Origin: Aquimarina mytili | GTDB lineage: Bacteria > Bacteroidota > Bacteroidia > Flavobacteriales > Flavobacteriaceae | DNA length: 64,000 nucleotides | NCBI RefSeq assembly: GCF_016735115.1 | Contig: NZ_JAERQJ010000006.1 | Coordinates: 124,001 to 188,000, forward strand | Direction of reading: 5' to 3' | Shown here: positions 1 to 64,000 of the stretch, one piece after another | Numbering within the stretch: position 1 is the stretch's first letter | Layout of the letters: each line of letters begins with the position of its first letter | The notes under the pieces: generated by a model | What the model was told of the DNA's origin: nothing | Database searches by the model: none | Seen by the model: only the letters and a program-made list of their open reading frames with translations | Position numbers and translations under genes: made by a program

Positions 1-1229
1 TTACCTGAGAAATCCATAAAACCAATAGCACCACCATAGAAATCACGATTTATGGTTTCGTATTTTTCTATTAGTTGCATGGCCATATGTTTTGGTGCAC
101 CACTCAAGGTTCCTGCAGGGAAGGTGTCTGCAACGACTTGCATTGTTGTTGTATCTGCGTGTTTTTTACCAGTTACTTTGCTTACCAGGTGAATTACATG
201 AGAGTAAAATTGAATCTCACGATATGTTTCTACGGTTACGTTGCTTCCATTACGACTTAGGTCATTGCGAGCTAAATCAACCAACATTACATGCTCTGCA
301 TTTTCTTTTTCGTCGACAGATAATTTTTTGGCAAGTTCTGCGTCTTGTTCATCGTTACCTGTACGCTTAAATGTTCCTGCAATGGGGTGAATTTCGGCAA
401 TTTGATCTTTAACAATCAATTGAGCTTCGGGAGAACTTCCAAAAATTTTAAAATCTCCATAATCAAAATAAAACAAATATGGTGATGGATTAATACTTCG
501 TAAAGCCCTATACACGTTAAACTCATCTCCTTTAAATTTTTGTGAGAACCTCTTGGAGAGTACAAGCTGAAACACATCTCCTCGTTGACAGTGTTTTTTT
601 GCTAGCGCAACATGTTCTTTATATTGCTCATCGTTAAGGTTAGAGGTAGTATCACCAAGGGTAGAGAAATTATAGGAGGCAAAGTTTTTAACATTTAGCA
701 GCGATTCAATTTCTGCAATATTGCTATCAGAATCATAGCAATGTGCAAAAATATAGGCTTCATTGTTAAAGTGGTTGATAGCAATGATGTTTTGATATAC
801 CGCATATTGCATATCGGGAATGTCTAAAGTACCTTCTTTTTTGGTGATGCTAATATTTTCGAAATAGCGAACTGCATCGTAAGAAATATAACCAAAAAGC
901 CCATTGTTAATGAATTTGAAATCACTTTTAGAGGTTTCAAATTGTTGACCAAAGTGTTCAATAATCTCTGGAATATTAGTTTCTGGAGTAATTGAAATTT
1001 TATCAGTGGTTTTATCAGGAAAAGATCGGTAAATAGTTTCGTTCTCAACCTTAATATGGGCAATGGGATTGCAGCAGATATATGAAAAACTATTTTCATT
1101 GCCCCTATAATCACTACTTTCTAATAGAAGGCTATTAGGGTAGCGATCTCTAATTTTTAGATAAACACTTACTGGGGTAATTGTGTCTGCCAGTATTTGT
1201 TTATAGTGTGTGGTTAGTTTATACTTCAT
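1..1229 (-). CDS. trpE: Anthranilate synthase component I (partial, C-terminus outside window)
   Basis: Conceptual translation of the minus strand from the ATG at 1229 reads MKYKLTTHYKQILADTITPV and runs open to the window edge. It contains the chorismate-binding segments DVFQLVLSKRFSQ, PSPYLFYF, GSSPEAQL, HPIAGT and DLARNDLSR, diagnostic of TrpE, which with TrpG converts chorismate and glutamine to anthranilate, the first step of tryptophan synthesis. About 410 of the usual 460-500 residues are present. The HPIAGTFKRTG segment fits TrpE rather than isochorismate or aminodeoxychorismate synthases, and the Trp-rich leader peptide directly upstream (1339-1401) settles the assignment. Expression is therefore likely controlled by Trp-dependent attenuation. 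The remaining trp genes should lie beyond the left edge. Confidence 0.95.
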   Translation of the reverse strand, partial: MKYKLTTHYKQILADTITPVSVYLKIRDRYPNSLLLESSDYRGNENSFSYICCNPIAHIKVENETIYRSFPDKTTDKISITPETNIPEIIEHFGQQFETSKSDFKFINNGLFGYISYDAVRYFENISITKKEGTLDIPDMQYAVYQNIIAINHFNNEAYIFAHCYDSDSNIAEIESLLNVKNFASYNFSTLGDTTSNLNDEQYKEHVALAKKHCQRGDVFQLVLSKRFSQKFKGDEFNVYRALRSINPSPYLFYFDYGDFKIFGSSPEAQLIVKDQIAEIHPIAGTFKRTGNDEQDAELAKKLSVDEKENAEHVMLVDLARNDLSRNGSNVTVETYREIQFYSHVIHLVSKVTGKKHADTTTMQVVADTFPAGTLSGAPKHMAMQLIEKYETINRDFYGGAIGFMDFSG

Positions 1230-1276
1230 TTATATATTCTTTAATTTTGATTATATCACCCCTTTTAAATCAGTAA

Positions 1277-1310
1277 CAAAAAAAAGGCTTGTCGTGATTT
1301 GACAAGCCTT
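1277..1310 (-). terminator. trp attenuator terminator
   Basis: On the minus strand AAGGCTTGTC (1310-1301) pairs perfectly with GACAAGCCTT around a short loop, followed by a run of eight or more U. It lies between the leader peptide and trpE. Its loop and 3' arm contain TCACGAC, complementary to GTCGTGA inside the end of the leader ORF (1350-1344), giving an antiterminator. GTCGTGA is in turn sequestered by an upstream hairpin (TCTC/GAGA plus ACGA/TCGT) beginning just after the Trp codons. Confidence 0.85.
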
Positions 1311-1338
1311 GGTATGTTTACTTAACACAATATAGGAT

Positions 1339-1401
1339 CTATCTCACGACGCTTTCGTTCTGAGAAGACCACCACCAAATATTTGTTAAGATTATGTTCA
1401 T
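1339..1401 (-). CDS. trpL: trp operon leader peptide with three consecutive Trp codons
   Basis: A 20-codon ORF on the minus strand starts with ATG at 1401, reads MNIILTNI, then TGG TGG TGG (1377-1369), then SSQNESVVR and stops with TAG at 1339. It lies between a Bacteroidetes-type promoter and a terminator hairpin upstream of trpE. Three adjacent Trp codons just upstream of competing hairpins are the hallmark of ribosome-stalling attenuators. The peptide itself probably has no function beyond sensing charged tRNA-Trp. It is too short to be called automatically. Certainty is high because codons, position and RNA structures agree. Confidence 0.9.
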   Translation of the reverse strand: MNIILTNIWWWSSQNESVVR

Positions 1402-1418
1402 GTTTCTTATTATTGATT

Positions 1419-1426
1419 CAAATATA
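1419..1426 (-). promoter_or_regulatory. Promoter -7 box of the trp leader
   Basis: The minus strand carries TATATTTG, an exact match to the Bacteroidetes TAnnTTTG box, with a TTG trinucleotide 21 bases upstream. Transcription would begin near 1413, leaving about 12 bases before the leader-peptide ATG. Confidence 0.7.
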
Positions 1427-1456
1427 TAAATTAATTATAATTCTAAACAACAAAAA

Positions 1457-2017
1457 TTACATTTTTAAGTCTACCGCTAATTCGAACTCATCGCTAATCG
1501 CTTTATCTCCAAGATTATCAAAGAAACTTCCAGATCCGTATTTAATATCATACTTTGTTCTATCTACTTTTAATGTAGTTGAAGCAGCATCTCCTTTTAT
1601 TGCCAAATCAAACTGAATAGGATTTGTTTTTCCTTTTATAGTTAGATCTCCAGCAATTTTATATCCTTTGTCTACTTTCTTTGCTTTTGTAACTACAAGT
1701 TTTGCTGTTTTATGCTTATCAATACTAAAAAAATCGTCAGAGCTCAGATGTCCTTCTAATTTTTCTTTTCCTTTTCCGGCTTCCAAATCTGTTACAGTAA
1801 GTGAAGTCATATCTACTGTAAATTCTCCACTGGTAATACTTTCACCTTCAAAAACCAGGAATCCTTCGGATAGTTTTAATGTTCCGGTATGTTGCCCAGT
1901 AACTTTTTTACCTGTCCAGTTAATGGTACCTTCTTTAATTTCTTTTTTCTGTGCCAAAACAGAGGTTGTAGCAATAATGGCAATAGCTAAGATTAGTGAT
2001 TTAAGTTTAGTTTTCAT
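1457..2017 (-). CDS. YceI family periplasmic protein
   Basis: 186 residues. An N-terminal signal peptide (hydrophobic stretch about residues 5-22 ending in VLAQ) is followed by the YceI lipocalin-like barrel: KVTGQHTGTLKLSEGFLVFEGESITSG..., DLEAGKGKEKLEGHLSSDDFF, YKIAGDLTIKGKTNPIQFD. The family binds isoprenoid-type lipids in a beta-barrel; the cellular role here is unknown. The gene follows the MarR-type regulator by 26 bases on the same strand, so the two likely form one operon. A second, longer YceI lipoprotein is at 56407-57078. Confidence 0.9.
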   Translation of the reverse strand: MKTKLKSLILAIAIIATTSVLAQKKEIKEGTINWTGKKVTGQHTGTLKLSEGFLVFEGESITSGEFTVDMTSLTVTDLEAGKGKEKLEGHLSSDDFFSIDKHKTAKLVVTKAKKVDKGYKIAGDLTIKGKTNPIQFDLAIKGDAASTTLKVDRTKYDIKYGSGSFFDNLGDKAISDEFELAVDLKM

Positions 2018-2043
2018 GATTTTAAAATTAAATAGTTAATAAT

Positions 2044-2496
2044 TTATGTTCTTAGTTTATTTAATAATTTATTTAGAAGGTTTAAATCTTCTTTAGATAA
2101 GTTTTTAGTAATCCTATTTTCAAAATCAGCCATAATTGGACTAACTTTTTTAAGAAAATTCTTGCCTTCTTCTGTAATAGAAATTTCTACTTTTCTTCTG
2201 TTAGACTTACAAGTAATTCTTTTTGCGTATCCTTTATTTATTAGTTTGTCAACAAGTCGAGTGGTATTACTCATTTTGCTAACCATTCTTTCCTGTATGG
2301 TGCTAAGATTTGCAGGCTTGTCTTTTTGACCTTGCAGAATGCGGAGTACATTAAACTGTTGTAGGGATATATCATAGGCTTTAAGCTCAATGTTGATTTT
2401 ATCCATTACCCAGTTTTCTGTATATAATAAATTTACAATGGCTCTTCTGGATAAAGGGAGCTTAACTTCTGTTTTTATGATGTCTTCTATATTCAA
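2044..2496 (-). CDS. MarR family transcriptional regulator
   Basis: About 150 residues from the TTG at 2496 (LNIEDIIKTEVKLPLSRR). The winged-helix core is clear: ISLQQFNVLRILQGQKDKPANLSTIQERMVSKMSNTTRLVDKLINKGYAKRITCKSNRRKVEISITEEGKNFL. An upstream in-frame TTG at 2523 also exists, but it lies inside the predicted promoter/operator, so the later TTG is preferred; both are inferences. It is cotranscribed with the YceI gene downstream and probably represses this operon through the tandem palindromes at its own start. The ligand is unknown. Confidence 0.85.
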   Translation of the reverse strand: MNIEDIIKTEVKLPLSRRAIVNLLYTENWVMDKINIELKAYDISLQQFNVLRILQGQKDKPANLSTIQERMVSKMSNTTRLVDKLINKGYAKRITCKSNRRKVEISITEEGKNFLKKVSPIMADFENRITKNLSKEDLNLLNKLLNKLRT

Positions 2497-2525
2497 TTGT
2501 AAGTACAATATTTGTATATACAAAT
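2496..2525. promoter_or_regulatory. Tandem palindromic operators at the MarR promoter
   Basis: ATTTGTATATACAAAT (2510-2525) is a perfect 16-bp palindrome. It abuts ATTGTA-AG-TACAAT (2496-2509), another inverted repeat. On the minus strand TACATTTG (2528-2521) matches the Bacteroidetes -7 box, so one palindrome overlaps the promoter and the other the initially transcribed region. This fits autorepression by the adjacent MarR protein. Confidence 0.6.
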
Positions 2526-2734
2526 GTATGTGATTTTCTGTTTTAGAAATTATAAATTGATATTAATTCTTTGTTAAAGTTAATTTTTGGGTTAGGTTAA
2601 ATAGTATTATTGCTAAGCAAAATATATAACTGTTGATATGGTATTTGTAAAAAAAACCTAAAATATTAAAGTAATGTGCGGAAACCTTGTTAATTTTCTT
2701 TTTCTTGTTTAATGGTTTTAATAAATTAGTGTAT

Positions 2735-3256
2735 ATGTCAAAATGGGTTGTATGTATTGGGATCGTATTGTTCTTTATTAACTGTAAAGGAGAGCAACAA
2801 GTTGCACTTGAGGCTACTGATGTTTTTAAGAGCAAAGGTGTAGAGATACCTATATATGATTTTAAAAGCTTTGAGCCTTTATTAAAGATCAATGACGGAA
2901 AAACAAGGGTGATTAATTTTTGGGCCACGTGGTGTAAACCATGTGTTGCTGAATTGCCTTATTTTGAATTGATAAATAGTAGATATCCTTATAATGAGGT
3001 TGAGGTTATATTAGTTAGTTTAGATTTACCAGGGCATATTGAAGGTAAGCTTATTCCTTTTGTGAAAAAACAAAAAATTGAAAGCAAAGTAATTTTATTA
3101 GATGATCCAGATGCTAATAGTTGGATTCCTAAAGTAAGTAAAGAATGGTCAGGTTCTATACCGGCGACGATAATATATAATGGAAATACAAGCAAGTTTT
3201 TTGAACGATCTTTTACATATAATGAGTTAGAGAAAGAATTGAAAAAAATGCTTTAA
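2735..3256 (+). CDS. TlpA/ResA-like thioredoxin-fold lipoprotein
   Basis: 173 residues from the ATG at 2735, which directly precedes a lipoprotein signal (WVVCIGIVLFFINC, lipobox Cys 17). The thioredoxin fold carries the redox motif WCKPC (Cys67, Cys70) in INFWATWCKPCVAELP and the cis-Pro region SIPATIIYN. Family members reduce or oxidise disulfides of exported proteins on the periplasmic side. The gene heads a plus-strand run with a second redoxin (31 bases later) and two rhodaneses, suggesting envelope thiol/sulfur redox work. An earlier in-frame start at 2687 would add a non-signal extension and is rejected. Confidence 0.88.
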   Translation: MSKWVVCIGIVLFFINCKGEQQVALEATDVFKSKGVEIPIYDFKSFEPLLKINDGKTRVINFWATWCKPCVAELPYFELINSRYPYNEVEVILVSLDLPGHIEGKLIPFVKKQKIESKVILLDDPDANSWIPKVSKEWSGSIPATIIYNGNTSKFFERSFTYNELEKELKKML

Positions 3257-3287
3257 AAAAATGGATTAAGTACAATACACCATAACT

Positions 3288-3914
3288 ATGAGAACTTTAA
3301 AGATATTGGTCGGAGTAGCTTTTGTAATTGCGATAAGTGCTTTTGCAATAGATAAAGTTTCTGTTTCTGAAACAGATGATGGATATGCAATAGGAGATTT
3401 TGCAACTGATTTTGAACTAAGGAATGTTGATGATACTATGGTTTCATTATCAGATTATAAAGATGCTAAAGGGTTTATTGTAATTTTTACTTGTAATCAT
3501 TGTCCGTATTCGGTGGCTTATGAGGATAGGATTATTGAATTGGATAATATGTTTAAATCTAAAGGATATCCGGTGATCGCTATTAATCCAAATAATCCAA
3601 AAGCATATCCAGATGATAGTTTTGAAAATATGAAGATAAGAGCAAAAGAAAAAGGATTTACTTTTCCTTATTTATTTGATGATGGGCAACACATATATCC
3701 TCAATATGGTGCTACCAAAACACCACATGTGTATGTGTTGGAAAAAACTCAAAATGGAAATGTTGTTAAATATATTGGCGCAATAGATAATAATTATAAA
3801 GACGCTTCTGCTGCAAATAAGAAATATGTGCAAGATGCAGTACATGCATTACTAAAAGGAGAAAAAGTTCCTGTAGAAATAACCAAAGCGATTGGTTGTA
3901 GCATAAAAGCATAG
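3288..3914 (+). CDS. Exported redoxin (AhpC/TSA-type thioredoxin family)
   Basis: 208 residues with an N-terminal signal segment (LKILVGVAFVIAISAFA). The fold is peroxiredoxin/thioredoxin-like: GDFATDFELRNVDDTMVSLSDYKDAKGFIVIFTCNHCPYSVAYEDRI with a CxxC motif at Cys69/Cys72 (CNHC), then YPVIAINPNN and GATKTPHVYVL. The CNHCPY motif is typical of a bacterial family of single-domain redoxins of unknown substrate. It probably acts in the periplasm together with the TlpA lipoprotein just upstream. Confidence 0.85.
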   Translation: MRTLKILVGVAFVIAISAFAIDKVSVSETDDGYAIGDFATDFELRNVDDTMVSLSDYKDAKGFIVIFTCNHCPYSVAYEDRIIELDNMFKSKGYPVIAINPNNPKAYPDDSFENMKIRAKEKGFTFPYLFDDGQHIYPQYGATKTPHVYVLEKTQNGNVVKYIGAIDNNYKDASAANKKYVQDAVHALLKGEKVPVEITKAIGCSIKA

Positions 3915-4034
3915 TTTTTTGATTTTTTATATAAAATAAATGAAGGTATAATTTTATACATTTCGTATAGGACTCCTATATTTGTGATATAAATAAACAA
4001 AAGCAGTCCAATTTTAATACAAAATATTTTATAA

Positions 4035-4349
4035 ATGGCAGAAGATATCACACAAGAAGAATGGCAAGAGCGTATTGCTAATGATGATAATGCAATAATT
4101 TTAGATGTAAGAACAGAAGAAGAAGTAGAGGATGGTTTTATCCCAAATATGCTTAATATAGATATTCGCAAAGGTCAGGGATTCTTGGATGAGGTTGATA
4201 AACTTGATAAAAGTAAAAACTACTATGTGTATTGCCGATCTGGAGCGCGTAGTGCGCAAGCCTGTACTCTAATGGGGCAGATGGGATTTGAGACTACCTA
4301 TAATTTGATAGGAGGTTTTATGGAATGGGATGGCGAAACAGCAGAATAA
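4035..4349 (+). CDS. Cytoplasmic single-domain rhodanese
   Basis: 104 residues with no signal peptide. Rhodanese landmarks: IILDVRTEEEVEDGFIPNMLNIDIR, the active-site loop CRSGAR with nucleophile Cys67, and the C-terminal YNLIGGFMEW. Such proteins carry persulfide sulfur between donors and acceptors. It sits 11 bases upstream of a second, exported rhodanese, so the pair handles sulfur on both sides of the inner membrane. Confidence 0.9.
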   Translation: MAEDITQEEWQERIANDDNAIILDVRTEEEVEDGFIPNMLNIDIRKGQGFLDEVDKLDKSKNYYVYCRSGARSAQACTLMGQMGFETTYNLIGGFMEWDGETAE

Positions 4350-4360
4350 TTTAGTGTCAT

Positions 4361-4756
4361 ATGAAAGTAACACCCTTTTTATTATTATCCTTTTTTTTCT
4401 TAACCACATATAGTTGTAAAGAAACAAACAAAGATAGTGCTATCGAACTCATCACTGTAGAAGAGATGGATTCGTTGTTAGAGATAAGCAAAGTACAATT
4501 AATTGATGTTAGAACGCCCAAAGAATATGCTGAAGGACATATAGAAGGAGCTGTTAATATTGATTTTAGGGATGAAAATTTTGAAGCTCTTATCGCTAAA
4601 GTTGACAAATCAAAGCCGGTAGCCGTGTATTGTGGCCGTGGTGGTAGAAGTGGTAAATGTTCGGCATTTATGAAAAAAGCTGGATTTACGAAGATTTATG
4701 ATCTCGACGGCGGGATAACCGAATGGAAATTTAAAGGTAAAAAAGTGATTAGATAA
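4361..4756 (+). CDS. Rhodanese-like lipoprotein
   Basis: 131 residues. A lipoprotein signal (FLLLSFFFLTTYSC) precedes a rhodanese domain: VQLIDVRTPKEYAEGHIEGAVNIDFRD, the active loop CGRGGRSGKC with candidate nucleophile Cys91, and KIYDLDGGITEWK. It is predicted to be anchored in the envelope and to transfer sulfane sulfur or sense it. It is translated from a start 11 bases after the cytoplasmic rhodanese and ends the operon before the strong hairpin at 4778-4811. Confidence 0.9.
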   Translation: MKVTPFLLLSFFFLTTYSCKETNKDSAIELITVEEMDSLLEISKVQLIDVRTPKEYAEGHIEGAVNIDFRDENFEALIAKVDKSKPVAVYCGRGGRSGKCSAFMKKAGFTKIYDLDGGITEWKFKGKKVIR

Positions 4757-4777
4757 TATATTGATACGAATAAAAAC

Positions 4778-4811
4778 AAAAAAGTGCTTCTTGATCAAGA
4801 AGCACTTTTTT
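4778..4811. terminator. Bidirectional terminator after the rhodanese operon
   Basis: A perfect palindrome (arms GTGCTTCTTGA/TCAAGAAGCAC) flanked by six A on one side and six T on the other. It ends the rhodanese operon. Before island insertion it would also have lain directly downstream of ssrA on the opposite strand. Confidence 0.85.
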
Positions 4812-4817
4812 GTTTGA

Positions 4818-4830
4818 TGTGGAGTCGGAG
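4818..4830. repeat. att core copy, outer left
   Basis: TGTGGAGTCGGAG, identical over 13 bases to 24894-24906. It follows the core-genome terminator at 4778-4811 and so is the likely true attL of the island or of the oldest insertion. Confidence 0.7.
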
Positions 4831-4916
4831 AAGGCTGAAGTGTTAAGAATTGATCCGGTGGATCAATTTAGCGCAAGCGCCAGCTGATGTGCCTGCGGAA
4901 TCCCCCGAAAGCACAA

Positions 4917-4938
4917 AATCCTGCCATTTGGCAGGATT
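4917..4938 (-). terminator. Hairpin adjacent to the inner left att copy
   Basis: AATCCTGCC and GGCAGGATT form a 9-bp stem around ATTT. On the minus strand it is followed by TTTG. Its place, directly beside an att core, matches the hairpins beside the other two att copies. Confidence 0.55.
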
Positions 4939-4941
4939 GAA

Positions 4942-4954
4942 GTGGAGTCGGAGG
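4942..4954. repeat. att core copy, inner left
   Basis: GTGGAGTCGGAGG, identical over 13 bases to 24895-24907 of the right junction. Either this or the copy at 4818 is the functional attL. Confidence 0.6.
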
Positions 4955-5070
4955 CTATTGAACTATTAGTGTCTTGTTAATAACAGTTTATAAATATATC
5001 AAGCTGTTAGACATCTAAATAAGGTAATTGTTTATTTTTGTTATAGTTTAGAATAGTATCTAAATATAAC

Positions 5071-5096
5071 ATAATTGTCGACTAGGTTGTCGACTA
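5071..5096 (+). repeat. Left subterminal repeat (candidate integrase arm sites)
   Basis: ATAATTGTCGAC, four variable bases (TAGG), then TTGTCGACTA. The same arrangement in the same orientation occurs at 24826-24851 near the right end. Each unit is itself a tandem of TTGTCGAC. Placement just inside both att ends suggests integrase or excisionase arm-binding sites. Confidence 0.6.
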
Positions 5097-5109
5097 TAAT
5101 ATTCAATTA

Positions 5110-6369
5110 ATGACCTCAACATTCTTTTTAAAACGTCCGAAATCTGAAAAGGAAACATTAATTATTTTTTCGTGTTACTTTAAAAGCGAAGGAAAGAAGT
5201 TTTTGTATTCTACAGGCGAGAAGATAAAACCAATAAATTGGGATCAACAGAATAAACAACCTATTCTAAAAGGTAAACATAAGACTGCAAGTAGTAGCAT
5301 TATCAAACTACAACTGAACCGATACCCAGATGCTTTTGAGTTAATACAAAATAGATGTAAAGCAATGGGAGAAGATTTTACTTCACAAATCTTAAAAAGG
5401 GAGTTTGATACCATTTTCAAGAAAGCACCAACAGGAAAGAATACGTTTTATGATGCATTTGATGAGTTTATGGACTATAAGATTAAAATGCAAGAATGGT
5501 CACCTTCTACAATTAAGCGGTATAAGAATATCAAAAACATATTACAAGATTTTGAGAAGCAAACGAGCTATAACCTAACGTTTAGCAATATAAATGAAGT
5601 TTTTCACGCAGACTTTACAGATTATTGTATGAATATTCGTGGTCATATTAATAATACGTATTCCAGAAACCTTGGACTGTTCAAGACGTTTATGTTTTGG
5701 GCTTTAAAAAAGGGATATACTTACAATAATATATTTCTAAGCTTTGAGAAGAAAAAGAGAGTTGTGACTAAACAGATAGCTTTGACTAAAATTGATTTAC
5801 AGAATCTAATGCATTATGATTTTAAAAATGAACGATTAAAGAAAGTTAGAGATGTATTTGTATTCTCTTGTGTTACAGGAATGAGGTTTGGAGAATTGCA
5901 ATTATTTGAAAAAGAAGACATAGTAAATAATTCTATTGTTTTAAAAGAGGAAAAAGATACAGAGAAAGAATCTCGTGCCATACCATTAAACGAAATATCA
6001 CTACACATTCTGCGTAAGTATGATTATCAATTACCATTGATAGCTAATCAAAAACAGAACGAATATATCAAAGAAGTTTTTAAGAAAGCAGGGTATACCG
6101 ATGAGGTAGTAAAGACGACTACAAAAGGAAAAGAGAATATACGAGTGACGATGCCATATTATGAACGTATTAGTACGCATACAGCACGTAGAACGTTTAT
6201 TACGATGATGAAAAAAGAAGGGTTATCTGATAAATTAATAGCATCGATAACAGGACATAGGGATATGAAAACGTTAAATCAGTATTATCAGGTAGATGAT
6301 GCTTCCAAAGTGGAAGCCGTAAATGAAGTTTTTAACATGGATATTGGTCTATTAAAGAGAGTGAATTAA
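5110..6369 (+). CDS. Tyrosine-type site-specific integrase
   Basis: 419 residues. The N-terminal arm-binding region (about 1-100) begins FFLKRPKSEKETLIIFSCYFKSEGKKFLYSTGEKI, as in Bacteroidetes integrases. A SAM-like core-binding domain follows (about 110-215). The catalytic domain has Arg259 (TGMRFGEL), His357-x-x-Arg360 (HTARRTF), His383 (TGHRDMKT) and Tyr392. All catalytic residues are present, so it should be active in integration and excision of the island at ssrA. The gene is transcribed inward and its stop abuts the start of the next gene, suggesting coexpression. Confidence 0.95.
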   Translation: MTSTFFLKRPKSEKETLIIFSCYFKSEGKKFLYSTGEKIKPINWDQQNKQPILKGKHKTASSSIIKLQLNRYPDAFELIQNRCKAMGEDFTSQILKREFDTIFKKAPTGKNTFYDAFDEFMDYKIKMQEWSPSTIKRYKNIKNILQDFEKQTSYNLTFSNINEVFHADFTDYCMNIRGHINNTYSRNLGLFKTFMFWALKKGYTYNNIFLSFEKKKRVVTKQIALTKIDLQNLMHYDFKNERLKKVRDVFVFSCVTGMRFGELQLFEKEDIVNNSIVLKEEKDTEKESRAIPLNEISLHILRKYDYQLPLIANQKQNEYIKEVFKKAGYTDEVVKTTTKGKENIRVTMPYYERISTHTARRTFITMMKKEGLSDKLIASITGHRDMKTLNQYYQVDDASKVEAVNEVFNMDIGLLKRVN

Positions 6370-7422
6370 ATGAAGAGAAAGGGGTTTGGTTTAGAAATAA
6401 AACTAGAAGAAGGGTCAAAAATAGGTACTATTCAGTTAAGCGATGAAACTGCAAAGTATTTAAATGAAATATCAGGCGAGAAAACTTATGTAGATTATCT
6501 TAAAGAGTTTTTAGTTGAGGAAGAGAATTTTGAAAAAGTGGATAAGGCTGTTATGCAGTGTATGGAAGATGCCTTGCCAAAGGATATAAAAGAGAATTGC
6601 AAACATTGTAAAGGAGAGACCAAGGATGAAGGTTATAAGGCTTGTACAAAATATTATCTCCAAATGAAAGCAACTTTTTCTATGGCAGCAGAAGAGTTTG
6701 TAAACATAGTTTTGAGTCATAAACATATTTATGATAACAAGTATGAATTGCAAAGGTTGACAATCAATTTTTTCAATTGTTTGAATTTTGTTAAAGGTAG
6801 AGGGATAATGTTTGTTGATTTAGAGAAGTTATCTCGTTATGCTTTAGACGCTAATTTCAAATCATTATCTCAAGTTTTTAGGGACTCCAGGATTTTGAAA
6901 AGTTTGGAGATAATAAATAATTCTTTAAACTCTCTGGGTGATCAAGAAATAGAAAACAAGGTGCTTCAGAAAGAAGATGAGAACTATATAGAACTTCAGA
7001 AAGAGTTTTTTGAGAAGAAGCAAGAAGTTTATGAAAAAAAGCTACTCATAGAAAAAGAGAAAAGTAATCTTAATCAAATAAGTGAAAAGGTCAAGAAAAC
7101 AAAGCAACCAAAAAACAAGAATTTCAGCCAGAAACAAATAGCAATAGCATATTTTATTAAAGGAATTGTGATTACTTCTGATAATTATTTGGAAATATTA
7201 AGAAAACACTCCAGTACTAAAAGTGAAAAAATTCTTCAAAAAAGAATTAATAAACCAAATGAATTAACAAGATTGAGTGAGAATAAAACAGCCGATTCAA
7301 AACATCTCAAGGATTTAGAAGAAGCCAAGAGGTTGTTAAGTAGTATGAAAGATAAGAAAGCAGTAAATGATTTAGAAGCGATAATATCTACGTTTAAGAG
7401 TAATTATCATTCTTATTATTAA
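6370..7422 (+). CDS. Unknown island protein with coiled coil, co-transcribed with the integrase
   Basis: 350 residues beginning immediately after the integrase stop codon. The N-terminal third has a CKHCKGE plus C motif. A charged coiled coil follows at about 195-250 (EIENKVLQKEDENYIELQKEFFEKKQEVYEKK). The C-terminal third (QKQIAIAYFIKGIVITSDNYLEILRKH..., LTRLSENKTADSKHLKDLEEAKRLLSSMKDKKAVNDLEAIIS) resembles a tail often seen in Bacteroidetes mobile-element proteins of unknown function. I do not recognise a named family. Its position suggests a role in integration, excision or regulation of the element; this is inference. Confidence 0.75.
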   Translation: MKRKGFGLEIKLEEGSKIGTIQLSDETAKYLNEISGEKTYVDYLKEFLVEEENFEKVDKAVMQCMEDALPKDIKENCKHCKGETKDEGYKACTKYYLQMKATFSMAAEEFVNIVLSHKHIYDNKYELQRLTINFFNCLNFVKGRGIMFVDLEKLSRYALDANFKSLSQVFRDSRILKSLEIINNSLNSLGDQEIENKVLQKEDENYIELQKEFFEKKQEVYEKKLLIEKEKSNLNQISEKVKKTKQPKNKNFSQKQIAIAYFIKGIVITSDNYLEILRKHSSTKSEKILQKRINKPNELTRLSENKTADSKHLKDLEEAKRLLSSMKDKKAVNDLEAIISTFKSNYHSYY

Positions 7423-7484
7423 GGTAACAACCATTCAATTACCATACATGAGAGGTAATAATCTTATTCTCTAATGACCTTTAC

Positions 7485-7507
7485 ACCAGTAAAATTAAAA
7501 TACTGGT
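7485..7507. promoter_or_regulatory. Inverted repeat upstream of the HTH gene
   Basis: ACCAGTA and TACTGGT flank nine A/T bases and end four bases before the ATG at 7511. It is a plausible operator for the small HTH protein that follows. Confidence 0.4.
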
Positions 7508-7510
7508 ACA

Positions 7511-7786
7511 ATGAATAATCCATTCGAAATTCTCAATAAGCGACTAGCTAATATTGAAACACTTCTATTAGATATTAAACACAAACCAATAGAAGAAAAA
7601 AAACCCGAAAACCTTACCGTAAAAGAAACAGCAAAACTTCTAAAAGTTTCTGAGCAATCAGTGCATAATTACATAAAGCGAGGTACGCTGTCAGCTCAAA
7701 AAGTGGGTAGAATATTACTTATCAAAAGAACTGATTTAGATAACGCATTAACAGAGGTTAAGTCACTTAAATACAAAAGGGCTTAA
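7511..7786 (+). CDS. Small helix-turn-helix protein (excisionase/MerR-like HTH_17)
   Basis: 91 residues. After a short helical N-terminus (NPFEILNKRLANIETLLLDIK) comes LTVKETAKLLKVSEQSVHNYIKRGTLSAQKVGRILLIKRTDLDNAL, the excisionase-type helix-turn-helix. In Bacteroidetes elements such proteins act as recombination directionality factors or regulate excision and replication. It sits between the integrase pair and the replication protein, 43 bases upstream of the latter. Confidence 0.85.
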   Translation: MNNPFEILNKRLANIETLLLDIKHKPIEEKKPENLTVKETAKLLKVSEQSVHNYIKRGTLSAQKVGRILLIKRTDLDNALTEVKSLKYKRA

Positions 7787-7829
7787 CCTCTTTGTTTATT
7801 GGGTATTACAATTTCTAAAATCAGGTAGT

Positions 7830-8849
7830 ATGTATACATTAGCAGAAAGTGGGACAAACAAAACAGGACAGAATCACATTATTGTCAATGGAGAAGGTTC
7901 TGACCTCAACAAAAAAGAGGCGTTAAAAGGTAGAGCAAAACGAAAAACCATCACACAAATAATGATGCTTCGATTAATAGAGGTAGCACAAGAAAATGGA
8001 GAACCAGAATTGGAAAAATCCTATTGGAATACTTATTACTGCCAACAGAATATTGTTACAGCCGACGGGCGATTATATGGGAAGTATTGTAAAAACCGCT
8101 TTTGTACTTTGTGTTGTAGTATTCGCAAAGCAGAGATGATTAATAAATATTTTCCAGTGATGAAAGAATGGGAAGATCCCTATTTTCTTACTCTTACTGT
8201 GAAATCCTGCAACGCATATAACTTACCCAAATACATTAAAAAGTTTACACAAGGCATACAAAGAATAACAGAAAAGCACCGTAAAAGATACCAAAGAGGC
8301 AGAGGGAAAATGCTCATTGGGGTGCGTTCACTAGAGTGTAATTTTAACCCTAAGAAGAAAACATACAACCCACATTTGCATATAATTACTAAGGATAAAT
8401 ATACTGCTGAGGTTTTATTGGCTGAATGGTTGCAATTATGGACACCAAAATTTGTTAATAGAAAAGCTCAAAATCTTCAACGAGTAACTGATTTAGAGAA
8501 TGGATTAGTTGAAATTATAAAATACGGAAGTAAAATATTTACCGAACCAGATTTAAGAAAAAGAGAAAAAGAATCAAGTACAGCACAAATCTATATCAAA
8601 GCTTTAGATACAATACTAACGGCAATGAAAGGTAAGCGTATTTTTGATCGATTTGGTTTTAACTCACCAAAGAAAACAACAAAACAAAAATTCTCGGCAA
8701 AGTTGCTTAGTAATTATAACGAATGGGAATATAACTCAAAAACAGCTGATTGGGAGAATGTTGCTACAGGTGAACTGTTAAGTGGATATGAGATACCCTC
8801 GCACTTGCAGGCTCTTTTAGAAAATAATATAAATACTAGTCTAGAGTAG
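7830..8849 (+). CDS. Rolling-circle replication initiator (HUH endonuclease, Rep_1-like)
   Basis: 339 residues. A CxxC pair region (YCKNRFCTLCCSIRKAEM) precedes motif I YFLTLTVKS (from Tyr118), motif II NPHLHIIT with the HUH pair His182/His184, and motif III EIIKYGSK with candidate nucleophile Tyr232. This order is that of Rep_1-type rolling-circle initiators of small plasmids. It would nick a double-strand origin on the excised circle and allow its replication, or act in transfer. A decayed copy is present at 18568-18789. The start at 7830 is the only reasonable ATG; the upstream spacing is short. Confidence 0.85.
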   Translation: MYTLAESGTNKTGQNHIIVNGEGSDLNKKEALKGRAKRKTITQIMMLRLIEVAQENGEPELEKSYWNTYYCQQNIVTADGRLYGKYCKNRFCTLCCSIRKAEMINKYFPVMKEWEDPYFLTLTVKSCNAYNLPKYIKKFTQGIQRITEKHRKRYQRGRGKMLIGVRSLECNFNPKKKTYNPHLHIITKDKYTAEVLLAEWLQLWTPKFVNRKAQNLQRVTDLENGLVEIIKYGSKIFTEPDLRKREKESSTAQIYIKALDTILTAMKGKRIFDRFGFNSPKKTTKQKFSAKLLSNYNEWEYNSKTADWENVATGELLSGYEIPSHLQALLENNINTSLE

Positions 8850-9135
8850 TTCTTTCTTTATAAGGTAAATCGAATGTAAAAATTATTTTTCCCAGTATCG
8901 AAAAATGAAACTAGGATGTTCTAGTATTGCATCAGAAAACAGAAAAACATCATGCAAACTATGAGGAAAACCGTAACATTTGAGAAAAAACATCACTTTT
9001 TTGTGTTGTTCAACTATTATTTAAGACATCCTATCGAAAAGTTGAAAACACAGGGGGTTTTTCCCCCCATGCGTTTTAAAAATTAGCACTAGTTTTGTCG
9101 CTTTGTTTAAAGAAACCTCAAAATAAATCACATAT
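8850..9135. other. Non-coding segment after rep, candidate replication origin
   Basis: No gene. It holds short repeats of CTAG (CTAGGATGTTCTAG, about 8910-8924) and a very strong hairpin GGGGG-TTTTT-CCCCCC at 9053-9068. The Rhs promoter region lies downstream of it. Rolling-circle origins often lie next to rep and contain such stems, but the nick site cannot be identified by eye. Confidence 0.45.
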
Positions 9136-12100
9136 ATGAACCATTCAGTATTACGCTATGTATATCTAGTACTTAGCTTTCTATTCATTCAAAATACAAT
9201 CGCCCAATCGGGTTTTTACGGGGGCTATGGTACTGCTATAAAGGCTGCACCTACAGCTGCCAAAGCGACCAAAGCCAGTGGTGCTAGTGTAGATCTCACC
9301 ACTGGGACCGTACAACAGTCTGTACCGATCTATACGATCAAACAAAACGGAGTAAGTTGGCCGGTAGGTTTGCAATACCGCTATACCGGGCTACAGGTGA
9401 TGGAAGAACCCTCACCCATTGGACTGGGTTGGGGTCTTGTTGCTACCGGGATGATCTCTAGAGAAGTTAGAGGTTTGCCCGATGATCATCCTAAAGGATA
9501 TCATGGAGCAGAACGATTAAAAGATAGCATCTTGGATCCCTATTATCATTTTGATCCGAATAACAGCCCGGGTACTGCCGGTAAGCAAGTGATGAAAGAA
9601 CATCATGCGTATCTACTGGCTAATGGTATGGTCGATGGCGAGCCGGATTTATTTAAAGTGAATGCAGGCGCCTTAAGTTTTTCCTTTAAGATCGGGAACA
9701 ATGGCCAACCGGTACTGTTATCTCATCATAATGTAGTGGTTAACTTTGGTTGGGACCAAATCGAAGTAATCGATGCTGAAGGAGTGAAATACTTTTTTGG
9801 GGCCAAAGAAATCTTTGATCCCTATGAGCCTGATTTGGGTTTTCTTCCTTTGGCAGAAGGAGATTATTATACTTATGCTCGTAGTTGGTATCTTAGCAGT
9901 ATACAACCGCCCAATACCACCCAGCAAATTACTTTTGAGTATCAACACCAAACCGATAGAAAGAAGGCTTTTGTACCTAAGGTGTATTCACTAAAATCAT
10001 TATCCTCAGAGTTTTTATTCGATCAGGATTTTGAAGGAGATGATCCCAAGACAGATCCGTATATCTATCCCCATGTGCGTATGGATGTGGATGTGACCAC
10101 CCCGGTACTCACCAAAATCAACTTTGCTGAAGGGTCTTTAAATTTTACTGTTAAACCAGGTACTTCAGGGACCTATCAACAGTATAATCGTATTGCCCTT
10201 ACCGATTTTCATAACAATACGATTAACAAATACGATTTGTTTACCCAGCGATCTCGACGTTTGCTTACCGAGATCAAAAAGAATGATCAGTTAGAGGTTC
10301 GATTCGAGTATTATCATCAGGAGGATCCTCGTGCGATTCCTGATTATGAATTTGATACAGAAGAAGCGACCCTGGGGATGGATAGATGGGGGTATTATGC
10401 CGGAAGGCAATTATCGTCGAGTGAAACAGATCCTGTTATACGAGAGTATCCCGATTTTAAAGGAACCGTGCAAGGCGCCTTAAAAACCATAACCGGTAAA
10501 AGCGGCGGACAAACTAAGATCGAATATGAATTGAATTCATACGCTAAAGCGTATGGCGGGGTTCGAGTAAAAAGCATCGAGAGTTGCGGAGGAACTACCA
10601 CAGCATGTACAAAAAAGGAATATGACTATAGCAAAGAAGAGTTAGGCTCTAGTGCCCAAATTAACTCTGTAGTTCATAACACAAACAGTGCAAATTATGT
10701 AGGCCCTGCCGAACCTATTTATTATGCACAGGTGAGTGAACGAGTGGTATCTTCGGATCCCAACGAAGAGATCCATAACGGACGAACAGTCTATACCTTT
10801 GAAGATCCTGAGGTGTTTGAAAATATAGGAAACTTTAGCGATTCACTAGTTCATAATCTTGCTCCTCGTGGAGAGGTAGAGGGCGATATCCGAATCAAAT
10901 CGATACGTACCTATAAGCATATCGATGGTACTCCACAACCCACCGAACAATTGCTGACCGAACAACATTACGAATATATCCCTGTGCAGATGAATAGGGA
11001 TGCCTTCGGAAACTCCTTAGATCCTAATTATCCCTATGGGCTTAAAGTGCGTTCTAACAAAGGGGTAAAACAAGAATTGAATTTGAGAGAATTCATCCGT
11101 AGAGAATTAGAAAGGAACGGTAGCGGACTTCTTCCGTACTTGCATCAGTTGATTCCTGGATTTCGTGAGGTGTATGAAGAAGGTACGCAGGTAGCCTATG
11201 AACATTGGGCAACACAAGCGATGAATAAAGTTGATCTGGTACAAGGGTTTTCATTTGCAAAATATATCCTGGCCGTGGGTGATGAAGATGCTGCTGCTTG
11301 GATGAAGAAATATGAAATAGAAACGTATAAAGAAACGAACATCCAACCGCTTCAAAAACGAGTGGTAAGCAGAACCTATTCGGATACAGACCCTACGCAG
11401 TATACCGAAAACATCACAGAATATCTCTATGATGCTTATCACCAAATGATAGGGCAGACGCAAACCAATTCTAAAGGGGAGAAACAGCAATCGAACTATT
11501 ACTACCCGTATCATCCTGATATTAATAATACAACCCTTATCAATGCGCATCGTATGGCCTCACCGGTAAAGACAGAAACCTTTATCGGGCCTAAAAAACA
11601 AGCCACTGCGGTAGTAAATTTTAATACCACAGCCACAGGATATTACCTGCCCTCTGTGATACAAGGGGCCAAAGAAGGCGCTCCGATGCAAGATCAAACG
11701 ATCTATCACCGCTATGATGCCAAAGGAAATGCTTTAGAAGTCTCCCAAGGTAAAGGCCCACATACGGTCTATATCTGGGGATATAACGATCTATACCCCA
11801 TCGCTAAGATCGGTAATGCAACTTATAATCAAGTAGCTGGTTTTGTTAACGATCTTAAAGCCAAATCGAATGCCGATATCGATCGTACGTTAGAGTATAC
11901 CGGTGCCGAAGGTGCCCTGCGACAAGGGCTGGATGCCCTACGCGATGCCTTGCCTAATGCCATTGTAACCACCTATACCTATGATCCGCTGATTGGACTC
12001 ACCAGTACGACCGATCCAAGAGGATATACTATCTATTATGAGTATGATGGCTTGTATCGTTTACTGCATACCCGAGATGCTGAGCATAATATCATTAATA

Positions 12101-13014
12101 AATACTACTATAACGATAGTGGGATACAGTACGATCCTATAGTGGCTAGTATTACATCAGATAAGAACTGGATGGATACCAATACCACCTTACAGATTCG
12201 ATCTACAGTGAGTGGAGGATCAGAGCGATATTCGTATCAATGGGAGGTCACTAAACCTGGTAGTGCTACTCAGTATTTTACAACCAAAGACATTAGTCTG
12301 CAAGCAGGAGGTGCTGAGGGTATGGCTACTGTAAAACTTACGATCACCGATATCATTACCAGTAAAACCAAGGTGGTGAACAAGTCGATTAGTATTTATC
12401 CCCCGCTTTCGGGATCGGCTGGTCAAATCATAAGACCTGCAAATCATGCTATAAACACTACGGCTTCGTTTAATGTAACTCCAAACGGGGGATCAGGAAG
12501 CTATACCTATAACTGGACTATTAGCGGGCGTGCGGCTACCTATACCAGCAGCCAAAAATCGTTCGGTCTCTATATGAATTATAACTATTATGGCAATGTA
12601 AACATACAATGTGTGGTACGCGATACCAAGACCGGAGACGCTAAAACACTAACAACAACCATGAACGTATACGATGGCCTATGGTCAGCTTCTATAGCCA
12701 CGATACGCCATAGTTCGCCTACAGGGACTAAAAAATTAGAACTATTGGCCAAAGCAGCAGCAGGCTCTGGTAGCTATAGCTACAAATGGTATGTCAACGG
12801 AAGCTATAAAGGAAGCTCATCTAGTTTAAATATTACCCTAAGATGTAGCGGTCCAAGATCAGAAACCGTACAATGTATTATCACCGATAATATAACAGGT
12901 AAGACACCATCTACGACCCGAACCTTTAGCATAGGAGACTCAGAATGTAGTAGCTCTGGCGGCGGTGGCGGCGGAGGCGGAATCGGGATTTCACAACCTG
13001 ATAACAACCAATAA
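9136..13014 (+). CDS. Large secreted Rhs/YD-repeat partner protein (first of pair)
   Basis: 1292 residues with a Sec signal peptide (YLVLSFLFIQNTIAQ). The start (GASVDLTTGTVQQSVPIYTIKQNGVSWPVGLQYRYTGLQVMEEPSPIGLGWGL) resembles the SpvB/TcaC-type opening of Bacteroidetes Rhs systems. The centre has YD-type repeats (YIWGYNDLYPIAKIGN, TYTYDPLIGLTSTTDPRGYTIYYEYDGLYRLLHTRDAEHNI). The C-terminal third is made of three Ig/PKD-like repeats (GGSERYSYQWEV, GGSGSYTYNWTI, AGSGSYSYKWYV) and ends in a Gly tract. The second Rhs gene follows after 17 bases. In this family the first protein probably forms part of the shell or delivery scaffold around the toxin of the second. The coding sequence is visibly richer in G+C than its surroundings, consistent with transfer. 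Confidence 0.8.
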   Translation: MNHSVLRYVYLVLSFLFIQNTIAQSGFYGGYGTAIKAAPTAAKATKASGASVDLTTGTVQQSVPIYTIKQNGVSWPVGLQYRYTGLQVMEEPSPIGLGWGLVATGMISREVRGLPDDHPKGYHGAERLKDSILDPYYHFDPNNSPGTAGKQVMKEHHAYLLANGMVDGEPDLFKVNAGALSFSFKIGNNGQPVLLSHHNVVVNFGWDQIEVIDAEGVKYFFGAKEIFDPYEPDLGFLPLAEGDYYTYARSWYLSSIQPPNTTQQITFEYQHQTDRKKAFVPKVYSLKSLSSEFLFDQDFEGDDPKTDPYIYPHVRMDVDVTTPVLTKINFAEGSLNFTVKPGTSGTYQQYNRIALTDFHNNTINKYDLFTQRSRRLLTEIKKNDQLEVRFEYYHQEDPRAIPDYEFDTEEATLGMDRWGYYAGRQLSSSETDPVIREYPDFKGTVQGALKTITGKSGGQTKIEYELNSYAKAYGGVRVKSIESCGGTTTACTKKEYDYSKEELGSSAQINSVVHNTNSANYVGPAEPIYYAQVSERVVSSDPNEEIHNGRTVYTFEDPEVFENIGNFSDSLVHNLAPRGEVEGDIRIKSIRTYKHIDGTPQPTEQLLTEQHYEYIPVQMNRDAFGNSLDPNYPYGLKVRSNKGVKQELNLREFIRRELERNGSGLLPYLHQLIPGFREVYEEGTQVAYEHWATQAMNKVDLVQGFSFAKYILAVGDEDAAAWMKKYEIETYKETNIQPLQKRVVSRTYSDTDPTQYTENITEYLYDAYHQMIGQTQTNSKGEKQQSNYYYPYHPDINNTTLINAHRMASPVKTETFIGPKKQATAVVNFNTTATGYYLPSVIQGAKEGAPMQDQTIYHRYDAKGNALEVSQGKGPHTVYIWGYNDLYPIAKIGNATYNQVAGFVNDLKAKSNADIDRTLEYTGAEGALRQGLDALRDALPNAIVTTYTYDPLIGLTSTTDPRGYTIYYEYDGLYRLLHTRDAEHNIINKYYYNDSGIQYDPIVASITSDKNWMDTNTTLQIRSTVSGGSERYSYQWEVTKPGSATQYFTTKDISLQAGGAEGMATVKLTITDIITSKTKVVNKSISIYPPLSGSAGQIIRPANHAINTTASFNVTPNGGSGSYTYNWTISGRAATYTSSQKSFGLYMNYNYYGNVNIQCVVRDTKTGDAKTLTTTMNVYDGLWSASIATIRHSSPTGTKKLELLAKAAAGSGSYSYKWYVNGSYKGSSSSLNITLRCSGPRSETVQCIITDNITGKTPSTTRTFSIGDSECSSSGGGGGGGGIGISQPDNNQ

Positions 13015-13031
13015 CCTAAGCCTACCACAAG

Positions 13032-16000
13032 ATGAAACAAAGACATAAAACATATACGTTGATGAATACTATAATCAAAAACACACTATATATCATAGGA
13101 CTACTGCTTACCATAAGCACTACCTATGCCCAGGGATTAGTCCCGTCTGAAGATCAAAACTATGTCATGGCAGTACAGGCACTACAGCCTTTTACTTCTG
13201 CCAATGCCTTAGAGACGGCACCCGAAGATCAAAAAGTCCAAACCATCACCTATTATGATGGATTGGGTAGACCCATACAGCAAAATGCCATCAATGCCTC
13301 GACGGGCAATAAAGATATTATTTCTCATATCGAGTATGACGGCTTGGGTAGACAAACCAAACAATATCTGCCTTTTGAAGCCACAGGCGTACCTGGGAGT
13401 TACAGAGAAGTGAATATCCACCAGGATATCAATGCCTATTACCAAAACAAATATCCCGATGATTTTGCAGGAGTACCTGTAGAAGAAGTCAATGCCTATA
13501 GCGAGACCATTCTGGAGGCTTCCCCGCTTAATCGGGCACAAGAACAAGCGGCTCCGGGAGCAACCTGGAAGTATACGCGTCATAAAGATCCGGTATATGC
13601 CAGTTTTCCAGCCGATTTAAACTATGTAAAGAACTGGACTGCATCCGACGTTTTGGACCCCTATGCACCTGCATATACTTCTATTGATTTGGATAATGTC
13701 GTTGCTATAACGATTAACAATGCAGAGCTTAAACTATGGATATGGGCAAGGCCAGAATTGGGCATCGAGGTATTGTCTACAGGAGAACTTCGAAAAATCG
13801 ATGTTTACCCTGAAATCGAATTTGCAGATTTAGGGCAGTTGACCGATGTAAACGATACCCCAATCGATTATAAAGCCAGCATTGAAAATAACTACCTTGT
13901 GATTACTCCAATAGGTGGTAATCCAAGGCCTTTAACCAACGGAGTAAAGATAAGAAGCACCTACGATCTTAGTCCTATCCAATACATTAAAGAGTATCAC
14001 AAGTATGTGACCAACGAGCATACCGTAAAATCAGCATATGGCCTTAATAAAGCATCAGAAGTATTGCGTTTTGATGTGGTGATGACGGGGGGTGTTCCTA
14101 CACTAGTACCCAATGGTAGCTATGCAGCAGGACAGCTAAGCAAGAGTATCGTTAAAAACGAAAACTGGACCCCAGCCGATGGCAAGAACAAAACGGCAGA
14201 GAGTTTTACCGATAAAAATGGGCGTACACTTTTAAGCCGATCGTACAATAATGGGCAAACAATAGATACGTATAATGTCTATGATGATTATGGTAATCTT
14301 ACGTACGTGATACCACCAAAGGTGGTGACAAGTGATGGAATTTCTACCGAAGAACTCAATGAACTGATATATCAATATAAATACGATGAACTTAACCGAT
14401 TGATAGAAAGGAAAGACCCAGGCAAAGGGTGGGAGTATATCGTATATAACGAACTTGATCAACCCGTATTGACCCAGGATGAAATCATGAATGCAAAGGG
14501 CCAATGGCTCTTTACCAAATACGATGGTTTGGGTAGATTCTCCTATAGTGGGATGTATATCGATACCCGAGATCGGGCAGCAATTCAGCTAGAGGTTAAT
14601 GCCCTCACTACTCTTTGGGAGCAACGAGGAGCGGTAACCGATATAGGGGGGACTACGGTGCATTATAGCAATATGGCTTTCCCAACAACTGGTATTGAGC
14701 TATACACCATTAGCTATTATGATGATTATAATGTGAATCTTCCTATAGAGCTTGCTAATCCTGGCACAGTCTATAACGTGCCTATAACTAATAATACCAA
14801 AACCCTTCCTACGGTAGGTAAAGTAAGGGTTCTAGAAACCAATGATTGGACCACTTCAGTAACCTATTATGATAACAAGGCACGACCTGTATATGTAGTA
14901 AGTAAAGATGAGTATCTAAATACTATAGAAACAATAGCGACCGAATTAGATTTTACAGGTAAAGTGATTCAAAGTACCACCACCCATACAAAAGGCAGTA
15001 ATGCACCGATTGTAACCATCGATAGGTTTACCTATGATCATATAGGTAGAGTACTTACGCAAACGCAAAAGATCAATGATCAGACCGAAGAAGTAATTGC
15101 CAGTAACGAGTATGACAATCTTGGGCAATTGGTGGCCAAAAATGTTGGGGGCGGCCTGCAGCATGTAGATTACAAAACAAACATACGCGGTTGGTTAACG
15201 GCGATTAATGATGGCGATACCGCTAATGGGGATCTGTTTGGCTATGCGATCCATTATAACAAACCTACCGAAAATCTTGGGGCAAAAGCCCTGTATAACG
15301 GTAATATCAGCGAGATCACCTGGAAAACCGCCAACGACCATACCCAGAGGGCGTATGGGTATAAATATGATGCGTTGGATCGATTAACCCAAGCGATTAG
15401 TAATGATGGTAAGTATGATCTTAGTAGCATCACTTATGACAACATGGGGAATATCCAATCTCTGGATAGAAAAGGACACCTAGATGCTAATGCCACGACT
15501 TTTGGGGGGATGGATAAACTATCCTATACCTATGAAGCTACAGGGCATAAGTTATTAAGTGTAACTGATGCTGGCCATACCACTTTTGGGTTTAAAGATG
15601 GTAATACCGTAGGTAATGATTATGAGTATGACCAAAATGGGAGTATCACCGTAGATAAAAACAAAGGAATTACTAATATCGAGTATAACCATCTGGATTT
15701 ACCCGTTAAGATTACCTTTGAGAATAATACCAACAAAACCATTGAATATGTCTATGATGCTACAGGGAGCAAGCTAAAAAAGATCCTTACTGATGGTACT
15801 AATACTATCACAACGGAATATGCCGGTGGTGCTCAATACAAAAACGGGGATCTTGAGTTTATGGGGCAACCCGAAGGATATGTAGAACCCTCAAATAATG
15901 GATTCATTTATGTCTACCAGTTTGTTGATCACCTAGGTAACATCAGATTATCATATTCAGACAAGAATGATGATGGTAGCATTACCCAAGAGGAGATTGT

Positions 16001-17180
16001 AGAAGAAAATAATTACTATCCCTTTGGACTTGCACATCGAGGGTATAATACTGCCATTAGAGGTAAAAAACATAACTATAAGTACAATAATACAGAACTA
16101 GAAGAAGGTCTTGGACTAAACTGGTATGAGATGCCTTTACGTAGTTACGATCCAACTACTGCAAGGTGGAATAGACAAGACCCCGTAATACATCATGGCT
16201 TATCAACCTATAATGCTTTTGATAATAACCCGATCTATTATGCGGATCCTAGTGGTGGAAATAGTACGAAAGATGGTGAAGCTAGAAATAGAGATAATAG
16301 AGATGACAATAAAGATAGTAATGCAAATGCTATATCCATAAGCGGAAATACTATCACTATTAATTTGAATAATACTCCTGATGGCGGAGGTTCCATTTGG
16401 TTCAACAATGATGCTAACAATGGTGCCGGGCACTCATGGAATTTCAGCCATGATGAGGCATTAGAGATTTTTGAAACATCAAGTTGGGTTGCAAAAGGTG
16501 ATAGAACTGCTCTTTCTGAAGTTATGGTTTCTGACCACAGAGGTTTTAACCCTACCTATGCAGGAGCTGCTCTTCAGACTGAAGCCAATATTTATTCTAC
16601 CAAATGGTATAAACGAAATTATGGAGGTGATGGTAGTGGTAGTTTTATGGATAATATAAATCGTTTTGTTTATGAGACAGATAAAATTAATCCTATAGCT
16701 ATTCTCTGGGATACTGCGAGTTATTCTGCTACGGGTGAAGATAGAAGAGGTAATGCAATGACTCCTGCAGAAGCTAACTTAAATGCGATAGGCGTAGTTC
16801 CCGTAGGTAGACTTGGATCATTAACAACGAATACCGCCTCAAACCTGTGGAAAGTTGGAAAATACAATGCAATTAGAGGGTTAGAAAAAGGTTTAGATGC
16901 TCATCATGTCGGTCAAGCTGCTTTGATGGAAAGACTAATTCCTAATTATAATAGAAGAACTGCTCCTTCAATTCTAGTGCCTAAGGTTGGACATACAATT
17001 AGAGGGGTTAATGGAATTGTATCAAGAAGTACTAAAGGTTTAACAAGTCCCCGTCAAGTATTGGCTCGTGACATTTTTGAACTTAGGAGGGTATATCCTG
17101 ATATACCTAACGAGGCATTGCAATCCGTAATCAAAATGAATAAAGCAATGTATGGTAGTGCATTTGCCAAAAAACCATAA
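13032..17180 (+). CDS. Rhs polymorphic toxin with DUF6443-like N-terminus and HNH-like nuclease tip
   Basis: 1382 residues with a signal peptide (ITLYIIGLLLTISTTYAQ region). Domains in order: DUF6443-type opening (VQTITYYDGLGRPIQQNA, about 70-90); YD repeats (to about 950); the Rhs core box (YPFGLAHRGYNT, LNWYEMPLRSYDPTTARWNRQDPV, YNAFDNNPIYYADPSGG) ending near residue 1075; and a variable tip (1076-1382). The tip ends with LDAHHVGQ (His1291, His1292) and ILVPKVGHT, a pattern of HNH/EndoVII-fold toxins, predicted to cut DNA. The tip DNA is more AT-rich than the core, as expected for swapped toxin modules. Immunity is expected from the next gene. A later start at the Met of MNTIIKN (13062) is also possible. 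Confidence 0.85.
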   Translation: MKQRHKTYTLMNTIIKNTLYIIGLLLTISTTYAQGLVPSEDQNYVMAVQALQPFTSANALETAPEDQKVQTITYYDGLGRPIQQNAINASTGNKDIISHIEYDGLGRQTKQYLPFEATGVPGSYREVNIHQDINAYYQNKYPDDFAGVPVEEVNAYSETILEASPLNRAQEQAAPGATWKYTRHKDPVYASFPADLNYVKNWTASDVLDPYAPAYTSIDLDNVVAITINNAELKLWIWARPELGIEVLSTGELRKIDVYPEIEFADLGQLTDVNDTPIDYKASIENNYLVITPIGGNPRPLTNGVKIRSTYDLSPIQYIKEYHKYVTNEHTVKSAYGLNKASEVLRFDVVMTGGVPTLVPNGSYAAGQLSKSIVKNENWTPADGKNKTAESFTDKNGRTLLSRSYNNGQTIDTYNVYDDYGNLTYVIPPKVVTSDGISTEELNELIYQYKYDELNRLIERKDPGKGWEYIVYNELDQPVLTQDEIMNAKGQWLFTKYDGLGRFSYSGMYIDTRDRAAIQLEVNALTTLWEQRGAVTDIGGTTVHYSNMAFPTTGIELYTISYYDDYNVNLPIELANPGTVYNVPITNNTKTLPTVGKVRVLETNDWTTSVTYYDNKARPVYVVSKDEYLNTIETIATELDFTGKVIQSTTTHTKGSNAPIVTIDRFTYDHIGRVLTQTQKINDQTEEVIASNEYDNLGQLVAKNVGGGLQHVDYKTNIRGWLTAINDGDTANGDLFGYAIHYNKPTENLGAKALYNGNISEITWKTANDHTQRAYGYKYDALDRLTQAISNDGKYDLSSITYDNMGNIQSLDRKGHLDANATTFGGMDKLSYTYEATGHKLLSVTDAGHTTFGFKDGNTVGNDYEYDQNGSITVDKNKGITNIEYNHLDLPVKITFENNTNKTIEYVYDATGSKLKKILTDGTNTITTEYAGGAQYKNGDLEFMGQPEGYVEPSNNGFIYVYQFVDHLGNIRLSYSDKNDDGSITQEEIVEENNYYPFGLAHRGYNTAIRGKKHNYKYNNTELEEGLGLNWYEMPLRSYDPTTARWNRQDPVIHHGLSTYNAFDNNPIYYADPSGGNSTKDGEARNRDNRDDNKDSNANAISISGNTITINLNNTPDGGGSIWFNNDANNGAGHSWNFSHDEALEIFETSSWVAKGDRTALSEVMVSDHRGFNPTYAGAALQTEANIYSTKWYKRNYGGDGSGSFMDNINRFVYETDKINPIAILWDTASYSATGEDRRGNAMTPAEANLNAIGVVPVGRLGSLTTNTASNLWKVGKYNAIRGLEKGLDAHHVGQAALMERLIPNYNRRTAPSILVPKVGHTIRGVNGIVSRSTKGLTSPRQVLARDIFELRRVYPDIPNEALQSVIKMNKAMYGSAFAKKP

Positions 17181-17208
17181 TTTTACAGTGTAATATTAAA
17201 ATTGTATT

Positions 17209-17556
17209 ATGAAACCAGAAAAATTTGTAAGAAATATTAGTGATTCAGTTATAAATGAGAATCTGAATGTTTACAAAGATTTATTTGAAACGACTGCTAT
17301 AGACACTGTAAGTGATGAGTATTGGAAAGAAGCTCTTGGTCTGTACAATGAATTAGATAGTTTTCAGAAAGAGGTATTATTTAAAATAATACGCCAAACT
17401 CAAGTTGATTCTATTTCAAATATTCTTGGGATATTGGATGGACGGTTATATTTAGAAGGGCAATCAAGTGATTTTGAATTAACATATGATGGTAAAAAAC
17501 TAAATAATGATTTGCAAGATATCTTTTTGGAGATAGATGAAGAAAGTAGAGAATAA
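17209..17556 (+). CDS. Probable immunity protein of the Rhs nuclease toxin
   Basis: 115 residues, acidic, without signal peptide: MKPEKFVRNISDSVINENLNVYKDL, DEYWKEALGLYNELDSFQKEVLFKIIRQ, SISNILGILDGRLYLE. It starts 28 bases after the toxin gene, the canonical place for a cognate immunity gene, and a cytoplasmic inhibitor fits a nuclease toxin. The sequence recalls small all-helical proteins of unknown function that follow HNH-type toxins. A start-less fragment of a paralogue lies at 18421-18498. Function is inferred mainly from context. Confidence 0.65.
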   Translation: MKPEKFVRNISDSVINENLNVYKDLFETTAIDTVSDEYWKEALGLYNELDSFQKEVLFKIIRQTQVDSISNILGILDGRLYLEGQSSDFELTYDGKKLNNDLQDIFLEIDEESRE

Positions 17557-17698
17557 TCTTTATACTCAATAAAAAGCTTGTTGCAGAACAAGTTTAACAG
17601 AACGAACCACAACTTATTTTATAACGGTTGTGGTTTTTGCTATAGAATTTATAACAGAATTACTTTCATATGGTAATTCTATTAAACCTTTTCAAATA

Positions 17699-18406
17699 AT
17701 GAAATCTAAATTAAAATTAGTATTAATATCATTAATTCTTACAAGTTGTTCTTTTTTAGATAATGGTGAAAGAATAAAGTATCATAAAAATGGTAAAGTT
17801 ATGTTTGTGGGTAATATAAAAAGTGGAAAAAGAATTGGGGTATGGGCATTTTACGATGACAAAGGGTTTTCCGTTGATTCAATACCTTATGAAGATGGAG
17901 TAAAAAATGGGATAGCTAAAACATACAGTCTTTTTAGAGGAACTAGATTATCAGGTAAAGGGAACTATGTTAATGGTAAAAAACATGGGGTTTGGGAATC
18001 TTATCATGATGATGGTAATGTACATTCTAAGGAGGAATTCAATATGGGGATTCCAATCGGTATATTTGCATATTATTATGCTGATGGTACTCCTAAAATA
18101 CTTACTCCTGTTCAAAATGGAAAATGGCATGGAGATCATAAAGAATATTATCCTAGTGGGGATTTATCTGTTACAGGACATTATCATAATGGGATGAGGG
18201 ATGGAGAATGGAAAGAATATTATGAAAATGGTTTAATTAAAGAAATATACCATTGCCAGACTGATTTATGGCATGGCAATTATGAAAAGTACTACCCAAA
18301 TGGAAATATTTCTGAAAAGGGAAGGTATGAATTAGATAATAAAACAGGTACTTGGGAGTATTTTGACACCAATGGGATTGTTATTTCTACAGGGAAATAT
18401 AAGTAA
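17699..18406 (+). CDS. MORN/YwqK-type repeat lipoprotein
   Basis: 235 residues from the ATG at 17699, which gives a lipoprotein signal (KLVLISLILTSC). The rest is a tandem of about nine repeats of the form G-x-W-x-x-Y-x-x-x-G-x-x-x-x-x-x-x-Y (GVWAFYDDKG, GVWESYHDDGN, GDHKEYYPSGD, GEWKEYYENGL, GNYEKYYPNGN, GTWEYFDTNG), the MORN_2/YwqK pattern. YwqK of Bacillus is described as an antitoxin, and such proteins are frequent beside Rhs/LXG toxins. A surface or periplasmic guard is possible. The longer ORF from 17630 lacks the signal at its start and is rejected. Confidence 0.75.
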   Translation: MKSKLKLVLISLILTSCSFLDNGERIKYHKNGKVMFVGNIKSGKRIGVWAFYDDKGFSVDSIPYEDGVKNGIAKTYSLFRGTRLSGKGNYVNGKKHGVWESYHDDGNVHSKEEFNMGIPIGIFAYYYADGTPKILTPVQNGKWHGDHKEYYPSGDLSVTGHYHNGMRDGEWKEYYENGLIKEIYHCQTDLWHGNYEKYYPNGNISEKGRYELDNKTGTWEYFDTNGIVISTGKYK

Positions 18407-18420
18407 TATTTTTTCATATT

Positions 18421-18498
18421 CTGAAACCAGAAGAATTCGTAAGAAATATTAGTGATTCAGTTAAAGATGAGAGCCTAAATCTATATATAGATTTATTT
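18421..18498 (+). pseudogene. Truncated immunity-gene copy without start codon
   Basis: Translates to LKPEEFVRNISDSVKDESLNLYIDLF, closely matching the first 26 residues of the immunity protein at 17209. The ATG is replaced by CTG and similarity stops at TTTATTT. It is an orphan remnant of a related toxin-immunity locus. Confidence 0.8.
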
Positions 18499-18567
18499 TA
18501 TCCTCCCCCGGTCATAGTTTATGCTATTGTATATTGGCAAGAAAGAACCACAACATTTTATATAAGA

Positions 18568-18789
18568 AGAAAGCAGGACAGAACGACATTGTTGTTAATG
18601 GAGAAGGTTCTGATCTCAACAAAACAAAAATTCTCAACAAAGTCCCTTAGTAATTATAATGGATGAGAGTACAATGCAAAAACTTGTGATTGGGAGAATC
18701 TTACAACAAGTGAGCTGTTAACTAGGTACGAAATGCCATCTTGTTTGCAGGCTTTTCTGGAAAACAATATTAATATATCTTCTCAATAG
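18568..18789 (+). pseudogene. Internally deleted copy of the rolling-circle rep gene
   Basis: Bases 18568-18622 match the rep 5' part (GTCAATGGAGAAGGTTCTGA context, 7859-7913). Bases 18623-18789 match its 3' end (8690-8849), including GTTAGTAATTATAA-like and TTTGCAGGC segments and the final TAG. The junction lies at CAACAAAA, which occurs at both breakpoints in the intact gene. About 780 bases including all HUH motifs are lost, and an internal TGA is present. Confidence 0.85.
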
Positions 18790-18960
18790 TTTGTCTAATA
18801 TTTCAAAGATTAATATTTTTAGTCATTCATAAATTACCCCACGATAGTACAGTTTGGTTCAGGTATGAAATCATTTATATCTAAATTGTATTAAAAAACA
18901 TAGTATTTAAAGAATTTGTCTTTATTGTAATTTCAGTGTAAAACCCTGAAGGAGGAACAG

Positions 18961-18987
18961 GTGTTTCTGCGAAATAACCCAAAATAA
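18961..18987 (+). other. Eight-codon leader ORF with strong Shine-Dalgarno, overlapping the next start
   Basis: AAGGAGG (18949-18955 region) lies about five bases before GTG at 18961, opening VFLRNNPK and stopping with TAA at 18985-18987, which shares its last base with the ATG of the GHKL-nuclease. Strong Shine-Dalgarno sequences are rare elsewhere in this window. It could couple translation by termination-reinitiation. Confidence 0.35.
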
Positions 18988-21002
18988 TGAAAAAACATAC
19001 AGCCAAAATAACCTCAAAAAGTATTGAGCAAAGTGGGCTTCCTAATGATTATAAAATAGCTATAGCAGAGTATATTTGGAATGGTTTTGATGCGAATGCT
19101 TCTAAAGTTGATATTAATTTTGATGCGAATGAGGTAACTTATATCAATCATTTTTCAATTAGCGATAATGGTTCTGGTATTGACATTTCAACGTTAGAAG
19201 ATACATTTGGTAATTTTTTAGATTCTCAAAAAGCAAACTCTTTTTCAACTACAGGATTTGTAAAAGGTAAAAAAGGAAAAGGTAGATATTCATTTGCTTC
19301 TTTCTGCAATAAGGTAAAATGGGATACTACTTTTGAAAATAAGGAAAAGTTTTTGAACTATACAATTGAGATTGAGAAAACAGATAGCGTTAATTACACG
19401 GTGTCAGAAGAAAAAAAGATTCAAACCTCTGGGACAGGTACTAAAGTTGTTTTTGATGGCTTTTTTGGTCTTACCAGTGATTTACTAGAATCTGAAGATT
19501 TTATTGAGTTTCTTGCTCGTGAATTTGGATGGTTCTTATTTTTAAACAAAGATAAAAATTATAGCCTCACCCTGAATGGGGTTGAAATTGATTATAGCTC
19601 AATCATTGCGGATACTGATACTTTTGATTTAGATGTTGGTGAATATGATTTTAGAATAAGTTATATCAGATGGTCTAAGAATATTGGTGATAAATATTAT
19701 TATTACTTTTTGGATAATGATAAGTTGGAAAAAGGAAGAAAGCATACTTCATTTAATAATAGAGGAATTGACTTTCATCATTCCTTGTATATCCAATCCA
19801 ATTACTTTGATTCTTTTAAGGAGACCAAAGTCGATATGCCTACTTTGAGTTTTCAGATTAATCAAACTGATGGCACATTTAAATCTCTAATAAGTCAATT
19901 AAACTTATTTCTAAGTAATAAAGAAAAACAGTTTATTAAAGAAAATAAGGCTGATGAACTGATAACTAGTTATTACAAAAAAGGTATTTTTCCTAAATTT
20001 AAAGCAAATGCTTATGAAAAATTAAGGCAGCAAGATTTAGAAAATGTGGTTAAGGAAATATATTGTGCGGAACCTAAAATATTTCAAAACCTTAATACTA
20101 CTCAAAGTAAAACATTGGTAGGTTTTTTAAATCTTTTGCTTGATACTGAAGAAAGGGATAATATATTATTAATTTTAGAAAACATTATAAAATTAAGTGA
20201 AGAGGAAAGAACAGAATTAGCTGAGGTTTTAGAAAATACACAACTTCAACGTATTATAACTTTAGTAAAGTTTTTGGAGCATCGTCATTACGTGGTAAAA
20301 GTATTAAAGACACTTGTTTATGATCTTGAAAAATTTACTAATGAAAGGGATCATATCCAGAAGGTAATTGAAGCAAACTATTGGTTATTTGGAGAGCAAT
20401 ATCATATTGTTTCCGCAGATAAAAATTTCGAAATATTGCTTAATAACTATTTGCAGTTTATTAAGGATAAAGGCGAAAAACCAGTTGTTAAGAAGCTTAA
20501 TAGAAAAAATAAACTTAAAAGACCTGATATATTTATATGTAGAAAAGTGTATACCCCAGATCCAAATTCAAAGGAAGATACTATTGAGGAAAATATTATT
20601 GTGGAATTAAAAAGACCTTCAGTAGTAATTGGAGATAAGCAGTTTAGACAGATTGAAGGTTATTTGAGGTATATAGTGGAGGAAGAACAATTTAATAGTC
20701 AAAACAGGAAATGGAAATTCCTTCTTATTGGTAAAAAAGTAGATAGCTACATTATAGATTTGTATGAGAATCAGAAAAATAAGAGCAAAAAATTTCTAGT
20801 ACAGTCAATAAGGAATTTTGAAATTTATGCAATGACTTGGGATGATATATTCACCAATTACCATCTTAAAAATAGACATTTAATTGATAAACTAGAGTTT
20901 AAGGATACAGTACTCGAAGAACTTAAAGAGAAAGGTATTTCACTAGATAAAGAGGCATCTAATGTGTTAACGATGCAAATTAGTAGTGATCAAGCAAGTT
21001 AA
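18987..21002 (+). CDS. GHKL ATPase fused to a PD-(D/E)XK (DUF4263/Shedu-like) nuclease, defence candidate
   Basis: 671 residues. The N-terminal GHKL ATPase has an N-box (EYIWNGFDANA, Glu28-Asn32), a G1 box DNGSGI (Asp60) and a glycine loop GKKGKGRYSF (94-103); all look intact. The middle is helical. The C-terminal part has IQKVIEANYWLFGEQY followed by RPDIFICRK (Asp514) and NIIVELKRP (Glu540-x-Lys542), a PD-(D/E)XK nuclease core resembling that of DUF4263/Shedu proteins. The architecture suggests an ATP-gated nuclease acting on invading DNA. It is separate from the next operon by a 324-base spacer. No methyltransferase is nearby. Domain calls are fairly secure; the defence role is inference. 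Confidence 0.8.
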   Translation: MKKHTAKITSKSIEQSGLPNDYKIAIAEYIWNGFDANASKVDINFDANEVTYINHFSISDNGSGIDISTLEDTFGNFLDSQKANSFSTTGFVKGKKGKGRYSFASFCNKVKWDTTFENKEKFLNYTIEIEKTDSVNYTVSEEKKIQTSGTGTKVVFDGFFGLTSDLLESEDFIEFLAREFGWFLFLNKDKNYSLTLNGVEIDYSSIIADTDTFDLDVGEYDFRISYIRWSKNIGDKYYYYFLDNDKLEKGRKHTSFNNRGIDFHHSLYIQSNYFDSFKETKVDMPTLSFQINQTDGTFKSLISQLNLFLSNKEKQFIKENKADELITSYYKKGIFPKFKANAYEKLRQQDLENVVKEIYCAEPKIFQNLNTTQSKTLVGFLNLLLDTEERDNILLILENIIKLSEEERTELAEVLENTQLQRIITLVKFLEHRHYVVKVLKTLVYDLEKFTNERDHIQKVIEANYWLFGEQYHIVSADKNFEILLNNYLQFIKDKGEKPVVKKLNRKNKLKRPDIFICRKVYTPDPNSKEDTIEENIIVELKRPSVVIGDKQFRQIEGYLRYIVEEEQFNSQNRKWKFLLIGKKVDSYIIDLYENQKNKSKKFLVQSIRNFEIYAMTWDDIFTNYHLKNRHLIDKLEFKDTVLEELKEKGISLDKEASNVLTMQISSDQAS

Positions 21003-21338
21003 ATAAAATAAACGATTTTAACTGTTATATGCTAGATTTAGCAGAATAGATATATGAAATCATAAAGCATTACCGGTATGATTTTACCTGAAAGGAAAAT
21101 AATGAATTTTGCAGATGTTTTTGTTAATGGATTAGATGGTTGGAAGACAAATTAATTAATATGCTTGTGACAAAAAATATGTTTATTTGTTTCTATTCTG
21201 TTAAAAATAGGAAATCTAAAAATTATTTATATATCTGAAAATCAGATATTTAAAATGAATTATTATATAGTGGTTAAAAATGAAATGAGCCTTATTAATA
21301 TTATAATTAAATAATATAAGTGCAGTGTGACATTTACT
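21003..21338. other. Spacer between the two defence-like modules with an inverted repeat
   Basis: No supported gene; a 25-codon frame (MILPERKIMNFADVFVNG...) at about 21078-21155 could be a remnant. The inverted repeat ATATCTGA-AAA-TCAGATAT at 21231-21249 lies about 90 bases before the nuclease start and could be an operator or a weak terminator. The remainder is very AT-rich, as expected for the promoter of the four-gene operon. Confidence 0.5.
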
Positions 21339-22934
21339 ATGATTAATTTAAATAAATATGAATCTTTTATTCTAAAGTCTCTTGAAGATAAAAATGTAAA
21401 GGTAAGTAATGAATTATGTCAGCTTCTTGAAGACTCTTTTAAAATAACAAACAATAATGCTCGTAAAATAATACAACGTGCAACTCAAAAAGGTGTAATT
21501 AAATCTTCAACACCTTTAACTTTTGGTAAAGGGCAATATGCTTACTGCCAGCCTAATACCAGTTTTACAAAAGATAGAATAAAGATAATTTGTAAAAAAC
21601 ATAGACCAACATTGTATCGTTTGCTTGTTGCTTTAGATATAAGCGATGGTATTTTGTCTTATTATGAAGCATTAAAAATCACAGCTTCACCACTGATAAA
21701 GGGTATTTCAAAAGTTGATTATCTGGATGATTTAATTACGTTATTATCGAAATTTGAGATTGTATATCAAAAGGTTGATAAAAATTTAGTTAAGTATATT
21801 ATTTTAAAAAGAAAACAGAAAGACGAAGAGAGTCTAATGCACATCCATTATGCTAAAATGTCCACAGACACAGCATTTATAAAGGATATTATTGATTGGA
21901 TAGTTAAATCTAATTTGATTGACAATAAGAATATTATTTATAGAAATAAAAACAATCCTTCAAAAGGTGCTAAACATAACAATTTAGTTTGGGATGCTTT
22001 TGGTTATACAAAGACTACAGGTATAAATCCTTCTCTTGCCAAAGATTCTAATATCCCAGAGAAACAAACTTTAGTTGTATTTGACGTGTTAATAAGTAGA
22101 GATTATGAGCAAATAGATTTAGATGGCTTTTTAAATCGCATACAAATTAATCTTAATTCGGTTTCTAAAGGAAAGCGTAAAGTTGTACCAATAATTGTAT
22201 ATAAGAATTGTTCGGGTTTAATTTTAAACAAGATTAAAAAGTTAGGCTTTTTAAGTTATGATATTGGTTCAATATATGGGTCAAATATATTTAGTGTTTT
22301 AGAGAACATATCTAAACTTCAAATCAATAAAAAGTTATTAGAAGAAGATGATTTTGAAAAGATTATTGAAGATACGCTCACAACAATTGATGTTTCTGGA
22401 CAAGGCGATCAATTGAAAGCTATTAAAGGGACACTCTTTGAAGTTATTATGTATCAAGTATTAAAACATCAATATCCAAATGCGGAGATAAAACCTAATT
22501 TCTATTTCTCTAAAAATATTACCAATAAAAAAGATAATACCATTACAACTGAGGGTTATGAATATGATTATGTGATTAAGTCTTCTAATCCTAAAGAGAT
22601 TATTGTCGTTGAGTTAAAGGGTTACAAATCAACTTATGCAATACCATTAGGTGATTACAAAACAAAAAATACAATTAGTTGGTTTTTTAGAAAGACACTT
22701 CCATTTATTAAAGAAAAGTTCAAAAAAGATATTGGTGAAGGCTACGTTTTTAAAGGTTGTTATATATCATCAAGTGAATACACCAAAGAGGCTATTGAAG
22801 ACTTAGATAAATTAAAAGGGGGTAGTTTAAAGCCAAAGAGATTAGATATATATTACAATAGGCAAAAACTGTTTGATTTTCTAATTGAAAATGACTTTAA
22901 AAATTTGAAAAGTATAATTGAGAAATTTTATTAA
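21339..22934 (+). CDS. PD-(D/E)XK restriction-like nuclease with N-terminal winged helix
   Basis: 531 residues from the ATG at 21339 (a GTG at 21327 is also in frame). The N-terminus (about 1-75) reads like a winged helix: NNNARKIIQRATQKGVIKSSTPLTFGKGQYAYC. The C-terminal third carries KGTLFEVIMYQVLKHQYP (Glu368), YEYDYVIKS (Asp410) and EIIVVELKGYKS (Glu425-x-Lys427), a complete PD-(D/E)XK active site as in restriction endonucleases and Mrr-like enzymes. It is the first gene of a tight operon: 10 bases to the next gene, then two 4-base overlaps. No modification enzyme accompanies it, so target discrimination must work otherwise. The family has no name that I recognise. Confidence 0.75.
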   Translation: MINLNKYESFILKSLEDKNVKVSNELCQLLEDSFKITNNNARKIIQRATQKGVIKSSTPLTFGKGQYAYCQPNTSFTKDRIKIICKKHRPTLYRLLVALDISDGILSYYEALKITASPLIKGISKVDYLDDLITLLSKFEIVYQKVDKNLVKYIILKRKQKDEESLMHIHYAKMSTDTAFIKDIIDWIVKSNLIDNKNIIYRNKNNPSKGAKHNNLVWDAFGYTKTTGINPSLAKDSNIPEKQTLVVFDVLISRDYEQIDLDGFLNRIQINLNSVSKGKRKVVPIIVYKNCSGLILNKIKKLGFLSYDIGSIYGSNIFSVLENISKLQINKKLLEEDDFEKIIEDTLTTIDVSGQGDQLKAIKGTLFEVIMYQVLKHQYPNAEIKPNFYFSKNITNKKDNTITTEGYEYDYVIKSSNPKEIIVVELKGYKSTYAIPLGDYKTKNTISWFFRKTLPFIKEKFKKDIGEGYVFKGCYISSSEYTKEAIEDLDKLKGGSLKPKRLDIYYNRQKLFDFLIENDFKNLKSIIEKFY

Positions 22935-22944
22935 ATAATATAAT

Positions 22945-23454
22945 ATGGCAAATATTTTAGGATTACACTGCTCAGTACTCAAGGGTTATGGGAAATTAGC
23001 AGTAGTAATACTTACAGAAGAGGATGAAATTATAACTAATGTATTTAGAAGCCCATCAGTATTTTCATTTAAAATAAATATTGGAGAAATTCTTAATTGG
23101 CATAAAGACAATATAATTTCACTCATAAACCTATACAATATAGATGCAATTGTGGTAAAAAAAACTGAACGTAATTCTTTTAACAGTAGACCAAAAAATT
23201 CAGATTTTTTTAAGCTATATCTTGAAGGAGTTATGCTTTCTTTAGCTGGTAGCTATAATATGAAAAATAGACATTTAGAAAAGGCTTCAATAAAATCACT
23301 TCTTAATAACAATGATATTTACGACCTTGACTTAGAGCAATTGCAAAAAGATTATAACCTTAAATTAGACATACAGCCTACAAGATTAAATATTCCACCA
23401 ATAAAAGAATCATTTTTAGCAGTACTTGCTTATAAAAATTATTTAGAATTATGA
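22945..23454 (+). CDS. RNase H/RuvC-fold-like small protein
   Basis: 169 residues. The start ANILGLHCSVLKGYGKLAVVILTEEDEIITNVFRSP has the two-strand opening of RNase H-fold/RuvC-like proteins (compare DUF3010), followed by LINLYNIDAIVVKKTERNSF, FKLYLEGVMLSLAGSYN and a C-terminal ESFLAVLAYKNYLEL reminiscent of the D-A-x-A-x-A end of such folds. The canonical first acidic residue is not evident (His/Cys at positions 8-9), so catalysis is uncertain. It lies between the nuclease and the kinase and overlaps the latter by four bases, implying coupled translation. Fold assignment is tentative. Confidence 0.55.
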   Translation: MANILGLHCSVLKGYGKLAVVILTEEDEIITNVFRSPSVFSFKINIGEILNWHKDNIISLINLYNIDAIVVKKTERNSFNSRPKNSDFFKLYLEGVMLSLAGSYNMKNRHLEKASIKSLLNNNDIYDLDLEQLQKDYNLKLDIQPTRLNIPPIKESFLAVLAYKNYLEL

Positions 23455-24599
23455 TATTAACAACTGTAGAAATTGAGAAAATAAAAGATTTTGATGAACA
23501 AGGATTTTTTAGTTCTACGTATCTGGCTATGGATACTCGACTCGAAAGAGAAGTAGCAGTAAAAGATATTAACGTAAATGGAAAGGTAAAAGATGAAGAA
23601 ATAGAACAGTTTTTTCACGAAGCGTTAAAACTTTCACGCTCTGAACATCCACGTATTCTACCCATTTATTTTGTAGGTTTTTGTGATACTGAAGATAATG
23701 AAAATGTAATACCAAGAGTAGTAACAAAATATATGAAGAACGGTACTCTTAGTAGTGTTCTTAAATCGCATTATAATACTGGTTATACATTTCCGTTAGA
23801 TACTATTATCAGATATGCTCACGATATTATTCAAAGTTTAATACATCTTCATTCTTTAGATATTTTACATTTGGATTTAAAAGCATCTAATATATTTATT
23901 GGTAATGATGGTAAATTAGTTGTAGGTGATTTTGGCCAGTCACGTTTTTTAGTAGATGGTTTAACTGTTGATGCTGAAAATTTATACCCGGCATTAATTC
24001 CAGACGAATTTACTAAAAAAGGTGTTGTAGATAAAACCGCTGATATATATCAATTCGGAATCCTTTTTTATAGTATGTGTTGCTATGACTACTACAGAAA
24101 CTTTTTAGAAGATGATTATGAAATTGATGTTGAGGTGTTAAAAGGTTTATTTGGCAATCCTGAAGAGAAAGATAAGGATGCTATTAAAAAATTTGGAGCA
24201 AATCTCAAAAGATATAAGCAGGATGTTAAAGAAGGTCTATATGCAGATGGTAGTAATTATTATAATTATATTCCTGGTAAGATAATTGCTATTATAGAAA
24301 GATGTGTTGCACATAAAGTTGAGAATAGGTATAATAATTTTTATGAAGTTCAAAGCGATTTAAATGAACTTGTCTTCCCTTCAGGTGTTTCATCATATAG
24401 CGAAGAAATTGGTCAAAATTCTATTGTTTTTAAAAAGGATGATGTTGATTGTATTATTAATTATGAGAAAAATGAAGATTCAAAAAAATATCGTTTAGTG
24501 CCAAGAAAAAATATCCAGGAGGTTACTCGAAAAATTAAAGAAAAAGTCACAGATAGAACACTTAGAAAAGAAATTCTTAAATTAGCAGATAGCTTATGA
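23451..24599 (+). CDS. Eukaryotic-like Ser/Thr protein kinase, defence-operon member
   Basis: 382 residues. The kinase domain spans about 5-310: catalytic Lys38 (REVAVKDI), Glu in EALKLSRSEHPRILP, catalytic loop HLDLKASN (His140, Asp142) and DFGQS (Asp160). The glycine-rich loop is degenerate (DEQGFFSSTYLA), but the essential Lys and Asp residues are kept, so activity is likely. There is no transmembrane segment or sensory domain; a C-terminal tail of about 70 residues has a basic helix (RKIKEKVTDRTLRKEI). It overlaps the genes before and after it by four bases each. Kinases in phage-defence clusters can respond to infection by phosphorylating partners; the nuclease or RuvC-like protein are obvious candidates here. 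Confidence 0.85.
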   Translation: MILTTVEIEKIKDFDEQGFFSSTYLAMDTRLEREVAVKDINVNGKVKDEEIEQFFHEALKLSRSEHPRILPIYFVGFCDTEDNENVIPRVVTKYMKNGTLSSVLKSHYNTGYTFPLDTIIRYAHDIIQSLIHLHSLDILHLDLKASNIFIGNDGKLVVGDFGQSRFLVDGLTVDAENLYPALIPDEFTKKGVVDKTADIYQFGILFYSMCCYDYYRNFLEDDYEIDVEVLKGLFGNPEEKDKDAIKKFGANLKRYKQDVKEGLYADGSNYYNYIPGKIIAIIERCVAHKVENRYNNFYEVQSDLNELVFPSGVSSYSEEIGQNSIVFKKDDVDCIINYEKNEDSKKYRLVPRKNIQEVTRKIKEKVTDRTLRKEILKLADSL

Positions 24600-24772
24600 G
24601 TAAACATAATTGTAAATATTGTGATAGAGAAATGAATGTTAGTAGTTTGGCATATAAGTCGAATAGCTACTGTAATGTTTGTTTTGATGACCGTGTTAAA
24701 GCTTCTGGTTTAAAAAAAGAAGAGGATAACCTTGTATTTACGTACAACGGTATTTCGGTTCAAATAGATTAA
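24596..24772 (+). CDS. Small zinc-ribbon protein, last gene of the kinase/nuclease operon
   Basis: 58 residues, starting with ATG at 24596 that overlaps the kinase stop by four bases. It begins MSKHNCKYCDREMNVSS and has CNVC about 20 residues later, giving two CxxC knuckles (Cys6/Cys9 and Cys26/Cys29) for one zinc, then a short hydrophilic tail ending NGISVQID. The ORF is below usual length cutoffs and easily missed. Translational coupling to the kinase and conserved cysteines argue it is real; it may be an adaptor or nucleic-acid/protein sensor of the system. The function is unknown. Confidence 0.75.
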   Translation: MSKHNCKYCDREMNVSSLAYKSNSYCNVCFDDRVKASGLKKEEDNLVFTYNGISVQID

Positions 24773-24825
24773 TATTCTCTTTTGGTTTCTTTATTTGAAA
24801 CTAAAATTATCAAGACTAAAAATAA

Positions 24826-24851
24826 ATAATTGTCGACCAATTTGTCGACTA
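24826..24851 (+). repeat. Right subterminal repeat (candidate integrase arm sites)
   Basis: ATAATTGTCGAC, four variable bases (CAAT), then TTGTCGACTA. It has the same sequence and orientation as 5071-5096, differing only in the four central bases and the flanks. Confidence 0.6.
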
Positions 24852-24859
24852 AAAATAAG

Positions 24860-24894
24860 AACTCCCATAATCATTAGTGATTTGGGAGTTTTTT
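24860..24894. terminator. Bidirectional terminator between island cargo and ssrA
   Basis: AACTCCCA/TGGGAGTT with a further inner stem AATCA/TGATT. T runs follow on the plus strand and a T-rich tract on the minus strand. It ends the cargo operon and, on the minus strand, sits directly after the 3' end of tmRNA. Confidence 0.85.
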
Positions 24895-24906
24895 GTGGAG
24901 TCGGAG
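24894..24906. repeat. att core copy, right junction (within ssrA 3' end)
   Basis: TGTGGAGTCGGAG; most of it encodes the tmRNA acceptor stem. It is identical to 4818-4830. Confidence 0.8.
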
Positions 24907-25291
24907 GGATTCGAACCCTCGTCCAAACAAGTAACAAAATAGCTTTCTACACGTTTAGTTTTTGTTTAGTTTTCGACGATATGAAAGACCAAAAACCGCC
25001 AACGTATCGCTTATTCTCGATTAAGTTTCAAAATCATATCAAGATCCTACAATTTCTAGGTTTACTTTTACGAAGTCTCAAAATCAATCGCCGCAAACCA
25101 AGGCTATTGGGAGACTTCCTGCTTGCTCACCTTGTGAGCCGAGGCATTATCCTACTATAATTCGGATTATGCAGCTAGGGCGTAGTTATTCTCGCCGTTT
25201 AAAAAAGTGAAATATGATATTTACGAGCTATATCCCAGCGCTCGACGTGCTTACCATTCTATTAATCTCGCTGTCAAAACCAGTCGACCCC
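24896..25291 (-). ncRNA. ssrA: Transfer-messenger RNA (tmRNA)
   Basis: The minus strand starts GGGGTCGACTGGTTTTGACAG and ends with the T-arm GGTTCGAATCC and CGACTCC followed by discriminator A. GGGGUCG and CGACUCC pair as a 7-bp acceptor stem with one G-U. The tag reading frame (25196-25167) is GGC GAG AAT AAC TAC GCC CTA GCT GCA TAA, i.e. GENNYALAA then stop, the tag type of Flavobacteria and relatives. CCA is not encoded. With SmpB it rescues stalled ribosomes. The 3' end is the insertion site of the 20-kb island, and the gene looks fully reconstituted. Confidence 0.95.
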
Positions 25292-25311
25292 AGTTTTTAA
25301 TTAGAAATTAA

Positions 25312-25332
25312 GAATTCTGAATTCAGAATTAT
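25312..25332. repeat. Perfect palindrome between ssrA and the next gene
   Basis: AATTCTGAATTCAGAATT (about 25313-25330) is an 18-bp perfect palindrome in the divergent region. It could be an operator, or a bystander of AT-rich intergenic DNA. Confidence 0.35.
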
Positions 25333-25406
25333 GGTTGGCAAATATAACTATAATTGTCATATCTTTAGCGCCAATTTTAAATCAACAAAATACATACCAA
25401 AACCAT

Positions 25407-26615
25407 ATGATCAAGTTCGGTATCATTAAAGAACGTAAAAACCCGCCAGATCGTCGTGTTGTTTTTTCTCCTAATGGCTTAAAAAAAGTAAAATCTAAGT
25501 TTCTGGATGCTTCATTTACCGTCGAAAGTTCTGATATTAGAGTTTTTAAAGATTCTGCCTATGAGGAGATGGGATTCAAAGTTGTCGATGATTTATCTGA
25601 TTGTGATGTGTTATTGGGAGTAAAAGAAGTCCCTGTTGCAGCACTACAACCAAACAAAAAATACTTTTTCTTTTCACATACTATTAAAAAACAACCCTAT
25701 AATAGAGATTTACTTAGAGCAATATTAGATAAAAATATTGAGCTTTATGATCATGAGGTTATTGTGGGACAAAGAGGATTTCGATTAATCGGATTTGGAC
25801 GGTATGCAGGAATTGTTGGTACATATAATGGGTTTAGGGCCTGGGGACTCAAGCATGATACCTTTGTATTGCCAAAAGCCGAAACATTATCAGATCAGAA
25901 AGAATTAGAATCAGAATTAACTGAAATCAAGCTTCCTAATATAAAAATTGTTCTTACTGGTAGAGGCAAAGTAGGTGGTGGAGCCAAAGAGATTCTTGAT
26001 GCTATGAAAATTAAGGAAGTGTCTGTAAATGAGTATCTTAATTCTGTTTTTGATGAGCCTGTTTATGTACAAATAGATGTTCTAGATTATAATAAGCGTA
26101 AAGATGGTCAAACAATAGATAAGAACGACTTTTATACTAATCCAAAGGAATATGAAGGTGACTTCATGCGATTTGCCAAAGTAAGCGATATGTATATTGC
26201 AGGGCATTTTTTTGGTAGTGGATCACCATTTATTTTTACAAGAGATGATGTTAAAAAAGAAGACTTTAATATTAAAGTAGTAGCAGATATTTCTTGCGAT
26301 GTTGATGGCCCCGTTGCAACAACATTAAGAGCCTCTACAATAGCAAACCCTATCTATGGATATGATCCAATAACAGAGGCTGAAGTTGATTTTAAAGACC
26401 CTAAAGCTATTGTAGTTATGGCTGTGGATAATCTACCCTGTGAGTTGCCCAAAGATGCAAGCGAGGGTTTTGGAGAAATGTTTTTGGAACATGTTATTCC
26501 AGCTTTTTTTAATAATGATAAAGATGGTGTCTTGTCAAGAGCAAGAATGACACAAAATGGTGCTTTAACTGAAAGATTTAGTTACCTTCAGGATTATGTT
26601 GATGGTAAGGAATAA
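25407..26615 (+). CDS. Saccharopine dehydrogenase/alanine dehydrogenase-like NAD(P)-dependent oxidoreductase
   Basis: 402 residues from the ATG at 25407 (MIKFGIIKERKNPPDRRVVFSPNGL), the start expected for the AlaDh/PNT N-terminal domain; the 24-residue upstream extension is rejected. Landmarks: KEVPVAALQPNKKYFFFSHTIKKQ, LIGFGRYAGIVGTYNGFRAWG, the nucleotide-binding KIVLTGRGKVGGGAKEIL, and VADISCDVDGPVATTLRASTIANPIYGYDP, similar to LYS1-type saccharopine dehydrogenases. The Bacteroidetes relatives are usually annotated only as NAD(P)-dependent oxidoreductases, so the substrate is open. pyrF follows after 20 bases. Confidence 0.85.
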   Translation: MIKFGIIKERKNPPDRRVVFSPNGLKKVKSKFLDASFTVESSDIRVFKDSAYEEMGFKVVDDLSDCDVLLGVKEVPVAALQPNKKYFFFSHTIKKQPYNRDLLRAILDKNIELYDHEVIVGQRGFRLIGFGRYAGIVGTYNGFRAWGLKHDTFVLPKAETLSDQKELESELTEIKLPNIKIVLTGRGKVGGGAKEILDAMKIKEVSVNEYLNSVFDEPVYVQIDVLDYNKRKDGQTIDKNDFYTNPKEYEGDFMRFAKVSDMYIAGHFFGSGSPFIFTRDDVKKEDFNIKVVADISCDVDGPVATTLRASTIANPIYGYDPITEAEVDFKDPKAIVVMAVDNLPCELPKDASEGFGEMFLEHVIPAFFNNDKDGVLSRARMTQNGALTERFSYLQDYVDGKE

Positions 26616-26635
26616 TTGTATAAAAAAAGAAAAGT

Positions 26636-27448
26636 ATGACTACCCAGGCGTTAGTAGAGCAAATACGCAGAAAGAAATCATTTTTATGTATTGGTTTAGA
26701 TGTTGATCTTAATAAAATTCCAAAACACTTATTAGAAACAGAAGATCCAATTTTTGAATTCAATAAGGCAATTATAGATGCAACACACCACTTAGCCGTG
26801 GGGTATAAACCTAATACAGCTTTTTATGAGGCATACGGGATAAAAGGATGGAAATCTCTGGAGAAAACTATAAATTATTTAAATGCTAATTATCCCGAGA
26901 TTTTTACTATTGCTGATGCAAAAAGAGGAGATATTGGTAATACCAGTACTATGTATGCAAAGGCATTTTTCGAGGATTTAAAATTTGACTCAGTTACTGT
27001 GGCGCCATATATGGGTAAAGATTCTATTGAACCTTTCTTGGCATTTAAAAATAAACATACAATACTGCTGGCACTTACTTCTAATCAAGGCGCTTTTGAT
27101 TTTCAAACTAAAGATATTGAGGGGAAGAAACTATATGAACAGGTTTTAGAGCTTTCAAAATCGTATCAGAACTCAGAGAATTTGATGTATGTTGTTGGTG
27201 CTACAAAGGCAGAGTATTTATCTGATATTAGAAAAATAATACCACATAGTTTTTTATTAGTTCCTGGCGTAGGAGCACAAGGTGGAAACTTGAAGGATGT
27301 TTGTAAATATGGACTTAATGATCAGGTAGGGTTATTGATAAACTCATCACGAGGTATTATTTATGCTTCAGATGCTATTGATTTTGCTGAAGCTGCAGCA
27401 GACAAGGCACTAGAGCTTCAAAAAGAAATGAGTCAAATTTTAAGCTAA
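26636..27448 (+). CDS. pyrF: Orotidine 5'-phosphate decarboxylase (type 2)
   Basis: 270 residues. [17 protein letters not shown] and the catalytic core [18 protein letters not shown] (Asp-x-Lys-x-x-Asp-Ile) identify OMP decarboxylase; [10 protein letters not shown] closes the phosphate site. It removes CO2 from OMP to form UMP, the last step of de novo pyrimidine synthesis. The length and sequence fit the type 2 subfamily common in Bacteroidetes. The gene probably shares a transcript with the upstream dehydrogenase. Confidence 0.96.
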
Positions 27449-27495
27449 AAAAAAGAAAAGGAATGAGAATCACCCTTATTAAAGATTCTCATTCC
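27447..27495 (-). terminator. Terminator of the small membrane-protein gene
   Basis: GGAATGAGAATC and GATTCTCATTCC form a 12-bp stem. On the minus strand a T-rich run follows, so it ends the minus-strand transcript facing pyrF. Confidence 0.8.
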
Positions 27496-27510
27496 TCACA
27501 AAGAATAAAA

Positions 27511-27627
27511 TTAACGTCTATTCGCGTTAAATACTTGTTTTGCATATCCATAAAGTCCGTAAGTAATGAACACTACAAAAAATGCCATTATACCATAAAT
27601 GATAAAGTTAAGTAATCCTGAATCCAT
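27511..27627 (-). CDS. Small single-span membrane protein (38 residues)
   Basis: The minus strand reads MDSGLLNFIIYGIMAFFVVFITYGLYGYAKQVFNANRR then TAA. A single hydrophobic helix (about residues 6-28) with a basic tail predicts a one-pass inner-membrane protein. It is below usual ORF cutoffs. Support: clean start and stop, coding-like composition, and a strong terminator directly downstream. Function unknown. Confidence 0.65.
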   Translation of the reverse strand: MDSGLLNFIIYGIMAFFVVFITYGLYGYAKQVFNANRR

Positions 27628-27766
27628 AGCCCCGTGTTTTTAATTAATAACTAGTCCTAAGATAAAAAAAAATTACGAAAAATCCTATATTAAATATTTA
27701 GTTATTAGTGGTTTATGTGTTTTTTAATAGTTGTTTAAGATTTTGGATTGATAGTAAATTAATAGC

Positions 27767-28564
27767 ATGAAGTATGTAGATCAAATAGGAAGAACATTGA
27801 TGATAGAGGGTGTTCCAAAACGTATTATTTCATTGGTACCTTCTCAAACTGAACTTTTGGTAGATTTAGGACTACAAAAAACTATTGTAGGGATAACAAA
27901 ATTTTGCGTGCATCCCAATAGTATACGAAAAGAAAAAACTATAGTCGGAGGGACAAAAAAAGTTGATTATGAAAAAATCAGAGCACTAAAACCAGACATT
28001 GTTTTATGCAATAAAGAAGAAAACACAAAAGAAATTGTTGAGACATTAGAAAAAGAGTATACCGTTCATGTTTCTGATATTTTTTCAATAGAAGATGCAG
28101 TACGTATGATCAAGCAATATGGAGAAATTTTTCAAGAAGAAAACCGGGCAAACAAGATTATAGATGCGATACAAGCCGAGCAAGATTCTTTTGAAGCGTA
28201 TGTAAAAAATACTCCGAAAAGGAAAGTGGCTTATTTTATCTGGAAAGATCCCTGGGTAGTGGTTGGTAATAATACATTTATTGATCACGTATTAAGGCTA
28301 AATAACTTCGAGAATATTTATGGAAATAAAAACCGTTATCCAGAAATTTCTAAAGAAGAAATCAAATCCTTCAAAGAACAAGATTTGATCCTTTTGTCTT
28401 CAGAGCCTTTCCCGTTTTCAGAAAAACATATTTTAGAAATAAAGAAAATTAACACTACGGCTAAAATAATTCTTGTAGATGGAGAATATTTCTCGTGGTA
28501 TGGCTCTCGATTGCAAGGTGCTTTTTCGTACTTTAAAGCACTTCATAAATCAATAAATGAATAA
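27767..28564 (+). CDS. Helical-backbone metal receptor (BtuF-like binding protein)
   Basis: 265 residues: RIISLVPSQTELLVDLGLQKTIVGITKFCVHP, KIRALKPDIVLCNKEENTKEIVETLEK, a long backbone helix (about 115-145), then VAYFIWKDPWVVVGNNTFIDHVL and DLILLSSEPFPF. This is the two-lobe fold of cobalamin/siderophore periplasmic receptors. No signal peptide is visible at the start, unusual for a transport receptor; it may act in the cytoplasm, or an upstream start has been missed. No ABC permease or ATPase lies next to it. Confidence 0.85.
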   Translation: MKYVDQIGRTLMIEGVPKRIISLVPSQTELLVDLGLQKTIVGITKFCVHPNSIRKEKTIVGGTKKVDYEKIRALKPDIVLCNKEENTKEIVETLEKEYTVHVSDIFSIEDAVRMIKQYGEIFQEENRANKIIDAIQAEQDSFEAYVKNTPKRKVAYFIWKDPWVVVGNNTFIDHVLRLNNFENIYGNKNRYPEISKEEIKSFKEQDLILLSSEPFPFSEKHILEIKKINTTAKIILVDGEYFSWYGSRLQGAFSYFKALHKSINE

Positions 28565-28631
28565 ACATTTCTATTAAGCCTATCTTTTATATCAAATAAG
28601 TTCGTAGTTTTGAACCACTAAACAAAAATCA

Positions 28632-29414
28632 TTGCTAAATTATTCTGTATATACTCACCCCAAAAGTAAAGAATGGGTAACTTTTGTTCATGGAGCGGGG
28701 GGCAGTTCTTCAATTTGGTTTAAACAAGTTCGAGAGTTTAGAAAACATTTCAATATACTATTATTAGACCTTAGAGGGCATGGTAATTCTAAACCTATAT
28801 TGAAAGATGCTTTTAGTTCTAAGTATACTTTTGATTCAATAACAGAAGATATTGTAGAAGTTATTGATAAAGAGAATATCCAAAAATCTCATTTTATTGG
28901 GATATCTTTAGGAACAATACTGATTAGAAATCTAGCTGAGAAATATCCTGATCGTGTAAGAAGTATGATTATGGGGGGCGCAATTATGAAATTAAATTTT
29001 AGATCTCAGGTTTTAATGCGATTGGGAGTCATTTTTAAGTCGGTAATACCCTATATGTTTTTATATAAGTTTTTTGCATTTATTATTATGCCAAAAAAGA
29101 ATCATAAACAATCGAGATTACTGTTTGTTAATGAAGCTAAAAAACTATATCAAAAAGAGTTTGTAAGATGGTTTAGACTTACTTCAGAAATTAATCCTTT
29201 ATTACGTTTTTTTAGAGCTACAGATATAAGAATCCCTACGTTGTATGTTATGGGTGAAGAGGATTATCTTTTCTTGCCTTCAGTAGAAAAAGTTGTTGCT
29301 ACTCATCAATTATCAAGGCTTTTTGTTGTTAAAAATTCTGGACATGTAGTTAATGTAGAGTATCCCGAAGTTTTTAACAGAGAATCAATTGCATTTATTG
29401 GAGAATCAATATAG
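28632..29414 (+). CDS. Alpha/beta hydrolase
   Basis: 260 residues from a TTG start (LNYSVYTHPKSKEWVTFVHGAGGSS). The fold is classical: oxyanion region VHGAGGSSSIW, DLRGHGNS, nucleophile elbow GISLG (Ser92), acid in MGEEDYLF (Asp211) and SGHVVN (His238). The triad is complete, so it is likely an active esterase or related hydrolase; the substrate is unknown. No ATG alternative lies upstream in frame, and a later ATG would remove the first strand. Confidence 0.85.
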   Translation: MLNYSVYTHPKSKEWVTFVHGAGGSSSIWFKQVREFRKHFNILLLDLRGHGNSKPILKDAFSSKYTFDSITEDIVEVIDKENIQKSHFIGISLGTILIRNLAEKYPDRVRSMIMGGAIMKLNFRSQVLMRLGVIFKSVIPYMFLYKFFAFIIMPKKNHKQSRLLFVNEAKKLYQKEFVRWFRLTSEINPLLRFFRATDIRIPTLYVMGEEDYLFLPSVEKVVATHQLSRLFVVKNSGHVVNVEYPEVFNRESIAFIGESI

Positions 29415-29428
29415 GCTAGATAGTAATG

Positions 29429-29611
29429 CTATGATACTGTTGATTGGCCTTCAATTTTTTTTATTTGAATAAGAATTTCATTGGCTTTTTTGTGTAGCAT
29501 ATCGCTTCTGCTTTTGTCCTTTATAGCAGTTTTATATGCACTTCTCATTAATTTACAATATGTGCTTTGCAGTTTTTGCAGCTCACTTTTGTTTCTGAAC
29601 CAGCTAAACAT
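29429..29611 (-). CDS. Lacal_2735-type small cytoplasmic protein
   Basis: 60 residues, highly charged and helical: MFSWFRNKSELQKLQSTYCKLMRSAYKTAIKDKSRSDMLHKKANEILIQIKKIEG. It matches the short MFxxFxxKSExxKLxxxYxKLM pattern of a small protein family restricted to Flavobacteriia. Function unknown. It stands alone, convergent with the hydrolase gene. Confidence 0.75.
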   Translation of the reverse strand: MFSWFRNKSELQKLQSTYCKLMRSAYKTAIKDKSRSDMLHKKANEILIQIKKIEGQSTVS

Positions 29612-29757
29612 CAGTTTTTCCTTCTTACAATTATAAGTACAAAATTAAACGATAATTTACCGAAGGTTTCTTAATACTGAGTTAACATTGCATAAAGTTG
29701 TGGTAAATATGCCGTTTGGATTTAACGATTGTTTATGCAAAAATTGGATATGCTTTT

Positions 29758-30474
29758 TTAATTGTCCTGTAGGGCAAACACTCTTCGGAGCAAATCTGTA
29801 GTTCTAGAACTAAGTTTAGTTCTTATTTCTTTTTCTTCAATAGCAATCATTTTATAAACACCTTTCAGAGCTTCTTGCGTTACATAGTCCGTTAAATCTG
29901 GATTCACATTATTGGTGAGCGGCAGTGCATTATATTTTGTGATTATATTAGACCAGATTTTATCTGCACCAACTTTTGAAAAAGATCGATTAATCACAGG
30001 ATTAAATTTTGCGTATAGAGCATTATTGGTTTTGCTTTGTAGATATGATGTTGCTGCACGATCATTTCCTAACAAGATCTGCCTTGCATCTGCAAACGTA
30101 ATTTGTTTTACGGCACCAACAAATATTGGAGTAGCTTCTTTGACAGCATCTTCGGCTGCTCGATTTATTGCTCTTAATCCTTCGTCGGCCAATTTACTTA
30201 ACCCTATATCTCTTAAGGTCTTATCAACTTTTTGTAGTTCTTGAGGAAGAAGTATTTTCACTAATTGATTTCTATAAAACCCATCTTTTTGTGTTAGTTT
30301 GGTTACTTGTTTATCAATACCATTATCCAATGCTTGTCGTAATCCATTAGCAATATCAATATTACTTATTCCAAAACCTCCGCTTGTTGTTTGCGGAAGA
30401 CTATTAACTACTTGCTGCAGTTCTGCACAACTGGATAAGAAAATGATAGTTAATACGAGTACGAATTTTTTCAT
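29758..30474 (-). CDS. DUF4197 lipoprotein
   Basis: 238 residues with lipobox FLSSC at the end of a short signal. The remainder fits DUF4197: GISNIDIANGLRQALDNGIDKQVTKLTQKDGFYRNQLVKILLPQELQKVDKTLRDIGLSKLADEGLRAINRAAEDAVKEATPIFVGAVKQITFADARQILLGNDRAATSYL. The family is exported or envelope-anchored and has no established function. Monocistronic by context. Confidence 0.9.
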   Translation of the reverse strand: MKKFVLVLTIIFLSSCAELQQVVNSLPQTTSGGFGISNIDIANGLRQALDNGIDKQVTKLTQKDGFYRNQLVKILLPQELQKVDKTLRDIGLSKLADEGLRAINRAAEDAVKEATPIFVGAVKQITFADARQILLGNDRAATSYLQSKTNNALYAKFNPVINRSFSKVGADKIWSNIITKYNALPLTNNVNPDLTDYVTQEALKGVYKMIAIEEKEIRTKLSSRTTDLLRRVFALQDN

Positions 30475-30531
30475 GGATATAAAATTATGGGGTTTCTAAA
30501 TAGTCTTTTGAAAAACTAATTTAAGTAATAC

Positions 30532-31386
30532 CTATGAAAAAATCACAGTTTTATTATTATATACCAAAACTTTTCTGGCGATATGGTGTTTGATCGCTCG
30601 AGAAAGCACGATTTTTTCTAGATCACGGCCTTTAAGAATAAAATCCTGTACATTATGAATATGAGAAATTCTTACAACCTCCTGTTCGATTATAGGTCCT
30701 TCATCAAGATCAGAGGTAACATAATGACTGGTAGCCCCAATAATTTTAACACCACGTTCATATGCCGAATGATAAGGTTTAGCCCCTGGAAAAGCAGGTA
30801 AGAATGAATGGTGGATATTGATTATTTTATTAGGAAAGTGATCCACAAAATCAGATGAGAGTATCTGCATATATCTTGCTAATACTACAAAATCGATATT
30901 ACATTCTTCAAGTGCCTGTAATTGCTCAGATTCGGCTTCAATTTTGTTCTGTTTAGTAACAGGAATGTGCTTAAACGGAATGCTAAAAGCATCAGCAATG
31001 GGTTTAAGGTCATTATGGTTACTTATAATGATTGGAATTTCTACCTGCAACTCTCCTGAGGCATGTCTTCCTAAGATATCATAAAGACAATGATCATATT
31101 TAGATACAAAAAGAGCCATTTTAGGCTTTTTTTCGGTATCATACATCTCCCAGTGCATGTTATAATTCTTGGCGATTTCGGCATTAAAAGCTTCCTTAAA
31201 TTGTATTAGCTTTTTTTCATCGTTGTCAAATTCACATTCTGATCGCATAAAAAACTCTCCGAGTTCGCGATCTACATATTGATCTATATAGGTAATGTTC
31301 CCTTTTTTCGCCAAAATAAAGTTGGTTACAGTTGCAATTATTCCTTTTTTGTCGGGACAGTTGATTAATAGGGTAGTCTTTTTCAT
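30532..31386 (-). CDS. purU: Formyltetrahydrofolate deformylase
   Basis: 284 residues. An N-terminal ACT domain (LLINCPDKKGIIATVTNFIL) precedes a formyl-transferase fold: KMALFVSKYDHCLYDIL, IPIIISNHNDL, DFVVLARYMQILSSDFV, INIHHSFLPAFPGAKPYHSAYERGVKIIGATSHYVTSDLDEGPIIEQEV. The Asn/His/Asp active-site set (INIHHSFLP, DLDEGPII) is present. It hydrolyses 10-formyl-THF to formate and THF, balancing one-carbon pools for purine synthesis. Confidence 0.95.
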   Translation of the reverse strand: MKKTTLLINCPDKKGIIATVTNFILAKKGNITYIDQYVDRELGEFFMRSECEFDNDEKKLIQFKEAFNAEIAKNYNMHWEMYDTEKKPKMALFVSKYDHCLYDILGRHASGELQVEIPIIISNHNDLKPIADAFSIPFKHIPVTKQNKIEAESEQLQALEECNIDFVVLARYMQILSSDFVDHFPNKIINIHHSFLPAFPGAKPYHSAYERGVKIIGATSHYVTSDLDEGPIIEQEVVRISHIHNVQDFILKGRDLEKIVLSRAIKHHIARKVLVYNNKTVIFS

Positions 31387-31667
31387 TAAAAATCATATTT
31401 TCCAGTTATAAACATACTATTAATGAAATGATTTTTCCAAGTATTCCTTTTAAATAAAGTATGTATTACAGGGTTTTTGATTGATTAGAAATGGATGCCT
31501 TATTTCACTACATTATTTTCAAAAAAGTTTGGATAAATGACATAAAATTTGAACTATAAACAATCAAGAGCAATACTTGGTTAAATAAATTATATAATTC
31601 TAAAAAAATAATCCTTTTTGATGCATATTTCGTAAATTAGCAACGTTAAAACTACTATTTATTGTCA

Positions 31668-34600
31668 ATGGAACAAATTGCACCGTATACCCCCAAGAAT
31701 AAAGTAAGAATAGTTACTGCAGCATCCTTATTTGATGGACATGATGCCGCAATTAATATTATGCGCCGTATTATACAATCTACAGGAGTAGAAGTGATCC
31801 ATCTTGGTCATGATCGAAGTGTAGAAGAAGTTGTTAATTGTGCAATACAAGAAGACGCAAATGCTATTGCCATGACTTCGTATCAAGGCGGGCATAATGA
31901 ATATTTTAAGTACATGTATGATTTGCTGAAAGAAAAAGGAGCAGAACATATAAAGATATTCGGCGGTGGTGGTGGAGTAATCTTACCTGAAGAAATTAAA
32001 GAGCTGATGGACTATGGGATTACCCGCATTTATTCTCCAGATGACGGTAGAGAACTAGGTCTTCAAGGGATGATTAATGATCTGGTGGAAAAATCTGATT
32101 TTCCTATAGGAAACGGATTAAATGGAGAAGCCGATCATTTGGCCAAAAAGAAAATTGGGGCCATAGCAAGAGTAATTTCTGCGGCAGAAAACTTTCCGGA
32201 AATAGCTAAAGATACTTTAGATAAAATTCATGATAAAAATAAAACTTCTAAAACTCCGGTTTTAGGAATTACAGGAACAGGAGGAGCCGGTAAATCGTCT
32301 TTGGTAGACGAATTAGTACGTAGATTTTTAATTGATTTTCCAAATAAAACACTTGGGATTATCTCTGTAGACCCATCTAAGCGTAAAACTGGAGGAGCAT
32401 TACTAGGAGATAGAATAAGAATGAATGCTATAAACTCTCCAAGGGTATATATGCGATCATTGGCTACCCGACAATCTAATCTGGCATTGTCTAAATATGT
32501 AGCAGAAGCGATAGAAGTATTAAAAGCAGCAGAGTTTGATCTGATTATTCTTGAAACTTCAGGTATCGGACAATCAGATACAGAGATATTAGAGCATAGC
32601 GATACTTCATTATATGTAATGACACCAGAGTTTGGTGCGGCTACACAATTAGAAAAAATCGATATGCTGGATTTTGCAGATCTGGTGGCCATTAACAAAT
32701 TTGATAAACGGGGTTCTCTGGATGCATTACGAGATGTAAAAAAACAATACATGCGTAACCATAATTTGTGGGATACCCCTCAGGATGATCTGCCTGTGTA
32801 TGGTACTATAGCTTCACAATTTAATGATCCCGGAATGAATACGCTTTATAAAGCTATTATGGATAAAGTTGTAGAGAAAACCGGGGCAGATTTACAATCA
32901 GACTTTCATATTTCTAAAGAAATGTCTGAAAAGATATTTGTAATACCACCAAGTAGAACTCGATATTTATCAGAAATTGCTGAGAATAATAGAGCATATG
33001 ATAAAACTGCACACACTCAGGTTGAGGTAGCTCAAAAATTGTATGGAATTTATAAAACTATTTGTAGCGTAACAGATGCTAATTCTTTAAGCTTATCTAA
33101 GAATGGTATTGACGAAGAAATTCTTCAGAATCATAAAAATGAAGATAATACAGGTTTCTTAAAATTACTTTTGGCAGAGTTTGATCGGGTTAAGCTTAAT
33201 CTGGATCCTTATAACTGGGAGATTATTACGGGTTGGGCTGGCAAAGTAAAAAAGTATAAAGATCCGGTGTATTCTTTCAAAGTTAGGGATAAAGAAATCA
33301 AAATAGAAACCCATACAGAATCACTTTCTCATACTCAAATTCCTAAAGTGGCTTTGCCAAAATATGAAGCGTGGGGAGATGTTTTGAATTGGTGTTTGCA
33401 AGAAAATGTTCCTGGCGAGTTTCCTTATGCTTCAGGATTATACCCCTTTAAACGTACTGGGGAAGATCCTACGCGCATGTTTGCAGGAGAAGGAGGCCCC
33501 GAAAGAACCAATCGTCGTTTCCATTACGTAAGTTTAGGCATGCCAGCTAAACGTCTTTCTACAGCATTTGATTCGGTAACATTATATGGTAATGATCCTG
33601 ACCATCGACCAGATATCTATGGTAAAATTGGTAATGCAGGGGTATCTATCTGCTGTCTTGATGATGCAAAAAAATTATATTCTGGATTTGATCTTTCTCA
33701 TGCGATGACATCGGTGAGTATGACCATTAATGGTCCTGCGCCTATGTTACTTGGGTTCTTCATGAATGCAGCCATAGATCAAAATTGTGAGAAATACATC
33801 AAAGAAAATGACCTGGAGGCTGAGGTTGAAGCAAAAATTAAAAAAATATATAAGGGAACAGAACGTCCACAATATCAAGGAGAATTGCCAGAAGGAAATG
33901 ACGGACTTGGATTAATGTTACTTGGAGTTACTGGAGATCAGGTATTGCCAGCCGATGTATATGCAAAAATTAAAACTGAAACATTGAGTACGGTAAGAGG
34001 TACGGTGCAAGCAGATATCCTTAAAGAAGACCAGGCTCAAAATACATGTATATTTTCAACAGAATTTGCATTACGATTGATGGGAGATGTACAAGAGTAT
34101 TTTATTGAAAAACAAGTGCGCAATTTCTATTCGGTATCCATCTCGGGATATCATATTGCTGAAGCCGGAGCAAACCCAATTACGCAACTGGCACTAACCT
34201 TGGCTAATGGGTTTACGTATGTTGAGTATTATCTAAGTCGAGGGATGGATATTAATAAGTTTGGACCAAACTTATCTTTCTTTTTCTCTAATGGTATTGA
34301 TCCAGAATATGCGGTGATTGGACGTGTAGCGCGTAAAATATGGGCGAAAGCTTTAAAGCATAAATATGGAGCAAATCCAAGAGCACAAATGTTAAAGTAT
34401 CATATCCAAACTTCGGGTCGCTCGTTACATGCTCAAGAAATAGACTTTAATGATATTCGTACCACTTTACAGGCACTTTATGCGATCTATGATAATTGTA
34501 ACTCTTTGCATACTAATGCTTATGACGAGGCGATTACTACACCAACAGAAGAGTCTGTACGCAGAGCTATGGCTATTCAGTTAATTATCAATAAAGAACT

Positions 34601-35096
34601 AGGGTTAGCTAAAAATGAAAACCCAATTCAAGGATCTTTTATTATTGAAGAACTAACTGATCTTGTTGAAGAAGCTGTATTAACCGAGTTTGATCGAATT
34701 ACAGAGAGAGGAGGAGTGCTCGGAGCAATGGAAACAATGTATCAACGCAGTAAGATACAAGAAGAAAGTTTGTATTATGAGACTTTAAAACATACTGGTG
34801 AATTTCCAATCATAGGTGTAAATACATTCTTAAGTTCAAAAGGATCGCCTACCGTTACTCCCGGAGAAGTAATTCGCGCTACCGAGGAGGAAAAACAATA
34901 CCAAATTACAACGTTAAATAATCTTCATAAAGCAAAAGAAGATGTTGCTTCAGAGATTCTAAGTAAAGTACAGGAAGCGGCCATCCAGAATCAAAATATT
35001 TTTGAAATATTAATGGAGGCTACTAAAGTGTGCTCTTTAGGACAAATCACTGCAGCTTTGTTCGAAGTAGGAGGGCAGTATCGCAGAAATATGTAA
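31668..35096 (+). CDS. icmF: Fused acyl-CoA mutase with B12 domain and MeaB-like GTPase (IcmF type)
   Basis: 1142 residues from the ATG at 31668. Order: B12-binding domain (about 10-150; [32 protein letters not shown]), G3E GTPase chaperone domain (about 200-430; P-loop [36 protein letters not shown]), then the mutase TIM barrel (about 560-1100; [54 protein letters not shown]). This fusion isomerises isobutyryl-CoA and butyryl-CoA, or related substrates, and carries its own repair chaperone. Annotation as methylmalonyl-CoA mutase is possible, but the fused order is that of IcmF. A strong terminator follows. Confidence 0.92.
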
Positions 35097-35117
35097 GCAT
35101 AAGATAAATAACAGTGT

Positions 35118-35148
35118 AAAACCCCCGTTTCAAAAAAAACGGGGTTTT
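35118..35148 (+). terminator. Terminator after icmF
   Basis: AAAACCCC-C-GTTT pairs with AAAC-GGGGTTTT, a stem with a bulged C and terminal T run. Confidence 0.85.
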
Positions 35149-35191
35149 ACATGTTTAGGAGTTTCTTTATCTTTAAGAAAACACAAACGTC

Positions 35192-36520
35192 ATGTATAAA
35201 CTACTCTTAGGATTACTTATTACTACATTTTCATTTGCACAACAAAACCAAATAAAGGCACTGGTAGGAGGTACTTTAATAGATGGTTATGGGGGTAAAC
35301 CCATACAAAACAGTGTAATTATTATTGAAGGCGATAAAATTAAAGCGGTAGGCACTACCGAAACGCTTGTGGTGCCAAAAAATGCAAAAATAATTTCTAC
35401 AGAAGGAATGTCTGTGCTACCTGGACTTTGGGATATGCATGTGCATACAATGATCAATGGACATGCTGATTATTCATATTGGGATAAAACCTATCCACCT
35501 CTTTTAGAAGAGGTAATTATGCCCGCTTCGGCAGAGCAATTATTAATGGCAGGAGTAACTAGTGCACGTGATTTGGGAGCGCCTTTAAAAGAAAGTATAG
35601 CGGTAAGAGATCGAATCAATAGAGGAGAAATTCCTGGAGCCACACTATATGTTTCAGGGCCATTTATTCAAAAGAAACCTTATCCCGGTACCGAAGCTTT
35701 TCGTTGGGGGATTAACGGTGTCGAAGATGCAAAAAAGAAGATAAAAAAACTTGCAGATGCTGGAGTGGATTGCGTAAAACTAATTGATCAGGATCAAATG
35801 ACAAAAGATGAATTACAAGCTGTTGTGGATACTGCACACCAATATAATTTGAAGGTTGTGGCGCATGGACATCGCCCTCAAGAAATAAGAATGGGCCTCA
35901 AAGCCGGAGCTGATTGTTTTGAACATACAGGACTTTCTTCGGCTCCTAGATATCCCGATGATGTAATGGAAGCAATTAAAGAAAGAACAGCACAAATGAA
36001 TTTGGGACCTCTATTTTGGTGCCCTACTGTAGAAGGATTGTATAATTATGAGTATGTTAGAGATCATGGCGAACATTTGGATAATGATTCATGGCATAGA
36101 GGTTTGCATGATACTATAGTAGCCGATATTAAAAATAGTTTCAAACATAAGGACCGTTTACCTTATTTTCAGTTAACCCCATTAAGAAAACCAACGTTAG
36201 AAACCAAAATAAAGCAATTGATGGATGCAGGTGTGGTATTAATGATCGGTACAGATAGTGGTATTCCTATGAAATTTCACAGTCAATCTACATGGAACGA
36301 GTTAGATGTTTGGGTCAACGAATTCGGTATTGATCCTATGTATGCCATTCGTGCGGCAACCTATTGGCCTTCTTTATGGACTGGAGTAGCAAGCGAAGTA
36401 GGAACCGTTACAGAAGGTAAATATGCAGATATTATAGCTGTCAAGGGAGATGTTTTAAGATATATTAGTCTTTTACAAAACGTAGATATCATTATCAAAC
36501 ATGGGAAACAATATAAATGA
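35192..36520 (+). CDS. Exported amidohydrolase (imidazolonepropionase-like)
   Basis: 442 residues with a signal peptide (KLLLGLLITTFSFAQ). Metal-dependent amidohydrolase landmarks: GGTLIDGYGGKPIQNSVIIIEGDKI, GLWDMHVHT (His-x-His metal ligands), VVAHGHRP, FEHTG and TDSGIPM (catalytic Asp), then ATYWPSLWTGVASEVGTVTEGKYADIIAV. It acts in the periplasm on an unknown amide or peptide-like substrate; relatives include prolidase-like Xaa-Pro enzymes. It stands alone. Confidence 0.9.
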   Translation: MYKLLLGLLITTFSFAQQNQIKALVGGTLIDGYGGKPIQNSVIIIEGDKIKAVGTTETLVVPKNAKIISTEGMSVLPGLWDMHVHTMINGHADYSYWDKTYPPLLEEVIMPASAEQLLMAGVTSARDLGAPLKESIAVRDRINRGEIPGATLYVSGPFIQKKPYPGTEAFRWGINGVEDAKKKIKKLADAGVDCVKLIDQDQMTKDELQAVVDTAHQYNLKVVAHGHRPQEIRMGLKAGADCFEHTGLSSAPRYPDDVMEAIKERTAQMNLGPLFWCPTVEGLYNYEYVRDHGEHLDNDSWHRGLHDTIVADIKNSFKHKDRLPYFQLTPLRKPTLETKIKQLMDAGVVLMIGTDSGIPMKFHSQSTWNELDVWVNEFGIDPMYAIRAATYWPSLWTGVASEVGTVTEGKYADIIAVKGDVLRYISLLQNVDIIIKHGKQYK

Positions 36521-36540
36521 AAAGGTATTGAGTAGAATAT

Positions 36541-36924
36541 TTATAACGTCATCATCCAAGTACGTTGCAAATGTTTAAACTTGCGAAGTTCTTTACGTAA
36601 GATAGGTATAAACTCTTTTCCGTTACTTTCGGCTTGTTCAAGGCGTTCGCAATTTTTATAAAGTCGATTTGTAATATGTATCAGAGAGTTGGCTTGTTTT
36701 ATACGATCATCCTGAAAAATCTGGTTTTCAGCATTAATTATTTTGGGAGCAAGAGCATCAGATTGCCTAACAATATCTCCAGTAAAATAAATATGAGGAT
36801 CTTCGTTGCCATTATCTTGTAATAAAGCCATATCATACACCATGTAATTTGAAATACTTCGCGAAAGCTTAAATATTTCAAGGGCTTTTTTATACAATCT
36901 TTTGTTTCGTGGCTGTAATCTCAT
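36541..36924 (-). CDS. Conserved helical hypothetical protein
   Basis: 127 residues, no signal or membrane segment: KALEIFKLSRSISNYMVYDMALLQDNGNEDPHIYFTGDIVRQSDALAPKIINAENQIFQDDRIKQANSLIHITNRLYKNCERLEQAESNGKEFIPILRKELRKFKHLQRTWMMTL. Predicted four-helix bundle. I believe similar proteins occur across Flavobacteriia but know no function. Ends convergent with the amidohydrolase gene and diverges from the Lrp regulator. Confidence 0.75.
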   Translation of the reverse strand: MRLQPRNKRLYKKALEIFKLSRSISNYMVYDMALLQDNGNEDPHIYFTGDIVRQSDALAPKIINAENQIFQDDRIKQANSLIHITNRLYKNCERLEQAESNGKEFIPILRKELRKFKHLQRTWMMTL

Positions 36925-37036
36925 AACAATTTCTTTTTCAAAAGTAATGCTATTTTCATTATTTTTTACTTTGATTTTAATGTTAATTGATTAATTTGCT
37001 TTAAAATTTAATAAGAAATACTATTTTTTGTTTAAA

Positions 37037-37486
37037 ATGAAAGTTGATGTCACAAACCAGGAGATTTTACAATGCTTGCAACAAAATGCAAGATTATCAA
37101 ATGCCGAAATAGGAAGAAAAGTTGGGTTAAGTTCTCCTGCTGTAGCCGAAAGGATTAAAAAAATGGAGGACTACGGTATCTTAAAAGGATATAAAGCTGA
37201 AGTTTCGTATGCTAAAATTGGTTATCAGTTAAAAGCTATTGTTACCCTTAGAGCATTTATGGGTCGATTAAAACCATTTTTACTCAAGGTGTCCGAATTT
37301 CAAGAAGTACTCAATTGTTACCGTATTACCGGTAACGAAAATATAATTATGGAAGTTGTATTACGGGATCAAATACATCTGCAAGAATTTATAGATAGAT
37401 TAATACCTTATGGTGAAGTCAAAACACATATTATCCTTTCTAATCTTATAGAAGGTAATCCTATTACGGCTTCGACCAGTATATAG
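37037..37486 (+). CDS. Lrp/AsnC family transcriptional regulator
   Basis: 149 residues from the ATG at 37037 (a TTG nine bases earlier is in frame). HTH: LQQNARLSNAEIGRKVGLSSPAVAERIKKMEDYGILKGYKAEV. The C-terminal RAM/ligand domain has VTLRAFMGRLKPFL, CYRITGNENIIMEVVLRDQIHLQEFIDRLIPYGEVKTHIILS. Family members sense amino acids and form octamers. The divergent neighbour at 36541 may be a target. It is followed by the first copy of the repeated RNA element. Confidence 0.9.
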   Translation: MKVDVTNQEILQCLQQNARLSNAEIGRKVGLSSPAVAERIKKMEDYGILKGYKAEVSYAKIGYQLKAIVTLRAFMGRLKPFLLKVSEFQEVLNCYRITGNENIIMEVVLRDQIHLQEFIDRLIPYGEVKTHIILSNLIEGNPITASTSI

Positions 37487-37507
37487 TAATCTGTTTAATT
37501 TTTGGCA

Positions 37508-37642
37508 TGAGATTTGTTACTATAATTATAAAGAAAATAAGGAGTCATCTACAACTTGTGTGAGGACATTGGTAAGGGAAACTATACTAAAGAGAGTACA
37601 AGGGAATAGATAAAAAAAGCCCGCAGAAATGCGGGCTTTTTT
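37508..37642 (+). ncRNA. Repeated intergenic RNA candidate, copy 1
   Basis: Contains the shared core TGTGAGGACATT (37559-37570), AAAGAGAGTAC (37589-37599) and an intrinsic terminator (GCCCGC/GCGGGC plus T run, 37612-37642). TGAGAT lies 51 bases before the core, matching TGACGATA at the same distance in the other two copies. It is shorter than the others between core and AAAGAGAGTAC. Upstream TTGGCATG-N4-TTGTT resembles a sigma-54 promoter but lacks the usual GC. Confidence 0.6.
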
Positions 37643-37661
37643 ATATGTCTTGGTGTTGTCA

Positions 37662-37937
37662 TTACTTAATAACAATACAACCATCTTTAATTTCAATTTT
37701 AGAATTGTTTGTAACCGTTATCCATCCACAATCCGTTTTAATTTCGGCTTTTTCACTACCTCCTTGTATGGTTACCGATGCTGTTCTGCTACTTCCAAAT
37801 TCGACAGTTTTCGTAGAACCTGCAATCTTTACCTCAAATTTGTGAGTTTTAGAATCTTTATTGTAATATCTAAGATTTACGTTTGCCTGAGCAATAACTC
37901 CAAATAATAAGCAGGTAATAATAAGTAGTTTTTTCAT
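37662..37937 (-). CDS. Small exported protein of unknown function
   Basis: 91 residues from the ATG at 37937, which gives a signal peptide (KKLLIITCLLFGVIAQA). The mature part is about 70 residues of beta-rich sequence: NVNLRYYNKDSKTHKFEVKIAGSTKTVEFGSSRTASVTIQGGSEKAEIKTDCGWITVTNNSKIEIKDGCIVIK, with two cysteines that could form a disulfide. The upstream extension to 37994 lacks a signal at its start. It shares the terminator at 37612-37642 with the convergent RNA. Confidence 0.75.
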   Translation of the reverse strand: MKKLLIITCLLFGVIAQANVNLRYYNKDSKTHKFEVKIAGSTKTVEFGSSRTASVTIQGGSEKAEIKTDCGWITVTNNSKIEIKDGCIVIK

Positions 37938-38119
37938 TATATTTTGGGTTTTATAAATTTCGAACAAAAATACATTTATTTGTCTAATAATCAAGTGTTT
38001 TAAATTGGAATCCGGGTTTGAAAATGATTTAAGAAGCCAGTTTTAATAATTTTAGTGATTTTTTTAAGAATATAATCTTTACTTTTTTAGTACATTTTGT
38101 AGATCATCTAACCTCGTGT

Positions 38120-39550
38120 ATGAAACTGAATTACCTTAAAAAATATGTGGTCCTAAACTGGTTGATATTTTGCACAATTAGTTTGTGTAATGCGCAACAG
38201 CTTTCTGATTTTAAGATAGGAATAGTAATAGACTCTTTGGCTATTCCATCCTCCAACAACAGTTTTAGTGTCTATTTACCAACGGATTTCGATTCAAACA
38301 AAAACTGGCCGCTATTGTTGGGGTTTGATTTGTCTGGTAGAGCCAGTGATATTACCCGTTTATATAAAGTAGCTGCCGAAAAACAAGGCTATATTATAGC
38401 AATAAGTAATTTATCAGAAGATGTGGATCAGGAGAAAAAAAATAATGTTGTTACTGCGTTTATGAACCATATTTTTTCTCTTTTTCCAATCCAAAAGAAC
38501 AGAGTTTATGGTACTGCGATACAAGAAAGTGCAAAATTAGTGAGTTTATTACCTGTCTTTTATAATAATGATATTTCTGGTGTTATTGTGATAGGAGATA
38601 GTTACTATTATGACTCTGGTATAAAAATTAAAAATAAGTTTTCTCATATAGGAATCATTCATACTACTAATTTTAGATATAAGGATTTTCTAAAGAATAA
38701 AGAGTATTTAAAAAGAAGAGCTGTAGAAGCAGATGTTTTTCCTTTTGAAGGGAAATCTGAATTCCCCAACTCAAATCTTTTATCTAAAGCTCTTTCCAAT
38801 TTGACATTGCTGGCAATGGCCTCGGGAAGAATGGCTAAAGACTCTACATGGGTTCAAAATTTATATCAAAAAGATTTAAGACAAATAGAAATACATCTTA
38901 AGGAGAATGAATTTTTAACGGCTTTTGATGAGGTAAAACGAATGCGCGAGAAGTATAAATTGTTTTTTGATACAGATCATCTAAAGGATAAGCAGAGAGA
39001 AATTAAAAAACACAAAGAATACAAAAAAGAGAAGCGTTTACAAACTAAATATCTATATCGCGAAAACTTTCTTAGGTTGACCTATGTGTTTTCAATGGAT
39101 GAAGATATTGAATTAAAAAACTATGAAAATCTAGGTTGGTGGCAGTACCAGATTGCAGAATTGGATAGTTTGGTGATAAAAAAGGAAAAATATGCCGCCG
39201 CCATGGGATTGAGAATGAAAGGGTATTTAAAGCATCTTGTTAATGTATATAAAATTGCACAACTAGAAGAAAAAAGTAAAAACTTTGAGAAAGTAATGTT
39301 TTTGAATATACTAAGTACAATAGTTGATAAAAAAGATTTTGAGTCCTATAGAACCATAATTTCCTTGAGTGCCATAGACGAAGATTATGAAACTGCACTA
39401 TTTTATTTAGAAAGATTGCTTCAAAATGGATATGAAGATTTTGATAAACTGTATACTATAGAGGGTACACTGGCCTTAAGAATTACTAAAGAATACAATA
39501 AACTAATTAAAAAACACCTCGGGAAATCCAAATACTTCTTTTCAGAATAA
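38120..39550 (+). CDS. Exported alpha/beta-hydrolase-fold protein with TPR-like C-terminus, probably non-catalytic
   Basis: 476 residues with a signal peptide (LNWLIFCTISLCNAQ). The first 220 residues resemble an esterase/PHB-depolymerase-like fold (FSVYLPTDFDSNKNWPLLLGFDLSGRA..., KNRVYGTAIQESAKLVSLLPVFYNNDISGVIVIG). The nucleophile elbow expected as GxSxG reads YGTAIQES, so the serine is missing at the usual place. The C-terminal half is a charged helical region with TPR-like segments (EDYETALFYLERLLQNGYEDFDKL). It may be a binding protein. Stand-alone gene. Confidence 0.7.
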   Translation: MKLNYLKKYVVLNWLIFCTISLCNAQQLSDFKIGIVIDSLAIPSSNNSFSVYLPTDFDSNKNWPLLLGFDLSGRASDITRLYKVAAEKQGYIIAISNLSEDVDQEKKNNVVTAFMNHIFSLFPIQKNRVYGTAIQESAKLVSLLPVFYNNDISGVIVIGDSYYYDSGIKIKNKFSHIGIIHTTNFRYKDFLKNKEYLKRRAVEADVFPFEGKSEFPNSNLLSKALSNLTLLAMASGRMAKDSTWVQNLYQKDLRQIEIHLKENEFLTAFDEVKRMREKYKLFFDTDHLKDKQREIKKHKEYKKEKRLQTKYLYRENFLRLTYVFSMDEDIELKNYENLGWWQYQIAELDSLVIKKEKYAAAMGLRMKGYLKHLVNVYKIAQLEEKSKNFEKVMFLNILSTIVDKKDFESYRTIISLSAIDEDYETALFYLERLLQNGYEDFDKLYTIEGTLALRITKEYNKLIKKHLGKSKYFFSE

Positions 39551-39694
39551 GTTGAAATCTTAAATTTTTGTGTATTTCGTCGAATTTATATGTTTTTTGT
39601 CGTTATTTTTTTTGTTTTTACATTTTTTTTGTATTACATTTACATCAACATAAAATACTTGATGTATCGACCATAACTAACATTTTAAATTGTG

Positions 39695-39842
39695 TGACGA
39701 TACGATTTTAAAATATTAGTTTGGAATACGTCAGGGATGAATTAGGTGTGAGGACATTAGTCTAAAGACCCCGAATCTTGAAACTAAAGAGAGTACGTAA
39801 TTTGCCCCAGAACACAAGCGTCTTAACAAAGACGCTTTTTTT
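39695..39842 (+). ncRNA. Repeated intergenic RNA candidate, copy 2
   Basis: TGACGATA (39695-39702), core TGTGAGGACATT (39747-39758), AGACCC and AATCT segments, ACTAAAGAGAGTAC, and terminator AAGCGTCTT/AAGACGCTT with T run (39816-39842). It shares length and layout with copy 3. Confidence 0.65.
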
Positions 39843-39924
39843 ATGTATAAATTTGACATGGTACTAAAGATATTCTACTCTTGCTTTTGTATCCTTAAAT
39901 AATAATATGAGTTTAGAATAAAAT

Positions 39925-40002
39925 AACATAGTTTACTTGGGGATAGGAGTGTATTCTTTCAGGAAACCAAAGCGCTGATTTTGAGTCAAATAGTGCTTTT
40001 TT
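39925..40002 (+). ncRNA. Possible additional terminator-ended transcript
   Basis: A stretch beginning near GGGGATAGGAGTGTATTC ends in AAAGCGCT/AGTGCTTT plus T run (39969-40002). It lies between copies 2 and 3 and shows only weak likeness to the core, so it may be a diverged copy or a lone terminator. Confidence 0.3.
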
Positions 40003-40118
40003 GTTAAAAATAGTGTATTTCATCGATTTTATTTGCATTTAATCTTTTTTATTTCTTATATTAGTACTGTTACTAAAAAATACTGATGCTTCTTTTAAAA
40101 TTATTGTTCAGACGATTA

Positions 40119-40284
40119 TGACGATAATTAGAAGAGTGAGAGTTTTTGAAGCATTGAGGAAAAATTTTGTGTGAGGACATTGGTTATAAGACCCTAAATC
40201 TAACAACTGAAGATAGTACTTAATTTCTCCCGCCCCGAATGAAATAATAAAAAAACGTCCCAAAAAATTCTCGGGACGTTTTTT
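40119..40284 (+). ncRNA. Repeated intergenic RNA candidate, copy 3
   Basis: TGACGATA (40119-40126), core TGTGAGGACATT (40170-40181), AGACCC, AATCT, ACTGAAGATAGTAC, and terminator AAAAAACGTCCC/GGGACGTTTTTT (40250-40284), which also terminates the convergent DJ-1 gene. Confidence 0.65.
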
Positions 40285-41044
40285 ATGGAGTATCATTTAC
40301 GATCAAATGTGGAACATCTTCAAGTTTCCAGTCGATAACAAGTCCTCCAGCCAAAGATTTAGCGATTTCAACTCCATATAAATGTTGACATAAATATAAT
40401 GCAGCTTCAAAGCTTTTTGCGCCACCTGCAGAGGTAATATATTTTCCATCATGAACAAACAGTACTTCTTTTCTAATATCTAAATTAGGAAACATGGCGC
40501 GCATCTTATCGATATCACTTGGAAAAGTTGTAGAAACCACATTATCCAGTATGCCAGCTTTAGCTAATACAAAGGCACCATCACAATGAGAAGTCATAAA
40601 TGTTGCTGTTTTATCTACTTTTTGAATAAAACCGATCATCGCTTTATCATTCAAATCGGTATCTAGATGATGTTCTGCGCTGGGTACCACGAGTATATCA
40701 ATTTTGGGAATTGAATCCTGCATATAATTATAATCAGGAATGATTTTTAAACCTTCAAAAGTTGTTATAGGGTTATCTGTATTCGCTACTGTAAAAACAT
40801 TCATTTGCCTAATGTTTTTACGATACTGCGTATGTTGAAAAATGTCGTAAGGCGCTGTAAATTCTGTATTATAGGTGCCATCCATGATAAGAAAAGCGAC
40901 ATTATAACGATTTGGTTCTAACTTTGGAAACGTTTTTTTCTTTATTACGATTTCTTCCGTCTTATGATCTTGTGATTCTTCTTTTTTGGTTTCAGTACAA
41001 CTAGATACCAATAGTATTATAAGAATAAAAAGCAAATTTTTCAT
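40283..41044 (-). CDS. DJ-1/PfpI (GlxA-like) domain lipoprotein
   Basis: 253 residues. Lipoprotein signal (FILIILLVSSC) and a charged linker, then a DJ-1/PfpI fold: YNVAFLIMDGTYNTEFTAPYDIFQHT, IDILVVPSAEHHLDT, nucleophile elbow TSHCDGAFVLAKAG (Cys) and KYITSAGGAKSFEAALYLCQHLYG. The cysteine is conserved, so amidase, glyoxalase or chaperone-type activity is possible, in the envelope. It overlaps the MFS gene by one base (ATG/stop), so the two are translationally linked and probably work together. Confidence 0.85.
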   Translation of the reverse strand: MKNLLFILIILLVSSCTETKKEESQDHKTEEIVIKKKTFPKLEPNRYNVAFLIMDGTYNTEFTAPYDIFQHTQYRKNIRQMNVFTVANTDNPITTFEGLKIIPDYNYMQDSIPKIDILVVPSAEHHLDTDLNDKAMIGFIQKVDKTATFMTSHCDGAFVLAKAGILDNVVSTTFPSDIDKMRAMFPNLDIRKEVLFVHDGKYITSAGGAKSFEAALYLCQHLYGVEIAKSLAGGLVIDWKLEDVPHLIVNDTP

Positions 41045-42309
41045 TATGCCGGGCTTTGTTGATTATTAATACTTCTTTTTTCGTTGATTAGTCTGTGTTT
41101 TACCAGATATAATAAAAATATTCCTAAAACGGCTATTAATGCCATCATAAGCCAACTATTATCATACCCAAAGTTGGCAATAAACTGCATTCCAGAGTTG
41201 TGTCCAAATATATGGGCGGCAGAAAAAGACATGCTATACAATCCCATATATGCACCTTGTCTTCCATTTTTTGCTCTATCTAAGGCAAATGCATTACCAA
41301 ACGGAAATGCAATCATTTCGCCTAAAGTAGCCATGATCATTCCTATAACAAGAATACCTGCCCATGGTGTTGCTAGTAAAAGTAAAAAACTGATACCCGT
41401 AAGGATCAAACCATTAATTACATTTCCGGTTTTCGAAATACTGGTTTTTTCCAAATAGGCTATTAAGGGCATTTCAAAAAGAAATATAAGCGCTCCATTA
41501 AGTGCTAATAGCAAACCTATTTTTTCTTCTGTTAGTTGATGGATTTCTTTATAATACAGTGGTATTGTCGAAAAATATTGCACAAATATGAATCCAAATA
41601 ATGCTAATGAAATTAGAAATATAACATAAGTACTATCGCGATATGCAGGAATAGGGTTGTCAATGATCACTTCTTTATCGAGCTCTTTGGTTTTTTTCGG
41701 ATTTAATGTCTGTATCATTACGATTCCGGCAATAATACAAGTGATGCCATCTACCCAGAATAAACCATAATATCCTATTGAAGCAATGATTAATCCTCCT
41801 AAGGCTGGTCCTGCGGAAAACCCCAAATTAATGGCGAGTCGTATAAAAGTAAGAGATCTGGTTTTGTTTTCTGGTTTGCTATATGCACTTAAGGCAACAA
41901 AAAAAGCAGGACGAGCGGTATCTGCAATAGCTATAAGGATAAAGAAACTTATACAAATACTCCAAAAACTTGTGAAAAATTGAATCATTATAAATGATAC
42001 TCCAGTTAAAAATAAAGAACCTAATATCACTTTATAATACCCTATTTTATCACTTAATTTACCGCCTAACCATGCCCCAAAAAAAGAACCCAATCCATAG
42101 CTGGTCATTACCCATCCAACTTGTTGCAAAGAAAAATCTAAGTTATCGGTTAGATACAATGATAAAAACGGGATTACCATTGCTCCAGCTCTATTGATGA
42201 GTGTTATGAGTGCTAACCACCAAACTTCTTTGGATAGCCCAGAAAAAGAGTCAATATAACGAAGTAAAATTCTTTTCAAAAGAGAGGTGATTTGTGTTGA
42301 TTTTATCAA
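41044..42309 (-). CDS. MFS transporter (12 TM, drug/sugar-efflux type)
   Basis: 421 residues with about twelve hydrophobic helices. The MFS signature GKLSDKIGYYKVILGS follows TM2, and NLGFSAGPALGGLIIASIGYYGLFWVDGITCIIAG is typical of TM5-6. It resembles MdtH-like efflux proteins; the substrate is unknown. First gene of a two-gene minus-strand operon with the DJ-1 lipoprotein. Divergent from the DUF1684 gene. Confidence 0.9.
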   Translation of the reverse strand: MIKSTQITSLLKRILLRYIDSFSGLSKEVWWLALITLINRAGAMVIPFLSLYLTDNLDFSLQQVGWVMTSYGLGSFFGAWLGGKLSDKIGYYKVILGSLFLTGVSFIMIQFFTSFWSICISFFILIAIADTARPAFFVALSAYSKPENKTRSLTFIRLAINLGFSAGPALGGLIIASIGYYGLFWVDGITCIIAGIVMIQTLNPKKTKELDKEVIIDNPIPAYRDSTYVIFLISLALFGFIFVQYFSTIPLYYKEIHQLTEEKIGLLLALNGALIFLFEMPLIAYLEKTSISKTGNVINGLILTGISFLLLLATPWAGILVIGMIMATLGEMIAFPFGNAFALDRAKNGRQGAYMGLYSMSFSAAHIFGHNSGMQFIANFGYDNSWLMMALIAVLGIFLLYLVKHRLINEKRSINNQQSPA

Positions 42310-42388
42310 ATAGTTGGTAAAAGTAGTTTTTTATCTACTATTTGTGTACAATTTTGATCAAATTAATGAGTTAACTAATTGTAAATTG

Positions 42389-42396
42389 TACTTTTG
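42389..42396 (+). promoter_or_regulatory. Promoter -7 box of the DUF1684 gene
   Basis: TACTTTTG matches TAnnTTTG. Transcription would start about nine bases before the GTG at 42411, supporting that unusual start codon. Confidence 0.55.
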
Positions 42397-42410
42397 CAAA
42401 AAAAGGGGAA

Positions 42411-43025
42411 GTGTACAGATTGTTTATTTTATCATTATTTTTCTTCGGAAATGTCTTAGCTCAGGATTCTTCGGACATCAAGAGAATACTATTTTTTCAG
42501 AACCAGCTTAATAAAGAGTTTGCTACTGAAGAAACATCGCCATTAACCCCTAAAGATTTAAAAGAATTTAAATCCCTTGATTTCTTTAAAATTGATACTA
42601 CATTTTGTGTTAAGGCAAAATTTATACAAACTCCGCATGAGACTCCTTTTATTATGAAAACTACAAATGGAAGTGAGCCATTGTATGTTAAATATGGAGA
42701 GGCCCACTTTGTTCTTCAGGAAAGAAAATGGGTATTAAATATATATCAAAATCAGGGTCTAACTACGCAATTAGAATATGAGGATTACCTGTTTCTTCCT
42801 TTTACAGATGTAACCAATGGACAGACAACTTATGATGGAGGGCGCTTTATAGATCTTAAAATACCCGGTGGAGATACCATTTTGATTGATTTCAATACTG
42901 CATATAACCCGTACTGTGCTTATAATGATCGGTATTCTTGCCCGGTTCCTCCAGAAGAGAATAATTTAGAGATAAAGATTTTGGCTGGGGTTAAAAAATA
43001 TGCAAAGCATCCCGAAAATGAATAA
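42411..43025 (+). CDS. DUF1684 domain exported protein
   Basis: 204 residues from a GTG start preceded by AAAGGGGAA. Signal peptide (YRLFILSLFFFGNVLAQ). DUF1684 landmarks: SPLTPKDLKEFKSLDFFKID, TPFIMKTTNGSEPLYVKYGEAHFVLQ, LFLPFTDVTNGQTTYDGGRFIDL and DFNTAYNPYCAYNDRYSCPVPPEENNLEIKILAGVK. The family is exported and of unknown function. No alternative ATG precedes the signal peptide, and the promoter position agrees with GTG. Confidence 0.88.
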   Translation: MYRLFILSLFFFGNVLAQDSSDIKRILFFQNQLNKEFATEETSPLTPKDLKEFKSLDFFKIDTTFCVKAKFIQTPHETPFIMKTTNGSEPLYVKYGEAHFVLQERKWVLNIYQNQGLTTQLEYEDYLFLPFTDVTNGQTTYDGGRFIDLKIPGGDTILIDFNTAYNPYCAYNDRYSCPVPPEENNLEIKILAGVKKYAKHPENE

Positions 43026-43060
43026 AAAAACGTGCTAAGATCATCCTAGCACGTTTTTAT
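43024..43060. terminator. Bidirectional terminator between DUF1684 and porin genes
   Basis: AAACGTGCTA/TAGCACGTTT stem flanked by A and T runs; shared by two convergent genes. Confidence 0.85.
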
Positions 43061-43078
43061 TGGATAGTAGTCCCTTGT

Positions 43079-44224
43079 TTAGAACTTATATACAGCTCCT
43101 AGTACAAATGAAGACAGGCTTTTTGTAAGCTCACGATCATTGTCTAAGAATGAATCTTCTGATGCAGAGTCTAGTCTTAACTCAGGTTTAAGGGTTAAGT
43201 TACCGATATCATAGCTACCAGTAAGTGTAGCTGCAAAAACAGAACCATCAAGTTCGTTATCAAGACCAATAACACCCGTTAAACCACCATTGTACACTGA
43301 AAAATATTCTCCTCTTAATCCTAAAGTAAATTTTTCTGATGTTTTATATTGAGGATATAAAGCAACTCCATAAAATCCTGACGCATCTCCATCTTCTTGA
43401 GGTTCTGTAGATAAATATGTAGTGTTTATTCCAAGATAGAACTCTTCAGAAACATCCCAACCTGTAGTTAGATCTACTTGAAATGTAGGTCCAACTTCAC
43501 CTGGTTCACCTTCATTGCCATATCTAAAATTAAGAAAGGCACTTCCGCTATCGGCAGCATATCCTAATTGAGCACCAATGATGTATGTGTCAAAAGGATT
43601 ACTTTCGGTATAATCTGTTGGATTCATTACCGCTAACATTGCAGACCATTTGTCGTTAAGTGCAAAATCTGCTTTTAAACCCGTATGAGAAAAAGGACCA
43701 TACGAGAACATATATGATGTAGAGTAATTAAAATTTCCAGTAGGAGAAATTACTTCATATCCAAGAAAAGTATTAAAATTACCTAATGTTAATTTTACTT
43801 TTTCAGAAACATTCCAATAGGCATATAACTGATTAACAATTTGTGCAGAACCATCAGATAAGAATACAGCGTCTTCTCCTCTAGGTCCAAATACAAGATC
43901 AGCAACAAAACCTACTTTTTCTCCTTCGTACCCTAAAATTAGATTAGCCATACCTAATGAAAAACCAGATTGATTTGCAAAAGATGTTCCTGGTGCTATA
44001 AATGTGTCGTCTGTTGTAGGATCGGCATCAAAATCTTCAGCTTTATTAGGAGCCCCAATATTATATCTGTAATATCCATCTACAGATCCATTAACAGAGA
44101 AGTTGTCGAACCATTTTTTCTCTTCTTCTTTTACTTCTTCTTGTGCCATAGTGGTGAAGCTTAGAAAAGCTAAGGCGACAAGACTTACTTTTTTAAAAAG
44201 ATTTGTTACGGTTTTTGTTTTCAT
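43079..44224 (-). CDS. Outer-membrane beta-barrel porin
   Basis: 381 residues from the ATG at 44224 (an ATG nine bases upstream is also in frame). Signal peptide (LVALAFLSFTTMAQ) and an acidic linker, then alternating amphipathic strands ending in FVLGAVYKF, the C-terminal aromatic signature of barrels. YRYNIGAPNKAEDFDAD..., FVADLVFGPRGEDAVF and LGNFNTFLGYEVISPTGNFNYSTSYMFSYGPFSHTG match a porin-like family that often accompanies ammonium transporter and P-II genes in Bacteroidetes. Here P-II is upstream but no amt gene is between them. Confidence 0.88.
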   Translation of the reverse strand: MKTKTVTNLFKKVSLVALAFLSFTTMAQEEVKEEEKKWFDNFSVNGSVDGYYRYNIGAPNKAEDFDADPTTDDTFIAPGTSFANQSGFSLGMANLILGYEGEKVGFVADLVFGPRGEDAVFLSDGSAQIVNQLYAYWNVSEKVKLTLGNFNTFLGYEVISPTGNFNYSTSYMFSYGPFSHTGLKADFALNDKWSAMLAVMNPTDYTESNPFDTYIIGAQLGYAADSGSAFLNFRYGNEGEPGEVGPTFQVDLTTGWDVSEEFYLGINTTYLSTEPQEDGDASGFYGVALYPQYKTSEKFTLGLRGEYFSVYNGGLTGVIGLDNELDGSVFAATLTGSYDIGNLTLKPELRLDSASEDSFLDNDRELTKSLSSFVLGAVYKF

Positions 44225-44516
44225 AATAAACATTAATTATTGTAATTATTTTTAATTGGAACCGTAAAACTATGTTAAAAGAATATTACCCCAATAAAAA
44301 AAGGGGTATATGTGTTCATTTTTATGTTTTTTTGATTTTATACCCTAAAAAAATTAAGGTTTAATGTTTATTTGATTAAATTTTAAGAATTTAAAAGTAG
44401 GTTTTTTAATCAAGTTTAGTTTTTTCAACGTTTTTTCCTGAAAACGAAGAATAAAAAACGTTGATAGTATGTTGGGATTATAGCCCAAAAGAAATGTAAG
44501 AGAACATGGTGCCTGA
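44225..44516. other. Porin promoter region with inverted repeats
   Basis: No gene. TACCCC-N10-GGGGTA (44287-44308) and a lone TACCC (about 44341) lie upstream of the porin. CAACGTTTTTT/AAAAAACGTTG (44426-44463) is an 11-bp inverted repeat closer to the P-II gene; it lacks a T run on the minus strand and so is not a clear terminator. Confidence 0.5.
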
Positions 44517-44855
44517 CTAATTTAAGGCTTGATCTCCTTTTTCTTCTGTTCTGATTCGGTAAGTATTTTGAATATCTGAAACAAAAATTTTCCCATCACC
44601 AACCTCTCCGGTTTTTGCAGCTTCTATAATTGCTTTAATAGTTTTCTCTTCAAATTCATCCGATACAATTATAGAAATATATCTACGCTGTATATCTGAA
44701 GTACTGTAACTAATACCTCGATACACCTTTCCTTTTTTTTCATTACCAACTCCGGTAACATCCCAATACGTAAAAAAATTAACTTCAATATCATGTAAAT
44801 TATCCTTTACATCATTGAATCTTGATTTACGAATTATAGCTTCAATCTTTTTCAT
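44517..44855 (-). CDS. P-II family nitrogen regulator
   Basis: 112 residues. MKKIEAIIRKSRFNDVKDNL, T-loop region KKGKVYRGISYSTSDIQRRYISIIV with the YRGxxY tyrosines, B-loop TGEVGDGKIFV and C-loop YRIRTEEKGDQAL fit GlnB/GlnK. It senses 2-oxoglutarate and ATP/ADP and usually controls an ammonium channel or glutamine synthetase. Neighbours are crcB upstream (47 bases) and the porin downstream; amtB is absent nearby. Confidence 0.9.
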   Translation of the reverse strand: MKKIEAIIRKSRFNDVKDNLHDIEVNFFTYWDVTGVGNEKKGKVYRGISYSTSDIQRRYISIIVSDEFEEKTIKAIIEAAKTGEVGDGKIFVSDIQNTYRIRTEEKGDQALN

Positions 44856-44902
44856 GGATAGTATTGATATTTATAGTTAGTGTATTAATAATGGATGGCT
44901 AA

Positions 44903-45268
44903 TTACTTAGCAAGGTACATTCCTAAAAATACAAAAAGAAATCCGATTATAAATGATCCAATAGCATAGATAAAGAAGTTTATAAAATCACCTGATTTTA
45001 AGAGCACGTGATTTTCATAGGCAAATGTAGAAAACGTAGTAAAACCACCACAAAAACCTGTTGCCAAAAAAGTAACAGTATTTTGAGACAACATATTGTT
45101 TTTAAGGGCAAGACCTAAAATAATACCGATTAAAAGGCTACCTAAAACGTTAGCAGTAAAAGTACCATATGGTATACCTGATTCTGCACTATTAAGATAT
45201 TTGCTAATAAGATATCTGGCTATGCTACCTGAACCTCCGCCAATAAATACTAGAAGTAGTTGTTTCAT
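44903..45268 (-). CDS. crcB: Fluoride efflux channel CrcB/Fluc
   Basis: 121 residues with four hydrophobic helices. GGGSGSIARYLISKYL, GTFTANVLGSLLIGIILGL and GFCGGFTTFSTFAYEN contain the conserved Asn and the GGxTTFSTF fluoride-pathway motif. It forms a dual-topology dimer that exports fluoride. No fluoride riboswitch is visible upstream, where instead the terminator of the preceding gene lies. Probably cotranscribed with P-II. Confidence 0.95.
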   Translation of the reverse strand: MKQLLLVFIGGGSGSIARYLISKYLNSAESGIPYGTFTANVLGSLLIGIILGLALKNNMLSQNTVTFLATGFCGGFTTFSTFAYENHVLLKSGDFINFFIYAIGSFIIGFLFVFLGMYLAK

Positions 45269-45280
45269 TAATTAATCATT

Positions 45281-45328
45281 AAAAAAAACTGCATTTTAAC
45301 ATCGAAGGATAAAATGCAGTTTTTTTAT
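45281..45328 (-). terminator. Terminator between the SRPBCC gene and crcB
   Basis: AACTGCATTTTA/TAAAATGCAGTT, a 12-bp stem with T-rich flanks on both strands. Confidence 0.85.
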
Positions 45329-45336
45329 AATATTTC

Positions 45337-46371
45337 CTATTTTATCGGAACATAAATTTCTGTAATCCATTCGGCAGGATTTGGTTGTAATCCTGGGTCA
45401 GTTTTATATACTTCAAAAGTGGGAGAGTTTTCATTTGGTTCTATGCTATTATCTGTGATATACTTGTATGTAGCTTCCCAAGCTTCTTTTAGGTTAGCAT
45501 AATCTCCTTTTAGTGTTGTTTTTACAACTTTTTGTTTGGGTAGAAAATCAGAAAGGATAGTACTTTCTTTTGGTGTAACTACTTCATCTCTGGTTGGTAT
45601 GGCTGAAGAAAAAATAGTAGTGCCTTGCTCTTGGTTAAACTCATTGTATAAAGTAAACGGCATGCCCGTTTGTGGAAGATTGTTTTGCGTCATATAAGCC
45701 TTTACCGCAGGTAGCATTTGTGCCATTTTTTCCGCCATTTCTGCAATAGAAGACGTTGTAGCCATATACATATAAAATCCACCTTCATGTTCTGTTACTC
45801 CATCAACATTAATTGAATATTCTTTCATTATTTCTTTTGAATATGCGTCTAGTTTTTCTAAACCTCTTTGGTACATGGGTCTAAGCATTTGAGAAACCGT
45901 ACTGTCTTGAGTGGCCCAAAAAGCTTTTTCCATAAAGGATTGAGTGCCTTTCATACCCCAGGTTACTTTTGTTTTATTACCTTCAATTTTTTCAAATTTC
46001 CAATACACATCACTTTTGCTTTCTCCCATTGGAGTAACGAAAGTGATATTTTGATCAATACTAGTAAAAGGAGATGCCTTTATTGTTTCCATTTTGCCGT
46101 CTCCTTGTGTTTCGCTTTTCCAACTATAAGAAGCTCCCTCGCCACTAGTTTTTTCTGGGTATTCCATAATTAGATCATCAGATTCATCCATCCAAGGACC
46201 CCATTTTTCCCAGGTTTTATATTCGTTTATGGTATTAAATAATAGCTCATCAGGTGCATCAATTACTCGACTTTCTTCAACTTGAAATTCTCCATCAATA
46301 GTAGCTACATATACGGCACCACCAATGATGACTAATAATAAAAGAAAAAATAAATACTTGATTATTTTCAT
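45337..46371 (-). CDS. SRPBCC/GyrI-like fusion protein with N-terminal membrane anchor
   Basis: 344 residues. One N-terminal hydrophobic helix (KYLFFLLLLVIIGGAVYVA) and then a START-like SRPBCC domain (FQVEESRVIDAPDELLFNTINEYKTWEKWGPWMDE..., VTWGMKGTQSFMEKAFW). The C-terminal half resembles the GyrI/AraC effector-binding fold (YSINVDGVTEHEGGFYMYMATTSSIAEMAEKM, KVVKTTLKGDYANLKEAWEATYKYITDNSIEPNENSPTFEVYKTDPG). Such two-domain proteins bind small hydrophobic ligands; the role is unknown. Confidence 0.85.
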   Translation of the reverse strand: MKIIKYLFFLLLLVIIGGAVYVATIDGEFQVEESRVIDAPDELLFNTINEYKTWEKWGPWMDESDDLIMEYPEKTSGEGASYSWKSETQGDGKMETIKASPFTSIDQNITFVTPMGESKSDVYWKFEKIEGNKTKVTWGMKGTQSFMEKAFWATQDSTVSQMLRPMYQRGLEKLDAYSKEIMKEYSINVDGVTEHEGGFYMYMATTSSIAEMAEKMAQMLPAVKAYMTQNNLPQTGMPFTLYNEFNQEQGTTIFSSAIPTRDEVVTPKESTILSDFLPKQKVVKTTLKGDYANLKEAWEATYKYITDNSIEPNENSPTFEVYKTDPGLQPNPAEWITEIYVPIK

Positions 46372-46433
46372 GTTAGTTAGTTTAGATTGTTTGATTAGCT
46401 AATATAACTAATTTTTGCATCCTTTTATTTTGT

Positions 46434-46441
46434 TACATTTG
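46434..46441 (+). promoter_or_regulatory. Promoter -7 box of the dipeptidyl-peptidase III gene
   Basis: TACATTTG matches TAnnTTTG, with TTTTTG about 16 bases upstream, and lies 22 bases before the ATG. Confidence 0.55.
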
Positions 46442-46463
46442 TCAAAACAATAAATACTCAATA

Positions 46464-48509
46464 ATGAAACTCAATAGAATATTATTTTTTATTGCTATTA
46501 CTAGTTTGTTAATAGCGTGTAAAAAAGATCCTAAAGTGCAGGATCAAATTGATCAACAAGAACAAGAAACTGTAGAAGAAAAATTTGATCATGTTGTAGA
46601 GCAGTTTGCAGACCTTAAAATCCTTAGATATCAAATCCCGGGATGGGATAATCTTACTTTAAAAGAACAAAAGTTAGTGTATTATCTTATTCAAGCCGGT
46701 TTGAGCGGAAGAGATATCATGTGGGATCAGAATTATCGTTATAACCTAACCATCAGAAAAGCTCTTGAAAGAATTTACACTTCTTATGACGGAGATAAAA
46801 ATTCTGAAGATTGGAAAGCTTTTGAGACCTATGTAAAACGTGTTTGGTTCTCAAATGGGATACATCATCATTATAGTAATGACAAAATAAAGCCAGAGTT
46901 TAGTAGAGATTATTTTAGCTCCCTTCTTGCTGCAACTAGTACAGAGGTGTCAAAAGAGGCTTACGAAGTTATTTTTAATGACGAAGATGCTAAAAAAGTA
47001 AATCAAGCAAAAGGAGTGGATAATGTAGCATTATCGGCTGTTAATTTTTATGGGCCCGGGGTTACTAATGCAGATGTAGAGTCATTTTACGGAAAAATGA
47101 AATCTCCTAATCCGGATAAACCATTGTCATTTGGTTTAAACTCTCAATTAGTAAAAGAGAATGGAACGCTAAAAGAAAGAGTTTATAAATCAGGAGGATT
47201 ATATGGTTCTGCAATTGATGAAATTATCAAATGGTTAGAAAAAGCTAAAGAAGTAGCTGAAAACGAAGCACAAGGTGATGCTTTAGGGTTATTAATAGAA
47301 TACTATAAAACAGGAAACTTACAGACCTGGGATGATTATAATGTAGCTTGGACTGCTGCGACAGAAGGAAATATAGATTATATCAATAGTTTTATCGAAG
47401 TGTATAATGATCCATTAGGATATAGAGGTTCTTATGAAACCATTGTTGAAATTAAAGATTTTGACATGTCTAAAAAAATGGAAGTATTGTCTGAAAATGC
47501 GCAATGGTTTGAAGATAACTCTCCTCTTATGGAAGAGCATAAAAAAGATAGCGTAGTCGGAGTTACATATAAAGTAGTAGCTGTTGCTGGAGAAGCTGGA
47601 GATGCATCACCAAGTACACCTATTGGAGTAAACTTGCCTAATGCCAATTGGATTAGAGCAGCTGTTGGGTCTAAGTCTGTGTCTCTTGGTAACATTATTA
47701 GTGCATACAATAATGCGGGTGGTTCTGGACGTTTAAAAGAATTTGTTCATGATGATGAAGAATTTGAATTAGAAGAAAAATACGGGCAGTTAGCAGATAA
47801 GCTTCATACTGCTTTGCATGAAGTTGTAGGTCATGCATCAGGGCAATTAAATCCTGGAGTTGGTGAAACCAAAGAAACACTTAAAAACTATGCTTCTACT
47901 ATGGAAGAAGGTCGTGCCGATTTGGTTGGATTATACTACTTAATGGATCCAAAATTACAAGAACTTGGTTTGGTTGAAGATTGGGAAAAAACGGGTAAAG
48001 CAGCATATGATGGCTATATTAGAAATGGGTTAATGACTCAATTAATTCGTTTAAACCTTGGTGATGATGTTGAAGAAGCTCATATGAGAAATAGACAGTG
48101 GGTAAGCGCTTGGGCATTTGAAAAAGGAGCTAAAGATGGTGTGATCGAAAAAGTAACCAAAGACGGTAAAACGTATTATGATATTAAGGATTATAAAAAA
48201 CTACGTGATATTTTTGGCCAGTTATTACGCGAAACACAACGTATTAAATCTGAAGGTGACTACAAAGCCGCCGAAGCTTTGGTTGAAGGATATGGTGTAA
48301 AAGTGGATCAAGCTATACATGCTGAAGTATTAAAACGTAATGAACAATTTACATCTGCACCATATAGTGGTTTTGTAAATCCGGTTTTAGTTCCGGAAAT
48401 GGATGAAAATGGAGAGATTACTAAAATAAAAGTAACACAACCAGAAGATTTTGCAACTCAAATGTTAGACTATAGTAAAAACTATAATTTCTTACCTGAG
48501 GTGAATTAA
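46464..48509 (+). CDS. Dipeptidyl-peptidase III (family M49) lipoprotein
   Basis: 681 residues with lipobox LLIACK. The M49 zinc site is HEVVGH (His452-His457) with EEGRAD (Glu481/Glu482) about 25 residues later, both present. FKSGGLYGS-like, NGIHHHYSNDKIKPEFS, and YGPGVTNADVESFYGKM segments fit bacterial DPP III. It removes dipeptides from the N-terminus of short peptides, here probably in the periplasm or on the outer membrane. Single gene with its own promoter and a strong terminator. Confidence 0.94.
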   Translation: MKLNRILFFIAITSLLIACKKDPKVQDQIDQQEQETVEEKFDHVVEQFADLKILRYQIPGWDNLTLKEQKLVYYLIQAGLSGRDIMWDQNYRYNLTIRKALERIYTSYDGDKNSEDWKAFETYVKRVWFSNGIHHHYSNDKIKPEFSRDYFSSLLAATSTEVSKEAYEVIFNDEDAKKVNQAKGVDNVALSAVNFYGPGVTNADVESFYGKMKSPNPDKPLSFGLNSQLVKENGTLKERVYKSGGLYGSAIDEIIKWLEKAKEVAENEAQGDALGLLIEYYKTGNLQTWDDYNVAWTAATEGNIDYINSFIEVYNDPLGYRGSYETIVEIKDFDMSKKMEVLSENAQWFEDNSPLMEEHKKDSVVGVTYKVVAVAGEAGDASPSTPIGVNLPNANWIRAAVGSKSVSLGNIISAYNNAGGSGRLKEFVHDDEEFELEEKYGQLADKLHTALHEVVGHASGQLNPGVGETKETLKNYASTMEEGRADLVGLYYLMDPKLQELGLVEDWEKTGKAAYDGYIRNGLMTQLIRLNLGDDVEEAHMRNRQWVSAWAFEKGAKDGVIEKVTKDGKTYYDIKDYKKLRDIFGQLLRETQRIKSEGDYKAAEALVEGYGVKVDQAIHAEVLKRNEQFTSAPYSGFVNPVLVPEMDENGEITKIKVTQPEDFATQMLDYSKNYNFLPEVN

Positions 48510-48530
48510 TCAGACGAAAGTTATATTTTA

Positions 48531-48567
48531 AAAACGTCCTTTTTTAATTAAGAAAGGACGTTTTTTT
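48531..48567. terminator. Terminator after dipeptidyl-peptidase III gene
   Basis: AAAACGTCCTTT/AAAGGACGTTTT stem with T run; also faces the convergent lipoprotein gene. Confidence 0.85.
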
Positions 48568-48584
48568 ATGAAGTTCTCATTACA

Positions 48585-49055
48585 CTAACGGGTTACATTT
48601 ATTTTTATGCACTCAGATGATTTGTTTGGTGATTTTGTTCCGCTTGATGAAATCAATTGACCATTTGCCAGAAACATATTAGTATTCCAGTCTATAGTAT
48701 TGCCATCCGAAAATTTATAGCTAACTGTTCCTGTAGCCGAACAGTTCCCTGGTGCATTTGTCCATATAAAGCCATTGTTTATTGAACCTATAATTTCACC
48801 ATTAACCAGAATTTCAATTTTGGTTATAGGGATTCCATTAAAGGAATTAAATCGTGCATAAAAAGTAATTTTAGAATACGTACAAGAACCATCATTCTCA
48901 TCTGCGTTTGAATTGAAGTTTAATGCATTAGAATCATTACATCCTGAAACTTGTTCTTCACTAAGTACAGGTGTATTGCCATCGTCATCATCACTACTAC
49001 AAGAAATAATAGATATTGTAAGTAGAGTTAAAAAAAAGATAAATGATTTTTTCAT
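48585..49055 (-). CDS. Lipoprotein with GCxDxxALNxxxxAxxxDGSC motif
   Basis: 156 residues. Lipobox ISCSSDDDD, then VSGCNDSNALNFNSNADENDGSC, a motif common in exported Bacteroidetes proteins, then a beta-rich domain with two more cysteines (NCSATGTVSYKF, SSECIKINV). Function unknown. A 7-2-7 inverted heptamer site lies 60 bases upstream, and the same arrangement precedes the sensor-kinase operon, so this is probably a target of the response regulator at 49162. Confidence 0.75.
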   Translation of the reverse strand: MKKSFIFFLTLLTISIISCSSDDDDGNTPVLSEEQVSGCNDSNALNFNSNADENDGSCTYSKITFYARFNSFNGIPITKIEILVNGEIIGSINNGFIWTNAPGNCSATGTVSYKFSDGNTIDWNTNMFLANGQLISSSGTKSPNKSSECIKINVTR

Positions 49056-49115
49056 GATAGTTTAATTTTTTGATTAATATGTGTTTAAATTACTTTTAAA
49101 AAGAGCACAAAAAAA

Positions 49116-49131
49116 TACCCGTAGCAGGGTA
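49116..49131. promoter_or_regulatory. NarL-like 7-2-7 operator upstream of the lipoprotein gene
   Basis: TACCCGTAGCAGGGTA: two inverted TACCC heptamers separated by two bases, 60 bases upstream of the ATG at 49055. It matches 52060-52075 in sequence, spacing and distance to the start codon. Confidence 0.6.
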
Positions 49132-49161
49132 TATTTGAATACACTTATGTGGTTTAACTAT

Positions 49162-49788
49162 CTAAAAATCATACTTTTTCTCGATGGCATAGCGCAATAA
49201 TTCGCCTTTGCCATGTAGGTCTAATTTGCGTATGATATTTTTACGATGTGTTTCTATCGTTGAGACAGAGTTGAAACGAATAGCAGCAATTTCAGAAGAG
49301 GTTTTACCTTGTCCGATAAGTTTTAAGATTTCACGTTCGCTTTTTGACAATACTTGTTTCTTAGAAGGTTGTTTTGCATCTTTTGTAAACAATGAAGGAT
49401 CTATTGCAGCATCAAAATAGGTTCCTCCTTTGGCTACTTCTCGTATAGCGGTTAGAACTTCTTCTAATGGAGAGTTTTTAAGAAGATACCCAGATGCCCC
49501 TGCTTCAACCATTTGTCGAACGGCATCTTCCTGGTCAAACATAGAAAAGGCAATGATTTTGGTATGGGGTACTTCTTTTTTAATAATGTTAGTCGCTACA
49601 ATCCCATCTATTTTAGGCATGCGTATATCCATGAGAACTACTTTGGGTTGTTTGAGCCTTACGATTTTCAATAACTCTTCTCCATCATTAGCCATCCCTA
49701 CAATGCTGATTTCATCTTCATATTTCAGAAGAAGTTCTACTCCGTCAATTAAAGATTGATGATCTTCGGCTATAGCTACAGTAATCAT
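49162..49788 (-). CDS. NarL/LuxR family response regulator
   Basis: 208 residues. Receiver domain with phospho-acceptor Asp54 (VVLMDIRMPKIDGI), conserved Asp9 and Lys (YLLKNSPLEEV). C-terminal LuxR-type HTH: LSKSEREILKLIGQGKTSSEIAAIRFNSVSTIETHRKNIIRKLDL. It starts within the sensor kinase gene (4-base overlap), so the two are a cognate pair. Likely binds the TACCC inverted heptamers at 49116 and 52060, giving autoregulation. Confidence 0.93.
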   Translation of the reverse strand: MITVAIAEDHQSLIDGVELLLKYEDEISIVGMANDGEELLKIVRLKQPKVVLMDIRMPKIDGIVATNIIKKEVPHTKIIAFSMFDQEDAVRQMVEAGASGYLLKNSPLEEVLTAIREVAKGGTYFDAAIDPSLFTKDAKQPSKKQVLSKSEREILKLIGQGKTSSEIAAIRFNSVSTIETHRKNIIRKLDLHGKGELLRYAIEKKYDF

Positions 49789-51581
49789 ATTGGTATATTT
49801 ATAATAATATGGGTTCCTTTTCCTATTGTTGAATCAATCTCAAAAGTCCCCTCTAGATGTTCAATGCGTTTTTCTATTGTTGCTAATCCCATACCATCTT
49901 TTTTTGGTAATACTTTAGCGTCAAACCCGTTCCCGTTATCTTCGATAATAATGTTTAGAAGCCCTTCATGATTTGTAAGAGAAATATGTATTTCAGATGC
50001 ATGGGCATGCTTAATAGCATTTGTAATCAACTCTTGAGTGATTCTAAAAATTGAGATTTCTAAGGCATTGTCCAACCGCTTGTCTAATCCATAGTCTTGT
50101 ACCTCCACTACTAATTGATTAGAGTTAGATACTTTTTTAGCTAGTTTCTTAATCGCAGGTAACAAGCCTTGATTAGCCATAACTCCGCTATTTTTTTCAT
50201 GAGCAATCGTGCGAACTTTTTGGTAGGCTTCTTCGAGTAGATTATCTGTTTTAGTGTATAGTTCTGTTGTATTTTCAATGTTGGGATTATCTTTATTATT
50301 CTTTAAATGCTGAAAATGGAGCTTAACCGTGGCCAGTGTGCTCCCTAAATTATCATGTAGATCATTGGCTAGACGTTGCCGCTCTTTTTCTTGCCCAGCG
50401 ATCATGGCATCTATACTAGCTAATTCTTGCTCTTTTAAGAGTTTTTCTGTTTTTTGAATTTCGATTTCTCGTTGTTGTTCGGCGATATGTTGTTTACGTT
50501 TGGTGTTTTTGTATATCAGAAAACCAATACTACTACCTAGAATTAATAGTGAAAAGGAACCAATCCATAAAAGTTGTTGTTCTTGCTTCTTTTTCTCAAT
50601 TTCAGTTTGTAAAATCAAATTTAGTTTTTCTTTCTGCGCAGCTCGATATTTGTTTTCTGCTTCAACAATAGCATTGTTTTGAGATTGATTATCTATTGAG
50701 TCAATTATTTGGATTTGTTTTTTTGCGTAAATAAATGCATTTTCAAAATTTCCAGATTTACTATACAAATCTGAAATGTTTTGATAAAAAATTTTTTTAG
50801 TTTTTAAAGAATATGTTCTAAGCTTCAGAGAGTCCGCTTTCATATAAAAAAAAATGGCTCTATTGAAATTATTTAATTTCTTATATGCCTCGGCCTGATT
50901 ATTGTAATTATATGCTAGGTATTCTATTCTCTTATGCTTTTTAAATACAGGTAAGACTTTCTTAAAAAAATACAAAGCGGAGTCGTATTTTTTAGCAACA
51001 GTATTGTATACAACTCCTTTATTGAATAGAAAGCTAGCGCTTAGTAGTGTATCCTTAGCCTTGTTTGCTTCAAGTATAGCTTTGTCAAAGTATATTATAG
51101 CTTTATCAGAATCATCTGCATTTAAAAATGAGGCTGCTATTTTTCCGTATGCTTTGCTTACATCAATAGAGTTTTCTGTTTTTTTTGAGTACGCGATATA
51201 TTCATCAAGAAATGGTTTGTTTGAAACTTTTAAGTTTTTTTGATCATTTAGTAGGTCAACTATATGTAAATTAATTTGAGCTATTAATGAAATACTGTCT
51301 GATAGTTCGAGATTTCTTTTTGCGGTTAAAAATTCCTCAAATGCTTTATGATGTATGTCTTTGGAACGTAGAATTTTTCCTTGGATAAAATGAAAGCGTC
51401 CTTTATTATATGTATTTAAAGTATTGGTGTCTATTTTTTTTATAGATATGGTAGCACTATCAATTTTTCGTGTTTTTAAAAAGAAATCTGCGTTATCAAG
51501 TTCTTTTTTTTGCGAAAACATAATACTGGTTAATAATATAGAAACCGGTATTAAAAAATGACACTTAATTTTTTTCATCAA
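49785..51581 (-). CDS. TPR-containing sensor histidine kinase (HisKA_3/NarX-like)
   Basis: 598 residues. Signal peptide (FLIPVSILLTSIMFSQ), a TPR repeat sensor region (about 60-310; AYGKIAASFLNADDSDKAIIYFDKAI, YNNQAEAYKKLNNFNRAIFFYMKAD), one transmembrane helix (LLWIGSFSLLILGSSIGFLIY), a coiled coil, the HisKA_3 phosphorylation motif QRLANDLHDNLGSTLATVKLHF and a HATPase domain (ITNAIKHAHASEI, IEDNGNGFD, GMGLATIEKRI). It phosphorylates the response regulator next door. The signal is unknown. It overlaps both neighbours by four bases. Confidence 0.93.
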   Translation of the reverse strand: MMKKIKCHFLIPVSILLTSIMFSQKKELDNADFFLKTRKIDSATISIKKIDTNTLNTYNKGRFHFIQGKILRSKDIHHKAFEEFLTAKRNLELSDSISLIAQINLHIVDLLNDQKNLKVSNKPFLDEYIAYSKKTENSIDVSKAYGKIAASFLNADDSDKAIIYFDKAILEANKAKDTLLSASFLFNKGVVYNTVAKKYDSALYFFKKVLPVFKKHKRIEYLAYNYNNQAEAYKKLNNFNRAIFFYMKADSLKLRTYSLKTKKIFYQNISDLYSKSGNFENAFIYAKKQIQIIDSIDNQSQNNAIVEAENKYRAAQKEKLNLILQTEIEKKKQEQQLLWIGSFSLLILGSSIGFLIYKNTKRKQHIAEQQREIEIQKTEKLLKEQELASIDAMIAGQEKERQRLANDLHDNLGSTLATVKLHFQHLKNNKDNPNIENTTELYTKTDNLLEEAYQKVRTIAHEKNSGVMANQGLLPAIKKLAKKVSNSNQLVVEVQDYGLDKRLDNALEISIFRITQELITNAIKHAHASEIHISLTNHEGLLNIIIEDNGNGFDAKVLPKKDGMGLATIEKRIEHLEGTFEIDSTIGKGTHIIINIPI

Positions 51582-51997
51582 ATAAGTTCTGTTCCTATGA
51601 GGATAGATCCATCTTTGTCCCCAGGTTTGGTATCATCACATAGCTTGTAATTATTGGAAGTGCTATTTTCAGCAACTCTTATCAAGAAACCAATCTGGTC
51701 GATTTCTTCAAAACTCATTTTACCTGTAGGTTCATCGTGACATTTGTACGTTTTTCTTTCGAAGCTGGAGTGATTAGATAAGAAGGCTTCTAATTGTGTT
51801 CTCTCATGACAAAATAAAACTCTATGAAGTTTAAATTTATTTTTTCCAGTATTATCATAGTTTCTTAATTTAAAATCTCCTTTCAAAACCTTTTTATTAT
51901 CCCAATAAAATCTTCCTTTTATTTGGACTTCATTATCTTTAAAAATTAGTTGATACTTTTTTCTGCCAATTTTTACTTTATATTCTTTATGTTTCAT
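51578..51997 (-). CDS. Unknown protein at the head of the two-component operon
   Basis: 139 residues, no signal or membrane helix: MKHKEYKVKIGRKKYQLIFKDNEVQIKGRFYWDNKKVLKGDFKLRNYD..., with three cysteines and a KCHDEP motif, ending GDKDGSILIGTELI. It is encoded first in the operon, overlaps the kinase gene by four bases and is preceded by the NarL-like operator. It might be an accessory signal protein. No family recognised. Confidence 0.7.
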   Translation of the reverse strand: MKHKEYKVKIGRKKYQLIFKDNEVQIKGRFYWDNKKVLKGDFKLRNYDNTGKNKFKLHRVLFCHERTQLEAFLSNHSSFERKTYKCHDEPTGKMSFEEIDQIGFLIRVAENSTSNNYKLCDDTKPGDKDGSILIGTELI

Positions 51998-52059
51998 AAA
52001 ATGGGATTTTAGGTTATTTAGTTAAATTCAAAACTCTCAAAAAAGAGTACATCAATCCA

Positions 52060-52075
52060 TACCCAATACAGGGTA
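52060..52075. promoter_or_regulatory. NarL-like 7-2-7 operator upstream of the two-component operon
   Basis: TACCCAATACAGGGTA, 62 bases before the ATG at 51997. Downstream of it on the minus strand comes GTACTCTTTTTT and then AATTTAAC, also seen (GTGCTCTTTTT, AATTTAAAC) after the site at 49116, so the whole promoter layout is conserved. Confidence 0.6.
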
Positions 52076-52183
52076 TATTGCTTTATTGACGATACATGTT
52101 TACATGAAATAATTAGACTAAAAGTCTAAATAGGGGTATAGCTATGCAGCAAATGCGTGATTAAAACTAGGGGTTTTTATGGT

Positions 52184-52375
52184 TTACTCGGGTTGTAAAT
52201 ACGTTTTTAACGCAAACAATAATATAATAAAGATAATAAAACCAATCAAAATAAACAGGCTGCCTTTGTAATATTTGCGATGTAGCTTAAGATCTTTTCG
52301 GTAGCTAAAAATCATTAAAATGATAAAGGCGATTACAAAAAAAATGGCAAATACTAACTGGCCCTGACTAAACAT
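52184..52375 (-). CDS. Small two-span membrane protein
   Basis: 63 residues with two hydrophobic helices (LVFAIFFVIAFIILMIFSY and YKGSLFILIGFIIFIILLFALK) separated by the basic loop RKDLKLHRKYYKG, placing the loop in the cytoplasm. Similar short proteins are common in Flavobacteriia. Function unknown. Divergent from the pyrophosphohydrolase gene with a 44-base gap. Confidence 0.75.
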   Translation of the reverse strand: MFSQGQLVFAIFFVIAFIILMIFSYRKDLKLHRKYYKGSLFILIGFIIFIILLFALKTYLQPE

Positions 52376-52419
52376 AAATTGTTATTTTTACAGCAAAGAT
52401 AATCTATAAAAATATATTG

Positions 52420-52806
52420 ATGAAGGATAAAATTGCTGCGGTACAAGAATTTCATACTGCGTTTGAAATTGGATATAAAAATGAACCTATTGCTGATCTG
52501 GGTGAAGCAAAAAATACGCTTCGGTTTAACTTAATGAAAGAAGAAAATGAAGAATATTTTGAAGCAGCTCAGAATAATGATCTGGTAGAGGTTGCTGATG
52601 CATTAGGAGATATGTTGTATATTTTGTGTGGTACTATTATTGAACATGGTATGCAACATAAAATAGAAGAGGTGTTTAATGAAATTCAACGTAGTAATAT
52701 GAGTAAATTGGGAGAAGATGGTAACCCAATCTATAGAGAGGACGGTAAAGTGCTTAAAGGCCCTAATTACTTTAAACCCAATATCAAAGATATTTTAGAC
52801 AAATAA
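52420..52806 (+). CDS. MazG-like nucleoside triphosphate pyrophosphohydrolase
   Basis: 128 residues from the ATG at 52420. The all-alpha NTP-PPase signature is present: LRFNLMKEENEEYFEAAQNNDLVEVADALGDMLYILCGTIIEHG (Glu-Glu-x-x-Glu then Glu-x-x-Asp). It hydrolyses nucleoside triphosphates, probably for pool cleaning. The C-terminal FNEIQRSNMSKLGEDGNPIYREDGKVLKGPNYFKPNI is typical of this phage-and-bacterial subfamily. Monocistronic with terminator. Confidence 0.88.
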   Translation: MKDKIAAVQEFHTAFEIGYKNEPIADLGEAKNTLRFNLMKEENEEYFEAAQNNDLVEVADALGDMLYILCGTIIEHGMQHKIEEVFNEIQRSNMSKLGEDGNPIYREDGKVLKGPNYFKPNIKDILDK

Positions 52807-52840
52807 AAAAATCCCGAAGAACACTCTTCGGGATTTTTTT
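52805..52840. terminator. Terminator after pyrophosphohydrolase gene
   Basis: AAATCCCGAAGA/TCTTCGGGATTT stem with long T run. Confidence 0.9.
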
Positions 52841-52879
52841 ATTTGAAAGATTCGTAATTCTGAATTCGTAATTCAAAAA

Positions 52880-53947
52880 TTAAACCTTATATCTCCATCC
52901 AAAAGCATCTTCGGCTTTATTATACTGGATATCCATCAATGCTTTTTTGAAATGCGATGCATATGAGTTTTCCTGTTTTGCTAATTCGTAATGCTCGCCT
53001 TGATATCCAAAAGCTTTTACTGGGCTTACTACAGCAGCGGTTCCTGCTCCAAAAATTTCTTTTAAACTACCATTTTTTGCGGCTTCAACAATCTCACTAA
53101 CTTTTACAGGTCTTACATCAACAGTTATACCTTGTTTTTCGGCAAGGGTTATAAGACTTTTGCGTGTAACCCCATCTAGAATACGATCACTAACAGGTGC
53201 AGTAAGTAATGTGTCATTTATTCTAAAGAAAACATTCATTGTGCCAGCTTCTTCCATATATTGATGGGTATCAGCATCTGTCCATATAATTTGTTGGTAT
53301 CCTTTTTCTTTAGCAAGTTTAGTTGGATAAAATTGTCCGGCATAATTACCAGCTGCTTTAGCGTATCCAAACCCTCCATTAGCAGAACGGCTATATCGTT
53401 CTTCAACTAATACACTTACTTCGCCACTATAATAAGACTGCGCAGGTGAGCAAATGATTAAGAATTTATACTCATCAGCTTCTGATGCAGAAACACTAGC
53501 TTGAGTAGCAATAACAAATGGTCTTATGTATAAAGAGTTACCAAAACCAGGTTTGATCCACTCGTTATCCAATTTAAGTAGTGTGTTTAATCCTTCAAAA
53601 AAATAATCCTCTGGGAATTCTGGCATAGCCAAACGCTCAGCAGATTTATTGATACGATTATAATTTTCATCAGGTCTAAACAAAAAAGTATCACCGTTAT
53701 CATCTTTGTAGGCTTTCATGCCTTCAAAAACAGCTTGGCCATAATGAAAAACACGTGCAGATGGATCCATACTCAAAGGTCCATAGGGGATAATCTTTGG
53801 TGTTTGCCATTCTCCATTGATATAATCACAGACAAACATATGATCAGTAAATATCTTTCCGAAATTAAGGTTTTCAAAATCCACTTGTCCAATTTTGGAC
53901 TCACTAACTTTATTAACTTCTAAGGTCTGCGAAATTGTATTTTTCAT
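52880..53947 (-). CDS. ilvE: Branched-chain amino acid aminotransferase
   Basis: 355 residues of the class IV PLP fold: GQAVFEGMKAYKDDNGDTFLFRPDENYNRINKSAERLAMPEFPEDYF, the lysine region GFGYAKAAGNYAGQF, YMEEAGTMNVFF and LLTAPVSDRILDGVTRKSLITLAEKQGI. It interconverts Leu, Ile and Val with their 2-oxo acids. An inverted repeat (TTACATTTT/AAAATGTAA, about 53995-54018) lies upstream in the divergent region and could be regulatory. Confidence 0.95.
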   Translation of the reverse strand: MKNTISQTLEVNKVSESKIGQVDFENLNFGKIFTDHMFVCDYINGEWQTPKIIPYGPLSMDPSARVFHYGQAVFEGMKAYKDDNGDTFLFRPDENYNRINKSAERLAMPEFPEDYFFEGLNTLLKLDNEWIKPGFGNSLYIRPFVIATQASVSASEADEYKFLIICSPAQSYYSGEVSVLVEERYSRSANGGFGYAKAAGNYAGQFYPTKLAKEKGYQQIIWTDADTHQYMEEAGTMNVFFRINDTLLTAPVSDRILDGVTRKSLITLAEKQGITVDVRPVKVSEIVEAAKNGSLKEIFGAGTAAVVSPVKAFGYQGEHYELAKQENSYASHFKKALMDIQYNKAEDAFGWRYKV

Positions 53948-53994
53948 TTGACTTTTTTTAAGGTGATCATAATTATCTGTTGCTACAGTATGGT

Positions 53995-54018
53995 ATTACA
54001 TTTTGTCAAAAAAATGTA
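53995..54018. promoter_or_regulatory. Inverted repeat in the ilvE / DUF4920 divergent region
   Basis: TTACATTTT and AAAATGTAA flank six bases; perfect 9-bp arms. Position about 50 bases before ilvE suits an operator. Confidence 0.35.
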
Positions 54019-54091
54019 AGAATACTAACAACTTATCCTAATAGTACACAAAAATACCCTTTTCTTATAAAATAAGAATTCTTAAAATACG

Positions 54092-54099
54092 TAATTTTG
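54092..54099 (+). promoter_or_regulatory. Promoter -7 box of the DUF4920-mnmD pair
   Basis: TAATTTTG matches TAnnTTTG and lies 27 bases before the ATG at 54127. Confidence 0.5.
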
Positions 54100-54126
54100 C
54101 CATGTTAGAACAATAATTATAGAATA

Positions 54127-54633
54127 ATGAATAAATACATACTTTTTTTAGTGGGATTGTTATTTATAGTGACTAGCTGTAAGAATAAAAATGAAGTTTC
54201 TATACCTATAGATGAGATTATGATAGAAAATTATGATTCTTATGGAGAAAAAATATCTGTAAAAGAAGTGTATGACAAAGTTAGTCTAGATGATAAATAC
54301 AAAAACCTGGATACAAGTGATACCATTGATATAGCTTTTATCAGTACCGTTAATGCTGTTTGCAAAGCTAAAGGGTGTTGGATGAGAGTAGCACTTAAAG
54401 AGGATAAAGAAACAATGGTAAAGTTTAAAGATTATGGTTTTTTTGTTCCAAAGGATATAGAAAATGATACCGTTATCGTACAGGGTAGAGCATTTGTGAG
54501 CGAAGTATCGGTTGAAGAACAACGTCATTATGCACGAGATGCTGGAAAATCGGAAGATGAAATCATGGCCATTACAGCTCCTAAGAAAACATATTCATTT
54601 ATATCTGATGGGGTTTTGATCAAAAAACAATGA
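54127..54633 (+). CDS. DUF4920 lipoprotein
   Basis: 168 residues with lipobox IVTSC. DUF4920 features: YDSYGEKISVKEVYDKV, INDIAFISTVNAVCKAKGCWMRVAL (CKAKGCWM), VKFKDYGFFVPKDIENDTVIVQGRAFVSEVSVEEQRHYARDAGKSEDEI and YSFISDGVLIK. The CxxxGCWM motif suggests a metal-binding or redox site in the envelope; function unknown. It overlaps mnmD by four bases. Confidence 0.9.
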   Translation: MNKYILFLVGLLFIVTSCKNKNEVSIPIDEIMIENYDSYGEKISVKEVYDKVSLDDKYKNLDTSDTIDIAFISTVNAVCKAKGCWMRVALKEDKETMVKFKDYGFFVPKDIENDTVIVQGRAFVSEVSVEEQRHYARDAGKSEDEIMAITAPKKTYSFISDGVLIKKQ

Positions 54634-55316
54634 AACCAGAATTAAAACGCGAAATCATAACAACTGCCGATGGCTCTACAACGATTCATCTGCCAGAATT
54701 GAATGAACAGTATCATTCTAAACATGGCGCTATTAACGAAGCACAACACGTATTTATTAAAAATGGGTTTCGTCATATTCTGGACCAGCAAGATGTAAAA
54801 GAGTTAGATGTTCTGGAAATTGGGTTCGGAACTGGATTAAATGCTTTTGTTACCTTTCTTGAGGCTGAAACAAAAGATCAAAGAATTAATTATGTTGGAG
54901 TAGAAGCCTACCCGGTAGCTTTTGATGAAGCGATTCTTATGAATTACTCCGATGCACTTTCTAATCAAAAAAAGGAATCGATTTTCAGACGGTTACACGA
55001 ATCTGATTGGGAAGTACCGCATGAGATTACTCCAGGTTTTATGCTTACTAAACGAAAACAATTTTTTAGCGATATTCAAGATAAAGATGCCTTTAATCTT
55101 ATATATTTTGATGCCTTTGGAGCCAGAGTGCAACCTGAACTCTGGACTGTAGATATCTTTCAAAAAATGTATGCTGCTCTTCGTCCTCATGGAGTATTAG
55201 TGACCTATTCTGCTAAAGGTAGTGTTCGACGAGCGATGCAAGAAGTAGGTTTTGAGGTAGAACGACTTCCAGGTCCCCCAGGTAAAAGAGAAATGCTAAG
55301 AGCTACAAAACTGTAA
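54630..55316 (+). CDS. mnmD: tRNA (mnm5s2U34) methyltransferase MnmD
   Basis: 228 residues: the SAM motif DVLEIGFGTGLNAFVTFLEA, YVGVEAYPVAFDEAILMNY, FNLIYFDAFGARVQPELWTVDIFQKMYAALRPHGVLVTYSAKGSVRRAMQEVGFEVERLPGPPGKREMLRATK. This is the methyltransferase half of MnmC; a stand-alone form is usual where the oxidase half is absent. It completes the wobble-uridine modification of certain tRNAs. Confidence 0.93.
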   Translation: MKPELKREIITTADGSTTIHLPELNEQYHSKHGAINEAQHVFIKNGFRHILDQQDVKELDVLEIGFGTGLNAFVTFLEAETKDQRINYVGVEAYPVAFDEAILMNYSDALSNQKKESIFRRLHESDWEVPHEITPGFMLTKRKQFFSDIQDKDAFNLIYFDAFGARVQPELWTVDIFQKMYAALRPHGVLVTYSAKGSVRRAMQEVGFEVERLPGPPGKREMLRATKL

Positions 55317-55432
55317 TGTACCATGTATACTGATTTCTCTATAATTATAGAACGATAAACGACTGTTAAACCTATAATAAAGCGATTGTTTTTGTTATAA
55401 TGTGATGGTATTTTGCATCAAAATGTAATAAA

Positions 55433-56347
55433 ATGAAGGTTTTAATCACTGGTGCGACAGGATTAGTAGGCCAGCAAATTGTGAGGCTATGTCATCAATC
55501 AGATATTGATGTCAATTATCTTACAACCAGTAAAAATAAGATAAGCGATTCATCAAATTATACAGGTTACTATTGGAATCCTGAAAAAGGAGAAATTGAT
55601 ATAAAATGCTTTGAAAATATTGAGGTAATTATCAACCTTGTTGGAGCAACAGTTGCAAAAAGATGGACATCTGCATATAAACAAGAAATCATAGAAAGCA
55701 GAATAAACACAGCAAATTTACTATTAGAAAATTTAAGAAATGCAAAGCATAGTGTTCGACATATTATTTCGGCAAGTGCCATAGGTATTTATCCTGATTC
55801 TTTTCAAAATTATTATATGGAAGATTCTGAAGAGCGTGATGCTGGTTTTTTGGGAGAAGTCGTAACCAAATGGGAAGATGCAATACAGCAGTTTAAAACT
55901 ATTGGGATCAATGTTAGTGTTTTACGAATAGGACTTGTTTTATCTAATGAAGGAGGGGCGTTTCCAAAAATTGCAAAACCAATTCAGTACGGTCTTGGAG
56001 CAATTTTTGGTAATGGTAAACAATGGCAAAGTTGGATTCATATTCAAGATCTTGCTAGAATGTTCATTTTCGTAATGCAAGAAGAATTAACAGGGGTTTT
56101 TAATGCTGTGGGGCCTAACCCTGTTTCTAATAAAAAATTGACGTATGCTATAGCAGAAAAAGTAAACAAGAAAATAGTCCTTCCTAATGTGCCAAGGCTT
56201 ACTTTAAAACTGTTTTTAGGCGAAATGCATACCCTTTTATTCTCCAGCCAACGTGTATGTAGTAATAGAATTTCTTCTTCAGGGTTTGAGTTTGAATACG
56301 ATAATATCGTTTCAGCCCTGGATGATCTCATTCCTGAAAAATCGTAA
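55433..56347 (+). CDS. TIGR01777-type NAD-dependent epimerase/oxidoreductase
   Basis: 304 residues. Rossmann start MKVLITGATGLVGQQIVRLC (TGxxGxxG), VIINLVGATVAKRWTSAYKQEIIESRINTA and ISASAIGIYPDS, GGAFPKIAKPIQYGLGAIFGNGKQWQSWIHIQDLARMFIFVM are features of the YfcH/SDR39U1 family. Catalytic detail and substrate are unknown. It stands between mnmD and a convergent YceI gene. Confidence 0.92.
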   Translation: MKVLITGATGLVGQQIVRLCHQSDIDVNYLTTSKNKISDSSNYTGYYWNPEKGEIDIKCFENIEVIINLVGATVAKRWTSAYKQEIIESRINTANLLLENLRNAKHSVRHIISASAIGIYPDSFQNYYMEDSEERDAGFLGEVVTKWEDAIQQFKTIGINVSVLRIGLVLSNEGGAFPKIAKPIQYGLGAIFGNGKQWQSWIHIQDLARMFIFVMQEELTGVFNAVGPNPVSNKKLTYAIAEKVNKKIVLPNVPRLTLKLFLGEMHTLLFSSQRVCSNRISSSGFEFEYDNIVSALDDLIPEKS

Positions 56348-56350
56348 TAA

Positions 56351-56385
56351 AAAAAACCGATGAAGACATTAGCAACATCGGTTTT
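56351..56385. terminator. Bidirectional terminator between oxidoreductase and YceI genes
   Basis: AAACCGATG/CATCGGTTT stem with A and T flanks. Confidence 0.85.
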
Positions 56386-56406
56386 AAATGGTATATGTTA
56401 TGAATG

Positions 56407-57078
56407 TTAAGCTTTATTAGCTTTAACACTAATTTTTAGCTCAATATCATCATTGATAAATTTATCTCCAAGATTTTCAAACATCGATTTTGAAGCATAA
56501 TTTACACCCCATTCTGTTCTGTTAATGGTAAATACTTCAGTACTTAATGTCATTGTGTTTCCTTCTACAGAAGTAGTTGCCGGAAACGAAATATTCTTTT
56601 TAATTCCTTTTATGGTAAGGTTTCCTTCCAGGTGAGTTTTTCCTTCTTTTTGCGTAACTCCGGTAACTTCAAATGAAGCTTCAGGGAATTTGGCAACATT
56701 AAAGAAGTGGTCTTCTTTTCCTTCGCCTTCACCTCTAAGATGTCCTTCAAGTCCCGCTTTTTCATCACCTTCAAGATCAGTAACGACAATAGAAGTCATA
56801 TCAATAACAAAGGATCCACTCTCTATTTTTCCTTCTTGAGTTTTGATTGTCCCTTTCGCAAGTTTGATGGTTCCAGTATGTTTTCCTGCTGGCTTAGATC
56901 CAATCCATTCTATCGTACTTGATGCCGGGTCTACATTATAAGAGACTGCATCTACTGTAGCTTCTTTTACTTCTTCTGCAGCTGCTGCCTCAGTTTCGTT
57001 CTTTTTTTCGCTTTTACAAGAAAAAACTGTAACAGTTAAAGCTGTTATAGCTAGGATATTAAATAATCTGATTTTCAT
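56407..57078 (-). CDS. YceI family lipoprotein
   Basis: 223 residues. Lipobox TVFSCKSEKKNE and an Ala/Glu-rich linker precede the YceI barrel: STIEWIGSKPAGKHTGTIKLAKGTIKTQEGKIESGSFVIDMTSIVVTDLEGDEKAGLEGHLRGE, HFFNVAKFPEASFEVTGV, HLEGNLTIKGIKKNISFPA. It is anchored in the envelope, unlike the soluble paralogue at 1457-2017. The family binds polyisoprenoid-like lipids. Confidence 0.92.
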   Translation of the reverse strand: MKIRLFNILAITALTVTVFSCKSEKKNETEAAAAEEVKEATVDAVSYNVDPASSTIEWIGSKPAGKHTGTIKLAKGTIKTQEGKIESGSFVIDMTSIVVTDLEGDEKAGLEGHLRGEGEGKEDHFFNVAKFPEASFEVTGVTQKEGKTHLEGNLTIKGIKKNISFPATTSVEGNTMTLSTEVFTINRTEWGVNYASKSMFENLGDKFINDDIELKISVKANKA

Positions 57079-57195
57079 AAATAATAGTTTTATGGGTTTT
57101 TAAACGGGTCAAAATTATTTTTTTGCAAAAGAAACACTCTTAAATATATACTAAAATATTCCTGTGACATTATGACATTAATTCAAAAATGGCAG

Positions 57196-57203
57196 TACTT
57201 TTG
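57196..57203 (+). promoter_or_regulatory. Promoter -7 box of grpE
   Basis: TACTTTTG matches TAnnTTTG, 38 bases before the ATG. A tandem TGACATTA (57165-57180) lies about 20 bases upstream and may contribute the -33 region or a stress-specific element. Confidence 0.5.
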
Positions 57204-57241
57204 CTACTTCAAAATGAAAACTTATAAAAGGTACAAGTTAC

Positions 57242-57784
57242 ATGAGTAAGAAAAATAAAAATACTGAAGATGTAAAAGATCAAGTAGAAGAAGTACTTGA
57301 TTCGCCTGTTGAAGAAACGCAGACAGAAGAGGTTGATGCTGAGACACAGCTGAAAAAAGAACTTGAAAAAGAAAAAGATAAATTCTTGAGACTTTTTGCT
57401 GAGTTCGAAAATTATAAAAAACGTACTTCTAAAGAACGTATAGAATTATTCAAGACAGCAAGTCAGGATGTTATTCAGTCGATGTTGCCGGTATTGGATG
57501 ATTTTGATAGAGCATTAAAAGAAATAGAAAAGTCTGAAGATAAAGACTTAATCAAAGGAGTTGAGTTAATTCATAATAAATTAAAAGAAACTCTAAAGAG
57601 TAAGGGGTTATCTCAGGTAGAAGTTACTGCTGGTGATGCTTTTAATGCAGATGATCATGAAGCAATAACACAAATACCTGCACCAAGCGATGATTTAAAA
57701 GGCAAAATCGTAGATGTAATAGAAAAAGGCTACAAATTAGGAGATAAAGTGATTCGTTTTCCTAAGGTAGTGACTGGTCAATAA
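57242..57784 (+). CDS. grpE: Nucleotide exchange factor GrpE
   Basis: 180 residues. An acidic N-terminus, a long coiled coil (about 35-75; ETQLKKELEKEKDKFLRLFAEFENYKKRTSKERIELFKTASQDVIQSMLPVLDDFDRAL) and the beta domain NADDHEAITQIPAPSDDLKGKIVDVIEKGYKLGDKVIRFPKVVTGQ. It releases ADP from DnaK and works with DnaJ, encoded next; dnaK itself is not in this window. Confidence 0.96.
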   Translation: MSKKNKNTEDVKDQVEEVLDSPVEETQTEEVDAETQLKKELEKEKDKFLRLFAEFENYKKRTSKERIELFKTASQDVIQSMLPVLDDFDRALKEIEKSEDKDLIKGVELIHNKLKETLKSKGLSQVEVTAGDAFNADDHEAITQIPAPSDDLKGKIVDVIEKGYKLGDKVIRFPKVVTGQ

Positions 57785-57890
57785 TATATCATGAAATAAG
57801 CCATGTTAATGAAGTTGATAATTTGGCAAATTTCATTTTCGTACTGAGCTATGTCGAAGTATGACGACTAAAACGAAATTAAAAGAACAG

Positions 57891-58997
57891 ATGAAAGAAG
57901 ATTTTTACGACATATTGGGTGTAAGCAAGGGTGCAAGTGATGCAGAAATCAAAAAAGCATATCGCAAGAAGGCTATTGAGTATCACCCCGATAAGAATCC
58001 TGGAGATAAAACTGCCGAAGAAAAGTTTAAAAAGGCAGCCGAAGCCTATGAAATCTTAAGTGACCCGGATAAAAAAGCGCGATATGATCAATATGGTCAC
58101 CAGGCATTTGAAGGCGGTGGCTTTGGCGGTGGTGGTATGAATATGGATGATATTTTTAGCCAGTTTGGAGACATCTTTGGAGGAGGTTTTGGTGGTTTTG
58201 GCGGTTTTGGCGGAGGTGGTAGACAACGCAGAACTAAAGGAAGTAACCTTCGTATTAGAGTAAAACTTACCTTAGAAGAGATTGCAACCGGTGTAGAAAA
58301 GAAAATCAAAGTAAAGCGAAAAATCCAAGCTCCTGGAACAACATACAAAACGTGCGGTACTTGTAATGGTACGGGTCAGGTAACAAGGATTACGAATACG
58401 ATTCTAGGTAGAATGCAAACAGCAACTACATGTTCGACTTGTGGAGGTGCTGGGCAGTCTATTGATCATCAACCTGCTGGAGCTGATGCTCAAGGTTTAA
58501 AAGTAACCGAAGAAACTGTAAGTATCAAAATTCCTGCAGGAGTAGAAGAAGGAATGCAGTTAAAAGTAACAGGAAAAGGTAATGAAGCTCCAGGTAATGG
58601 AATCGCCGGAGATCTTCTTGTTGCAATAGAAGAACAAGATCATCCATTGTTACAGCGAGAAGGCAACAACTTGCATTATGATTTATATATAAGCTTTTCC
58701 GAAGCGGCTTTAGGCGCGTCCAGAGAGATTGATACCGTAACAGGTAAAGTTCGTATCAAGATTGAAGAAGGGGTGCAAAGTGGTAAGATTTTAAGGCTAA
58801 GAGGTAAAGGTATTCCTAGTATTAATGGATATGGGAAAGGAGACCTTTTAGTTCATGTAAATGTTTGGACGCCTAAAACATTAAGTAAAGAACAAAGAGA
58901 GTTTTTTGAGAAAATGGCTAAAGACGATCACTTCATGCCAAATCCTGATAGTGGAGAAAAGTCATTTTTTGAGAAAGTTAAAGACATGTTTTCTTAA
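57891..58997 (+). CDS. dnaJ: Chaperone DnaJ with a reduced zinc domain
   Basis: 368 residues from the ATG at 57891 ([39 protein letters not shown]), the usual start; an ATG ten codons upstream is less likely. J domain with HPD, Gly/Phe-rich linker, then a cysteine region with only two CxxCxGxG motifs (CGTCNGTG and CSTCGGAG) instead of four, then the C-terminal substrate domains ([37 protein letters not shown]). It stimulates DnaK and presents unfolded clients. The two-motif form may be usual in relatives. Confidence 0.95.
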
Positions 58998-59340
58998 TGA
59001 AATTAGATGATTTTTTAGATCATTAATCATTTGGTTTTATTAACTTTTGATTAAGAAAAATTCGTATATTTGAAACATCACTAATTTATTTAGTGATAAT
59101 TTTTCTTTTTCATAGCAATTTTTTTCCCATCCTTAATACATGTATTCAGGGTGGGTTTTGTTTTTTACTAGGATCATATTTCTATATCTTGAGTTCAGTT
59201 TTTCTAATTTGACTGATATGTTTAAATAGGATAGCATATATAATTTTATCTCAATTATTATTTTAACATTATTAGCATAAGTTTTTAAGTTTTCGTATCA
59301 TTCGGGTTTCATATAAATTATAACAATATCATTAGTATTT
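58998..59340. other. Intergenic region with a two-hairpin RNA candidate
   Basis: No gene. It contains a promoter-like TATATTTG (59065-59072), hairpin ATCACTAA/TTAGTGAT (59077-59097), a terminator (59126-59166) and AT-rich DNA up to the ABC transporter start. Confidence 0.6.
59077..59166 (+). ncRNA. Small two-hairpin RNA candidate upstream of the ABC exporter
   Basis: Downstream of TATATTTG, an 8-bp hairpin (59077-59097) sits at the expected 5' end, followed by a U-rich single strand and a terminator CCCATCCT/AGGGTGGG with an inner AATA/TATT stem and T run (59126-59166). The transcript would be about 90 bases. The -33 element is poor (TTG at 15 bases). It could equally be an attenuated leader. 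Confidence 0.45.
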
Positions 59341-60270
59341 ATGACTAATCTTTTAGAGGTCAAACAAGCCACAAAACGATTTGGAACCTTTACTGCCCTT
59401 AACGATGTATCTATACAGGTGCCAAAAGGCAGTATTTTTGGATTGTTAGGGCCTAACGGAGCTGGTAAAACTACATTAATCAGAATTATCAATCAGATTA
59501 CATTACCCGATGAAGGAAATGTACTATTGGATAATGAGTTATTAAAACCAGAACATATTAAAGATATTGGATACCTGCCAGAAGAAAGAGGGCTTTATAA
59601 ATCTATGAAAGTAGGTGAGCAGGCCCTGTACTTAGCACAATTAAAAGGGTTGAGTAAAAAAGAAGCCAAAGAGCGTCTCAAATATTGGTTTGATAAATTC
59701 GAAATTACACATTGGTGGAACAAAAAAATACAAGAACTTTCTAAAGGAATGGCACAAAAAGTACAGTTTATTGTTACAGTACTTCACAGACCTAAACTTT
59801 TAATATTTGATGAGCCATTTAGTGGTTTTGATCCTATCAATGCAAATGTGATTAAAGACGAAATCCTACAATTACGAAACGAAGGAGCTACGGTAATATT
59901 TTCTACCCATCGTATGGAAAGCGTAGAAGAATTATGCGATCACATTGCGTTAATTAATAAATCTAAAAAGATATTAGATGGGAAGCTTTCTGATATTAAA
60001 AGAGCATATAAATCAAATACGTTTGAGGTCGGACTTTTAACCGAGAATACTATTGGTCTCTATCAAACTCTTGAAGAGAAGTTTAAAGTTATGCCTGCAG
60101 ATTTTAAAACAATAGATGATCAATTAAAAGTGAAAATAACCCTAGATCAAAATATGTCTTCAAATGATTTGCTGTCATTTTTATCAGATAAGGCGCAAGT
60201 TATGCGATTTAATGAAGTAATACCGGGTGTAAACGAAATATTTATTAAAACGATCACAGACAATGAATAA
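59341..60270 (+). CDS. ABC-2 type exporter ATP-binding protein
   Basis: 309 residues. Walker A GPNGAGKTTL, signature LSKGMAQKVQ, Walker B LLIFDEPFSGFDP and the H-loop STHRMESVE are intact. The C-terminal 80 residues are the extension of the NatA/YhaQ type. It energises the permease encoded next, with which it overlaps by eight bases. The substrate (sodium, drugs or lipids in relatives) cannot be told. Confidence 0.93.
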   Translation: MTNLLEVKQATKRFGTFTALNDVSIQVPKGSIFGLLGPNGAGKTTLIRIINQITLPDEGNVLLDNELLKPEHIKDIGYLPEERGLYKSMKVGEQALYLAQLKGLSKKEAKERLKYWFDKFEITHWWNKKIQELSKGMAQKVQFIVTVLHRPKLLIFDEPFSGFDPINANVIKDEILQLRNEGATVIFSTHRMESVEELCDHIALINKSKKILDGKLSDIKRAYKSNTFEVGLLTENTIGLYQTLEEKFKVMPADFKTIDDQLKVKITLDQNMSSNDLLSFLSDKAQVMRFNEVIPGVNEIFIKTITDNE

Positions 60271-61561
60271 TCTAAAGTTAATTATAAAAAGAGAGTTCAT
60301 AGCCCGTGTACGCAACAGAACATTTGTGGTAATGACTTTTTTAAGCCCTTTGATTTTTGTGGGGATGATTTCGTTAATCACTTGGCTGGCTACTCTTAAT
60401 AATGATGAAATTCGTGAAATAGGTTTTTTTGATGAAACTGGATCGTTTATTGCAGATTTTAAGAGTTCAGATCAAATAAATTACATCAATTATAGTGACC
60501 TAACACTAAATGGTGCTAAAGACTCTGTAGTACTTAAAAAACTATATGGGTTGTTGTATATTCCTAAAAAACAATCGAACGCCGAATTAGCAAGATCAAT
60601 ACAATTTTATGCAGAAGAAGCTCCTAATATTTCTATTCTCAATGACATAGAAAAGGTAATCGCGGGTAAGTTGACAAACCAAAATTTTGAAGAAAAAGGC
60701 TTAGATCTTGATGTAATAGAGAACTCTAAAGCCAAAGTCAATATTCAAATCGAAAATTTTTCTGGAGAGAAAACGTCTAAAATGTCTAATTATGTAAAAA
60801 TGATCTTTGGAGGCGCTGCAGGATATTTTTTGATGATGTTTATTATAATATATGGTAATATGGTAATGCGTTCAGTAATAGAAGAAAAAGCAAATCGTAT
60901 TATCGAGATTATTATCTCCTCGGTAAAACCTTTACAATTAATGATGGGTAAAATTTTAGGAACCTCTTTTGCTGGAATTCTTCAATTTGTTATATGGATG
61001 CTTTTAGGTGCTGTTTTGTTAACGGTTGCTACCTCAATTTTTGGAGTAGAAGCGCAACCTGTAGGGATGGATGCATCATTGGCAATGCAGGAAAGTAATC
61101 AAGAAGAGATACAATTAGTCCTTCAAGATATCTTAAAACTTCCATTAGCAACTTTGGTGTTATCATTTTTGATATATTTTATTGGGGGATATTTCTTATA
61201 CAGCTCAATTTATGCAGCCATTGGCGCGGCCGTTGATAGCGAGACCGATTCTCAGCAGTTTATGTTGCCAGTTATTTTACCACTGATGTTAGGGATTTAT
61301 GTGGGATTCTTTTCGGTAATCGAAAATCCACATGGTACAGTTTCAACGGTGTTTTCAATGATACCATTAACATCACCGATTGTAATGCTCATGCGAATTC
61401 CATTTGGAGTGAATTGGTGGGAGGTTTTAATCTCTATCATTCTATTGATTGGAAGTATTATATTTATAACATGGTTGGCAGGAAGAATCTACAGAGTTGG
61501 GATATTAATGTACGGAAAAAAACCAACCTACAAGGAATTGTTTAAGTGGTTAAAGTATTAA
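60263..61561 (+). CDS. ABC-2 type exporter permease (NatB/YhaP-like)
   Basis: 432 residues. One N-terminal helix (TFVVMTFLSPLIFVGMISLITWLATL), a large extracytoplasmic loop (about 45-170), then five or six helices (GGAAGYFLMMFIIIYGNMVMRSVIEEKANRIIEIIISSVKPLQLMMGKILGTSFAGILQFVIWMLLGAVLL ...). EEKxNRIxEIxxSS is the motif of the NatB/YhaP family. It pairs with the ATPase before it. Confidence 0.92.
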   Translation: MNNLKLIIKREFIARVRNRTFVVMTFLSPLIFVGMISLITWLATLNNDEIREIGFFDETGSFIADFKSSDQINYINYSDLTLNGAKDSVVLKKLYGLLYIPKKQSNAELARSIQFYAEEAPNISILNDIEKVIAGKLTNQNFEEKGLDLDVIENSKAKVNIQIENFSGEKTSKMSNYVKMIFGGAAGYFLMMFIIIYGNMVMRSVIEEKANRIIEIIISSVKPLQLMMGKILGTSFAGILQFVIWMLLGAVLLTVATSIFGVEAQPVGMDASLAMQESNQEEIQLVLQDILKLPLATLVLSFLIYFIGGYFLYSSIYAAIGAAVDSETDSQQFMLPVILPLMLGIYVGFFSVIENPHGTVSTVFSMIPLTSPIVMLMRIPFGVNWWEVLISIILLIGSIIFITWLAGRIYRVGILMYGKKPTYKELFKWLKY

Positions 61562-61565
61562 TACT

Positions 61566-62456
61566 ATGATGGTTCAAGAAGAGATTACTGAGCAAGTAAA
61601 AGATGTGATCCAAAAAGATGTTTGGGGAGCGATCAGAGACTTTCTAAGTTATGAAATTTTCCATTTTGGAGATGAACACCCCATTGTACTCACAGTGCAA
61701 TTATTACTATTTGTAATTATTGTTCTTTTAATTACTTCATATGCATTAAGAGTTTTTAAAAGGATTATAACCAGAAAGCTAAGAAACGAAGACAAATTAA
61801 AGTTTGAATCGATATTCTCATTCTTAAAATATTTTGTTTATATCATTGTAATCTTCGGAGCTTTAGATAGTATCGGGTTTAATATTACAGCGATTTTTGC
61901 GGCATCAGCGGCTTTATTAGTTGGTGTTGGTCTGGCATTGCAAACATTTATTCAAGATATCTTGTCTGGAATATTTATCTTTATGGATCAGACAGTACAT
62001 GTAGGTGATATTATAGAAATCGATGATAAAGTTGGACGCGTAGAAGAAATTAAACTGAGAACCACAAGAGCGGTTACAATAGATAATAAAGTACTTATTA
62101 TTCCTAATCACAAGTTTATGACATCCTCACTTTATAACTGGACTCAAAATGGAAGCATGACAAAAGAGTCGATTGATATTGGTGTGGCTTATGGTAGTGA
62201 TACTCAGCTGGTAAAAGATTTGTTGATTAAGGCGGCATTATCCAATGATAATATTTTAAAAGAACCCGCTCCATTAGTATTATTTACTGATTTTGCCGAT
62301 AGCTCATTAAATTTTAGATTGATTTTTACAATGAGTGATAGTTTTCAAGCTGGGATTCCTAAAAGCGAAATACGATTCGAGATAGATCGATTGTTTAGGG
62401 AGCATGATATAAGTATTCCTTTCCCGCAAAGAGAGGTAACTATTTTGAAAGAATAA
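61566..62456 (+). CDS. mscS: Small-conductance mechanosensitive channel (MscS)
   Basis: 296 residues with three N-terminal hydrophobic helices; TM3/pore region AIFAASAALLVGVGLALQTFIQDILSGIFIFMDQTVHVGDIIEIDDKVGRVEEIKLRTTRAVTIDNKVLIIPNHKFMTSSLYNW is the MscS beta-domain signature. It opens on membrane tension to release solutes. The N-terminal part is longer than in the E. coli protein. Starts five bases after the permease and may be cotranscribed with it. Confidence 0.94.
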   Translation: MMVQEEITEQVKDVIQKDVWGAIRDFLSYEIFHFGDEHPIVLTVQLLLFVIIVLLITSYALRVFKRIITRKLRNEDKLKFESIFSFLKYFVYIIVIFGALDSIGFNITAIFAASAALLVGVGLALQTFIQDILSGIFIFMDQTVHVGDIIEIDDKVGRVEEIKLRTTRAVTIDNKVLIIPNHKFMTSSLYNWTQNGSMTKESIDIGVAYGSDTQLVKDLLIKAALSNDNILKEPAPLVLFTDFADSSLNFRLIFTMSDSFQAGIPKSEIRFEIDRLFREHDISIPFPQREVTILKE

Positions 62457-62493
62457 TAAATACTTTAAAAAATATAAGATATATGCCCCTACG

Positions 62494-63393
62494 ATGAAAA
62501 ACAACTACATAGTCTTAATAGGTATTCTTTTACAAACTTTGTGTAGTGTAAGTGCTCAGGACACTGACTTAGCAAGAATAGAGTACGCATATATCCCTCA
62601 GGCGAATAGCGAGAATGTATATAGTCGCTTTAGAATTTCTGCCAACTATCCGATTAAAATGAATAAAGACGGAACGTATCTAGTTATTGCAACTCAGTAT
62701 CGTTATAATAGTTTACAGATAGGTGATGAATTGATATTTGATGAAGGAGGAGATTTGAATGCTTTCCAAACCCTGGGATTGGAATTGGGCTATACTTTTA
62801 AAATGAAAAATAACTGGAGGTTTGGAACCAAGATAGGGTCTCAAATCTCATCTAACTTTGAAGCTTCAGGTATAGAAAGTGATGATTTTAGATATAGTGT
62901 ATCCTTATACTTTGTAAAAAGTTATAAAAATAAGAACGCACCTAAAACATCGCGATTAATAATGGGATTGCGATATGCTACACCAGCTAGTATCAATTTT
63001 CCGCTACCTATTATTAACTATTTTAAAAGATTTCATCCAAGTTGGTCGTATTCTGTTGGTACACCCAAAACAAGTATCAAGTATTTTTTTAACGAAAAAA
63101 ATACACTTCAAGCTTTTGTAGGTCTAGATCGTTTTTATGGTAATTTGCAGAATAACAGAGCGTTTATAGATGAAAACGGAGAAGTAAAAGTAGCAGAAAA
63201 TGCATCCATGCTTAATATTATGGGAGCATTGGGGTATGAATATTATTTTACGGAACACTTATTGTTCTATACATATGCAGGATATACATTAAGTAATGAA
63301 ATTCGTTTACGGGATGCAAATCAGGAAAATGTATATACTATTAATGAAAAAAATACATTCTATTTCCGTAGTGGAATTAAACTAAAAATATAA
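62494..63393 (+). CDS. DUF6268 outer-membrane beta-barrel protein
   Basis: 299 residues with a signal peptide (VLIGILLQTLCSVSAQ). The mature part alternates strands (RFRISANYPIKMNKDGTYLVIATQYRYNSLQI, TLGLELGYTFKMKNNWRFGTKIGSQISSNF) and ends NTFYFRSGIKLKI, as in OMP barrels of DUF6268. Function unknown. Its stop shares one base with the ATG of the response regulator gene, so the two are coupled. Confidence 0.85.
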   Translation: MKNNYIVLIGILLQTLCSVSAQDTDLARIEYAYIPQANSENVYSRFRISANYPIKMNKDGTYLVIATQYRYNSLQIGDELIFDEGGDLNAFQTLGLELGYTFKMKNNWRFGTKIGSQISSNFEASGIESDDFRYSVSLYFVKSYKNKNAPKTSRLIMGLRYATPASINFPLPIINYFKRFHPSWSYSVGTPKTSIKYFFNEKNTLQAFVGLDRFYGNLQNNRAFIDENGEVKVAENASMLNIMGALGYEYYFTEHLLFYTYAGYTLSNEIRLRDANQENVYTINEKNTFYFRSGIKLKI

Positions 63394-64000
63394 TGGCAAA
63401 AATATTAGTAATAGAAGACGAAGCAGCAATCCGAAGAGTTTTAGTTAAAATTTTATCTGAAGAGAACGATAAGTACGAAGTTTTTGAGGCTGAAGATGGT
63501 CTTTTAGGAATTGAGAAAATTAAAAATGACGAATATGACCTGGTACTTTGTGATATCAAAATGCCAAAAATGGATGGGGTAGAAGTACTAGAGGCGATAA
63601 AGAAAATAAAACCAGAAATTCCAATTGTGATGATTTCTGGACATGGAGACCTCGATACAGCAGTAAATACAATGCGACTTGGAGCATTTGATTATATTTC
63701 AAAACCACCAGATTTAAATCGTTTGCTTAATACGGTACGTAATGCTTTGGATAGAAAAGAGCTTGTCGTAGAAAATAAAAGACTTAAGAAAAAAGTCTCT
63801 AAAAATTATGATATGATTGGAGAATCCAAAGCGATCTCTGATATCAAAGATATTATCGAAAAAGTTGCAGCCACAGATGCCCGAGTTTTGATTACAGGGC
63901 CTAATGGTACGGGAAAAGAACTAGTGGCACATTGGATTCATCAGAAAAGTGAACGTTCGACGGGTCCTATGATAGAAGTGAATTGTGCTGCAATTCCTGG
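63393..64000 (+). CDS. Sigma-54-dependent response regulator (partial, C-terminus outside window)
   Basis: About 202 residues are visible. Receiver domain with Asp54 (LVLCDIKMPKMDG), conserved Glu8-Asp9 and Lys in DYISKPPDLNRL, then the start of the AAA+ domain (MIGESKAISDIKDIIEKVAATDARVLITGPNGTGKELVAHWIHQKSERSTGPMIEVNCAAIP). The Walker A reads GPNGTGKE rather than the usual GExGTGKE. Family members activate RpoN promoters after phosphorylation. No kinase gene is visible in the window. Confidence 0.92.
   Translation, partial: MAKILVIEDEAAIRRVLVKILSEENDKYEVFEAEDGLLGIEKIKNDEYDLVLCDIKMPKMDGVEVLEAIKKIKPEIPIVMISGHGDLDTAVNTMRLGAFDYISKPPDLNRLLNTVRNALDRKELVVENKRLKKKVSKNYDMIGESKAISDIKDIIEKVAATDARVLITGPNGTGKELVAHWIHQKSERSTGPMIEVNCAAIP

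Follow-up and report, generated by a model that had tools for sequence, protein, structure and literature searches.

The stretch analysed here, referred to as the window, comprises 64,000 nucleotides of the Aquimarina mytili genome and contains a run of four genes on the forward strand (Table 1). A PD-(D/E)XK nuclease gene is separated by a 10-base gap from the gene for a RuvC-like protein, which is followed by genes for a Stk-type kinase and a small double-CxxC protein, with a 4-base overlap at each of these two junctions. The nuclease frame also has an in-frame GTG at 21327. A preliminary description had proposed a candidate defence system from the sequence alone; its four open reading frames and their junctions were borne out, the 58-residue fourth gene with its two CxxC motifs among them, as was the presence of defence-type families. 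The four-gene unit is supported as a real operon of such families, located in a candidate mobile island.

Table 1. Operon and candidate integrative element in the window (positions numbered from its first base)
Feature	Position	Strand	Evidence or remark
Candidate left attachment core	4942..4954	+	Same 13 bases as the ssrA end
Tyrosine integrase, opposite end of the candidate element	5110..6369	+	phrog_1, 6e-38
HATPase_c_3 protein	18987..21002		phrog_6203, 5e-62
PD-(D/E)XK nuclease, 531 aa from ATG	21339..22934	+	D-ExK motif; distant plasmid relatives weakly Mrr/NERD-like
RuvC-fold pseudo-resolvase (predicted), 169 aa	22945..23454	+	phrog_3875-like; H8 and K72 stand where RuvC has its catalytic Asp and Glu
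Stk-type eukaryotic-like protein kinase, 382 aa	23451..24599	+	phrog_2361; catalytic residues present; HLD instead of HRD
Double-CxxC protein, 58 aa, third gene slot of the kinase module	24596..24772	+	Open reading frame; no homologue found
Candidate right attachment core GTGGAGTCGGAGG	24895..24907	+	ssrA 3′ end
tmRNA gene ssrA	24895..25291	-	Likely island insertion site

A candidate integrative element and a second genome

The operon ends 122 bases from ssrA, and at the opposite end the integrase gene lies 155 bases from the left core. A further 13-base match, offset by one base, occurs at 4818, and an arm-like 12-base repeat is found at 5071 and 24826. Queries of 17 and 22 bases from the ssrA end, with 2 or 3 mismatches allowed, returned no additional copy, so the attachment repeats are short. 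Judged from these features, a candidate integrative element of about 20 kb likely spans the region from the integrase to ssrA. It includes a gene that looks Rep-like and has no PHROGs match, and two very large genes that appear to resemble those of YD/RHS-repeat proteins.

The nuclease, RuvC-like and kinase genes recur in the same order in Flagellimonas yonaguniensis (locus L005), with the 10-base gap and the 4-base overlap kept and nearly 30 identical bases upstream of the nuclease start codon. Identity to the window proteins is 82% for the nuclease, 69% for the RuvC-like protein and 85% for the kinase over its surviving part. The shared order, junction types and upstream bases argue for an operon rather than a chance arrangement. 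The L005 kinase gene is broken by an apparent insertion-sequence end, and since the contig stops after it, no trace of the fourth gene is seen at this locus; the 58-aa protein was not found in the rest of that genome. With the kinase cut and the nuclease frame open, the two genes are not both needed there, or the locus is decaying.

Close relatives of the operon proteins are rare within the sampled genomes. L005 is the sole locus found to have this RuvC-like protein among the contigs searched (1 of 188 pattern matches). Close relatives of the RuvC-like protein were found in 1/299 genomes of the family and those of the nuclease in 1/27 genomes of the genus, each time the window's own, and the nuclease matched 2/395 genomes of the phylum sample, the window's own and a spurious one. 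The latter, in genome G444 (L007), was dropped, as it sits in a frame read as a sulfatase.

The nuclease and the kinase

The PD-(D/E)XK assignment made earlier holds: D410 and E425-x-K427 are invariant in all five aligned nucleases, namely those of the window, L005 and three plasmid relatives (L002-L004; 21-27% identity). All three plasmid proteins have sub-threshold matches to Mrr_cat and one passes the NERD cut-off (1.8e-5); the window nuclease matched neither of these Pfam models. Its alignment gave no match in a viral scan, its profile gave a single match among PDB sequences, to a ribosomal protein at E=0.1, and a structure model from a two-sequence alignment was unusable (pLDDT 35). The most fitting name for the protein is a PD-(D/E)XK nuclease with a weak likeness to Mrr. 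Mrr-type enzymes cut modified DNA and have no need of a methyltransferase of their own. The earlier argument that, with no methyltransferase in the operon, activation must give specificity is therefore not forced, weak as the likeness to these enzymes is here.

The kinase residues K38, D142 (HLDLK) and D160 (DFG) are present, as had been described, and the protein matches Pfam Pkinase (E=6e-28) and, over nearly its full length (residues 3-364), phrog_2361 (5.5e-46). Of the 22 phage records that match it, stk-bearing coliphages of the Stx type or related to it account for 12 and SPbeta-like Bacillus phages for two; the other eight, most or all of them without annotation, come from Listeria or Enterococcus. 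These eight were taken for probable PASTA kinases, since the match in one Listeria record with a pknB annotation covers the same residues. An 868-aa kinase of Acidisarcina (L017) was set aside as not Stk-type, being matched over residues 24-247 only and having no RuvC-like neighbour.

The preliminary description knew of no system with this exact gene set, and none was found in PADLOC, NCBIfam or the open-licence literature. PADLOC models gave zero matches up to E=1 for the nuclease and the RuvC-like protein and a 28-residue match only (PDC-M14A, 0.0022) for the CxxC protein, and none of these three proteins scored close to a cut-off in NCBIfam. For the kinase, the best PADLOC model is mad6 (2e-38), with an NCBIfam MAD6 score of 62.1 bits against a cut-off of 460; the PADLOC PD-T4-6 kinase model reaches up to 89 bits, has no cut-off and scores other kinases alike.

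A constant partner of Stk-type kinases

The five Stk-type relatives opened first (L013-L016 and L018) each have a gene of 134-168 codons, by annotation or by inspection, just upstream of the kinase. These upstream proteins are homologous to the window's RuvC-like protein through phrog_3875, which matches the window protein at 1.8e-7 and four other upstream proteins at 3.6e-22 to 5.9e-87. In phi24B, the upstream frame has no annotation in the record, and its end shares 7 bases with the start of stk. Neither tblastn of the window protein against phages and plasmids nor a viral scan with its own alignment returned anything, and the link rests on profiles.

Searches from the RuvC-like side extended the family to 37 Klebsiella/phi24B-type and two SPbeta-type viral loci, four new genomes among 395 of the phylum (12 matches: the window, the four, six ordinary RuvC genes and one unconfirmed), four more among 395 of the order (six matches: the four, the window and one spurious) and three plasmid matches, two of whose loci were examined. 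The kinase lies directly downstream on the same strand at 56/56 loci; six of these (the window, L013-L016 and L018) came via the finding or the kinase search, and 50 are free of that choice. These group into 24 clusters when 90% identity is required and into 12 at 50%. A later set of eleven viral loci adds nine linked kinases among the nine that are assessable, the stretches of L120 and L121 ending at the RuvC-like gene. Three loci (L082-L084) entered with scores of 2.6e-6 to 4e-9, no better than ordinary RuvC genes obtain with the later profile, and their presumed family membership rests on active-site residues and the adjoining kinase; a plasmid search for L083-type proteins gave no match. 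A 506-aa frame in G885 (L085; 1.8e-4) was discarded as spurious, and a match in G372 (L029), which has an internal stop, was not confirmed by our own search.

The spacing between the two genes is -8 to +9 bases at 16 of 17 loci and 32 in Novosphingobium. Protein distances of the RuvC-like protein and the kinase correlate closely over 23 loci (r=0.945, 0/5000 permutations), L005, L037 and L043 being left out for their broken kinases, and this shows shared inheritance, not physical contact. Of 5426 E. coli genomes, 223 carry the partner and, counted separately, 222 carry the kinase. At L037 and L043, two of the 39 viral loci, the kinase is split over two frames and the RuvC-like gene is intact. 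Of the four families, the RuvC-like protein and the kinase recur together, and the nuclease was seen with the pair only in the window and L005.

A predicted RuvC fold with an inverted active site

The 169-aa partner is predicted by modelling to have a RuvC fold. We take the RuvC catalytic tetrad to be D7/E66/D138/D141, and the corresponding positions of the window protein are H8, K72, P152 and E155. The first-strand Asp is lost, and the catalytic-Glu position is basic, in 21/21 and 11/11 members. Kinase-unlinked RuvC proteins have D/E/D/D in 25/25, a set chosen without a DPG-motif condition so that the first Asp is not circular; loci were examined for 30 of 48 RuvC match rows (6 linked, 24 unlinked). 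Since the catalytic residues are replaced family-wide, the partner is not plausible as a RuvC-type nuclease. The RuvC/RNase H-like assignment of the preliminary description stands for the predicted fold, and the public PHROGs label, RuvC-like Holliday junction resolvase, is not supported by the sequence as the name of an enzyme. Against PDB sequences, the family gave chance-like matches only and no RuvC chain.

Genomic contexts of the pair

The pair sits between hsdS and hsdR in four relatives. L082 reads hsdM-hsdS-pair-hsdR by Pfam; annotation gives the same order for L116 (Methylocystis) and L117 (Novosphingobium), with the gene for a SprT-type protease next; and L084, whose RuvC-like protein is >70% alike to that of L082, has hsdS (by inspection), PycTM and PycC, the pair and hsdR. 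At L081, a possible McrBC reading was rejected, as Pfam gives C5 methylase, AAA_5 and RE_LlaJI genes, after which the pair follows. The pair adjoins a helicase with a REase_MTES_1575 domain at L073 and, by annotation, macro-domain and DUF4433 genes (the latter presumably DarT-type) at L013. Our reading of other loci places an integrase beside the pair (L070), HigBA-like and AAA genes near it (L071) and an FRG-like gene downstream (L072). L014 has prophage-type genes and, about 2.2 kb downstream, a PD-(D/E)XK gene beside recT, taken for a phage recombination exonuclease. In the 3.4-kb immunity region of phi24B, no nuclease gene lies beside the pair. At L083 (G768) the pair is surrounded by genes of housekeeping type, among which no defence gene was noticed, so the module may have a broader function.

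Downstream of the kinase there is often a small frame of 50-66 aa, its family varying between loci: the CxxC protein in the window and a phrog_4063 member in phi24B. Such short frames can be chance products; between related loci they are similar in sequence (L122/L123 and L126/L127/L130). No homologue of the CxxC protein was found, including among third-slot proteins elsewhere.

Interpretation

With moderate confidence, we read the operon as an anti-phage locus of two layers, carried at ssrA by a candidate integrative element. The weakly Mrr-like nuclease would probably restrict incoming DNA. The RuvC-fold protein, without a RuvC active site, may serve as a sensor or as a brake on the kinase; what it reads could be DNA junctions, recombination proteins of the phage or the condition of the restriction complex. 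Once released or activated in infection, the Stk-type kinase would phosphorylate proteins and the infection would be aborted. On the analogy of PrrC, the pair would be a portable backup joined to differing restriction systems; the CxxC protein is assigned no step beyond occupying a slot filled by other small proteins elsewhere. Such a second-line role is favoured over a switch acting on the nuclease because the pair occurs without this nuclease in prophages and with unrelated restriction systems. The finding of the nuclease with the pair in two genomes only counts against the two-layer reading, as do the cut kinase beside an open nuclease frame at L005, the split kinases at L037 and L043 and the surroundings of the pair at L083.

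A single integrated system, in which the kinase phosphorylates and switches the nuclease and the RuvC-like and zinc proteins are accessory DNA-binding parts, is unlikely. The preliminary description had offered the kinase switch as the simplest model, and the compact operon, whose junctions and upstream sequence are shared by two genomes, speaks for it; however, the recurrence of the pair without the nuclease and beside unrelated enzymes does not fit, and a profile search of the loci of the nuclease's distant plasmid relatives (L002-L004) found neither a RuvC-like nor a kinase gene. It is quite unlikely that the module serves the mobile element itself, in maintenance, superinfection exclusion or excision control, with host defence as a by-product. 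Many relatives are on viral contigs, the phi24B pair lies in the immunity region, the operon in the window occupies one edge of a candidate integrative element and KKP, in the cited passages, is a prophage kinase module with both roles (PMC11341870), but the pair is also embedded in type I restriction-modification (R-M) operons. That the RuvC-like protein works as a resolvase or nuclease through a rearranged active site, under regulation by the kinase, is very improbable, for although conserved acidic residues occupy the E75, E94 and E155 positions in 20, 20 and 21 of the 21 members and PHROGs labels the family a resolvase, the first-strand Asp and the catalytic Glu are gone throughout.

The two-layer reading has a broader form, which we put forward tentatively, as plausible though somewhat short of probable: an unrecognised, widespread immune module of two genes, with a charge-inverted pseudo-resolvase of RuvC fold as the dedicated sensor or brake of a Stk-type abortive-infection kinase, guarding type I, LlaJI-type and Mrr-like restriction systems as well as prophages, and explaining why the Stk of phage 933W is silent until a foreign phage arrives. 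Abortive infection by Stk and killer genes in R-M operons are already known. Searches of the open-licence PMC literature turned up no account of the constant partner, of the inverted active site or of the placement between hsdS and hsdR. If the broader form is true, the killer genes already described in restriction operons would be joined by a kinase-based guard.

Comparison with known systems

The Stk kinases of the Stx prophages 933W and phi24B belong to the same family as the window kinase and have a RuvC-like frame upstream as in the window; identity to the window kinase is 27%, and the third gene in phi24B is of another family. According to the cited passages, 933W Stk is activated by HK97 infection, with exclusion or abortive infection as the outcome (PMC3681748, PMC6356687, PMC8008677), and pRM drives stk expression in stable lysogens (PMC3430580). 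The kinase is nearly silent before HK97 infection; the same literature, as far as it is cited here, gives neither what holds it nor the signal, and names the kinase alone, without a role for any partner. The overlooked partner, with its constant linkage and its inactive nuclease fold, is a candidate for either function in this well-studied type of phage. KKP and Stk2 provide kinase-based phage defence, as proposed here, but KKP consists of two kinases and a phosphatase and Stk2 of a single kinase, unlike the window operon, and the word RuvC is absent from the text of the KKP paper (PMC11341870). In PADLOC the window kinase scores best with the mad6 model of MADS, yet the NCBIfam score is far below its cut-off, and among five window proteins scanned there is neither a methyltransferase nor another mad match.

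Mrr/NERD-type restriction enzymes share the D-ExK motif with the window nuclease, whose long N-terminal and middle parts have no recognised fold, and the RuvC Holliday junction resolvase differs from the window protein at the catalytic Asp and Glu (H8 and K72). Type I R-M operons with an embedded killer resemble the four relatives in which the pair sits between hsdS and hsdR; no hsd genes adjoin the window operon. A precedent for the second-line role is PrrC, which the cited passages describe as a latent second-line killer inside the EcoprrI type Ic R-M operon, silenced by the linked enzyme and freed by a phage anti-restriction peptide (PMC2610378, PMC3874165, PMC3710099); PrrC differs from the window kinase in being an ABC-ATPase anticodon nuclease.

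Cargo of the candidate integrative element

The operon of PD-(D/E)XK nuclease, RuvC-like protein, Stk-type kinase and 58-aa CxxC protein lies within a candidate integrative element at ssrA, in which an additional match, at 4818, to the 13-base core found at the 3′ end of ssrA hints at a second insertion. The cargo includes two very large genes that look like YD/RHS-repeat proteins and have a G+C content of about 38-44%, higher than that of the flanking DNA; small genes come after them, including a sub-threshold DUF6547 match and MORN repeats. The HATPase_c_3 gene may be another of the island's defence genes, and the C-terminal part of its product gives a weak, sub-threshold HSDR_N-like match.

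Features of the window and of related loci
Feature	Locus	Position	Remarks
Candidate integrative element at ssrA	Window	4818-24907	Integrase at one end, short direct repeats at both
Two adjacent very large genes (1292 and 1382 aa)	Window	9136-17180	YD/RHS-repeat look
HATPase_c_3 (GHKL-type) protein, 671 aa	Window	18987-21002	336 bases upstream of operon; phrog_6203
Unannotated 153-aa ORF	L018 (phi24B immunity region)	1484-1945	Overlaps stk
GIY-YIG nuclease gene	L116 (Methylocystis)	4912-5862	Between hsdM and hsdS of type I operon holding the RuvC-like/kinase pair; by annotation

Variation around the RuvC-like/kinase pair

The kinase gene is interrupted in Flagellimonas yonaguniensis (L005, 3150-3279), where the nuclease and RuvC-like genes retain open frames; the interruption point looks like an insertion-sequence end, and a search of this genome did not find the rest of the gene. 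Among the viral loci, two of 39 (L037 and L043) have the kinase split over two frames and the RuvC-like gene intact.

Proteins of 50-66 aa are encoded directly after the kinase in many loci (L014, L015, L016, L018, L070-L072, L081, L122-L124 and L126-L130) and appear to belong to several unrelated families, a DLGNG motif being common to those of L015, L071 and L072.

Homologues of the 153-aa ORF of phi24B are labelled in other records as hypothetical protein, RuvC family protein or RuvC-like Holliday junction resolvase.

Further genes stand in two of the type I restriction-modification loci: the GIY-YIG nuclease gene in Methylocystis and, in L084 (3518-11490), a Pycsar pair (PycTM and PycC) standing together with the RuvC-like/kinase pair between hsdS and hsdR.
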